DNA of 47,052 nucleotides from positions 1 to 47,052 of the forward strand of contig JAJRAN010000071.1 of assembly GCA_028682915.1 (NCBI GenBank), in the 5' to 3' direction. The position numbers were made by a program, and so were the translations under genes. Of this stretch, positions 1-47,052 are shown one piece after another. The first letter of the stretch is position 1; each line of letters opens with the position of its first letter. The notes beneath the pieces were generated by a model that saw only the letters and a program-made list of their open reading frames with translations, searched no databases and had not been told where the DNA came from. The DNA comes from Methanomassiliicoccales archaeon. Its GTDB lineage: Archaea > Thermoplasmatota > Thermoplasmata > Methanomassiliicoccales > UBA472.

Positions 1-100
1 TCGTCTCCTCGTTCAACTCGTCACGGAGCCTTCTATGCTTCTCCGCCTCGTTGTTGTTGTACTGTCTCTTTTGGTCCAGTTCCTCCAACAATTCACTCAT
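1..100 (-). CDS. N-terminus of an archaeal coiled-coil protein (truncated by window edge)
   Basis: Minus-strand ATG at 98-100 opens MSELLEELDQKRQYNNNEAEKHRRLRDELNEET..., a charged coiled-coil N-terminus running off the window. Confidence 0.6.
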   Translation of the reverse strand, partial: MSELLEELDQKRQYNNNEAEKHRRLRDELNEET

Positions 101-208
101 AAGTTCACGCTCAATCGTCTAGCAGACACTGAATAAAGCGAATCCACATACTGACTACCGTTTATAACCCTTTCGCCCGGGGTCGGCGGAAAAAGGCTTA
201 AGCCAGCA

Positions 209-721
209 TCACGCGCCTTCGTCGTCTAGGTCCTCGAGGTCGTCCGGGTCGCCGCCATCCTTCCTGTCAGGCTGGCTGGGCTTGGCGTCCCCTTCCAGGG
301 GGATCTCGTGCCAGTCCGTGCCATACTGGTCTGCGCCCCCGGTCTTGAGCTCGAACTTGACCCGGAGGTGGCCGTTCTCGAAGTATACGTAGGCGGACTT
401 GAGCATGCTCAGGTAATAGGAGACGCGCTTGCCCTGCCGGGAAAGCTTCCTCTCGGTGCAGACGAGCAGCCCCTCCTGCTCCAGGTCCCGGATGCGGCGG
501 TAACAGGCGGCGATGGGGATGTTATAGGCGTCGGAGATGTCCTGGGCGGACTTGGGCACGCGTATCGTAGCCACTAGTATCTTGACCGAGTACTCGTCGG
601 TCAGCAGCTGAGAAGTCCTTAAAAGGTCAACCCTACAGATACCCCCATCCGCCCTCTCCTGGTTATCGCTAGGGATAATGGGGTTAGGCTTATATTTGCT
701 TGACCATGCGTCCGAGGACAT
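209..721 (-). CDS. Winged-helix (ArsR-like) transcriptional regulator
   Basis: ORF with likely start MSSDAWSSK at 721; wHTH core LLTDEYSVKILVATIRVPKSAQDISDAYNIPIAACYRRIRDLEQEGLL. Paralogous to the next ORF. Confidence 0.8.
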   Translation of the reverse strand: MSSDAWSSKYKPNPIIPSDNQERADGGICRVDLLRTSQLLTDEYSVKILVATIRVPKSAQDISDAYNIPIAACYRRIRDLEQEGLLVCTERKLSRQGKRVSYYLSMLKSAYVYFENGHLRVKFELKTGGADQYGTDWHEIPLEGDAKPSQPDRKDGGDPDDLEDLDDEGA

Positions 722-756
722 TGGGGTTGACACCAGCCTTCCCACCTGGCCCCTCA

Positions 757-1071
757 TCAGCTCGTGGCCTTCTCCTTCTCGATGTAGGCAAGGTCGTTGT
801 TGGGCTGCACCTGGACGCTGAAGTGCCCCTTCTCGAAGCACAGCTGAAGGGAGTCGACGGCGCACATGTAGAAGCGGACCTTCTTGCCGCGATATGCCTC
901 CTCCTCCCTCACGCACTTGACCAGGCCGACGCTCTCCATCTTCCCTACCCGGCGATAGGCGACGGCGATGGGGATCTCGCAGATGCGGGATATCTCCTGA
1001 ATTGACATCGCTTTACCGTAGGTGGCACTCATGATCTTCCCAGCGTAATCGTCGGCCATTAGCCGTGACAT
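757..1071 (-). CDS. Winged-helix transcriptional regulator, paralog of 209..721
   Basis: 104 aa; MADDYAGKIMSATYGKAMSIQEISRICEIPIAVAYRRVGKMESVGLVKC aligns along its length with the neighbouring ORF. Confidence 0.8.
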   Translation of the reverse strand: MSRLMADDYAGKIMSATYGKAMSIQEISRICEIPIAVAYRRVGKMESVGLVKCVREEEAYRGKKVRFYMCAVDSLQLCFEKGHFSVQVQPNNDLAYIEKEKATS

Positions 1072-1138
1072 CTCCTGCTCCCTCTGAATGCCGTCTTCCT
1101 TGTTAGGTTCGTAAGCCGCATGATTTTAAAGCCCTTGG

Positions 1139-1168
1139 CTTCTGGCTATCAAAAAAGATAGCCAGAGG
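1139..1168. repeat. 12-bp-arm inverted repeat with A6/T6 loop
   Basis: CTTCTGGCTATC-AAAAAA-GATAGCCAGAGG; 11 Watson-Crick pairs plus one G-T. Lies between the KaiC-like gene stop (1209) and the wHTH gene start (1071). Confidence 0.8.
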
Positions 1169-1208
1169 ACGGCCGTCCAGACAGCGGGATCGTTTCCCCA
1201 GGTGATAA

Positions 1209-2816
1209 TCACACCATGGGAACGAGCCGCGGCACGATCTTCTCCTTAGCCAGCTCGAAGTCCAGGTAGTAGTAGGGCGAGGAGGGCTTCTGCCCACACA
1301 CCATCACCGTGCCCGCGAGGGACTCCAGCTTGATGTGGATCAGGGCCTGGTGCGCCAGCTGCCTGAGCGACTTGCAGGAGGTGGTGGCCTCGGCCAGGAC
1401 TACGTTTCCAGCCCGCTTCATCGCCTCCAGGTGGACGAAGGTCGCCGGCAGCACGTCCGACCCGTAGAGCGCCTCAAGGGAATCGAAACCGAGTATGGAC
1501 ATGTAAGGCTCGACCGCGGAGCGGGAGAGCATGAAGCGCAGCGAGTTCAGCCTCAGGTCCTGTGCCGCGTCCGAGCCCTCGATGATGCTCACGAAGTCGA
1601 AGCTCTTGTCCATGGGGGCATCGTGGTCCAGAACACGCAGGCAGCCGCTCAGTGCTTCCTTGGACGCCATGCTGCGCATGTGCTTGTCCAGGGTCTCGTA
1701 GTTGATGGCGAACAGAGGGAACCAGATGATACCCCGCTTCTTGGCGAGGAAGTCGGCGATGAGGGTGTACTCGATCGCTCTCACGATATCCTGAGGCACG
1801 CTCTCGCCTATCTCGATCAGGATGACCGAGCCGCGGCGGAGACCGCCCAGCTCCTTATCCATGGACCCGTTGCCGGTGGAGGCTATCTCCACGGAGGGGT
1901 CGGCCACCGGGGTATGTGGAAGCAGCTCGTTGGGCATGTTGAACCAGTTGGTCTCGAAGACCCTGAGCCTGCCATCCACCAAGGTGAAGGGGTACTTCCA
2001 GCGCATGACCATCTGGCCACGCAACTTCTCGATCACCAGCTCCCGGACCCTCCTGCCCTCCCTTTGGACGTTGTAGAGCCGGACCACCCCGTCCCCTAGG
2101 TAATCGTAGACGTTCTTCTCTGCCGTCTCCATCACATAGGCGATGTTGGTGCCTGAGTGCTCCACCAGGTCCTTTTGAAGGGTGTTCATGATCTTCTGGG
2201 AGCTGATCCCGTAATGCTCGGACAGAGCGTCGATGGAATCGAGCACGATGAGCGTCTTGTTGGGGAGGTTCGCCTCGGCCATGTCGTACGCCAGCTCCAT
2301 CTCCGGGAGCATGACGCCAATATCGAGGACCATGCCGTCCTCGGTCAGCTCGCCGGTCATCGGCTCGGAGTCGTCCCCTTCGCCGGACTCGATCTGACCT
2401 TCGAGCTTCATGAGCTCGGAGCGCACCACCATGGGGCTGGACGACTCTCCCTTTCCCAGCACCTTGAGCAGGTCCTTCGCCACCCTCAGGGTCGAGTCGT
2501 GCTGATAATCCTCCATACCTCGGAAGGAGGGCGCCTTGGTCTTGGTCAGGAAGGCCTTCCCTGCCTTGAGGATGTCATTGCGCTTGGCCTTCTCCTCCAG
2601 CCATGGGAACTGCCGATAGAGCGCCTCGTCCGAGACGCGGGTGGAGAGGTAATAGTCGGGCTGCTCGTCCGACAGCTCCTCGATCAACTGCAGGGCCAAT
2701 GTGGTCTTTCCAGTACCGGCATCACCCTTGATCAGCAGCGAGTGGCCTCCGGGGGCGCGGAAGAAGTTCAACATCTCTACTGGGATACGGCCACGATAAC
2801 CCTCTTTCATCGTCAT
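1209..2816 (-). CDS. KaiC/GvpD-like RecA-superfamily ATPase (two domains, second degenerate)
   Basis: Walker A GDAGTGKTTLAL, Walker B-like KTLIVLDSIDAL; second half begins STGNGSMDKELGGLRRGSVILIEIGE without a canonical P-loop. Confidence 0.75.
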   Translation of the reverse strand: MTMKEGYRGRIPVEMLNFFRAPGGHSLLIKGDAGTGKTTLALQLIEELSDEQPDYYLSTRVSDEALYRQFPWLEEKAKRNDILKAGKAFLTKTKAPSFRGMEDYQHDSTLRVAKDLLKVLGKGESSSPMVVRSELMKLEGQIESGEGDDSEPMTGELTEDGMVLDIGVMLPEMELAYDMAEANLPNKTLIVLDSIDALSEHYGISSQKIMNTLQKDLVEHSGTNIAYVMETAEKNVYDYLGDGVVRLYNVQREGRRVRELVIEKLRGQMVMRWKYPFTLVDGRLRVFETNWFNMPNELLPHTPVADPSVEIASTGNGSMDKELGGLRRGSVILIEIGESVPQDIVRAIEYTLIADFLAKKRGIIWFPLFAINYETLDKHMRSMASKEALSGCLRVLDHDAPMDKSFDFVSIIEGSDAAQDLRLNSLRFMLSRSAVEPYMSILGFDSLEALYGSDVLPATFVHLEAMKRAGNVVLAEATTSCKSLRQLAHQALIHIKLESLAGTVMVCGQKPSSPYYYLDFELAKEKIVPRLVPMV

Positions 2817-3078
2817 CCTGCCCTTTTTCCGAATATAATCCGAAAGGCTTCTTAATCTTTTCTTACCTTTATCATATCTGGAAAACAGAGACCTCGACTG
2901 CTGGTGCGCTCGATTGGTAACATATAGAAATAATTATAATTTACATAATATTAATTGATTCTTATTCAAATCTGAATTAACTGCGTTAACATCTGCAAAT
3001 CATCCCAGGTGGTTGGCCCCCCCTCGCCGGGTGGATAGCCTATATAGCACTGGGCCCATATTCGTGGCGGTTTGGTCT

Positions 3079-4428
3079 ATGCTCATCTGTCCCTTGGACT
3101 ATCGCTATGGCAGAGACTCGATGAAAGAGGTCCTGAGCGAGGAGAACCGCCTCCGGACGCAGCTCACGGTCGAGGCGGCCTTGGCCCGTGCGCAGGCGAA
3201 GGCTGGCAACATCCCCAAGAAGGACGCGGAGCGCATCGCCCGGGCCTGCGCCTCGGATGTCGTCAAGCTCGCCCGCGTCAAGGAGATAGAGGCGGAGACC
3301 AAGCACGACGTCATGGCCATGGTCAAAGCCATCACCGAGAAGAGCGGGGAGTCTGGAAAGTATGTTCACCTCGGGGCGACCTCCAACGATATGGTGGACA
3401 CCGCGACGGCGTTGCAGATTAAGCAGGCGCTGGGCCTCATCGAGGAGGACCTCGTCACCCTGATCAAGGTGTTCGCGGAATTGGCCGCGAGGCACCGCGA
3501 CACCGTCATGGTCGCACGTACCCACGGCCAGTTCGCCATACCCACCACCTTCGGCTTCAAGATCGCTGGATACGCGAGCGAGATCATGCGCGACCTGGAG
3601 CGCCTCAGGGAGCTCAGGCCCAGGGTCTGCGTGGGCAAAATGTCCGGGGCGGTGGGAACGGGGGCCGGGTTCGGGGACAGCTTCTTCCAGGTCCAGGAGC
3701 TGGTCATGAAGGAGCTCGGTCTCGAGGTGGAGGAGGCCGCCACCCAGATCGTCTGCCGGGACCGCTACGCCGAGCTCGCCTCATTCCTGGCGCTGCTGGC
3801 GACGGCGTGCGAACGCTACGCCACCGAGGTGCGCAACCTCCAGCGGACCGAGATCGGCGAGGTCATGGAGGCCTTCGACGAGAAGAAGCAGGTCGGCTCC
3901 AGCACCATGGCGCAGAAGCGCAACCCCATGCTCTCGGAGAACCTCTGCGGGCTGGCAAGAGTGGTGCGCGGCTTCGTCCCCGCGGCGTACGAGAACATGG
4001 TGCTCTGGCATGAGAGGGATCTATCGAACTCGAGCGCCGAGAGGTTCATCATACCGCACATTTTCGTGCTGACGGACGACATCCTAATCAAGACCGTACA
4101 GGTGTTCTCGGGGCTGAGGGTGAACAGAGAGAGGATGAGGTCGAACCTGGAGTCCTCGAAGGGCATGGTGATGTCCGAGGCGGTCATGCTCGCCCTGGTC
4201 GAGAGGGGCATCGGCAGGCAGGACGCGCACGAGCTGGTGCGCCGCGCGAGCCTGGCGGCGGAGAAGCAGGGGAAGGAACTTAAGGCCGTTCTTTTAAGAT
4301 GCAAGGAAGTCACAAAGGTCATCAGCGCGAAGGAGCTGGACGAGGTCATGGAGTACTCCAGCTACGTCGGATCGGCACCGAAGATGGTCGACAAGGTCGT
4401 GGCCAAGGCCAAGAAGGTAAGTCAGTAG
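3079..4428 (+). CDS. purB: Adenylosuccinate lyase
   Basis: MLICPLDYRYGRDSMKEVLSEENRL..., GATSNDMVDT, signature GSSTMAQKRNPMLSEN. Start at 3079 preferred over 3013. Confidence 0.95.
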   Translation: MLICPLDYRYGRDSMKEVLSEENRLRTQLTVEAALARAQAKAGNIPKKDAERIARACASDVVKLARVKEIEAETKHDVMAMVKAITEKSGESGKYVHLGATSNDMVDTATALQIKQALGLIEEDLVTLIKVFAELAARHRDTVMVARTHGQFAIPTTFGFKIAGYASEIMRDLERLRELRPRVCVGKMSGAVGTGAGFGDSFFQVQELVMKELGLEVEEAATQIVCRDRYAELASFLALLATACERYATEVRNLQRTEIGEVMEAFDEKKQVGSSTMAQKRNPMLSENLCGLARVVRGFVPAAYENMVLWHERDLSNSSAERFIIPHIFVLTDDILIKTVQVFSGLRVNRERMRSNLESSKGMVMSEAVMLALVERGIGRQDAHELVRRASLAAEKQGKELKAVLLRCKEVTKVISAKELDEVMEYSSYVGSAPKMVDKVVAKAKKVSQ

Positions 4429-4444
4429 ACTTCAAGGTGCGAAA

Positions 4445-4714
4445 ATGGACCCATGGACGGCGCTCGGGCTTTTAGCCGGTTTCCTCACCACCATCGGTTT
4501 CGTTCCTCAGATCATCAAGGGCTATCGCAGCAAGAGAATGGAGGACTTATCGCTGATCATGCCAATACTTATCGGTGTCGGAATGCTGATATGGCTGATC
4601 TATGGCATCTGGCTCGATTCTCTGCCCTTGATCCTCTGGAACGCCATCGCCCTCACGCTGAACATGATCATAATCGCTCTCATCTTGAAGTATGGTGGTA
4701 GCAAGAAGGGCTGA
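4445..4714 (+). CDS. SemiSWEET / PQ-loop family membrane transporter
   Basis: 89 aa, 3 TM; GLLAGFLTTIGFVPQIIKGYRSKRMEDLS PQ-loop motif. Confidence 0.85.
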   Translation: MDPWTALGLLAGFLTTIGFVPQIIKGYRSKRMEDLSLIMPILIGVGMLIWLIYGIWLDSLPLILWNAIALTLNMIIIALILKYGGSKKG

Positions 4715-4884
4715 CTCGTCGGGACGCAGCAATTTTGAAAATCAAGGCGAGACGGATCTTTCCATTGTAGGGAGCTTAAATTGCGTGAGTGCATAATTCG
4801 TACGCAGCTATCATCGCACCAGTTGAGCCAAGTTCTACCAAACGGACAAGTATATATCTACCTCCCTCATTGCACTGACCCAAC

Positions 4885-4956
4885 GGGCAAGTAGATCAGC
4901 GGAAGATCGCCGCCTTCGCAAGGCGGAAGCCGGGGGTTCGAATCCCCCCTTGTCCA
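4885..4956 (+). tRNA. tRNA-Ala(CGC)
   Basis: Acceptor GGGCAAG/CTTGTCC with G3-U70, anticodon arm CCGCC-TTCGCAA-GGCGG, T arm GGGGG-TTCGAAT-CCCCC; no encoded CCA. TATA (tatatat) about 30 nt upstream. Confidence 0.97.
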
Positions 4957-5040
4957 CTACAGTCCCATCAGAGCTCGCAAATGTTATAGTGGAATCTGCT
5001 CACTTTGAAATCCATTGCACTCTTTTTGACATGTGGTTGG

Positions 5041-5319
5041 CTAGAGAGTCTTTTTTGCAGAACTCAACCACTTCATGCAGTCTGGACAGGCGATAACGTA
5101 CGCATTTAATGCGCCATTATTCGTTTCTCTGGCCACGCTTTTTCCTTTTACCGAAGACGGATCGCTTGAGATGAGAAGACGCGCATTTTCACTATCGATC
5201 AAAGCTTGCGCATAGCGGAGTTCAGAATGCGCCTTGCATATTCTTCTTTCACATATCTGACATGTGTAGCCCCCTATCAGAAACCCACTCTTCCCGCAAA
5301 TCGAGCACTTTTCCGCCAT
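5041..5319 (-). CDS. Small zinc-finger protein
   Basis: 92 aa with CSICGKSG, CQICERRICKAH and CPDCMKW zinc-ligand clusters. Confidence 0.65.
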   Translation of the reverse strand: MAEKCSICGKSGFLIGGYTCQICERRICKAHSELRYAQALIDSENARLLISSDPSSVKGKSVARETNNGALNAYVIACPDCMKWLSSAKKTL

Positions 5320-5428
5320 TGAAGTTCCTCCTTGACAGCAAAACGAACTAATCAGAGGAAATATTGAAGAATAAGACTAATCCCGAATTTTGATATTATT
5401 GTTTGATCAACCATCAACAACCATAGGA

Positions 5429-6085
5429 TTATTTTCTCTCCTTCGTCTCCTTCAGATAGAACTCGATTAGATTTTGCTCCGCTCGCTTAAGTATCTCGGA
5501 AAGAGTGGATGGGGAGATGTTCAATTGCCTCGAAAGCCCTATGGCAGTGATACCTCGCGGATAATTGTAATAGCCTAATTCATTGGCTTTTATTATGACA
5601 TATTCCTGTCGAGCTGTAAGAATGTGCGCCGTATCAAGGGTCTTCTTATTCCTTAACCAAACTTCACAACCTTTGTTCTGGACATTTGCAATTAGATCCT
5701 TTAAGGCTGCTTGGGTTGGGGTGAGCAGCCGCCATTCCATCATTCCACTTGAACACCAGCGAGCGTCCTTCACATAACAATCAGAATTCATTATTGTCGA
5801 GCATTCTGTCCAATTCTTCGCTGCTACCGAACCAATAATTTTTCCATCCTCCTTATGGGCGATATCAAATTTGAGCACATCTGGATGGGAGATGATGGAG
5901 GCATGCAGAGTATTCAATGTACCGGGATCGACATCCACCTCAATTAAGGCCTGGCTACCTTTCCTCCCAAAGGGGGTGCAGTCATGGATTCTCATCTTTG
6001 CATTGTACCTTGAAAAAACCTCCAATATCCAAGATTTTGGTTGGATGACAGCTATGACCACTTCTAGCAAGAAGTTTCGCTCCAT
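5429..6085 (-). CDS. Bacterio-opsin activator (Bat)-type HTH_10 transcriptional regulator
   Basis: C-terminal LTARQEYVIIKANELGYYNYPRGITAIGLSRQLNISPSTLSEILKRAEQNLI, typical HTH_10. Confidence 0.88.
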   Translation of the reverse strand: MERNFLLEVVIAVIQPKSWILEVFSRYNAKMRIHDCTPFGRKGSQALIEVDVDPGTLNTLHASIISHPDVLKFDIAHKEDGKIIGSVAAKNWTECSTIMNSDCYVKDARWCSSGMMEWRLLTPTQAALKDLIANVQNKGCEVWLRNKKTLDTAHILTARQEYVIIKANELGYYNYPRGITAIGLSRQLNISPSTLSEILKRAEQNLIEFYLKETKERK

Positions 6086-6323
6086 TTGAGATATTGGGTG
6101 ATGATATTAAAGTAACTTCAATTCTCATGTCATGGACTCGATCCTCCTTGCATCGGCTGATTTGTAGCCCTAATGAGTTTGGGTTGAGAGTTAGTGCCTC
6201 TTTCTTAGCCATTGGAACGCATGATTTTGAGTAATATTGGATTATTGTGTTTTCCATGTGTCCAGCATCTCTGCATTAAATATCTGCAAAGCTTCATGTT
6301 CCGCACTTACAATGTTACCTTAG

Positions 6324-6743
6324 GTGGCATACATGGTAATTTTGCCAGAAGAGGTCATGAAAGCGCTCAACGACCCCGCGAGCGTGAAGGTGCTAGCGAC
6401 GAAGACTCCTGAAGGAGTAGTGAATGCGATACCATTGGGAAGCCTGGCTGCCCTGGACCCGAACACCATCATTTGCGGTGTGGTGTTCATGAAGCAAACG
6501 CACAATAATCTGGAAAAGATGAAGAAGAACGGTGAGCGCCCGGCGGTTCTTGTAGTGAGCGGCAGGAACGCTTACCAGATCCATGCGACAATCAAGATCT
6601 TCGCGACATCCGGCCCGGTCCTAGACACGATGAACGAGAAGGTCAAGGCACGAGGCATCACCGTGACCGGCGTTTGGTTCATGGAGCCCGAGTCAGTATT
6701 TGACCAGAGTCCAGGTCCGAATGTAGGCAAGAAGATCGCCTGA
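6324..6743 (+). CDS. Pyridoxamine 5'-phosphate oxidase-like (flavin-binding split-barrel) protein
   Basis: 139 aa; ATKTPEGVVNAIPLGSLAALDPNTIICGV...NLEKMKKNGERPAVLVVSG pattern. GTG (6324) or ATG (6333) start. Confidence 0.65.
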   Translation: MAYMVILPEEVMKALNDPASVKVLATKTPEGVVNAIPLGSLAALDPNTIICGVVFMKQTHNNLEKMKKNGERPAVLVVSGRNAYQIHATIKIFATSGPVLDTMNEKVKARGITVTGVWFMEPESVFDQSPGPNVGKKIA

Positions 6744-6892
6744 GGGCCGATCAATCATCTTTGCAACCATTCTTGCCAAATGAGCTGGTGGCTAGAATCT
6801 GACTCGCCTCACTCATCTCCATATTATTTCAATCGAGCATCTACCCACATAAAATAAGGTTGAACAGTTACAATGATGTATTGGCAATAAAC

Positions 6893-7111
6893 ATGGATTC
6901 GTCCAAGATGAGCCTACCACGGTGGATATTGATCACGATCGTCGGCTTTGATATGATACTTATCGGAGGAGTGATACAATGGCTCTACCCATTTCAACCC
7001 GATGATCCCATCATTCTAATCCCCCTGGCACTCATCGGTTCTGGTATGTTGCTCATCTTCATCTCATTGGTGTCATTGAGGGGCGTGGAAGAAGAGGGCC
7101 ATAACGATTAG
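6893..7111 (+). CDS. Small two-TM membrane protein
   Basis: MDSSKMSLPRWILITIVGFDMILIGGVIQWLYPF...IILIPLALIGSGMLLIFISLVSL; two hydrophobic helices. Confidence 0.5.
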   Translation: MDSSKMSLPRWILITIVGFDMILIGGVIQWLYPFQPDDPIILIPLALIGSGMLLIFISLVSLRGVEEEGHND

Positions 7112-7343
7112 ATGCCGGAACTTTGCCCCATACGTTCACCCAACTAAAAAGGGAACCTCGGAGAAGGGGAAGTCGTTCTTGAAACCCATTCACATTTCGA
7201 GAATTTTTCGAGTAGCGCCTAGGCAAGGTACGTGTGGCGACCAATTGATTGATGAGGATTTCGGAGAGTTGGATGGACAAAGCCAACCCTAATCCTTAAT
7301 AATGTGAGCTGACCCATTGCGTTCCAGCATCCTAGGATGATAC

Positions 7344-7442
7344 TCAAATCGAGTGAGTATACCAGTATACGACTGCACAGATGGCAACACCAACTAAGAA
7401 TGATACCGCCACAGCTAGCCATCCTTTCCCATTGTCGGTCAT
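7344..7442 (-). CDS. Putative 32-aa single-TM microprotein
   Basis: Minus-strand reading MTDNGKGWLAVAVSFLVGVAICAVVYWYTHSI*, preceded by a strong Shine-Dalgarno GGAGGAGGTGGAAG-ATG. Absent from the ORF track because of length. Confidence 0.5.
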   Translation of the reverse strand: MTDNGKGWLAVAVSFLVGVAICAVVYWYTHSI

Positions 7443-7564
7443 CTTCCACCTCCTCCACATACATCAATCTATTGGCTATTATCTTTATCTCTCATAATCA
7501 GGACCTCACGTCCTCTTTTAAAATCCTCGAGCCTCTCCGAAATCCTAACTTTCCATTGCCCGGT

Positions 7565-7945
7565 CTAGGCTTCTCCCCTCGGCCCAAGCATCTCCACCCA
7601 GTCCCAATGGAAAACCGTGTGGGGATTCTTCCTCTTTACGAATTCGTATGCATCTTTGTAAGGCATGCCATATTTCTTACTGACATAGATCATGGCCACG
7701 AACGGCGTCCTATCGATTCCAGCCAAGCAGTGAATCAGCACTTTGGCGTTGAACATTGAGAGGGCCACGAGCATATTCCCTGCCTTCAGGAGCTTTTCAA
7801 CGATTGGCGTTATATTCACTCCGGATATGCCATCGAAAAGCGTGCGGGCGTCGATTATCAGGTCGATATCTCCCTCTTTCAAATCGTTGATGGAGAAGGC
7901 ATCATCCAATCCTCCCACGGCCACGAAATCGTCTATCCAGTTCAT
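7565..7945 (-). CDS. Dual-specificity/tyrosine phosphatase-like protein
   Basis: CX5R P-loop: VLIHCLAGIDRTPFVAM. Confidence 0.8.
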   Translation of the reverse strand: MNWIDDFVAVGGLDDAFSINDLKEGDIDLIIDARTLFDGISGVNITPIVEKLLKAGNMLVALSMFNAKVLIHCLAGIDRTPFVAMIYVSKKYGMPYKDAYEFVKRKNPHTVFHWDWVEMLGPRGEA

Positions 7946-8133
7946 TGTTCTTCACCTTTGAATTTTGCTAGTGGACTACACCATTTCCCTTTCGATAGCA
8001 ATGAGGTTGGAGGCCGATTTCCTTAATCGATTCGGTTGTCTTTGCGACCAGCACTGCCAATCTCCTAAGGGAGAGCGAGAGGTTTCAGCTCATCTTGGAC
8101 ACGAACCTAACCGCATCCAAATTATGATGATTG

Positions 8134-8769
8134 CTAAGGATTGAGCTCCTTTAGGACAGCAAGTTTCTTCCTGTACTCCTCCTCTGTGATCTCTCCTTTC
8201 GCGAACCGCGTGGCGAGCACCTTGGAAGGATCGTCCTGGCTCACGTCCTCGCGCGGTTTCCCTCTCACCTCCATCTCTTGCTTCCTTAGTTCCTCGAATT
8301 CCCTTGGGTCTCTCCTGGGAGGCCCTCTTGCGAGATCATTTCGATGCATCCACTCCTGAGAAGACCCGGGGCCGGTGCTCCGGATTTCCTTCATTTGAGC
8401 CTCCCTCTGCGCGATGTACTTCTCCCTTTCCTCCGGGGTCATTGCTGGGGGCGGCCCCATCGTACCCTCTCTTTGCTTTCGGAGCTGCTCATTGCGCTCC
8501 ATGATCAGCCTTCTTCGCTCCTCGTTCATCCTATCTCTTTCTTCCTTCGTGATGGCTGCATCGGAAGGGGCGTACTTCGGCGACCCTGCTTGCTGTACGG
8601 TTGCCTGCTGTGTCCTGGCAGTGACGATCGGAGGCTCTTTTGCCTTGAGGTTGGCTTCGGGGACCTTCGCATTCACCTCGATTTCTTGAGGCCTCAAGGG
8701 CGCCTTCGGCTCATTTGACTTCTTCTTGATGCCCCCATCGACCTTGGGCTCGTCATTATCCTCTGCCAT
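8134..8769 (-). CDS. Charged protein with C-terminal SHOCT domain
   Basis: C-terminus DPSKVLATRFAKGEITEEEYRKKLAVLKEL matches the SHOCT motif; N-terminal part is low-complexity and charged. Confidence 0.75.
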   Translation of the reverse strand: MAEDNDEPKVDGGIKKKSNEPKAPLRPQEIEVNAKVPEANLKAKEPPIVTARTQQATVQQAGSPKYAPSDAAITKEERDRMNEERRRLIMERNEQLRKQREGTMGPPPAMTPEEREKYIAQREAQMKEIRSTGPGSSQEWMHRNDLARGPPRRDPREFEELRKQEMEVRGKPREDVSQDDPSKVLATRFAKGEITEEEYRKKLAVLKELNP

Positions 8770-8952
8770 ATCAATCAGTAATAATTTGCACCCAAGGGAT
8801 GATTAAGTTACTTACGGCAATCGATACTATGTTTATCTCACAACCGGGCCTCATCGGTTAATTCGTTCCTCTAACCTCTTCGCTACCTTCGATTCGGGGA
8901 GGCGTTTGGCATCTTGCACAGCTTTTAATATCCAGACTCTTAATTAACGACG

Positions 8953-9360
8953 GTGCCTGGTATGATTGGCGACCTTCCAAAGGAGATGCTTGATTCGCTG
9001 CTGGAAACGATCCCTATCGAGTTCTCTGTCCTCAACGACAAAGACGTCGTCGTGGCCTGGAACAAGCATGAGAGCCGAGTCTTCAAACGACCAGTGACGG
9101 TCGTTGGAAAGAACGTCCGCAACTGTCACCCCAAGAAGTCATTGGACAAGGTGGAACGGATCATCTCGGAGATGAGAGAGGGCAAGAGGGACAAGGCCAG
9201 ATTCTGGATCAGCACCCAATCCGACGACGGCCCTCGGAAGATAATGATCGAATATTACGCTCTACGTGATGGCAAGGGGCGCTACCTCGGATGCCTCGAG
9301 GCCACGCAAGACATTACCGAGATCCAGGGCCTCAAAGGAGATAAGCGCCTACTGGATTGA
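8953..9360 (+). CDS. PAS domain protein
   Basis: DSLLETIPIEFSVLNDKDVVVAWNKHESRVFKRP...YYALRDGKGRYLGCLEATQDITEIQ. Confidence 0.8.
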   Translation: MPGMIGDLPKEMLDSLLETIPIEFSVLNDKDVVVAWNKHESRVFKRPVTVVGKNVRNCHPKKSLDKVERIISEMREGKRDKARFWISTQSDDGPRKIMIEYYALRDGKGRYLGCLEATQDITEIQGLKGDKRLLD

Positions 9361-9572
9361 ATCCTTCCCGCGTTGGAAGCTTCAGATTGAATCCTTGCAG
9401 TGGCATTCATAAAAAAAATTGGCAAATGCTACTGTATTGGGAGAAGTATCGGCGGTTTGAAAGAATGCCGAATGAGACGAGGGACATGGACAACGAGCTT
9501 GGCGGGAACGGATGAGATAGAGGCAAATTCATTTTAAAGGGTTTTTCAAGGGAAGCGGAGGGTCAAGAATCC

Positions 9573-10046
9573 TTAGAGGAGCAGGACGACGCAGTCCTCG
9601 TCCATTTTCAGCAAAGAGTTGCAAACGTCCTTGATCAGGTGGGAAGTCTCCTCGTCTGGCACTCCAATCAGGGCGCCGATGGCCGAATTGAAGACCTCCT
9701 GCATCCAGACCATCCTCGTCACGAACTCATCGATGTCGTCCCTCGAGCGGAAGTGCATGACATCTACCGGGTAATTGGCATCCACGATCAATGCGGGCAC
9801 GCAAGAATTGATGCAGGCGCACCCTTCACCCTCCAGCTTGATCCGGAGCTCATTTACCAACAGATTGCGCGTTAGGCTCGGGTCCGACGGACGCCAAACG
9901 TTGATGAGCGCAGCCAGACCGGTGAACCCTTCGGGTTTGCTCTTCGCCTTGGCCTTTGTCCTCGGCTTCCTGGGCTTGGCCGGCGACTTCGCCTGCGGGA
10001 CATTCTCCACTGCCGTCAGATGAGGTTCTAGATCAGCTTCGAGCAT
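9573..10046 (-). CDS. Hypothetical protein with basic Ala/Lys/Pro linker
   Basis: 157 aa ORF with plausible codon usage; no recognised domain. Confidence 0.5.
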   Translation of the reverse strand: MLEADLEPHLTAVENVPQAKSPAKPRKPRTKAKAKSKPEGFTGLAALINVWRPSDPSLTRNLLVNELRIKLEGEGCACINSCVPALIVDANYPVDVMHFRSRDDIDEFVTRMVWMQEVFNSAIGALIGVPDEETSHLIKDVCNSLLKMDEDCVVLLL

Positions 10047-10265
10047 CCTATGACTTCCTGGGAGGGTCCTTCTCGTCTCCTCAAATCCAGGAATCCAGCA
10101 TCTTGATTTATATATTGATTCCCCTTGCTATCACATCTGATATTGCACGTGGAAGCTCACATTAGGAATTCTTGGCCGCTAAGGAAAATTGGATTTTCTA
10201 GTAGGTGCTTAGCATTCATGACCGACCTATGGGATGGGCATCGATCGGACGTGGGGTGTTTTGAT

Positions 10266-10589
10266 ATGCCAGTGAAGCAAAAACTGAAGGAAGAAGAGGA
10301 AAAGGTCAAGGGATTCGTCAAGAAAGAAGAGGCGAAGCTGAAAGGCAGGAAGGAAGCTCGGAAAGAGGCGAAGGTGGAGAAGAAGGCCGCCAAATTCGAG
10401 AAGGAGAAGGAGAAGGGACAGAAGAAGGTCGAGAAGGAAGTAATAGGTAAGAGCACGACCAAGAAGATGGAAGAGAGCCTCAAGAAGGACAAGGACAAGC
10501 TCAAGTCGAAGATGCACGAGGAGAACGTCAAGATAAAGGGTAGTTTGAAGAAGACCGAGGACAAGCTGAAAGCCAAAGTCAAATTATGA
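10266..10589 (+). CDS. Lys/Glu-rich, probably helical protein
   Basis: From ATG 10266: MPVKQKLKEEEEKVKGFVKKEEAKLKGRKEARKEAKVEKKAAKFEKEKEKG...; almost entirely K/E/A. Confidence 0.65.
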   Translation: MPVKQKLKEEEEKVKGFVKKEEAKLKGRKEARKEAKVEKKAAKFEKEKEKGQKKVEKEVIGKSTTKKMEESLKKDKDKLKSKMHEENVKIKGSLKKTEDKLKAKVKL

Positions 10590-10647
10590 GCGCGTCAGGC
10601 TGAGCATCGCTTCCTCGGAGCCTCGTAAGCGCTCGGCGTCAGCTGCG

Positions 10648-11580
10648 CTACCCGCCATCCCTGATCTGATCGATGGTGCAGTCCTCAGGCAGCTTGTCGT
10701 CGCGCAGCCTCTTGAAGGAGGGCGCTCTCAGATGGAGCTGCGGGGTGACCTCGAGGTATTCGACCTCGCAGACCATCTCCGGATGGGTCCAGGTGACCAG
10801 CTGGTCCGTGGGGTTGACCACCGGGGCCTCGGCCACCCTGATCGCGTCCAGCCTTTCCTTCAAGGATTCCATGAACGCGTCGGTGAACCCCGTCCCCACC
10901 TTTCCGACGAAGATAATCGAGCCAGCGTCCGCGAGCCCTAGCGCGAGCGAAGAAAGGGGCCTCAACTCCGAGGTGTACCCGACGATTATGCAATCCAGCG
11001 TCCTCGTGGTCTTGACCTTTATCCAGGAAGGCGAGCGGCGGCCCTCTTCGTAGACGGAGTCGATGCGTTTGGCCATCACCCCCTCGATCCCTCTGCGCTT
11101 GGCCAGCTCCCAGAGCTTGACCCCGTCGGTCGAGGAGACGATGGTCCTGAGGGCCTTGCCCTCGGTTATCATGCTCTGGAGCTGCCTGCGGCGCTCGATG
11201 AGGGGGGCGGAGACGAGCTCCAGCCCGTCCCGCATCAGTACATCGAACGCTACGTACGTGGCAGGATGCCTTGCGCTGAGGAGCTTCCTCGCCGAGGGAG
11301 AGGACTGCTCCCGCTTCTGGAGCAGGCGGAAGTCGGGGTTCCCCTTGTTGTCGAAGACCACTATCTCCCCGTCCAGGACGCAGCGCCCGGCCTTGATGTC
11401 CATTATGAAGTCGAGCTCGGGGTAGCGCTCGGTGATGTCCCTCTCCCTCCGGTTGACGAAGATCAGCCGCGAATCCTTGTAGCACATGGCCCTGGTCCCA
11501 TCGAGCTTGGGCTCGTAGAGATAGCCTGGTCGGTTCAGGTCCTCAGGCCTCCCCGGCCGGGCGAGCATAGGCCGGCGCAT
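10648..11580 (-). CDS. ATP-dependent DNA ligase, LigD ligase-domain type (NHEJ)
   Basis: Active site EPKLDGTRAM, CVLDGEIVV, EGVMAKRIDSVYEEGRRSPSWIKVK, then an OB-fold. Confidence 0.92.
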   Translation of the reverse strand: MRRPMLARPGRPEDLNRPGYLYEPKLDGTRAMCYKDSRLIFVNRRERDITERYPELDFIMDIKAGRCVLDGEIVVFDNKGNPDFRLLQKREQSSPSARKLLSARHPATYVAFDVLMRDGLELVSAPLIERRRQLQSMITEGKALRTIVSSTDGVKLWELAKRRGIEGVMAKRIDSVYEEGRRSPSWIKVKTTRTLDCIIVGYTSELRPLSSLALGLADAGSIIFVGKVGTGFTDAFMESLKERLDAIRVAEAPVVNPTDQLVTWTHPEMVCEVEYLEVTPQLHLRAPSFKRLRDDKLPEDCTIDQIRDGG

Positions 11581-11581
11581 C

Positions 11582-12346
11582 TCAGCTCTCCAGGCTGGCC
11601 TTCAACGCGTCAAGCAGGTTCGCGTCGGGAGTGGCCTTGACCTCCTCCTCCACCTGGACCAGGTGCTTGGCGTCCCTGGCCTCGATGGCTTGCTTGAGCC
11701 TCGCCCGGTAGTTGTCCTTGAACTTGGAGAGGTCCAGCTCGCGGACCGTGAGCTTGTCGATGAGCTGCTCCGCCAACTCTAGCTCGTTGCGCTTGTACTG
11801 GGGCTTCTCTCCCGTGCCCTCCAGGCTCTCCATCGACCTTATCTCGTCCAGGTAGTTCAGTGTGGTCAGGAGCATCCCTGGCCCGTAAGGCCCGATGGCG
11901 GCCAAGTACTCACGTTCCCTCAGAACGAAGTTGGCTATGGCCAGCTTTCTGCCGCGCGTCAGGACCTCGCGGAGGAGGAAGAACGCCTTCTGGCCGCCTT
12001 TGTCCGGCCCGAGGTAGTACTGCTGGTCCACCCAGATCCTTTCCAGGCGGTCCTCGGCCACGAATTCCTGTATCTCGATGCTCTCCGACCTTTTCGGCTT
12101 GAGGGAGTTGAGCTCCTGCTTCGAGAGCACGTAGAAGGTCCCCTCGCCCAGGTCGACCCCCTTCACCACCTCGTTCCAGGGGACCTCGTGGTCGTGCTGT
12201 GAGCACCAGCGCCGGTACTCGATGGGGGAGTTGTCCTTCTCATGCAGCAGTTTGAAGTTGACCGGCCGCCGCTCGACGGCGGCGTACATCTTGACAGGTA
12301 TGTTCACTAGGCCGAAGGAGAGCGAGCCGTTCCATATCGCTTTCAT
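11582..12346 (-). CDS. ku: Ku protein (bacterial-type NHEJ end-binding)
   Basis: MKAIWNGSLSFGLVNIPVKMYAAVERRPVNFKLLHEKDNSPIEYRRWC..., classic Ku start; stop is 2 bp from the ligase start. Confidence 0.93.
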   Translation of the reverse strand: MKAIWNGSLSFGLVNIPVKMYAAVERRPVNFKLLHEKDNSPIEYRRWCSQHDHEVPWNEVVKGVDLGEGTFYVLSKQELNSLKPKRSESIEIQEFVAEDRLERIWVDQQYYLGPDKGGQKAFFLLREVLTRGRKLAIANFVLREREYLAAIGPYGPGMLLTTLNYLDEIRSMESLEGTGEKPQYKRNELELAEQLIDKLTVRELDLSKFKDNYRARLKQAIEARDAKHLVQVEEEVKATPDANLLDALKASLES

Positions 12347-12472
12347 CTTTGCACCGAGTGAATCAATTCCTCCCTCCCCGAAATAATGCTTCTTGTCGGA
12401 CCGGGGCTTAACGACGATTACCATAGCTCGCGCATCGATTGGTTTAATAATCCCCGAGCGGCATTCGCGACC

Positions 12473-13051
12473 ATGGCCAGGTTGATGAGCCCAGGCAATT
12501 TGATCATCGTGGCTAGCCTGCAACTGCTGCTCCTGGTCAATATCGCCGAGTTCCTCTATCCAGGATACAGCGTCTCATCGAACTACATCAGCGACTTGGG
12601 GGTCGGCCCTTCCCCCTCGAAGGAGATTTTCACACTGGGAGTCTTGGCGTTCGGGCTCCTCATCCTGCTGGCCGCGGCATTGCTGTACGAGCGGAAGGGG
12701 TCCTATCTCTGGCTCTTCTTCGCCATCTCAGGGGTTGGAGCGCTGGGCGTCGCCGTCTTCAACGAGGACACGGGCGCCCCCCATGCGCTTTTCGCCGTCA
12801 TGGCCTTCGCCTTCGGCTGCCTGGCGGCGGTCTACGCCTTCAGGATAACCAAGCCCATGTTCTCCTACATCTCGCTTGCGCTGGGGTTGATCGGCCTGGC
12901 CGCTTTCGTCCTACTGGGGATGGGCGTGTACCTCGGCCTCGGTCCCGGAGGGATGGAACGGATGATCTTCTACCCGGGAGTGCTCTGGGCATTGGCCTAC
13001 GGCGTCCGGATCCAAGCCCTGGAAGATAAGAGGAGGACCGGTCCTACCTGA
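12473..13051 (+). CDS. DUF998 family membrane protein
   Basis: 6 TM; EFLYPGYSVSSNYISDLGVGPS motif; start ATG 12473. Confidence 0.8.
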   Translation: MARLMSPGNLIIVASLQLLLLVNIAEFLYPGYSVSSNYISDLGVGPSPSKEIFTLGVLAFGLLILLAAALLYERKGSYLWLFFAISGVGALGVAVFNEDTGAPHALFAVMAFAFGCLAAVYAFRITKPMFSYISLALGLIGLAAFVLLGMGVYLGLGPGGMERMIFYPGVLWALAYGVRIQALEDKRRTGPT

Positions 13052-13891
13052 TCAGAGCAGATGAAAATCGGAAGGATGATGCTTCCTCAGCGAGCTCTCC
13101 TCCATCATCAGCTTGGCGGTGAGGTAGCTCGCTTCCACGGCGGCGAGGGTGCAGCGCTCCTCGCGGTTGCCGAGCCCGAAGGTGTTCGCGAACTCCTCGG
13201 CCTGCTTGTGGAATAGGGCGTCGTCGCCCAATCCCGTAACCAGCATGACCACCTTGCTGTAGTCCATGCATTGGAACACTATCCTCGCCTCCTCGGGGTC
13301 GATGGGGTCGTGCAGCAGCTGGGTCTCGACCATGAAATGGCGCCAGTTCGCCGCCCACATGGTGTTCATGGTGTAACCCCCCTTGTCCCGGAGCAGGAAG
13401 TTGCGATACTCCTCCGCCCCGCCCAGGACCGCCCCGATGCAATCGTCGACTATCAGCCCCTTCGAGTCCCGCAGGATGACGACCGGCGCGCCGATCTCGT
13501 CAGCGACCTTGTCTATGGCGCGGAAGGCGTTGCCACAGACGCCGTAGAAGATGAGGATGGAATCGCACAGCGGGGCGATCCCCTTAGCGCTCGCCACCAC
13601 GTCCGCGCGCAGGTGGGCAGGGCTCTGATGCAGCTCGATGGGCTTGACCCAGACTATCGCGGAGGCCCCCTCCTCGGGAAGCTTGGCGGCCAATTCCTCC
13701 GCCACTACCTCGACCACATTGGCCACGCCGCCCTGGCGCAGCTTGGAGGCGATCCCCTCTGCCTTGGGGGAGTCGACCACCAGGACTGCCTCCAGCTCCT
13801 TGTCCTGGCATAGGACGTGGGCGACCTCGTCCTCCAGGACCTGGCAGCCGATGAGCCCCAGCACCCTCCGGCCCCACCCCTGAGCCTCCAT
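13052..13891 (-). CDS. DUF1638 protein (methyltransferase-associated)
   Basis: LIGCQVLEDEVAHVL, ILIFYGVCGNAF, VVILRDSKGLIVDDCIGAVLGG; next to a MtaA/MtbA homolog. Confidence 0.8.
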   Translation of the reverse strand: MEAQGWGRRVLGLIGCQVLEDEVAHVLCQDKELEAVLVVDSPKAEGIASKLRQGGVANVVEVVAEELAAKLPEEGASAIVWVKPIELHQSPAHLRADVVASAKGIAPLCDSILIFYGVCGNAFRAIDKVADEIGAPVVILRDSKGLIVDDCIGAVLGGAEEYRNFLLRDKGGYTMNTMWAANWRHFMVETQLLHDPIDPEEARIVFQCMDYSKVVMLVTGLGDDALFHKQAEEFANTFGLGNREERCTLAAVEASYLTAKLMMEESSLRKHHPSDFHLL

Positions 13892-13894
13892 CGG

Positions 13895-14920
13895 TCACCT
13901 CCCCTTGGCGCCGAAGCGCTTGGTGGCCTCCACCATGGCCTTGAGATTGGCGAGAGGCGTCTCCAGGGCCAGCCCGCACCCGGGGGCGACGGCGTCCGTC
14001 CCCGCCTCAAGGCAGCGCATGGTCGCGGAGGTCACCTCCTGTGGCGAGCCCTTGAGCAAGGTGGTGCTCGGGCATATGTTCCCCAGCACCGCCGCCTTGC
14101 CATGGCAGACCGTTTTGGCGTAAGAGATCTCCACCTCGTGGTCGACGCTGATGCCGTTGGCTCCCGTTCCCGCCATCATGGGCAGGATGGCCGTGGTATC
14201 GCCGCATATGTGCAGGATGAGGGGGATGCCGAGCTTCTCTACCTCCTTGCACACCTTGGCCTGATAGGGCATGGCGAACTCTCGGTACTGGTCGGGCGAG
14301 AGGAAGTCCCCGCTGGCGAAGGCGTCCACCATGGTTATCACGTCCGCGCCCGCCTCGCTCGCCGCCTCAGCGTAGGAGATGGCGAAGCTCTTGGCCGTGT
14401 GCATGACCGCCTTGAGGAAGATCGGGTCCTGGTACATGTCCATCATGGCCGCCTGGTCCCCGATCAGTTGGAAGGCGAGCATGTGCGGCGAGACCATGCC
14501 GCATATGATCGGCGTCTCCCTCGCCTTGCCCTTCAATGACCTTATGGCCTGGAGGACGATGGGCACCTTTCCGGAGCGGGCTGGTTCAGGCACCTCCATG
14601 GCCTCGAAGTCTTCCCGCCGGGGGACCCGGTTGCTAAGGATCGTCGGGCCCCGGCGCAGCTTCCGGTCGGCGGTCACGGCGCCGAAAGCCGAGGCGTCCA
14701 CCGAGACCTCGAACGGCACCCGGATGCTCTCCAAGCCTGCGACCTCATGGGCCGCAAGCGCCAGCTGGCACATGAGCCCGGGGTCCTCGTGGGCATCGGG
14801 CCAGAAGGCGCCCGACGCCTTCATCAGGTCCAGGGTGCCGGTCTGCATGGGGCAGACGCAGGGAGGCCGGTCCACCTTCCCGAGGCGGAGGACCTCCATA
14901 AGCCGCTCTCTCTCGCTCAT
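13895..14920 (-). CDS. Uroporphyrinogen decarboxylase-family methylcobamide:CoM methyltransferase-like protein (MtaA/MtbA/CmuA type)
   Basis: MSERERLMEVLRLGKVDRPPCVCPMQT, zinc motif LILHICGDT...VAPGCGLALETPL. Confidence 0.85.
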   Translation of the reverse strand: MSERERLMEVLRLGKVDRPPCVCPMQTGTLDLMKASGAFWPDAHEDPGLMCQLALAAHEVAGLESIRVPFEVSVDASAFGAVTADRKLRRGPTILSNRVPRREDFEAMEVPEPARSGKVPIVLQAIRSLKGKARETPIICGMVSPHMLAFQLIGDQAAMMDMYQDPIFLKAVMHTAKSFAISYAEAASEAGADVITMVDAFASGDFLSPDQYREFAMPYQAKVCKEVEKLGIPLILHICGDTTAILPMMAGTGANGISVDHEVEISYAKTVCHGKAAVLGNICPSTTLLKGSPQEVTSATMRCLEAGTDAVAPGCGLALETPLANLKAMVEATKRFGAKGR

Positions 14921-14927
14921 TTCGCCC

Positions 14928-15647
14928 TCACTGCGACTTGGGAGGTATGAGCACCAGCTTGCGGATGCCGTACAACATGGCTATGATGACCACCCCCAAG
15001 GTCAAGGCGATGCCGCCCATCGCCAGGAAGAAGGACAACGGGTCCCCGGTCGCGGAAATGGCGGCGATGGCCCCGGATATGCTGGCCTGCATAGAGACCA
15101 CCACTACCGCGAAAATGCCTACGAAAACACCGAAGGTCTCGATCACCCTCACGAAATAGGTACGGATGACCTGGTCGTGGTCCGCGATGCGGGTGCGCAC
15201 CCCGTTCATCTCGCCCTCCAGCGCCTTCTGGCTCGCCTCGAGGTTCTGGCGCATGGTCTCGAGGTCGCCCTTGATGCGGTCGTACGTCTCGATCAGCCGG
15301 GACTCGATCTCCTTGGCGGAGACGACGCCCTTGACCTCCTTCTCCTCCAGCCCTTGGAGGCGCTCGATGCCGGTCGAGGTGATCTTCAACCTCTTGGTCT
15401 CGGTCTTGCCGAAGGGGGCCTTGATGATGGTCTCCTCGACCAGGCCGCTATCCCTCAGCACGACGATGTCCTTGGTAATCTGGTCGACGGTCGCGTCCTT
15501 GATGACCTTCTGCACCGCCGCGATGAGGACTATGTCGTCGACCTTGATCGGATAGAACTCCCTCAAGCTCTTGAGGATCTGTTTCTGGATCTCAGTGTCC
15601 GCGCCCTTCTCTCCCACCATCGGAACCACCTCCTCCCTTGGCCCCAA
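14928..15647 (-). CDS. Membrane-anchored winged-helix/coiled-coil protein
   Basis: N-terminal wHTH-like (TVDQITKDIVVLRDSGLVEETII), central coiled coil, two C-terminal TM helices. Confidence 0.65.
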   Translation of the reverse strand: MGPREEVVPMVGEKGADTEIQKQILKSLREFYPIKVDDIVLIAAVQKVIKDATVDQITKDIVVLRDSGLVEETIIKAPFGKTETKRLKITSTGIERLQGLEEKEVKGVVSAKEIESRLIETYDRIKGDLETMRQNLEASQKALEGEMNGVRTRIADHDQVIRTYFVRVIETFGVFVGIFAVVVVSMQASISGAIAAISATGDPLSFFLAMGGIALTLGVVIIAMLYGIRKLVLIPPKSQ

Positions 15648-15729
15648 GTGGAGCCAAGCCCATTCTAGCGTCTACATTCGGGTTAAACGATATAATTACT
15701 TTCGCCCTAGGTCCGATGGTGGGGCGAGC

Positions 15730-16023
15730 TCAATCGCCGGAGGGGCGGCGGGATAGCTCCAGGAGGCTGGATTCGACCGCGCCCCAGTCCGGGCACTCCA
15801 TGACCTCGCTCTCCACTGAGTAGGTGTTGTCCGGGGTCGGGTTATCGAAATGGATGACCAGAATGCGGAACCCTCCGTCCTTGAAGCCCTCCGACTTAGG
15901 AGTGGCGACCACGGATGCCCCCACCCCGTTGGGGAAGCGGTAGATCTTGTGGATGCGCGTGCCCAGCTTGCACCCGCAGATGCACTTGGCATTGAGGTCT
16001 ACCTCGTACTCGTCAAAATCCAC
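15730..16023 (-). CDS. Hypothetical protein with CxCxC cluster
   Basis: 97 aa ORF MDFDEYEVDLNAKCICGCKLGTR... Confidence 0.5.
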   Translation of the reverse strand: MDFDEYEVDLNAKCICGCKLGTRIHKIYRFPNGVGASVVATPKSEGFKDGGFRILVIHFDNPTPDNTYSVESEVMECPDWGAVESSLLELSRRPSGD

Positions 16024-16110
16024 TTTAACGACCTGGCCGATATGGGAACGGCGATTGCGTAGATAACCGTTCCCCAGGGACGGAAGCGTGTTCCCGGCCC
16101 ATATCGAGGG

Positions 16111-17070
16111 TCACAGCAGGGAGATGGTCCCGGCCACCCTCAACTTGCCCCCGTCCAGGTAGCAGAGAGTGCCGCGCGCTCCCGGTGGATGGACCAGCTC
16201 CTTCTCTAGCACCAATTCCAGGCGGGGCTTGCGCCAATCGGCGCCATTGTCCACCATCGCCACCCGGGCGGGCAGGAACTGCATCCAGTGGCCGACATGC
16301 ATTACCATCCCCTCCTTGAGGGGTGAGGGCCAGTACTTGGAGAGGGAGGCGTTGACGATGATCCTGTCCTCGCATCTCACGTCGTCCTGATTGGAAAGGA
16401 CGCAGCCGCGGTCCAGCTCCTCGGCTTCGATGCCCTTGAGGGCCAGCCCCACCCGGTCTCCGACCGTGGCGACCTCGAAGTCGTCGTCGTGCTTCTGGAT
16501 GGAGCGCACCTGCGCTGACTTCTTCCCAGGCAGCACGCGGAGGTCGTCGTGCCTATGGACCGTACCCCTGACCACATGCCCCAGGACCACCGTGCCCACG
16601 CCCTTCACGTTGAAGAAGTGGTCGATGGGGACGGACCCGGACGCGGAGACGGCTTCATCGGCCTTCTTCGAGGCCTCCTCGAGATACGACTCCCTCAAGG
16701 CCACGAAGTCCTCCTTCTCGAGCGAGTAGCGTTCCAGGACCGTCCCCTTGATCAGTGGGGCGAGCTTCTCCGGGGCGATGAAATTCCTTAGGATGATGCG
16801 CCCGCGTAAGACTCCGAGAGCGTCCAGCATCAGTACGCACTCTCCGAACTGGGCGTTCACCTCCTCGACCACCACCAGGGCAGCGTCGGCGATGGAGCAG
16901 GCATAGAAGAGGGGAGCGAGCCGCTCTGGATACTTGGTGGGCTCGATGAAGCTCACCGTGTCCTCGCCCTTCTTCACGTCATAGAGCGTGATGTCAGTGG
17001 AGGTCCCTTTCTTCGCCATCTCCTTGGCGTAGTCTAGGGGCCCGATGACCGCTACCGTGAGGTTCGGCAT
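16111..17070 (-). CDS. SelB/EF-Tu-like protein with degenerate G domain (SelBL-like)
   Basis: From MPNLTVAVIG (17070): no GHVDHGKT P-loop, but EF-Tu domain II features DHFFNVKGVGTVVLGHVVRGTVHRHDDLRVLPGKKSAQVRSIQKHDDD are retained. Confidence 0.8.
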   Translation of the reverse strand: MPNLTVAVIGPLDYAKEMAKKGTSTDITLYDVKKGEDTVSFIEPTKYPERLAPLFYACSIADAALVVVEEVNAQFGECVLMLDALGVLRGRIILRNFIAPEKLAPLIKGTVLERYSLEKEDFVALRESYLEEASKKADEAVSASGSVPIDHFFNVKGVGTVVLGHVVRGTVHRHDDLRVLPGKKSAQVRSIQKHDDDFEVATVGDRVGLALKGIEAEELDRGCVLSNQDDVRCEDRIIVNASLSKYWPSPLKEGMVMHVGHWMQFLPARVAMVDNGADWRKPRLELVLEKELVHPPGARGTLCYLDGGKLRVAGTISLL

Positions 17071-17181
17071 GCAACCCGGTAGAGGGGTTTCGCATATTAC
17101 GCTTGCGCTTCGCGCCACCACCTTTTATTCCCACATACCTCAATGGGTTCCCCGCAGGAGGGCCGGTCGGGGCGAAGGGCA

Positions 17182-18690
17182 ATGACCAACATGAGGGTGG
17201 CGATCATCGGCGCGGGGCTTTCAGGCCTGGCAGCCGGATGCTACGCCAGGATGAACGACCATCAGGCCATAATCTTCGACCAGCTGGGCTGGCCTGGTGG
17301 CCTCGCCCGTTCCTGGAACAGGGAGGGCTTCCGCATGGACCCCGGCCCTGACCTCATCTGGGGGCACGAGCAAGGCACCTCCACGCATGTGTTGCTGAGG
17401 GAGCTGGGCGTCTTTCCAAGGAGGGGCGTGTCGCTCGTCCGATGGGGGGTCACCGACGAGAAGGGCCAACGCAAGGTCGAAATCACCTCCCCTTTGAAGG
17501 ACCTAGAAAGAGAGCTCAAGAGGATGGCCCCCGCCGACGTCGACCTGATCGAGGATGCCATGGACGCATGCTCCTCGATGGAGGCGGGAGGGCTATTGGA
17601 CACTTTGGCTTCGGTACCATCAGACCTGGGCGGGCTCTCCACGTCCCTATCGGTGCGATGGAAGGAGCGGCGTTACCTGAGCTACCTCCGAGGGGCTTGG
17701 ACCGAGCCGATGGCGGAATGGTCCGAGCGGTTCCAGGACCCCTTCTTGCAGCGCATGATGTCCTCGCTCTGCGCTCCCGAGTCCCCTGCATGGCTGGGCA
17801 TGGCCATGCTCTCGCTGGCGACGAAGGGCGAGCTGGCAAGACTGGACGACGGCGCCGACGGCCTGGTCGGCTCCCTGGTCGACCGCTACATGAGCCTGGG
17901 AGGCAGGTTCGGGCTCCGATCCATGGTGAAGGAGATCGTGGTCGAAGGTGACGAGGTCAAAGGCCTCAGGCTGAGCGACGGTACGATCGAGGAAGCGGAA
18001 AGGGTCATCACGGCCTCCGACGGCAGGGAAGTGATCTACAGGATGCTGGACAGGAGGTTCTTGGACGATGAGATCGAGCGGAGGCACCGTGAATGGAAGC
18101 CCTCGACCCCGCAGGTCTCTGTCTCCATCGGAACGTCAAGGCCGATGGAGGGGCTACTGCCCATGGCCACGGTGCTCCTCGACAGCCCTCTGGCGATGGG
18201 CACCACCCCGAACCTCAGCATGTTGGTTAGGAGCTACGACTCATCCGGTGGCTACGCCCCTGCGGGAAAGGGCCTGGTCTGCGCGACCCTCAAGAGCGAT
18301 TGGCAGTTCTGGTACAAGCTCCGCGCCCTCGATAGGAGGATGTACGAAGAGGAGAAGGCCAGAGTGGGAGGCGAAATCCTCAAGCGACTGGAGCTCCTGC
18401 TCCCCGGCCTTTCCCAAGAGACGGAGCTGGTCGAGGTTTCCACTCCCTTCAGCGCCTGGAAGGTCAACCTCGGCCACGAGGGCGCCCCGAGCGGCTGGTC
18501 CCTGACCGAGGAGGCCATGTCCTCCCGGACGATACGGACCTTGCCTGGGCTGAAGGGACTCTACATGGCGGGGCCTTGGGCCGTGCCGGCGTTGGGGACC
18601 CAAGGCTGCATGTTCACCGGTAAGCACGCGGTGCAGAAGATGTGCCACGACGAGGGTAGGGCGTTCAAGGCCATCGCTCCCCTGGGCTGA
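17182..18690 (+). CDS. FAD-dependent phytoene desaturase-like oxidoreductase
   Basis: MRVAIIGAGLSGLAAGCYARMNDHQAIIFDQLGWPGGLARSW dinucleotide-binding motif; C-terminal LYMAGPWAVPALGTQGCMFTGKHAVQ. Confidence 0.82.
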   Translation: MTNMRVAIIGAGLSGLAAGCYARMNDHQAIIFDQLGWPGGLARSWNREGFRMDPGPDLIWGHEQGTSTHVLLRELGVFPRRGVSLVRWGVTDEKGQRKVEITSPLKDLERELKRMAPADVDLIEDAMDACSSMEAGGLLDTLASVPSDLGGLSTSLSVRWKERRYLSYLRGAWTEPMAEWSERFQDPFLQRMMSSLCAPESPAWLGMAMLSLATKGELARLDDGADGLVGSLVDRYMSLGGRFGLRSMVKEIVVEGDEVKGLRLSDGTIEEAERVITASDGREVIYRMLDRRFLDDEIERRHREWKPSTPQVSVSIGTSRPMEGLLPMATVLLDSPLAMGTTPNLSMLVRSYDSSGGYAPAGKGLVCATLKSDWQFWYKLRALDRRMYEEEKARVGGEILKRLELLLPGLSQETELVEVSTPFSAWKVNLGHEGAPSGWSLTEEAMSSRTIRTLPGLKGLYMAGPWAVPALGTQGCMFTGKHAVQKMCHDEGRAFKAIAPLG

Positions 18691-18708
18691 TCTCGCCGTT
18701 AGCCTTTC

Positions 18709-19431
18709 TTATACCGAAGCGCGCGCCCGCTTGGCTTCGAGCCTTGCCAGGACCTTGTCAGAGTCGAGCTCCCGGATGACGTCGGAAGCGATCCATCTCG
18801 CGCTGGGCGACCCTTGCTCCCGGAGGCGCTCGGCGAGCCGGATGCATTCCTCCCTGAGGCGGAGGTCTCTCTTGCCCATCTGACGGACGGCCCAGCTCAC
18901 CGCCTTCTTGACGTAGTTGCGGTTATCACCAGCTTGCTTCTCGATCAAGGGAAAAAAGCCGAGGAACACTTCGTCCTTGGATTTTTTATCGTGAACGGCC
19001 AGGGCCGCGATCATCACGAAGCCGGCGCGCCGAACGAACTCCTCCTTGTGGACGGTCCAATCCGGTATGACCTCGTAGGCGGGTTTGGCAAAGCGGAATA
19101 GGCTCGCGCACACCTGGTCGCACACGTCCCATGAGTCGAACTGGCGCACCCAGCTCTCCATCATGGCCCTGTCGGTCATGCCTGGCTCCGCGATCAGGGC
19201 GGCGAGGATCCTGGCCTCGTGAAGGCCGCTGTCCCAGAGCTCCAAGGCCAGCCCATGCCTACTCCCTATCCGCTTGGCCATGCCCCTTAGCTTCGGCATG
19301 GAGACTCCTAGAGCGCCGACCGTGGAGATGCCATAGCGGGCCATGCCAGCTATGTTGCTCGGTTCCGCGAGATCTCTCAGCTGCCTTAGTACATCCTCGT
19401 ACTCCGATGACGCCTTGGAATCGCCGTTCAC
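18709..19431 (-). CDS. AlkD-like DNA alkylation repair / HEAT-repeat protein
   Basis: [23 protein letters not shown]...[23 protein letters not shown]...[10 protein letters not shown], AlkD family; start uncertain (GTG 19431 proposed). Confidence 0.85.
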
Positions 19432-19466
19432 TGCATCCCTCCTTCGCTCATCGACCACTTCCGTTT

Positions 19467-19487
19467 TGGAACGTTCGTACCGTTCCA
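19467..19487. repeat. Inverted repeat TGGAACG-N7-CGTTCCA in divergent promoter region
   Basis: Perfect 7-bp arms between the AlkD-like and peroxiredoxin genes. Confidence 0.7.
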
Positions 19488-19569
19488 GGCGGTTTCGACA
19501 ACGGTTAAATATCAAGGGTTCGAATTGAATCAGAAGGCGATAATAGCATCGCCGCCAGGAGAGAAGAAA

Positions 19570-20232
19570 ATGTGCGAGGATGTTAGAGGGGGGATCCCCC
19601 TGATTGGAGACAAGTTCCCTGAGATTGAGGTGGCTACGACCCATGGCCCCATGAAGCTACCGGACGCCTTCAAGGGGAAATGGTTCGTCCTGTTCAGCCA
19701 TCCAGCTGACTTCACGCCGGTGTGCACCACCGAGTTCGCGGCCTTCCAGAAGCGCAAGGGCAAATTCGACAACCTCGACTGCGGGCTCATCGGCCTGTCC
19801 ATCGACCAGGTCTTCGCCCACATCAAATGGATCGAGTGGATACGCGACAACCTGAAGATAGAGATCACCTTCCCCATCATCGCCGACCACGGCGACATGG
19901 CCAGGAAGATGGGCATGATCCACCCCAACAAGGCGTCGAACACCGTCCGCGCCGTCTTCATCATCGATGACAAGGCCACCATCCGCGCCATGATCTACTA
20001 CCCGCAGGAGCTCGGCCGGTCCATCGACGAGGTGCTCCGGGCGGTAGAGGCGCTCCAGATCTCGGACGAGAAGAAGGTCTCGATGCCTGAGGGCTGGCCC
20101 AGGAACGAGCTCATCGGCGACGAGGTCATCGTCTCCCCGCCCCGCGACGTCAAGGGAGCGATGGAGAAGAAGAAGGGCCCCAACTGCTACGACTGGTGGT
20201 TCTGCCACAAGAGGCTGGGCGGGAAGGTCTGA
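19570..20232 (+). CDS. Peroxiredoxin (Prx6/archaeal type)
   Basis: [21 protein letters not shown] catalytic motif; C-terminal [12 protein letters not shown] extra cysteines. Confidence 0.95.
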
Positions 20233-20272
20233 GCGACATCGAAGGGGGGGCATCCCCCTTGCTTTTACTTTC

Positions 20273-20866
20273 TCACAATCCAGGCCTCAGGCCGTCTGGG
20301 GTGGAATTGAAAGGCAGGAAGATTATCCGGGCGTCCTTGACATCCAGGGTGTAGTCGAGCGTCTGCAGGACTCCGGGCTTCTCGGCCTCCATGGTAATGA
20401 TCACGAAGTGCGCGAGCTTCACCGCTTCTTCCTTAGGGAGGTTCGCCGGTAGGCGGGGGACGCCTCCGAAGTCAAGCCTGGTGGAGTATTTGGGCCAGTT
20501 GGCGGTGAAATCCGTGGCCAGGCGCTTGAAGGTAGGAGGGTCGAAGTCAGGCGCGGGAACGAAGATGAAGACGTCCCCGCTGTCTCCCCCACCTCCCTTT
20601 ATCCAATTGGCCAGCTTGTACATGCTCCCGCCAGAGCTGTTCTTGCTCAGGATGGTGAAGTTCGCGTAGATCCTCCAGAAGGGGACGTAGGTCCTTCCCT
20701 GGATGGGAGCGGACTTGGCGAAGTCCGCGATCTCGTAGTCCACCAAGTTGACCCCGCCATCGCGCACGTGCAAGGTCCCGCATTGCTGGCAAAGGAACAA
20801 CAGGTCCCGCTGCTTGCTCATGATGGGGGAGTTGCAGTTGGGGCAGCGCACCTGGATGACCTTCAT
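20273..20866 (-). CDS. Zinc-ribbon protein of the SPFH operon
   Basis: CPNCNSPIMSKQRDLLFLCQQCGTLHV N-terminal zinc ribbon; ATGA overlap with the upstream gene. Confidence 0.7.
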   Translation of the reverse strand: MKVIQVRCPNCNSPIMSKQRDLLFLCQQCGTLHVRDGGVNLVDYEIADFAKSAPIQGRTYVPFWRIYANFTILSKNSSGGSMYKLANWIKGGGGDSGDVFIFVPAPDFDPPTFKRLATDFTANWPKYSTRLDFGGVPRLPANLPKEEAVKLAHFVIITMEAEKPGVLQTLDYTLDVKDARIIFLPFNSTPDGLRPGL

Positions 20867-21885
20867 GGCCTGAACCCCTCCAACGTCTTGAGGATCTCGC
20901 CCACGTCGAGCGGGTTTCCGATCTCGCCCCTCTTTCCCTGGAACTCGCCCTCGATTATCTCCGACCCGTTGCGGAAGAAGCGGTATGTGGCGTACAGTAC
21001 CCCCGCTCCGATAGCCAGGGCGAAGATGGCGATGTAGCCGCTGCTCCCGCCCGCTTCCAGCGTCGCGAAGACCAGGCCGAACCCGGAGACCAGGCCGGCC
21101 ACCGCCGTTCCCCCGGTTATGGCCATGCTCTGGTAGAGTGGGTCGCCGGGAGCCCTTCCCGAGAGGATCTGCCCGCCCACGCCGTCCACCGTGACCACGT
21201 ACATCCGGTCCCGGTAAGAGTAGCGGACCACCCAGATGGGGTAGTAGATCACGCTCATCTTCCTCGGGACGGTGTAGATGCGCTCGAAGGTTATATGCGG
21301 CACGCCGGCCCCGCGGCGCGCCTGCTCCACGGCCTCGGCCTCCGCCTGCTTCCTAGCCTCGTCGACCGAGCTGGTGGTCTCGAAGGTTGGTATCATGGTG
21401 AAGTCCTCGAAGGTCCGCTCGCCGCTGAAGTTGCGCAGGCTCCTTATCCCCAGGTCACCAGGGTCGCAGGCGATCTGCGAGAACCGGTGGTCCTGAAGCA
21501 CCATCACCTCCTTGTACACCCTCTCGGTGGTGGTGTTGCCCTTGCTGTCCGATCGCGTCTTCTCCTCGTAGCCGCACACCCAGCCCGCCACCTTAATGGT
21601 GGTGGACCAGAATGGCAGATAGATGGGGTAGACCTCGGTCGTCTTGCCCACCTTCTTCAGGTCCCTGGCCTTAAACCCTTTCTTCCACCAGGCCTCTGCC
21701 GCCTGCATGGCTCGCTGGGGGTCCACCTTGTTCTTGAAGGCCACGGTCTGAATGCCCATGTCGCCCTCGATGAAGAGCATCGAGTCGCAGTACCTGCAGT
21801 TGATGACGCTCTCCCCCTCCTCGATGCTGACCGCCCCGCCGCACGACGGACAGCTCAATCCCACGGAGAGGGCCTCGTCCGGCAT
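20863..21885 (-). CDS. Zinc-ribbon protein with C-terminal TM segments
   Basis: CPSCGGAVSIEEGESVINCRYCDSMLFI; hydrophobic GTAVAGLVSGFGLVFATL and IAIFALAIGAGVLYATY. Confidence 0.75.
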   Translation of the reverse strand: MPDEALSVGLSCPSCGGAVSIEEGESVINCRYCDSMLFIEGDMGIQTVAFKNKVDPQRAMQAAEAWWKKGFKARDLKKVGKTTEVYPIYLPFWSTTIKVAGWVCGYEEKTRSDSKGNTTTERVYKEVMVLQDHRFSQIACDPGDLGIRSLRNFSGERTFEDFTMIPTFETTSSVDEARKQAEAEAVEQARRGAGVPHITFERIYTVPRKMSVIYYPIWVVRYSYRDRMYVVTVDGVGGQILSGRAPGDPLYQSMAITGGTAVAGLVSGFGLVFATLEAGGSSGYIAIFALAIGAGVLYATYRFFRNGSEIIEGEFQGKRGEIGNPLDVGEILKTLEGFRP

Positions 21886-21888
21886 GGC

Positions 21889-22638
21889 TCACATCCTCCA
21901 GGCGACGAAGAGGGAGGCGGCGAAAACGCAGACCACGGTCACGGCGATCAGCATCGCCGCCAGCCAGGGCGAGAAGTAGGAAAGCAGGGCCTCGGCCAGG
22001 AAGGCGAAATAGCCCACGCCGGCCACCGCCAGGTAAGGCCCGGACCCCCTCTTGGGGAAGTCGGCGGCGAACACCTCCCCCGAGGAGCCGTCGATGACCA
22101 CCTGGTAGCGTTTGCCATCGTGAACGTAGTCCAAGGTCCAGATGGGGAAGAACACCAGCGCCTGCTCCTTGCCCGCGCCCGGCAGCTTTTCAAGGTAGGC
22201 GCCCATCTCGATGTCCGGCTGGATGAGGGGCACCCCTCCCACGTCGTATTTGGAGTCGAACACCTTCAGGTCGCCCGCCGGCACCTTGAGCTCGTGCAGC
22301 CCGGGAAGGGTGGTGGAGCCCGCGGGCTCCACCCGGATCAGCTCCTTCCCGTCCACCAGTCGCTTGAACATGTAGACCGGGAAGTACTGCCTCTTCGAGC
22401 CGGCCAGCTGCGCCCTCTGGTCCAGGTACTTGGCCTTGGTCGGGCCCGCGGCCCAGCGCTTGAAGATGCCGACGGCGTTATCCTCCCTGACCAGGAAGGG
22501 CAGGATATAATAGAAGCCGGCCCCGGAGCGGTCGATGTAGATCTGCGAGGCGCAGTAGGAGCAGCGGACGAACTTGCTGCCCGCGTCGAACTCCACCCTG
22601 GCCCCGCATTTGGGGCAACCGACCGAAGCCGTTCCCAT
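21889..22638 (-). CDS. Zinc-ribbon protein with C-terminal TM segments
   Basis: CPKCGARVEFDAGSKFVRCSYCASQIYI; C-terminal AMLIAVTVVCVFAASLFVAWRM. Confidence 0.75.
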   Translation of the reverse strand: MGTASVGCPKCGARVEFDAGSKFVRCSYCASQIYIDRSGAGFYYILPFLVREDNAVGIFKRWAAGPTKAKYLDQRAQLAGSKRQYFPVYMFKRLVDGKELIRVEPAGSTTLPGLHELKVPAGDLKVFDSKYDVGGVPLIQPDIEMGAYLEKLPGAGKEQALVFFPIWTLDYVHDGKRYQVVIDGSSGEVFAADFPKRGSGPYLAVAGVGYFAFLAEALLSYFSPWLAAMLIAVTVVCVFAASLFVAWRM

Positions 22639-22653
22639 CCCTCCAGGCTTCTA

Positions 22654-23772
22654 TCAGGTCGCTTTTCCGCACTCCGGGCAGAACTTGGCGTTGGCTGCCA
22701 CCTCGGCGCCGCAGTTGGCGCATTTCTTCTTGGGAACGTTCATGGCCGAGCCGCAATTGGGGCAGAACTTGGCGCCCTCCGGCACCTTCTCCCCGCACTG
22801 AGGGCATGGGATGGTGGAGACCACCATCTTCGAGCCGCATTCCAGGCAGAACTTGGCCTGGGGGAGGTTCTGCGCCCCGCACTTGGGGCAGAGTACCGCC
22901 GCGGCCGTCGCCTGCTGGCCCGGCCCCGGCGCCGACCCGGCCTGGCGCATGCTGTCGATCATCTGGTAGCCCATGCCCACGCCGGCGCCGACACCCACGC
23001 CCACTCCAGCGGCTCCGCCGGAGGGGTTGTTCGCGGCCTCACGCATGGCCTGCCCGGTCTGGTACTGCATGTAGTTCGCCCCGACGACGGTCATCGAGGC
23101 GCGGGTATCCACCGCCTTCTGCACCTCCTCAGGCAGCGAGATGTACAGGCCGGAGATCTTGTCGATGCTGACGCCATAGAGCTCGAAGTGGTCGGATGCG
23201 CGCGAGAGCACCACCTGCTCGATGTTGGTGAGGTTGGCGGCGATGTCGGCCACTCCCATCCCCTGGTTCTTCATGTCGCCAAGGGAGTCGTAGACCAGGA
23301 CCACCATCTGCTCCTTGAGGCGCTCCTCCACCTCGGCGGAGGTGGCGTAGTTGAACGTCCCGATGAACTGGTTGACGAAGTTCGCTGGGTTGGAGACCTT
23401 GTAACGGAACTCGCCGAAGACGCGCAGGTTGACCATCCCGAACTCCTTGTCCCGGAACTGGTAGGGCTGCTTGGAGCCGTACTTGCCGTCGAACGCCCTC
23501 TTCTGCAGGTAGATTAGCTCGGCCTGCTGCACCACGCCGGACAGCGCCTTGACTATCGTGCCCACGATAGGCGCGTTTATCGATGTCAGCGCGTAACGGT
23601 CCGGTCTATCGATGTAGTCCAGGACCTTGCCGTCGCGGTAGAAGACGGCGATCTCGTCCTCTCGCACCACGACGTTGTCGTTGAACTTGATGTTGCGAGG
23701 CAGCCGGTACATTACGTTGCCGCGCTTGTCGACGTCCTCCCATTTGAAAGTCTCCGATCCGATCAGGCTCAT
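22654..23772 (-). CDS. SPFH-domain (virion-core-protein-like) protein with three C-terminal zinc ribbons
   Basis: SPFH core FRDKEFGMVNLRVFGEFRYKVSNPANFVNQFIG; Gly-rich linker; three CxxC-N(12-13)-CxxC repeats. Confidence 0.85.
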   Translation of the reverse strand: MSLIGSETFKWEDVDKRGNVMYRLPRNIKFNDNVVVREDEIAVFYRDGKVLDYIDRPDRYALTSINAPIVGTIVKALSGVVQQAELIYLQKRAFDGKYGSKQPYQFRDKEFGMVNLRVFGEFRYKVSNPANFVNQFIGTFNYATSAEVEERLKEQMVVLVYDSLGDMKNQGMGVADIAANLTNIEQVVLSRASDHFELYGVSIDKISGLYISLPEEVQKAVDTRASMTVVGANYMQYQTGQAMREAANNPSGGAAGVGVGVGAGVGMGYQMIDSMRQAGSAPGPGQQATAAAVLCPKCGAQNLPQAKFCLECGSKMVVSTIPCPQCGEKVPEGAKFCPNCGSAMNVPKKKCANCGAEVAANAKFCPECGKAT

Positions 23773-23776
23773 TTTA

Positions 23777-24304
23777 TCATGCCTCCGATCCCGTGATGGC
23801 GAGCTTGCGCTTGCCGAACTTGTCCTCGAACTGGTTCAGCGAGGTCTTTATCGACTTCAGCTCCAGGTCCGCCTCGGGCTTGTTCTCCGCTTCCAGAGCG
23901 GTGCGGAGCCTCTCCACCCCCCAGGACATGGCGTTGATGTCGTTGATCATTCCCGCGTCATACTCATAGAGCCGGTTGAGCTCCGGCTCCTTGACCTTCA
24001 GGTCGGCGGCGATACCCGAGTATCCTACGTCGGCATGCTGGACCGCTCCCTCGACCTTCTTGTAATTGTTGATCAGCCTTCCGATGGAATCCAGCTGGGG
24101 AGAGGTGAAGTCCTTCACCAAGGAGCGGCAGTCCTCTAGACCCCTCCTTTGCATGCCAAGCTGCTTGGCTATCTGCGCCCGGAGCATGCGATCCGAATCC
24201 CTCAGGTCCTCTCGAATGCGATACCCACGGAAGCCTGGGACGAAAGTCTGAATCGTCTTCAACAGCCCCCGGTCTTCCTCCACCCGTTTCCTAATGTCTG
24301 CCAT
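23777..24304 (-). CDS. Coiled-coil protein, first gene of the SPFH operon
   Basis: TIQTFVPGFRGYRIREDLRDSDRMLRAQIAKQL...; helical; 4-bp gap to the SPFH gene. Confidence 0.7.
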   Translation of the reverse strand: MADIRKRVEEDRGLLKTIQTFVPGFRGYRIREDLRDSDRMLRAQIAKQLGMQRRGLEDCRSLVKDFTSPQLDSIGRLINNYKKVEGAVQHADVGYSGIAADLKVKEPELNRLYEYDAGMINDINAMSWGVERLRTALEAENKPEADLELKSIKTSLNQFEDKFGKRKLAITGSEA

Positions 24305-24491
24305 TGTTGGTCCTCCCGACCTTAGCGGAAATAATTCAATCTCTCGCTCTTAAAATTATGCCCAGCCAGGAGTCCCCCTCTCGACAACTTGTTGCGCTGG
24401 AGACAGTTAACAAGGGCTAGTCGAGCATGCCATAGCAAAAGGAAATTCCTTATATATCCACCAGCAATTCGCATCCAGGCTGGGTGTTACG

Positions 24492-25517
24492 GTGGACCGG
24501 AAGAGAATCGCACTAGTAGGATATGGCAATGTGGGCAAGGCGCTGGTGGACATGCTTGCCCAGGTCGACCCCGAGGGCAAGAGGTTCGTCTTCTCAGGGA
24601 TATGCTCTAGGTCCATCGGCGTCGCCAACCTCAGGGACCTTGCCCCGGAGAAGGTGGAGAAGAAGCTCAAGGCGAACAAGGGGGACACCAGAGCCTATAA
24701 CCCGGAAGAGAGGGTGCGCGAGGTGAAGACCTACCTCAAGGAGGGCGACTACGACATCCTGGTGGAGGCGACCTCGGCCGACTACGACACCGGGGAGCCT
24801 GCCCGGTCTTTCATCCTCACCGCGCTGGACCGGGGGATCGATGTCGTCACCTGCAACAAGGGCCCCATCGCCCTCTACCTCAACGAACTCAAGGAGGCCG
24901 CCTCACGGGCCAACGCGTCGCTCATGTTCGAGAGCACGGTCATGGACGGGACGCCAGTCTTCTCGCTCTTCAAGAGCCTGCCGCCGGTGAAGCTGAAGAA
25001 GATAAGGGGGGTTTTCAACTCCACCACCGGGATAATCATAGATAACATGAGGGAAGGGAAGAACTTCGAGCAGGGGATGAAGAGGGCCAAGGCCATCGGG
25101 ATGACGGAGACGGACCCGGTCAACGACCTGAGCGGAATGGACGCGGCCGCCAAGCTGGTGATCCTCTGCACCGCCCTGGCTGGTCACGGCATCAAGCTCC
25201 CCGACGTCAAGCGGGAGCAGATCACGGAGGACTCGCTCAAGAGGCTCGTGGCCAAGGTCAAGGACGACAAATGCGTCCGCATAAGGCAGGTGGCCACCGC
25301 CGACTTCGAGAAGAAGGAGTTCAAGGTCGGGCTCGAGGTGCTCAAGCCGGAGGACATGCTCTTCTCCTGCTCGGGGGCATCGAACGCGGCGATCTTCTCC
25401 ATGGACCTGTTCGGGGAGATGGTGATCGCCGAGAGGGACCCGACCCTGAGGGAGACGGCCTTCGGGATCTACTCCGACATCGTGGACCTATATTCCAAGG
25501 ATACTTGCTACTACTGA
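24492..25517 (+). CDS. hom: Homoserine dehydrogenase
   Basis: RIALVGYGNVGKALVDML, VTCNKGPIA, GVFNSTTGIIIDNM, DPVNDLSGMDAAAK; GTG start. Confidence 0.93.
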   Translation: MDRKRIALVGYGNVGKALVDMLAQVDPEGKRFVFSGICSRSIGVANLRDLAPEKVEKKLKANKGDTRAYNPEERVREVKTYLKEGDYDILVEATSADYDTGEPARSFILTALDRGIDVVTCNKGPIALYLNELKEAASRANASLMFESTVMDGTPVFSLFKSLPPVKLKKIRGVFNSTTGIIIDNMREGKNFEQGMKRAKAIGMTETDPVNDLSGMDAAAKLVILCTALAGHGIKLPDVKREQITEDSLKRLVAKVKDDKCVRIRQVATADFEKKEFKVGLEVLKPEDMLFSCSGASNAAIFSMDLFGEMVIAERDPTLRETAFGIYSDIVDLYSKDTCYY

Positions 25518-25526
25518 GGTGCCTAG

Positions 25527-26537
25527 GTGCGCAAGATAGCTTGGCTGTCACCGCTTCTTCTAATGGCGATATTGCTCGTCGCCTCCTCGCCGGCCGCGGC
25601 GCACTCACCGCTCTTCCCCGTGGAGAACCATTCCATCGACACCGCGATGGCGATCGATGATCCGGCCAAGTCCATCGCCATCTACCATGAATTAGAGAGC
25701 GAGGAGGCTGCCTATTACGAGCTCCAGATGAAGGCGGGGGAACGAATCTTCTTGCAAACCCTGATACCGGTCTCACCGCAGCAGGGCTTCATTCCGGGCC
25801 TTGCGCTGCTCCTGCCCGGCGTTGGATCGAATGGCACCCTGCCATCGTTCGTGGAGGTGCCCTCAGGCTATCACACCCTGGTGGCACCAGGGGATGCGAA
25901 TGCCGAGGGGGAGCTCGAGCCGTTCACGCCCGGGCCCATATTCATCTTGGCGGAGATCGACGTGGTGGCGCCGGTCGACGGCACCTACTATGGGGTGGTC
26001 TTTTCCAACGACCAAGGCGGCAACTATGCCATCGCCATCGGTTACCTCGAGGCCTTCACGGCCGAGGAAATCCTGTCCTTGCCGGTTGACCTTCTCACCA
26101 TCTACCAATGGGAAGGGCAAGCGCTGTGGCAAGCCCTTCTCCCCTATGTTCTCGTTTTCGCCATAGGTTTGTTGCTGGCATACTATGGCCATAGGAGGAT
26201 GGGGAAGCCAGACACATGGGTAAAATGGCTGGCTGTGATCTCCTCGCTGGCGTTCTTGGGTTCGACCGCGAGCGTGCTCTTCCAATTGGCCTTCTCATTC
26301 ACCAGGGTACCTGTGTCTTCCACAATGGTACTCAGCCTGCTCTTCGCGCTTGCCTACCTCATAATGGGACTGGTGGTAGGGCGATTCGCATTCCAACGCA
26401 AGGAACTGAGCCTGCGCGTCCGAATCGTCTTCGTAGCCATCGCCATCATCGGTCTGAGCATGTGGGGAGGTTTCTACATCGGACCGATACTAGCATTGGT
26501 CGTCGCCTTCGCCCCACCTTATAGAGGGAAAAAGTGA
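25527..26537 (+). CDS. Secreted-domain/4-TM membrane protein
   Basis: N-terminal signal peptide LSPLLLMAILLVASSPAAAHS, extracytoplasmic domain, four C-terminal TM helices; GTG start. Confidence 0.7.
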   Translation: MRKIAWLSPLLLMAILLVASSPAAAHSPLFPVENHSIDTAMAIDDPAKSIAIYHELESEEAAYYELQMKAGERIFLQTLIPVSPQQGFIPGLALLLPGVGSNGTLPSFVEVPSGYHTLVAPGDANAEGELEPFTPGPIFILAEIDVVAPVDGTYYGVVFSNDQGGNYAIAIGYLEAFTAEEILSLPVDLLTIYQWEGQALWQALLPYVLVFAIGLLLAYYGHRRMGKPDTWVKWLAVISSLAFLGSTASVLFQLAFSFTRVPVSSTMVLSLLFALAYLIMGLVVGRFAFQRKELSLRVRIVFVAIAIIGLSMWGGFYIGPILALVVAFAPPYRGKK

Positions 26538-26590
26538 AAGCCGACTCGGTGCGGCGGTCCATTTTTTTTCTTTGCCGGTGGAAAGGCCCT

Positions 26591-26756
26591 TGCTTTCGCA
26601 AAGCACTTATGCACGTTCCGACATTCCACGGCCTAACGTGCTTTTGCACGTAAAGGGATTCGACGACCCTCCTTGGAGGGCCGGATAGGAGGAGATAAAC
26701 CCAGAAAGGGGTGAGCCGCCGACCTCTTGGAAAGCGCTCAAACCCTTTCCCCTTTT
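26591..26756 (+). ncRNA. Candidate structured RNA / leader of unknown family
   Basis: Dense predicted hairpins: TGCTTT-CGC-AAAGCA; GCACGTT...AACGTGC competing with ACGTGC-TTTT-GCACGT; CCCTC-CTTG-GAGGG; ACCC-AGAAAG-GGGT; AAAGGG (26652) with CCCTTT (26743); ends CCCCTTTT. No ORF here. Confidence 0.4.
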
Positions 26757-26834
26757 ATCATGTGCCATATCCCTCTTTCTACCACCCTCAATCGACTTTC
26801 ACCATAGGAATTATGATGGGGGGCTTCCCTAGCG

Positions 26835-28709
26835 ATGTGGAGTGAGCCTTTGACGCGAACTGCCAACCATCTTGCCGGAGAGCGCAGCCTTTACCTACGT
26901 CAGCATGCACGGAACCCCGTGGATTGGTATCCATGGGGGGAGGAGGCGTTGGCCAAGGCCAAGCTGGAGGACAAGCCGCTCTTCATCTCCATCGGATACT
27001 CGGCCTGCCACTGGTGCCACGTGATGGCCAGGGAATCGTTCGAGGACGACTACGTCGCCTCGCTCCTGAACCGAGGCTTCGTTCCCATAAAGGTGGACCG
27101 GGAGGAGCGCCCCGACCTCGACGGCATCTACATGTCCGCCTGCCAGATGATCTCAGGTGGTGGGGGATGGCCTTTGACCATCGTCGCCACTCCAGAGGGC
27201 AGGCCCTTCTTCGCCGGGACCTATTTCAGCAAGGGGGGGAGCCCGGGCGCGCCTGGCCTCATGGACGTCCTGCAACAGCTGGAATCGAAATGGAAATTGG
27301 AGCGGGGCGAGGTCCTTGGAGCGGCGGACGAGATCACCAAGGCGCTGAAGGAATTCGCATCGTTCCGGGAGCCAGCCAAACTCTCGCCCGACGCCCTGGC
27401 CGTCTGTTTCAAGCAACTTCAATCCAGCTTCGACGAGCGGAACGGAGGTTTCGAGATCGCGCCCAAGTTCCCTTCGCCGCACCGGCTCGTCTTCCTGATG
27501 CGCTACCGTGACCTGAGCGGCGACGAGGGGGCGATGCGGATGGCCGTCGCCACCCTTAGGAGCATGCAATCCAGCGGCCTTTTCGATCACGTGGGCTTCG
27601 GCTTCCACAGGTATTCGACGGACGCCCGATGGCTGCTCCCTCATTTCGAGAAGATGCTATACGACCAGGGAACGATGCTGCTCGCATATTCGGAAGCCTT
27701 CGCCAGGACGAAGGACGATGACCTGAAGGAGACGGCCTTGCGGACCGCCGCTTACGTCGGGAGGGAGTTGACCTCCCCCTACGGCGCGTTCTACTCCGCG
27801 GAGAGCGCGGAGAGCGAGGGAGAGGAAGGCAAGTTCTACGTCTGGAGCAAGGACGAGATCGTCTCCACCCTTGCGCTCGAAGACTTGCAACTGTTCATGG
27901 AAGCTTTCGACATACAGGAGGAGGGTAACTTCCGGGACGAGGCCAGCCGGCGCAGGACAGGGAAGAACGTCCTCCACCTGGCCAAGGATGCGGGGCAGCT
28001 CGCCGCGAGCAGGGGGATGGATGAGGCGGAGGTCCGATCGTCGTTGCAACGCTCCCTAGCCAAGCTCTATGAGGTCAGGGAGCTCCGCCCACGCCCGGAG
28101 AAGGACGACAAGGTCCTGACCGATTGGAACGGGCTGATGGTGGCCGCCTTCTCCCGCGCGTCAGTTCTCCTATGGGACAAGTCCTTGGCGGCGTCGGCGC
28201 GCCGAGCGGCCGACTTCCTGCTTTCGGAGATGCGCACCGGCTCGGGGCTCATGCACCGGTTCGTGGACGGGAAGGTGGGCATCGACGGGTTCATCGACGA
28301 CTATGCCTTCACGACCTGGGGCATGGTGGAGCTCCACCGCGCCATCGGCCTGCCGCGTTATCTCGATGCCGCCATTGGCCTTGCGGACGAGATGGTCGAA
28401 CGATTCTGGGACAAGGACCAGGGAGGCTTCTTCTTCACCTCGGACCGGGCTGAGGGGCTGATAGCCAGGAGGATGGAGGGGTACGACGGCGCCGTCCCTT
28501 CCGGCAACTCCGTCGCAGCCAATGTCCTGCTGGACCTCGCGAGGCTCGCGGGAAGGCCCGACCTGAAGGAGCGCTCTGACGCGATAGTCAAGGCCTTCGC
28601 CGGGGACATCAACGCCAACCCCATGGCCCACGCCCACATGCTGCAGCAACTCATGGATGCCAGGGACCCGATGCCGGCGACCAAGGAAGAGAAGGAGGGC
28701 GCCGCGTGA
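26835..28709 (+). CDS. Thioredoxin-domain DUF255 (YyaL/SPATA20-like) protein
   Basis: [24 protein letters not shown]...[20 protein letters not shown]...[14 protein letters not shown]. Confidence 0.95.
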
Positions 28710-29443
28710 AACGCTGGTACCTCACCCTGGCCATCGTCCTGGTGGTGCTTTCCGCATTGACCTACACCCTGCACTACCTGGTGTTCGAGGACCTGCACCA
28801 CATCCTTATCTTTGCCTTGGGGGACCTGGCCTTCGTCTTCATCGAGGTGCTCCTGGTCACCCTCATCATCCATGAGCTCCTGGAACGGAGGGAGAGGATG
28901 GTGAGGCTGAGCAAGCTCAACATGGTCATCGGGGCTTTCTACAGCGAGGTGGGAATGGAACTCATCAAGATGATAAACGGGATGCAATGCGAGCCGGAGT
29001 CCGCCTGCCGGGACGTGAAGGTTGGCAAGGCCTGGACGCACAAGGACTTCGCTGAGACCATCGAGAGGCTGAGATCGAGGAAGGGCGTGGTCAAGGTGGA
29101 GCCCAACGGACTGAGGGAGATGAGGGATTTCCTTTCCAAGAGGAGGGACTTCCTTCTGCGCCTGATGGAGAACCCCAACCTACTTGAGCACGAGCGCTTC
29201 ACCGAGCTATTGCTGGCGGTATTCCACATAACGGACGAGCTCGTCGCCCGCGAGGACTTCGACAGGCTCCCGGCCACCGACCTGGCGCACCTGGGAGGAG
29301 ACGCGCAGCGCGCCTATAGCCGCCTGATAGTGGAATGGGTCCTCTACCTAGAGTATCTGCAGAAGGCCTATCCCTACCTGTTCTCCTTGGCCATCAGGGA
29401 GAACCCCTTGGACGCGGCTGCCAGCCCGGTGGTCATCGATTAG
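28706..29443 (+). CDS. Membrane protein with two N-terminal TM helices and helical C-terminal domain
   Basis: [22 protein letters not shown]...[29 protein letters not shown] overlap with DUF255 gene. Confidence 0.7.
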
Positions 29444-30024
29444 AGCAGCGCGAAGGCCGCCGCCAAGGCGCCGTCCTCGGCCCGGTCGTACTCCTCGGCC
29501 GCGCCCACGATTACGATGTCCCCGTCGCTGGGCGCGAACAGCTTGCGCAGTCTCCTCGCTATCTCCGGCTTCTCCTTGTCCAGATGGTAATCGGGAGGCA
29601 CCATCATCTTGCCTCCCTTGAGGACGATGGTGGTGGCGCCGTCGGCCCCGGCCTTGATGGCGGCGTCCCGCTGCTCTATCCCCAGCGAGATCCCCTCCGC
29701 CCGGCCCTTGACGAGCACGGCCACGTTCCTCTCGGCGATGGAGATGCCCGAGGGCTCGAGCCGCTCCATGCGGATGGGGATGCTGCGCAGGAACTCCTGG
29801 CCCTTGGATGATATCTTGATCCCGGTCTGCTTGACGTCGACGTATCCCTTCTCGCGGAGGAACTCCACTATGGTGCGCATGGATCCCTCCCCGACGTTGA
29901 TGGCGTCGGCGAGTTGCTTCCGGCCCCTCCGCCTGGCATCGGAAAGGAGGAGGAGGGTCCGGTACACGTGATAGTCGGCGAACCGGTGCACCGGACCGTA
30001 TTTCGGGAGGTCGAGGAGCTTCAT
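29440..30024 (-). CDS. HTH / DUF4443-type transcriptional regulator
   Basis: N-terminal wHTH (RKQLADAINVGEGSMRTIVEFLREKGYVDV) and DUF4443-like C-terminus. Confidence 0.7.
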   Translation of the reverse strand: MKLLDLPKYGPVHRFADYHVYRTLLLLSDARRRGRKQLADAINVGEGSMRTIVEFLREKGYVDVKQTGIKISSKGQEFLRSIPIRMERLEPSGISIAERNVAVLVKGRAEGISLGIEQRDAAIKAGADGATTIVLKGGKMMVPPDYHLDKEKPEIARRLRKLFAPSDGDIVIVGAAEEYDRAEDGALAAAFALL

Positions 30025-30028
30025 CGAC

Positions 30029-31225
30029 CTAGAATGTGTTTACCTCTCCATTAACTATCTTCTTCGTGACCACGTCGATGTTCTCCAACCAGTTGTCGGC
30101 GATGTTCCTGGCCTCCTTCTCCCACTTCTTGAAGTTGGCGCCAGGGGACGGCAGTATCTGGATCGAGCAGGTCTGCGGGTTGTTGATGGGCTTGCCGATC
30201 TGCGAGAGGATGCGCACCTCGACCTCCTGCAGCTCCGAGCCCGCGGCCTTGGCGATGTCCTCGGCGATGAACTTCGAGAGGATGTTGTAGAGCTTGCCCA
30301 CGTGGGTTATCGGGTTCTTGCCCGCAGAGGCCTCCATGCTCATCGGCCGGTAAGGCGTGATCAGACCATTGCAGCGGTTGCCGCGGCCGACGGAGCCGTC
30401 GTCCCCGTTCTCCATGCTCAATCCCGTGACCGTCAGGTAATAGACGTTCCGCTTGTAGTCGTCAGCGGTGTTGACGTCCACCTTGATGTTGAAGTCGGTC
30501 TGCTTGCAGGCGAAGTCCGTGATCTTGCTCTTCATTTCTTCAATCGTGCTGACGTAGTGGTCCTTGTCGGGGATGTAGCGGTCCACCATGGCGCAGGCCA
30601 CGGTCAGGTTGATGGTGTCGCCCATGCGCGAGGCCATGACCTTGACGTCCTCCCCCGACTCCTTGATACGGCGCTTCATGGGCCCGTTGATGTAATGCTC
30701 CGTCTCCAGGACGACGCGCTCGGTCTGGGTATAGGGAGCGTAGCCGACCCCGAAGGAGGTGTCGTTGGACAGGTGCCTCTTGCTGTCGTAGACAGCGGTG
30801 AGGTCCACGGACCCCTTGCCTATCTTGCAGTCCAACATGACGTTGGTGCACATGTCCAGATTGGGGAAGTGGGACTTTAGGTAGTCATGGGCGGCCTGGA
30901 CCGCCACCGTTCGATAGGGGAGGCGTTCCCCGTTGACGTCGGTCGTTGCCCTGCCCACTAGAAGGATATAAACCGGCTCCAGTATGTCCCCGCCTCCGAA
31001 CTTGGGGGCGGACTGGCCGCCGACAATCTGCGTCTCATCGGTATTGTGGTGCAGCACCTTGCCATAGCGCTCTATGTACATCTTGCACAGCGCGCGGGAC
31101 ACGCTCTCCGAAAGCCCGTCCGCGATGCTGTCTGGGTGGCCGATGCCTTTCCTTTCCACTAGCTCGACCTGCTGCTTCTCTACCGGTGTGTACTCGATCT
31201 TCTCGACAATTATGTTCTTTGCCAT
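30029..31225 (-). CDS. mat: Methionine adenosyltransferase (archaeal type)
   Basis: [46 protein letters not shown]...; [20 protein letters not shown]. Confidence 0.96.
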
Positions 31226-31262
31226 TTGTTGGTCACCTTTGTATGCCAAGCACTGAATGCTC

Positions 31263-31284
31263 GCCACCTGCGATAGCGGGTGGC
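31263..31284 (-). promoter_or_regulatory. Predicted hairpin in the MAT 5' leader
   Basis: Minus strand GCCACCCGC-TATC-GCAGGTGGC, 9-bp stem with tetraloop, between inferred TSS (~31290) and ATG (31225). Confidence 0.55.
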
Positions 31285-31313
31285 CTTTGTGTTGGGGTTC
31301 GAAAAGATTCCTA

Positions 31314-31324
31314 GGATATATACC
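31314..31324 (-). promoter_or_regulatory. TATA box of mat
   Basis: Minus-strand GGTATATATCC. Confidence 0.6.
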
Positions 31325-31335
31325 TGATTGAATAA

Positions 31336-31355
31336 ATTATTCATATATGAATAAT
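31336..31355. promoter_or_regulatory. Perfect 20-bp palindrome overlapping XRE-CBS promoter (candidate operator)
   Basis: ATTATTCATATATGAATAAT; embedded CATATATG lies about 25 nt before ATG 31369. Confidence 0.65.
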
Positions 31356-31368
31356 GAATTACGGGTCG

Positions 31369-31932
31369 ATGCGCTTCCCAGAGGTCACGGAGATAAAGAC
31401 CATGCGCAAGGCCTTGGACCTCACCCAGAACGAGCTCTCTAGGCTCAGCGGGGTCTCGCAGAGCACCATCGCCAAGCTGGAGAACGCCAGCATCAATGGA
31501 TCCTACGAGACGGTGGTCCGTCTTTTCAAGGCCTTGGAGGAGGAGGCCGACCGCAGGCGGGCGGGGAAGAAGGCAATCGACGTGGCCTCGAAGGAGATCG
31601 TCTCCATCCAGGCCTCGACCAAGGTAAAGCACGCCACCGAGATAATGCGCCAGTCCGGCTATTCCCAATTGCCGGTCTTCGACGACGAGCGACCGGTGGG
31701 GAGCATCAGCGAGTACGGCATCCTCGCCCTGCTGAGGGACGGCACCAGCATGGAGAAGGCGGGGGAGAGGGTGGTCCGCACGATAATGAGCGAGTCCTTC
31801 CCCTTGGTCAACGAGGACACGCCCTTGGAGACCGTCACCTCCTTGCTTTCCACCTCCAGCGCGGTGCTGGTAGGCAAGAAGGGCAAGGTAACTGGCATCA
31901 TAACCTCATCAGACGTCCTCAAGCTGTTCTGA
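31369..31932 (+). CDS. XRE-family HTH + CBS-pair transcriptional regulator
   Basis: MRKALDLTQNELSRLSGVSQSTIAKLENASINGSYETVVRLFKALEEE followed by CBS repeats. Start 31369 (leaderless) or 31354. Confidence 0.92.
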   Translation: MRFPEVTEIKTMRKALDLTQNELSRLSGVSQSTIAKLENASINGSYETVVRLFKALEEEADRRRAGKKAIDVASKEIVSIQASTKVKHATEIMRQSGYSQLPVFDDERPVGSISEYGILALLRDGTSMEKAGERVVRTIMSESFPLVNEDTPLETVTSLLSTSSAVLVGKKGKVTGIITSSDVLKLF

Positions 31933-31950
31933 TCCTTCCGGTCGGATGAG

Positions 31951-32886
31951 TCATCCCTTGGCCTGGCGGTTCCATTCCTCCTCCGGGGGATTGACCTGTA
32001 GGCTAGAGAGGTCCTCGGCCAGGATGGTGTTGGGGAATATCGCCCTGGCCTCGTCCAAGAGGACCTGGGCGTCGTCATAGCGGTTGCTGAAATGATATAG
32101 ACAGAGGAGTTTGGCCCCGGCCTGCTTGGCCACCTCCGCCGCCTCCGCCGCGGTGCTGTGCCCGTACTCCGCCGCCTCCTGTCCCAGGCTGGAATGGAGC
32201 GTCGCCTCGTGCACGATTAGGTCAGCGCCGTTCCCTGCCTCGATGATCTCCTTGCTCGGCCTGGTGTCCCCGGAGATCAGCACCTTCCTGCCCCTCCGCT
32301 TCGGACCGAGGACCATGTCGGGGGTTATGGTCCGACCTCCGACCTCGACGGCCTCGCCCCCCTGAAGTCGGCTGAAGAGGGGGCCCTCGGGGAGGCCGAG
32401 CCCCTTGGCCTTGTCAAGATTGAACTTGCCGGGCCGAGGGTCCTCCTGTATGACGTAGGCGAAGGCGGGGACGGTATGGTCGGCCTCGATGGGCATCACC
32501 TTGAAGCCGGGGAACTCGATCTCGTCCCCCTCCTCGACCTCCATAGTCATGACGTGGAAGCTGGGTTTGAAGTATCCAAGGGCGAGCATGGAGCGCATCG
32601 CCTCCTCCATGCCCTCGGGGCCGTGGACGTACAGCGGCCTGGTCCTGCCGCTGAAGCTCATGGACTGGATCATGGCCGGGAGCCCGAGGAAGTGGTCCCC
32701 GTGCAGATGGGTTATGAAAATGCTGGTGACCTTCATGAAGGAGGCCGACGAGAGCATGAACTGCCTCTGCGTCCCTTCTCCACAATCGAACAGCAGCAAC
32801 TCCGAGCCCATGTGCACGGCGATGGCGCTCACGTTCCGCTTAGGGGTCGGCAGGCTTCCCCCGGTGCCGAGGAATATCAGTCTCAC
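31951..32886 (-). CDS. rnz: Ribonuclease Z
   Basis: MRLIFLGTGGSLPTPKRN..., LLFDCGEGTQRQ, FITHLHGDHFLGLPAMIQSMS. Confidence 0.95.
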   Translation of the reverse strand: MRLIFLGTGGSLPTPKRNVSAIAVHMGSELLLFDCGEGTQRQFMLSSASFMKVTSIFITHLHGDHFLGLPAMIQSMSFSGRTRPLYVHGPEGMEEAMRSMLALGYFKPSFHVMTMEVEEGDEIEFPGFKVMPIEADHTVPAFAYVIQEDPRPGKFNLDKAKGLGLPEGPLFSRLQGGEAVEVGGRTITPDMVLGPKRRGRKVLISGDTRPSKEIIEAGNGADLIVHEATLHSSLGQEAAEYGHSTAAEAAEVAKQAGAKLLCLYHFSNRYDDAQVLLDEARAIFPNTILAEDLSSLQVNPPEEEWNRQAKG

Positions 32887-32892
32887 GGCCGA

Positions 32893-33999
32893 TTATTGGG
32901 CGGCAGCGCTAAAATCCTTGCCCATGCGCTTTGTCGCCCATCGGTCGCTGATGATGAAGATGAAGAAGCCCACGATGGCGATGGCCGTGGCCAGGTACAT
33001 GCAGCCGTGATATCCGTAGATCTCCTCCGCCACGCCGCCCAGCAGGGCGCCGAGGATCGCCGAGATGGAGAGGACCGACTGCAGGATGCCGGCCGAGGTC
33101 CCCTTCTCCTTGTTGCGCTCCATCACGTACTTCACCGACCCCACGTATAGGGTGGACCAGGCCAGGGCGATCATGATCTGGGCCGGGATGATCTGCCAGT
33201 ATATGGTGGCCAGGGTGTAGGAGGGGAAGGTGAGTATGGACATGATGAACCCCACCACGATGAGCGGCGCGGAATGATAGCGGTCGCAGAACTGCATGAA
33301 CACGAACTGGCAGACGGCGTTGATGGCGTAGATCGCCCCGATTATCAGCGGGCTAGCGCCCAGGGACGCGAGGAAGAGGGTGTAGATCACCCATATCATG
33401 TTCGCTCCGGTGTGCCGGAACATTATGGAGACGTAGATGGGGAAGTTGCGCTTGAACACCGACGCGGGGAAGAAAGGCACCTTGTGCCTGGTCTCCTTCA
33501 TCTCGGGCAGGTTCAGCGCGACCAGGAAGGCGACGAACATCACGACGGCGCTGAAGAGGAAGATCTGGTAGTAGACGCCCACCAGGCCGGCCAGGAACGT
33601 GCCGATCCCGAAGCCCAAGCTGCCGTAGGAGGAGAACTTGCCCACCTTCTTATCTGATTCGTAAACATAGGCCAAGAGGGCCGACGGGTACATGCCCGCG
33701 CACAGCCCGAGCAGGAGCCTGGAGAGCTCCAGGGTCAGGGTGTCGTGGGCGAATATCTGCAGGAAGGCGGCGATGCTCGTGAGCAGCAGGCCCACCTTCA
33801 GGATCATTCTCCGCCCGTGGACGTCGGAGTAGCGGCCGAAGACGTAGGAGGAGACGAACAGGGCCGCGCTGTAGCTGGCCACCACCACGCCCACCTCGGC
33901 CGTGCTGGCGCCGAAGTCGTCCTGCGCCAGGTTGGGGATGAGCAGCGCCGACGCCGAGAGTGCCGCGCTGGAAAGCATCTGGACTGTCGAGGCTTTCAT
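32893..33999 (-). CDS. MFS transporter
   Basis: 12-TM pattern; YVFGRYSDVHGRRMILKVGLLL MFS signature. Confidence 0.88.
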   Translation of the reverse strand: MKASTVQMLSSAALSASALLIPNLAQDDFGASTAEVGVVVASYSAALFVSSYVFGRYSDVHGRRMILKVGLLLTSIAAFLQIFAHDTLTLELSRLLLGLCAGMYPSALLAYVYESDKKVGKFSSYGSLGFGIGTFLAGLVGVYYQIFLFSAVVMFVAFLVALNLPEMKETRHKVPFFPASVFKRNFPIYVSIMFRHTGANMIWVIYTLFLASLGASPLIIGAIYAINAVCQFVFMQFCDRYHSAPLIVVGFIMSILTFPSYTLATIYWQIIPAQIMIALAWSTLYVGSVKYVMERNKEKGTSAGILQSVLSISAILGALLGGVAEEIYGYHGCMYLATAIAIVGFFIFIISDRWATKRMGKDFSAAAQ

Positions 34000-34037
34000 C
34001 CTTATGCCGCGCCCTTAGGAAATCTCACAGTCCCGCT

Positions 34038-34253
34038 TCAGCGGCCCAAGGACTCGAGCACGCGGTCCTGCTTGGTGCCCTTTTTGTATTGCCTGTAATG
34101 GTCCTTGCAGAGGTGCACCCGCTTCAAGCCTTCCTCCACGGGTAGCCCTGCCTCCCTGGCGCTTTCTCCGGAAACGGAGCGCTCGGCCTCCTTGCCGCAG
34201 CCCTTCACCTGACAGGCGTCGCCCTGCTTCGGTTTGCTTTTCCTATCCGCCAT
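34038..34253 (-). CDS. Small basic Cys/His protein (putative zinc-binding)
   Basis: CQVKGCGKEAERS...VHLCKDHYRQYKKGTKQD. Confidence 0.65.
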   Translation of the reverse strand: MADRKSKPKQGDACQVKGCGKEAERSVSGESAREAGLPVEEGLKRVHLCKDHYRQYKKGTKQDRVLESLGR

Positions 34254-34442
34254 GCATCCGCAATCGGCCAGTCCCGATAAAACCTTTACCCTCGCGGCAT
34301 CGATGACCGTTCCTAGGTTGAAGGCCGATGATGGAATGAAATGTCTCTGTTAATGCAGGATTGAGCCCACATCGACGATGCCGCTCGTGAGCTTCGCATC
34401 TAGAGCAAATATGATAAGGGCTCGAGGCGATAGCGCTGCCAG

Positions 34443-35090
34443 ATGGTTAAAGTAGCGCCGTCCATACTCTCCGCCGACTTCGCCACCCTGGGAGAGGAGG
34501 TCCGCAGGGTGGAGAGAGCCGGCGCGGACTGGGTGCACGTGGATGTCATGGATGGGCAGTTCGTGCCCAATATCACCATCGGGCCCGGGGTGGTGAGGAG
34601 CATCAGGCCGCATACCAAGCTCCCCTTGGACGTCCACCTCATGATCGTCAGACCGGAGAACTTCGTCGAGGCCTTCGCTCGAGCCGGCGCCGACCTCATC
34701 ACCATCCACCTGGAAGCGAGCAAGAACGTCGCTGAGCTGCTCCTCCAGATCAAGAGCCTGGGGAAGGGGGCGGGGATTTCCATCAACCCAGGGACGCCCT
34801 TTGAGAAGGTGCTTCCCTTCATGGAGCACATCGACCTCCTGCTGATCATGACCGTCAACCCAGGGTTCGGCGGCCAGCCGTTCATGCACGAATGCCTCGA
34901 CAAGATAAGGCAGGCGAGGGAGCATGTGGACCGGCATCACCTCTGCGTCGAGATCGAGGTGGACGGAGGCATCAACGCCCAGACCGGGAAGCTAGCGGTG
35001 CAGGCCGGAGCCTCGGTCCTGGCGGCGGGGAACGCGCTTTTCGGGGCGCCGGACATGCGCAAGGAGATCTCGATCTGGAAGAGGTTCTGA
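34443..35090 (+). CDS. rpe: Ribulose-phosphate 3-epimerase
   Basis: VKVAPSILSADFATLGEEVRRVERAGADWVHVDVMDGQFVPNITIGPGVV. Confidence 0.96.
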   Translation: MVKVAPSILSADFATLGEEVRRVERAGADWVHVDVMDGQFVPNITIGPGVVRSIRPHTKLPLDVHLMIVRPENFVEAFARAGADLITIHLEASKNVAELLLQIKSLGKGAGISINPGTPFEKVLPFMEHIDLLLIMTVNPGFGGQPFMHECLDKIRQAREHVDRHHLCVEIEVDGGINAQTGKLAVQAGASVLAAGNALFGAPDMRKEISIWKRF

Positions 35091-35169
35091 GCCATTCGGG
35101 CGTCCACGGATCGAACCGCATGGCAAAGCTTCTTAAACGGCTCGCCTTATTCGGCAGTCGAGTGGCTAA

Positions 35170-35340
35170 ATGGAATTCACGAGAGACAAGATGATCCTGC
35201 TATTGACCATCGTCTTCCCGCTGCTCTTCGTGATCGCCGGGATCATCCTGGACGCGGGAGTGTGCCTCATCATCCCGCTCCTGAGCTGGGTCGGGGTGGC
35301 GATAGTCATGCTCTACTTCCCGACCACCTCCGAGGAATGA
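35170..35340 (+). CDS. 56-aa two-TM membrane protein
   Basis: MEFTRDKMILLLTIVFPLLFVIAGIILDAGVCLIIPLLSWVGVAIVMLYFPTTSEE*; below the ORF-track length cutoff. Confidence 0.6.
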   Translation: MEFTRDKMILLLTIVFPLLFVIAGIILDAGVCLIIPLLSWVGVAIVMLYFPTTSEE

Positions 35341-35550
35341 TCAGGGAACCACTCGGGCGAAGGCGGACTTCTTCATAACCCTCATCACCTTCACCTTGAC
35401 CGTCTGGCCCACCTTGGTGTCCGGGACGAAGATGATGAACCCGTTGACCTTGGCCACGCCGTCCCCCTGCGAGCCGACATCGGTTATGGTGACCGTGTAC
35501 TCCTTCCCCTCCTCCACCGGCTTGCTGCCCTTGAACCCATACTCATACAT
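35341..35550 (-). CDS. TRAM domain protein
   Basis: VEEGKEYTVTITDVGSQGDGVAKVNGFIIFVPDTKVGQTVKVKVMRVMKKSAFARVV. Confidence 0.92.
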   Translation of the reverse strand: MYEYGFKGSKPVEEGKEYTVTITDVGSQGDGVAKVNGFIIFVPDTKVGQTVKVKVMRVMKKSAFARVVP

Positions 35551-35634
35551 GATGTTAGGATTCTTGCTAGGATGGATAAAAACCCTGCGGGGGCAAAACT
35601 TATCCAAGCCGGCCTTCATCTAGCAGCCGAGAGC

Positions 35635-36669
35635 ATGGGCGTCAACCTTTCTGACATCGTCCCGGCGGAGCAGGCGGAGCTGGAGGACGTCGCCGGCCAG
35701 GTGGTGGCCATCGACGCTTACAACGCCATCTACCAGTTCCTGTCCGTGATCAGGCAGCCCGACGGGAAGCCGCTCATGGACCAGAGGGGCAGGGTGACCT
35801 CGCACCTCGCTGGCCTGCTCTACCGCAACGCCAACTTCCTGGAGCTGGGCATCCGGCCGGTGTACGTGTTCGACGGCACCCCGCACAAACTGAAGGCCAG
35901 GACGATAATAGAAAGGAGCGAGCGCCGCAGCAAGGCCAAGCGCGAATGGGAGGAGGCGGTGGAGAAGGGCGATTACCAGAAGGCATTCACCAAGGCCACC
36001 CAATCCTCCCGGATCACCAACGAGATCGTGGAGTCATCGCGCATCCTCCTATCTTACCTAGGGATCCCGGTGGTCCAGGCGCCCGAGGAGGGGGAGGCAC
36101 AAGCGGCCTTCATGGCCGCGAAAGGGGACGCGTGGGCGGCATCCTCGCAGGACTTCGATTCGCTTCTCTTCGGCGCCCCGAGGCTGGTGCGCAACCTGAC
36201 CATCACCGGACGCAGGCGCCACCCAGGCAAGGACCAGAGCAAGGAGGTCCCGGTGGAGATCATCCTCCTGGACAAGGTATTGGAGCACGTGAGGCTGACC
36301 CGTGAGCAGCTCATCGACGTCTGCATCCTGATGGGCACGGACTTCAACGAGGGCGTGATGGGCATCGGTCCGAAGAAGGGCTTGAAGCTGATGCAGGAGC
36401 ACGGCTCGCTGGAGAAGGTCATGTCCCTGCTGCAGGTGGAGATCGAGGGATACCAGGAGATACGCGACATCTTCCTCCGGTACGAGGTGATGCGGGAATA
36501 TCGTCTGGAGTGGAGGGAGCCGGACAGGGACAAGGTAATGTCCTTGCTCAAGGGGCAGTACGACTTCTCCGAGGCGCGGGTGGACTCGGCGCTCAAGCGG
36601 ATGCACCCACAGGATGGCCGGAGGAAACCGTTGGAGGGCGCTCAGCGCTCCCTCGACATGTTCCCATAG
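35635..36669 (+). CDS. fen: Flap endonuclease 1
   Basis: MGVNLSDIV...VVAIDAYNAIYQFL, PEEGEAQAAFMAAKGDAWAASSQDFDSLLFG, MGTDFNEGVMGIGPKKGLKL; C-terminal PIP-like QRSLDMFP. Confidence 0.95.
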   Translation: MGVNLSDIVPAEQAELEDVAGQVVAIDAYNAIYQFLSVIRQPDGKPLMDQRGRVTSHLAGLLYRNANFLELGIRPVYVFDGTPHKLKARTIIERSERRSKAKREWEEAVEKGDYQKAFTKATQSSRITNEIVESSRILLSYLGIPVVQAPEEGEAQAAFMAAKGDAWAASSQDFDSLLFGAPRLVRNLTITGRRRHPGKDQSKEVPVEIILLDKVLEHVRLTREQLIDVCILMGTDFNEGVMGIGPKKGLKLMQEHGSLEKVMSLLQVEIEGYQEIRDIFLRYEVMREYRLEWREPDRDKVMSLLKGQYDFSEARVDSALKRMHPQDGRRKPLEGAQRSLDMFP

Positions 36670-36732
36670 CTCATCGCGATTCTATAGCCATGACCAGTGT
36701 GTTTTAAATGAGGGTCCGCATATAGGCCCTCA

Positions 36733-39700
36733 GTGGCTGCGATGATAAAGCAGGTCCAGGCGAATTATAATCCTGCCGAGCTCGAGAAAAGGGTTCGGGA
36801 ACATTGGGCGAATGCCGAGGTCTATCGCAAGACGAAGGAGCTGCGGGCTAGCGGGCCCAACTTCTATTTCGTGGACGGTCCCCCTTACACCACCGGTGCC
36901 ATCCACCTAGGCACATCGTGGAACAAGACCCTGAAGGACACCTACATCCGCTACCGGCGCATGCAGCGCTACAACGTGCGCGACCAGCCCGGTTACGACA
37001 TGCATGGCCTCCCCATCGAGGTCAAGGTCGAGCAGTCCATCGGGGTGAAGACCAAGAAGGAGATCGAGGAGTACGGCATCGATCGCTTCGTCTCCACCTG
37101 CAAGCAGTTCGCCATGGACTTCCAGAAGCGCATGACCGAGCAGTTCAAGGAGCTCGGCGTGTGGATGGACTGGGACACGCCCTACTTGACGATCACCAGC
37201 CAATACGTGGAGGCGGCCTGGTGGACGCTGAAGCGCGCCTACGACAAGGAGCTGCTCGCGCCATCCAACCGCGTCCTCTCCTGGTGCCCCCGCTGCGAGA
37301 CGGCCCTGGCCGAGGCGGAGATCGAGTACCGGGACGAGAAGGACCCCTCCATCTACGTCCGCTTCCCGCTCAAGGACGACGAGTCCACCTCCCTGCTCAT
37401 CTGGACGACCACGCCGTGGACCCTTCCGGGGAACCTGGCGGTGGCCGCGCACCCCGACCTGCGCTACGCCAAGGTCCGCCTCTCCTCCGCCGAGGGCGAT
37501 GAGACGGTCATCGTGCTCGAGTCCCTGGTGGAGCAGGTGGGCGAGCTTGGCGGGTACGAGGGGTACGAGGTCCTGGACCTGATCGAGGGCGACGACCTCA
37601 TCGGCATGGAGTACATCACCCCCTTCCTCGGCGACGTCGAGTACCAGAGGCAGGCGACCGGGAAGTGGGTGCACCGGGTCATACCCTCCTCCACCGTGGC
37701 GGCGGAGAACACCGGCCTGGTGCATATAGCGCCCGGCCACGGCCCCGAGGACTTCGAGCTGGGCAAGGAGTTCGGGCTGGAGCCGTTCTGCCCGGTCGAC
37801 GAGACCGGCCGGTTCACCAAGGACCTGCCCGTTAGATACGCGGGAATGAGCGTAAAGGAGGCCAACAAGCACATCATCGAGGAGCTCAAGGAGCGTAAGC
37901 TGATGTACTCGGTCGGCACCCTAACCCACCGCTACGGCCATTGCTGGCGCTGCGACTCGGGGATCATCTACCGCAACACCACCCAGTGGTTCCTCAAGAT
38001 CACCCAGATCAAGAACCTCATGCTGGAGGAGATAGAGAAGATCCATTGGACGCCCGATTGGGCCGGCTCCTCCCGCGAATACGATTGGACGGTCAACGCC
38101 CGCGACTGGTGCATCTCCCGGCAAAGATATTGGGGCATCCCCCTCCCGGTCTGGACGTGCCAATGCGGCGAGACGAAGGTGGTCGGATCCATCACCGACC
38201 TGGAGAGCGGGAACGGCTACCGCAAGGACATGGAGCTACACCGCCCCTGGATCGACGCCGTCACTTTCAAATGCCCCCGCTGCTCCAAGCAGATGAGGCG
38301 CGTGCCCGACGTCCTGGACGTTTGGTTCGATTCCGGCGTGGCCACCTGGGCCCAGCTCGGCTTCCCCCGCTCCAGGGCGGAGTTCGACAGATGGTGGCCC
38401 TGCAAGTGGATCACCGAGGCGCACGACCAGACGCGAGGCTGGTTCTATTCTCAGCTCGCGGCCGGGTGCATCGCCTTCGACCGGGCGCCATACGAGGCGG
38501 TCCTCATGCACGGCTGGGTGCTCGACCCCAACGGCCAGCCCATGTCCAAATCCCGCGGCAACGTGATTGAGCCGGAGAAGGTCATCAAGGACTACGGCGC
38601 CGACGCGCTGCGCTTCTACCTCATGCGCACCAACGCCCCCTGGGAGGACACCTCCTTCCAATGGGAGGGGGTCAAGAACGCGAGGAAGACGTTGAACATC
38701 CTGTGGAACGTGGTGAACTTCGCCACCACCTACATGAGCATCGACTCCTTCGAGCCCGGTTCGGTCAGCTTGGAAGGGCTCAAGGCCGCATTGCGCCCCG
38801 AGGACCGCTGGATGGTCTCGCGGACGGAGAAGATGAAGGGCGAGGTGGCCAAGTTCCTGAACTCGTACGAGCTGCACAAGGCCTGCCGCATCATGGAGGA
38901 CTTCGTCCTGGAGGACCTGTCGCGCTGGTACGTCCGCCTGATACGGGACCGCATGTGGTCCGAGAAGGGGGACCTAGACAAGCTCGCAGCCTACAAGGTG
39001 CTGCACGAGGCCCTCCTCAGCCTGACCAAGGTGATGGCGCCCTTCTGCCCTCACATAACTGAGGAGATCTACCAGCACATAGACGGCTCGCTGGAGAGCG
39101 TGCACATGCTCGACTGGCCCGGGGCCGACACCACCCGCCTGGACGAGAGGCTGGACCAGAGCATGGCCACCGTCCAGGAGCTGGTGGACCTGGTCACCAA
39201 GGCGAGGCAGTCGCGCAACATCAAGCTGCGCTGGCCGATGAAGCGGGTGGTGGTCAGGGCCGCCAACAACGACTCCATGGAGGTCATGAAGCAGCTGGAG
39301 TCGGTCATCCTTTCCCAGGCCAACGTGAAGGTGATCGAGTACATCCCCCCTGGTCAGGAATGGGGCGAGATCGTCCTCAACGCGGAGCCAAATCCCAACG
39401 CCATCGGCAAGGTCTACCGCCAATGGGCCTCGAAGATCGCGGTGCTGCTGAAGTCGAGGCCAGCGAAGCAGATCAGGGATTGCATCGAGAAGGGGTCCTA
39501 TTCGCTGGGCATCGAAGGCCAGATGATCAAGATCGAGCCCAACATGGTCAGCTTCACCTCCTCCCTGCCACCCGACGTGGAGGGGGTCAAGTTCTCCGGC
39601 GGCGACCTGTACATGGACTTCGAGATCACCCAGGAGATCGAGGCCGAGGGGTTCGCGCGGGAGCTCATCCGCCGCATACAGCAGATGCGGAAGGACATCA

Positions 39701-40935
39701 AGCTCAACGTCGAGGAGTACGTCAGGGTCGAGGTCAAGGCCTCGGCCAAGCTCATCGAGTTCTTCAGGGTGTGGCACGACCACATCATGTCCGAGACCCG
39801 CTGCCGCCAGCTGGAGTTCGTAGACTCTCCCAAGGGGGACCATACCGCCTCCTGGGAGGTGGAGGGGGAGAAGCTGCATGTGTCTTTGACCTCGCTCCAC
39901 TTCAAGCAGGCCATGGACGAGCTGCTCACCATCAACGGCCTCTCCCAGGATGGCGCTCTGGCCTTGATCGAGGCCGGTCACCGCTCCCTGACCGACCTGA
40001 GGCCGCTCAGCGAGGAGCAGATAGGTAACGTCCCTGGCCTCCCCAAGGCGGACGTGAAGAAGATCTCACATTACCTGGAGAGGGCGGATGAGGCCATCGT
40101 GCCATCGAAGGACGCGGCCAAGCCCCAAGGCGGCATGGCCAAGGAAGCGCTTGTGCCTTTCCTCCTGCGGGTGCCGCGCATGAACCAGGTGAAGGCCGAT
40201 ATGCTCTATGAGGCCGGGTACGACTCCATCGACAAGATCAAGGCGGCATCGAAGGAGGACCTGCGCAAGGTCAAGGGCATGGGAGAGAAGACGGTGGACG
40301 AGATCGTCGCCTACGCCAGCAAGGGCGGCTTCGAGGCCACCATCAAGTGCGAAGGCTGCGGCGCCTTGGTCCCCCCCGACAAGATGACCTGCCCCTCCTG
40401 CGGAGCAAGGGTGAGCATCGAGTCCTTGGTCGAGGAGGAGGACAAGGGAGGGGCGCACAAGCCCGCCCTCGCCCCGGAGGCCGAGCTGGAGAGGTCCTTC
40501 ACCTACCTGATCAAGGAGGAGAAGGCGGAGCGCTCCTACCAACTGTTCGAGAAGGCCCTCGCCAAAGGGATGAAGGGCTTCTGCGTCACCCGCAACTATC
40601 CGCTCAAGATTAAGGCGAAATGGAACCTGGGAGAGACCCCGATACTCTGGCTGAGCAACGTGGGCAAGGAATCGAGCATCAGGCCCAAGGACCTGGAGAA
40701 GCTCTCGGTGTCGCTGGAGCAGTTCCTGGCGCAGTCCGAGGGGGGCGTGATCCTGTTGGACGGGCTGGAGTACCTCATCACCAACAACAACTTCCTCACC
40801 GTGCTGCGATTGGTCCAGTCCCTGAGGGACCAGGTGGCAATCAACCGCTCCATCCTCATGCTGGTCCTCAACCCGTCCACGCTGGACGCGCACGAGCTGA
40901 ACCTGCTGGAGAAGGAAGTGGACGCCACCATCTGA
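36733..40935 (+). CDS. ileS: Isoleucyl-tRNA synthetase with C-terminal HhH + zinc ribbon + DUF835 extension
   Basis: [30 protein letters not shown]; after the anticodon-binding region: HhH-like repeats, [22 protein letters not shown], and [21 protein letters not shown]...[29 protein letters not shown] (DUF835). Confidence 0.95.
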   Translation: [1400 protein letters not shown]

Positions 40936-41715
40936 TCATAGGCCGAGGTCCGCGAGCACCCTCTGGAAGCCCGGTACCAGGTCCAGCCCCTGCATCTGCG
41001 AGGGCTGCACCCACCGGTACTCGGTGTGCTCCCAATCTATGGTGATCTGGTCAGTGGGCGACTCGAAGAGGAAGGGGTGAATGGCCCATATGTTCTCACC
41101 CTGCCGCACCGTAACCGTTGCCGCGCTCCTCGCGAGCTTGGCGCCGGTCACGGTCGTCTCCTCCTCGATCTCCTTGACGGCGGTCTGGAGCGGTTCCTCG
41201 CCCGGCTCGATGTAACCGCTGACGCCGGCCCATTTCCCCTGGCAGGTGGACACCTTGTCGCTCCTCTTGAGCACTAGCAGGCGGCCTTGGTGCATGAGCA
41301 AGCTGGTGACCACGCGATGGCCCTTGACCCCGCGGAGGTCGACCGTTCCCCGCTCGCCGTCCACCAATGCCTGGTCGCCGTTCCTTAGCAGGGCGAGGTC
41401 GATCCCGTCCACCATCGGCACCTTGGCCATGACCGCGCCTGTGGCCACGATGGTCTCCGCCCTTTGGTTGATTATGGCCGCGGGCAGCCTCCTCTCCCTC
41501 CTGAGCTGCAGAATGGTGTAGGACCCGACGGTGCTGCCCTTGCCGCAGGGGAAGGAGAAGACCTTGTCGGTCAGTTCGCTGCCCTCAGCCCCCGATGTGC
41601 CGCTGAGCCTTCCCGTCTTGGGGTCGACCCCACCAAGGAAGCTGAAGGGGCGTTCCAACAACAGGACCTCGCCCTCACCCGTGCCCTTGGAGATGCCCCG
41701 CCCGTTTAGGATCAT
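40936..41715 (-). CDS. AcnX/phosphomevalonate dehydratase small subunit (DUF126) fused to Nudix hydrolase
   Basis: MILNGRGISKGTGEGEVLLLERPFSFLGGVDPKTG...GKGSTVGSYTILQL...PAAIINQRAETIVATGAVMAKVPMVD (DUF126), then Nudix box GYIEPGEEPLQTAVKEIEEET. Confidence 0.9.
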   Translation of the reverse strand: MILNGRGISKGTGEGEVLLLERPFSFLGGVDPKTGRLSGTSGAEGSELTDKVFSFPCGKGSTVGSYTILQLRRERRLPAAIINQRAETIVATGAVMAKVPMVDGIDLALLRNGDQALVDGERGTVDLRGVKGHRVVTSLLMHQGRLLVLKRSDKVSTCQGKWAGVSGYIEPGEEPLQTAVKEIEEETTVTGAKLARSAATVTVRQGENIWAIHPFLFESPTDQITIDWEHTEYRWVQPSQMQGLDLVPGFQRVLADLGL

Positions 41716-42884
41716 GCTACCCTCTCCATGAGCTCGGCATAGGAGCCGCAGACGACCTTCTGCGAGCACAGCGAGGGCAGGTAGGTGCAGGCCTTGGCGG
41801 AGTTGGTGGCCGTGCATTCGTGCCTCGATTCGATGGGGGCGACAATCATGCAGGTGTCGCAGACCACCTTTCCAAAGCGCTCCAGGACCGCGGTCTCCTT
41901 CGGGCACCAGGTCCGGACGGTCCGAGAGGTGCAGAACCATACCTCGGGCGAATCGCTCCTCGGCCTCTTGCCGTCGAGCATGGAAGCCAGGGCCTTCATC
42001 TCCATCTGGGAGAGATGGGGGCATCCCACGGCAATCAGGTCGGGGTCCTTCCCGGTGGTGAGGCTCTCCTTCGCCTTCCTGATGTCCTGCCGGTCGAGGC
42101 GCACCCTCTCCAGCCCCTTGAGGTCGCAGTCCAATGATCTGGGCGTGACCCCTTCGACGTGGAAGATCGCCACCGAGCCGGAGGCGGCCATGGCGGCGGC
42201 CATGGTCTTCAGCCCATTGCAGTCCGGCTTTATCCCCTTGAAGTAAGGGACAGCTGCGCCCAGTCTCTGGCCTACGACGTGGCCGAGCAATGAGTAATCG
42301 GTTATCTCGTCCTGGACCTCGGCCTCGATCACCACGGTCGGCCTTCGGTTCTCGTCCAGATGCAATCCGTAATGCGGCGTCTTGCCGATGATGGCCGCCG
42401 CCAAGGCACCCGGACCACCTTCACGATTGGTCCTGGCGCCCAGCACCGAGTTGACATAGGAGAGGGCGGACGATTCCGCCCAGGCCACCGACTCCCCGGG
42501 CTTGGGCGAGTTACCGGTGAAATATGGGGTGCAGGTGCAATTGGTCGTCACACCCATATTTCCATAGGCCTTGATGATGGTGAGCTGCCTCTTGGCGAAG
42601 GCTTCCTCCACCCCCATCTCCTGCCAGCGGGAGAGGTCCATGCCCGCGGGGTTGAGGGTGGTTTCCACCTTCACCCTGGCATCCTTGGAGATCTCCTCGA
42701 GGAAGTCGATCCCCCCTTCCCCGATGGTCTTGTACGAGACCCCGGAGAGGTGTGCTGAGGTGATGGGGACGAGCGAATCGGCATCGTAGATCCTCCCAAG
42801 CGCCACCAGGATCTCCATGGCCCTTTGCATCCCTGGTCCTCTCTCCCCGGCCAATATTGATTCCTCGTCGCGGGTCAGGTGCAT
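41712..42884 (-). CDS. AcnX/phosphomevalonate dehydratase large subunit (DUF521)
   Basis: MHLTRDEESILAGERGPGMQRAMEILVALG..., NCTCTPYFTGNSPKPGESVAWAESSA, CDTCMIVAPIE; ATGA overlap with small-subunit gene. Confidence 0.93.
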   Translation of the reverse strand: MHLTRDEESILAGERGPGMQRAMEILVALGRIYDADSLVPITSAHLSGVSYKTIGEGGIDFLEEISKDARVKVETTLNPAGMDLSRWQEMGVEEAFAKRQLTIIKAYGNMGVTTNCTCTPYFTGNSPKPGESVAWAESSALSYVNSVLGARTNREGGPGALAAAIIGKTPHYGLHLDENRRPTVVIEAEVQDEITDYSLLGHVVGQRLGAAVPYFKGIKPDCNGLKTMAAAMAASGSVAIFHVEGVTPRSLDCDLKGLERVRLDRQDIRKAKESLTTGKDPDLIAVGCPHLSQMEMKALASMLDGKRPRSDSPEVWFCTSRTVRTWCPKETAVLERFGKVVCDTCMIVAPIESRHECTATNSAKACTYLPSLCSQKVVCGSYAELMERVA

Positions 42885-42958
42885 GCGCGTTGATTGGCCG
42901 CCCTCGATAAAACATTTTGGAACATGCCCACAGCCTGCCTAAAAGAATGAGAGGGAGG

Positions 42959-43073
42959 CGGGCCCGCCGAGATTTTCGTCCCCAGAGGAGATTTCGAACT
43001 CGGGTCTGAGGCTCTCTCCCATCCCGAAGGATGGCCGGAGGCCCCTGTGATATCCAAGCTACACTACGGGCCC
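42959..43073 (-). tRNA. tRNA-Arg(CCG) with two introns (37/38 and T-loop 59/60)
   Basis: Exons 43073-43035, 43013-42993, 42972-42959; introns 43034-43014 (21 nt) and 42992-42973 (20 nt). Spliced: GGGCCCG TA GTGT AGCTTGGATA TCAC A GGGGC CTCCGGA GCCTC AGAC CCGAG TTCGAAT CTCGG CGGGCCC G (74 nt). Both introns form strict BHB. Box A TTTAAA at 43100-43105. Confidence 0.94.
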
Positions 43074-43189
43074 GCTCTGATGGCAATGCTCGAGCCTGGT
43101 TTAAACCTTTGCCGGATGGTCGCGCTGGAACGGACCCCACCTATCGACTTGGAAATTATATAGCGCAGAGTCCATTCCAATTGTCCATT

Positions 43190-44803
43190 ATGAGGGGGAT
43201 TAAGAGGGTCCTTGGTAGGAGGAGGAACAGGCTGATCGTCCTCCTGCTGATCTTCCTGCTGATCGACGCGGCGCTGGTCGGATATACGTTCACCTACACC
43301 ACGGCCACGAAGGAAGGGACATTGCTGCAATCTGACCTGGTGGTATCCGAGGCCAAGATCTCGGCCTTCGGCAGCATGGTGATCATGGCCGAGGACTCCC
43401 TCTACATGTTGACCCCTTCCGGCCTGGTCAAGTTCGAGGGCAGCGACAACCTGACCTCCTACGCCTTCGGGTATCTCTCCGAGGCGGTGGCCTTGATCAC
43501 CGAGCAGCGTGTTCTTAGATATTATCCGCGGGGGTCGCTCGAGCCGTCGTTCTCGAAGGCCCTTGACTCCGACTCCGAGGTGCTGTGCATCCAGGAGATG
43601 GCCTCGGTCAATGATTACATCCCGGTGAATATAGCCATCCTCGCCAGCAACCAGACCGGCTCCTTCTTCATGCCCCTCTCCATCAATGGCCAGGGCACGG
43701 TCGGAGCCGTCCGGGAATTGCCGGGCAGCGTCCTCTCCCACGCCAGCGCTAGGAGCGGTGGTTACATCACCTTGGCATGCGACGACGGCTCGCTGGTCAC
43801 CTTCCGAATGAGCCACGACGACGCCGTGGCCAACTTCCCATTCCAGGGCGACATCGACGATATGACGATGATCGACAACGGGATGAAATTGTTCGTTCTG
43901 TTCCATGGGGGTTCCATCCAAGCGGTCAAGCCAGCCAATGGCTTCGTCTACAGCTGGACCAACCTCACCGATGCGGTGGACACCCTGGTCCTGGCGGCGG
44001 ACGGGGAGAGCGTCTATGCCCTGGACGGCGACAGGCTGATGCTCGTATCGGGACCGGAGGGCGTTTCGGTGTTCTCGGGCGAGGACATAGGCGCGTTCTT
44101 CGTTCCAGGCACGGGAGAGCTCCTGATATGCCAGAACGATCTCGTCAGCCTGTTCAAGAGCGGAAGGGCTGATGCCCTCTGGGAGGGATGGGTGCAGGGC
44201 ACGATCGCCGGGGTAGAAGCCGACTTCGGCGCGTCCTTCATCCTGGTCTGGACACAGGATGGCGGCCTCTACTCCTTTGACAACTCGGTGCCCACCTTGG
44301 GCGCGAAGGAATGGTGGACGGCCTTCGGGATCATCCTGATCATCCAGCTCATGATTCTGGTCGGCTTGGCCTGGGGCAAGAGCCTGGTCAGCAGCGGCTC
44401 GCACGGGGTCATCGTCCTCTTCGCGGGAGCGATGGCCGGTCTCGTCTACGCGATGCTGTTCCCTGACCAGAGCGCCATCGGCTGGTTCGGGAGCGAGGTG
44501 GCGTTGGCCGTCATCGTCGCAGCCTCCGGGGCCGTGGCGTCCTACGCCTCATGGGAATCCGGGTCAGGCGCCTGGGGGGTAATCCTGGGCATTATTGCGG
44601 GGGGGATCACCGCGGCAGTGACCGGCATGCTCATGATGTTCCTGCTCTGGACCACTGGCATGGAGTTCGGGGACCAGGACGCCTTCTTCTACACCCTGGT
44701 CAACTCGGTCCCCGCCGGCTTCCTCGCTGGCATCTTCGGGGCGGTGGTGGGGTTGATATTGACCTACGTTTTCCTTCCTGGAGAGAAGAAAGCCCGGGGA
44801 TGA
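43190..44803 (+). CDS. Membrane protein: N-terminal TM anchor, large beta-rich extracytoplasmic domain, C-terminal multi-TM domain
   Basis: From MRGIKRVLGRRRNRLIVLLLIFLLIDAALVGYTFTY; multiple C-terminal TM helices; start at 43190 avoids the tRNA overlap of the listed ORF. Confidence 0.7.
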   Translation: MRGIKRVLGRRRNRLIVLLLIFLLIDAALVGYTFTYTTATKEGTLLQSDLVVSEAKISAFGSMVIMAEDSLYMLTPSGLVKFEGSDNLTSYAFGYLSEAVALITEQRVLRYYPRGSLEPSFSKALDSDSEVLCIQEMASVNDYIPVNIAILASNQTGSFFMPLSINGQGTVGAVRELPGSVLSHASARSGGYITLACDDGSLVTFRMSHDDAVANFPFQGDIDDMTMIDNGMKLFVLFHGGSIQAVKPANGFVYSWTNLTDAVDTLVLAADGESVYALDGDRLMLVSGPEGVSVFSGEDIGAFFVPGTGELLICQNDLVSLFKSGRADALWEGWVQGTIAGVEADFGASFILVWTQDGGLYSFDNSVPTLGAKEWWTAFGIILIIQLMILVGLAWGKSLVSSGSHGVIVLFAGAMAGLVYAMLFPDQSAIGWFGSEVALAVIVAASGAVASYASWESGSGAWGVILGIIAGGITAAVTGMLMMFLLWTTGMEFGDQDAFFYTLVNSVPAGFLAGIFGAVVGLILTYVFLPGEKKARG

Positions 44804-44869
44804 TCGGAATTCGCGCCTGAGGCCAGCTCGCCATCGTGCTAGAAAATAAGAAACGGGGGATAAGGTGTT

Positions 44870-45073
44870 TTACTTCTTCTTGAACTCGGTGTAGCCGCAC
44901 TTGCCGCAGGAATTGCGGTTCCCGTGCTCACCCAGGAAAACGCCGGGGCCGCACTTGGGGCAGTTCCTCCTCTTCCTTTCCAGCTTGCCGTCCTTGCCCG
45001 GGGCGTAGAAGTCCTTCTTGCCCTTACCTAGCTGCTTGGGCTTTCCCGCTCCCTTGTCCTTCTTGTCTGCCAT
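44870..45073 (-). CDS. rps27ae: 30S ribosomal protein S27ae
   Basis: [45 protein letters not shown]. Confidence 0.95.
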
Positions 45074-45084
45074 CTCGCATCACC

Positions 45085-45429
45085 TCATTTCGCCTTGGGG
45101 GCGGCCCTGGGCTTGGCCGCGGCCTTGGCCTTCGCCTTCTTCTCCGCCAGGCCATGCCTCACCAGCATGTGGCGGCTCTCGGTCTTCTTCAAGGCCTCGT
45201 CGCTCTCGTAGACCTTGGCGTATCCCATGCTGACTCCCTTGCCGTACTCGGTCTGCATCTTGTCTATCACTACCCTCTCCTTGGGGCTGCCCACGGCGCT
45301 TGCTATGGCCGTGCGCACTGCGTCCCTGGTCGGGGTGGACTCGGCGGCATGCTCGGCCGAGAAGTTGATCTCGGTCCTCTGCAGGAGCTGGTTCTCCTTC
45401 TTGCTCTCGATCTGCACCTTCAATTGCAT
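45085..45429 (-). CDS. rps24e: 30S ribosomal protein S24e
   Basis: MQLKVQIESKKENQLLQRTEINFSAEHAAESTPTRDAVRTAIAS...YGKGVSMGYAKVYES. Confidence 0.95.
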   Translation of the reverse strand: MQLKVQIESKKENQLLQRTEINFSAEHAAESTPTRDAVRTAIASAVGSPKERVVIDKMQTEYGKGVSMGYAKVYESDEALKKTESRHMLVRHGLAEKKAKAKAAAKPRAAPKAK

Positions 45430-45977
45430 TCCTCCATCGCGTCGATCAAATCTCTTGCCTTCTTGCGCACGCTCTCATCCACGTGCACGGATATGATGCC
45501 CTTCTTCGGCAGGCCGTAGAACAGCCTGGTCCCGAAGGGGGCGAGGGCAGCGATCACGAGGGAGGCAAGGTCCTCTTCGCCCTCCACCATCAGCTTGACC
45601 TTCTTGCCTTGGGTCAAGGCCTTCTCGATGGCGTTGACCAGCTCGGGGGTTATCCTCCCGGCCGGGTTCTTCACATGAACGTTCATTCCTGGCAAGGACG
45701 GGAGCCTGCTTTCGAGCTCGCTCATGTCCTTGCGCTCGGTCCTAAGGTCGTAGACCATCAGGTCCGGCTGCTCGCCCTTCTCGAGCATATGTAAGGAGAC
45801 CACGTCCCCCACCGTGGCGGTGAGCTCGCTTCGGCGCAGGTCCTCGACCGCCCGCTCCTCGCTGACCAAGCTCCCGAAAGGCATCGCCAACCTGCTCCTG
45901 ATCTCCACCGGCAGTCTCCAGCCTTTCCTCGGCGTGCGCAGATCAGCGCACGCGGAGCGCGAACTTGCCGTTGACAT
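45420..45977 (-). CDS. GTP-dependent dephospho-CoA kinase (DUF359)
   Basis: TATVGDVVSLHMLEKGEQPDLMVYDLRTER...VKNPAGRITPELVNAI...LMVEGEEDLASLVIAALAPFGTRLFYGLPKKGI; start uncertain. Confidence 0.9.
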   Translation of the reverse strand: MSTASSRSACADLRTPRKGWRLPVEIRSRLAMPFGSLVSEERAVEDLRRSELTATVGDVVSLHMLEKGEQPDLMVYDLRTERKDMSELESRLPSLPGMNVHVKNPAGRITPELVNAIEKALTQGKKVKLMVEGEEDLASLVIAALAPFGTRLFYGLPKKGIISVHVDESVRKKARDLIDAMEECN

Positions 45978-46128
45978 TTATGCCCATCCTCTTGGCTATC
46001 TCGGATTTGGTGTGGTCCAGGATTATGACGTAGCCCTGCCAGTCCTTGGACGTCTGGTTCCCGCACAAAGGACAGGTTTCCTCCTCGGAGATGAAGGAGC
46101 AGTGCTTGCAGGCCTTCTGTATCTTCAT
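45943..46128 (-). CDS. spt4: Transcription elongation factor Spt4 (RpoE'')
   Basis: MKIQKACKHCSFISEEETCPLCGNQTSKDWQGYVIILDHTKSEIAKRMGI. Confidence 0.95.
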   Translation of the reverse strand: MKIQKACKHCSFISEEETCPLCGNQTSKDWQGYVIILDHTKSEIAKRMGINVNGKFALRVR

Positions 46129-46703
46129 GCCGCGGCCCCCTTCTCCTTCTCGCCCTTCTTCTTGCGGTCCTCCTCCAGCCACTCGAACTTACCCAGGCCG
46201 GCCTGCCTCATGGTCAGGCCGATCTTGCTCTCCCGGGGGTTGCGCTCGTTGATGCTCAGCGCCACGATCCTGGCCCGGACCTTGTCCCCGACCCTGAGGT
46301 CGCGCTTGGTGTCCTTGCCCAGGAGGCGCTGGTTGGTGTCATCGACATCGATGCGGTCGTCCATGATCTGGGAGATGTGGAGGAGGCCGTCCAAAGGACC
46401 GAAGCGCACGAACGCCCCGAACTTCAGTACCTCCACCACCGTTCCCTCCACGACCTCTTGCAAGACTGGACGGAAGATCAGCGATTCGAACGTTACCTTC
46501 TGATAGACAGCGCCGTCCCCGTGCACGATGCGCCCGGGGCCCTCGCGGTGGATGTTGCGGATGAGGACGGTGAGCGAGTCGCTCCCCTCCACCTTGCCCT
46601 CGAAGGACTCCTTGGCCAGCTCGACCACGGTGGCGTCAAGGTCCTCGGCTAGGCGATCGGGCGGGATGCGCACGACCTTCTCACGCTTGGCCATTAGGTA
46701 CAT
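46125..46703 (-). CDS. rpoE: DNA-directed RNA polymerase subunit E' (Rpb7)
   Basis: VVRIPPDRLAEDL...DGAVYQKVTFESLIFRPVLQEVVEGTVVEVLKFGAFVRFGPLDGLLHISQIMDD. Confidence 0.95.
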   Translation of the reverse strand: MYLMAKREKVVRIPPDRLAEDLDATVVELAKESFEGKVEGSDSLTVLIRNIHREGPGRIVHGDGAVYQKVTFESLIFRPVLQEVVEGTVVEVLKFGAFVRFGPLDGLLHISQIMDDRIDVDDTNQRLLGKDTKRDLRVGDKVRARIVALSINERNPRESKIGLTMRQAGLGKFEWLEEDRKKKGEKEKGAAA

Positions 46704-46834
46704 AGGTTACCCTCTAGTGACTCTGGCATATTTGAACCCTTATATACGCTTGACTCCTGTCCTGCCTTAGGAGCCTGCGCTCTGGATGCAAGAAAAATGA
46801 AAGGAAAGGAAAGGGTTTCCACGCTTCATGGTGC

Positions 46835-47052
46835 TTATGGGGCGACCACGAAGAGCGTCGCGAACACCAGGGTGATGGTGGCAAGCAACTTCACCAGCAC
46901 GTGCAGGGATGGACCAGCGGTGTCCTTGAACGGGTCTCCGACGGTGTCACCGACCACGGCCGCAGAATGAGCGGCGGTCTTCTTCTGACCCTTGGCCTCG
47001 ATATACTTCTTGGCGTTGTCCCAGGCCCCTCCACCGTTGTTTAAGACCAAAG
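46835..47052 (-). CDS. hppA: Membrane-bound ion-translocating pyrophosphatase, C-terminus (truncated by window edge)
   Basis: [19 protein letters not shown]...[32 protein letters not shown], diagnostic C-terminal motif. Confidence 0.95.

Follow-up and report, generated by a model that had tools for sequence, protein, structure and literature searches.

The gene considered here lies on the minus strand of contig C79 of a Methanomassiliicoccales MAG (1.84 Mb, 93.7% complete, 148 contigs, 2.4% contamination); the whole stretch of 47,052 nucleotides that was analysed is referred to as the window. It raises the question whether a tRNA gene interrupted within its T-loop is functional in such a host, and which endonuclease would serve it. 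Non-canonical intron positions are generally held to have co-evolved with endonucleases that carry an extra loop, and to our knowledge the accepted view is that organisms with alpha4 or alpha'2 enzymes keep to ordinary introns. An initial annotation had considered a T-loop intron to be unexpected in Thermoplasmata, and this premise fits the published surveys, in which non-canonical introns occur mainly in Crenarchaeota, Nanoarchaeota and Thaumarchaeota (PMC4090602, PMC8450103). The gains achieved by tRNAscan-SE 2.0 were mostly crenarchaeal and thaumarchaeal (PMC8450103), and a review from 2014 gives euryarchaeal multi-intron tRNAs only for Methanopyrus and Methanothermobacter (PMC4033280). The position itself, 59/60, is among the listed non-canonical archaeal intron positions (PMC4090602).

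Gene anatomy and the tRNA set of the host

Based on sequence inspection and orthologues, the minus strand from 42959 to 43073 comprises a tRNA-Arg(CCG) gene with a precursor of 115 nt, in exact agreement with the sequence and coordinates of the initial annotation. Exon 1 (39 nt, 43035-43073) reaches from the acceptor 5' strand through position 37 and contains the anticodon CCG. It is followed by intron 1 (21 nt, 43014-43034) at the canonical position 37/38, by exon 2 (21 nt, 42993-43013), which covers positions 38-59 and ends with TTCGAA of the T-loop, and by intron 2 (20 nt, 42973-42992) at T-loop position 59/60. Exon 3 (14 nt, 42959-42972) comprises T60, the T-stem 3' strand, the acceptor 3' strand and the discriminator G73. 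Both introns show a strict hBHBh' motif with an outer helix of 5 bp, a central helix of 4 bp, an inner helix of 5 bp and bulges of 3 nt. In the motif of intron 2, the T-stem forms the outer helix and TTCG/CGAA the central one. Excision of both introns results in a 74-nt cloverleaf with the T-loop TTCGAAT, in which 7/7 acceptor pairs and anticodon and T stems of 5 bp each are formed, the weakest part being the D stem with 3 bp and a U-U. The two BHB introns, including the one in the T-loop, as well as the helices, bulges and spliced product ascribed to them beforehand, are thus confirmed.

A BRE/TATA-like element, AAAGGTTTAAA, was found by inspection on the minus strand at 43100-43110, 27-37 nt ahead of the 5' end of the tRNA, and several orthologues showed resembling upstream elements, likewise by inspection. 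The tRNA is located in the gap preceding its downstream neighbour, the gene of the aconitase X large subunit (41712-42884, minus strand). This gene is adjoined by a single ORF combining an aconitase X swivel domain with a NUDIX domain (40936-42024, minus strand). A 1400-aa class I tRNA synthetase of the I/L/M/V type (DUF5915) is encoded at 36733-40935 on the plus strand; as extensions it carries a helix-hairpin-helix and, at the C terminus, a DUF835 domain.

In shuffled inserts, a strict BHB whose inner helix comprised 5 bp or more arose in 1.4e-4 of the trials for the T-loop and in 1.6e-4 for the anticodon loop. Minimum-energy folding was rejected as a proof of the precursor structure, since the mature tRNA was misfolded as well: the cloverleaf was returned for neither form, the drawn precursor lying 4.5 kcal/mol and the mature form 3.3 kcal/mol above the respective minimum. 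The case for the fold therefore rests on covariation and not on energy.

A scan of the window with ARAGORN (bacterial setting, no introns) and the Rfam tRNA model detected only a tRNA-Ala(CGC) and missed tRNA-Arg(CCG). This failure of standard finders could be taken to mean that the locus is a decayed copy with chance insertions, with CGG being read by another arginine tRNA. A candidate for this role is present in the same genome, since its tRNA-Arg(UCG) (L266) could read CGG by wobble. A second CCG gene, on the other hand, is very probably absent: none of the 37 Rfam tRNA matches of the 93.7%-complete genome, typed by ARAGORN and in the case of a few intron-bearing ones by hand, showed the anticodon CCG, and blastn did not find a second close copy of the gene. 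The 37 matches leave the expected isoacceptors partly uncovered, which indicates gaps either in the genome or in the search.

The genome contains three genes with T-loop introns, namely Arg-CCG on C79, Arg-UCU on C86 and Lys-UUU on C64. The tRNA-Arg(UCU) (L041, G000:C86:6900-7455) combines an anticodon-loop intron with a T-loop intron at 59/60, and the tRNA-Lys(UUU) (L183, G000:C64:1220-1560) combines a D-loop intron with a T-loop intron. As a side observation, D-loop introns with a BHB were seen by inspection in tRNA-Thr(GGU) and tRNA-Thr(CGU) of the same genome, while tRNA-Val(UAC) showed an insert ahead of the anticodon stem (set of L267, L271 and L275); all three were missed by ARAGORN without introns.

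Comparative evidence for the T-loop intron

Among the Arg-CCG orthologues of the order, the insert at 59/60 is either present or absent exactly, and the orthologues without it show an ordinary T-loop. In close relatives, G016 carries both introns, G003 only the one in the T-loop and G017 neither, while in the g6 genomes the T-loop intron alone is missing from Arg-CCG. Such precise and separate losses would fit a loss via spliced or partly spliced copies, or a gene replacement. The fragmentation of the MAG into 148 contigs and its contamination of 2.4% might suggest an artefact of assembly or binning, or contaminating sequence. Since the same intron was found at orthologous loci of numerous independent assemblies, one of them a same-genus locus with 90% identity, the probability of such an origin is practically negligible.

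For a test against the BHB structure, 26 T-arm segments were aligned (A1). In this alignment 97.3% of the cells pair, compared to 76.7% in shuffles and 35-66% with the partners slid. Since the T-stem and the central helix served as selection criteria, their share of this percentage counts for less. The inner helix was not a criterion; here 93% of the cells pair, and changes on both sides, i.e. compensatory ones, were observed at 5/5 pairs. Furthermore, the intron base facing T-loop position 57 covaries with it, as G57-C in 22 segments and A57-U in 4. A further alignment (A2, n=32), whose search criteria included central and T-stem pairing, gave the same picture, with a covariation score of 0.576 compared to 0.155 in shuffles. 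Once the T-loop insert had been taken out, ARAGORN called a tRNA spanning the joint in 127 parses (including duplicates). Altogether, this comparative evidence, with orthologues of both the order and the class sharing the T-loop insert and its compensatory changes, is stronger support for BHB introns than the shuffling of inserts.

These findings also bear on the decayed copy considered above. The cloverleaf is intact, the gene is conserved across the order, and the intron changes are compensatory. Since decay yields no base-pair covariation, this reading is largely refuted and is extremely improbable. Alternatively, the insert might never be removed and might serve some separate purpose as part of an enlarged T arm, since it folds into a stable hairpin atop the T-stem. 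However, its length (19-30 nt in Arg-CCG) and sequence vary freely while the BHB pairing is kept, and insert-free orthologues possess an ordinary T-loop, which makes a retained insert very improbable. We are thus highly confident that the locus is a functional tRNA-Arg(CCG) gene belonging to a family with introns at 59/60, whose introns would be cut by the splicing endonuclease EndA and whose exons would be joined by RtcB.

Distribution of introns at position 59/60

A model of the T-loop intron (R1) gave full-length introns in 55/61 Methanomassiliicoccales genomes, each with an E-value of 3.4e-5 or better and matches of at least 44 nt; R1 matches of 25 nt at about 1e-3 were intronless T arms. 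The intron is therefore no oddity beside Thermoplasmata-like genes, as had been supposed at first, since the host belongs to an order in which introns at 59/60 are the rule. At E<=1e-4, R1 matched 258/400 sampled genomes of the class Thermoplasmata, where such introns are thus common. Since R1 might favour tRNAs ending in GGCCCG, a second model (R2) was built without acceptor columns. It recovered the same three genes of the host genome and matched 92/390 genomes of the phylum at E<=0.001; as for R1, a part of the matches outside the order was read.

The distinct introns that were typed from fetched loci of the order and the class all fall into four tRNAs (95/95), with bins of 26 for Arg-CCG, 37 for Arg-UCU, 24 for Lys-UUU and 8 for Lys-CUU. 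One locus binned as Arg-UCU (L223) is a Lys-UUU according to its TTTTAA anticodon loop, which changes the true counts to 36 and 25. Introns at 59/60 are thus found chiefly in these four tRNAs in the order. Inner helices that comprise 3 bp or more and directly abut the bulges were determined for 23/26 introns of Arg-CCG, 33/36 of Arg-UCU and 8/8 of Lys-CUU, compared to 3/25 of Lys-UUU. Most T-loop introns of Lys-UUU show one or more additional unpaired bases facing the 5' bulge, resulting in a non-strict BHB.

In other families of the phylum, R2 matches revealed T-loop introns also in Ala, Arg-CCU, Ser, His, Gly and Asp tRNAs. In G414, G446 and G530 (L326-L336) they occur in Ala, Arg-CCU, Lys, Ser and His tRNAs, a broader range than the window's own order shows. 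G179 (L320-L324) showed T-loop introns of 13-14 nt with almost no inner helix in five tRNAs, by inspection Arg-UCU, Arg-CCG, Gly, Asp and another Arg. The introns at 59/60 in Thermoplasmata tRNAs are best explained as an old family that has been lost recurrently. While the Arg-CCG introns of close relatives are detectably alike, the three T-loop introns of the host genome show no detectable likeness to one another.

A function beyond splicing could also keep the intron in place. Archaeal integrases commonly use the tRNA 3' half, and since the insert splits this half, it might shield the gene against integrating elements. In G414, a genome of the same phylum but another class, a 22-kb provirus is located inside a tRNA-Arg(CCU) on contig C4, with genes for a tyrosine recombinase (integrase), capsid, portal, terminase and tail. 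It is flanked by direct repeats of 75 bp (C4:16809-16883 and 38824-38898; loci L328, L329, L350 and L351), which contain the entire T-loop intron. In this case the intron thus did not prevent integration, and integrating elements are able to carry introns of this kind. Scans of IMG/VR for attachment sites of viruses that contain a T-loop intron were negative, so that this one provirus is the only basis of the integrase idea. With this single case against it, a shielding role is improbable.

The splicing endonuclease and its predicted substrates

The host genome contains an RtcB gene and a single EndA gene, in which two PF01974 units are fused. The active-site Tyr, His and Lys are located in the C unit, the His being absent from the N unit, and a crenarchaea-specific insertion was not seen beside the active site of the catalytic domain. 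The gene architecture suggests an alpha'2-like EndA; its highest-scoring match in the PDB is the Methanopyrus enzyme 5X89, an (alpha-beta)2 enzyme (PMC6379350). The enzyme shares one gene, two fused units and the confinement of the catalytic residues to the C unit with the alpha'2 endonucleases of Archaeoglobus (1R0V/2GJW) and Thermoplasma (2OHC). It differs in its predicted natural substrates, which would include D-loop and T-loop introns, whereas published alpha'2 enzymes are described as restricted to canonical BHB substrates (PMC12397907). A two-unit EndA was detected in nearly all genomes of the order with a match (G040 showed one fragmentary match) and in ten genomes picked across the phylum, irrespective of whether they carry T-loop introns. 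The idea that the type of EndA decides which genomes of the order carry T-loop introns was dropped, since the intron-less genomes share the two-unit EndA. We know of no alpha'2 enzyme that has been tried on a T-loop intron.

Based on this architecture, the single two-domain EndA would cut both introns at their BHB motifs, and RtcB would then ligate the exons. Half of the T-loop splice motif would be provided by the tRNA's own letters, as TTCG (54-57) pairs with CGAA of the intron. Since the motif is formed with the T-stem and TTCG, EndA would need no special recognition of the T arm. For the same reason the mature T-loop would form only after the removal of intron 2, and only then would it be free for D-loop contacts and modification. 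That the D-loop contacts wait for the second splice, as proposed initially, would follow from the anatomy, with TTCG held in the central helix.

Compared to the known non-canonical BHB introns of archaea, the introns described here are alike in the BHB at the joints, in their shortness and in the coexisting intron at 37/38, and differ in being widespread in Thermoplasmata instead of occurring mainly in Crenarchaeota, Nanoarchaeota and Thaumarchaeota. As far as the multi-intron tRNAs of Thermoproteales (Sugahara 2008, Fujishima 2010) are presented where cited in PMC4090602 and PMC4033280, they likewise comprise at least two introns per tRNA and T-arm positions. Different tRNAs share similar introns there, unlike the three dissimilar T-loop introns of the host genome, and their type of enzyme possesses the crenarchaea-specific loop, which EndA lacks here. 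According to the review from 2014, Korarchaeum stands alone among alpha2 archaea in having non-canonical introns (PMC4033280); its enzyme also has the crenarchaeal loop. In the open-access full text searched, T-loop introns in Thermoplasmata were not described, although individual predictions may be found in GtRNAdb. Introns of this kind are thus known, while their spread together with a loop-less two-unit EndA in Thermoplasmata seems to be unreported.

A wider reading would regard 59/60 as an intron hot spot of Thermoplasmatota served by a loop-less alpha'2-like EndA and the non-strict 5' site of Lys-UUU in most genomes of the order as a sign that the enzyme class is laxer than believed, with integrating elements whose attachment core contains the intron possibly moving or removing such introns by swapping tRNA 3' halves. 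We consider it a tentative proposal that is rather unlikely in this full form. For annotation, the findings imply that simple tRNA finders may wrongly report tRNA genes as missing in the Thermoplasmata group. Members of the Methanomassiliicoccales exist in culture, and therefore the splicing of the introns is directly testable. Altogether, a whole class in which D-loop and T-loop introns coexist with mostly strict motifs and a two-unit enzyme lacking the loop suggests that it is the shape of the motif, and not its position, that is limited by the type of enzyme.
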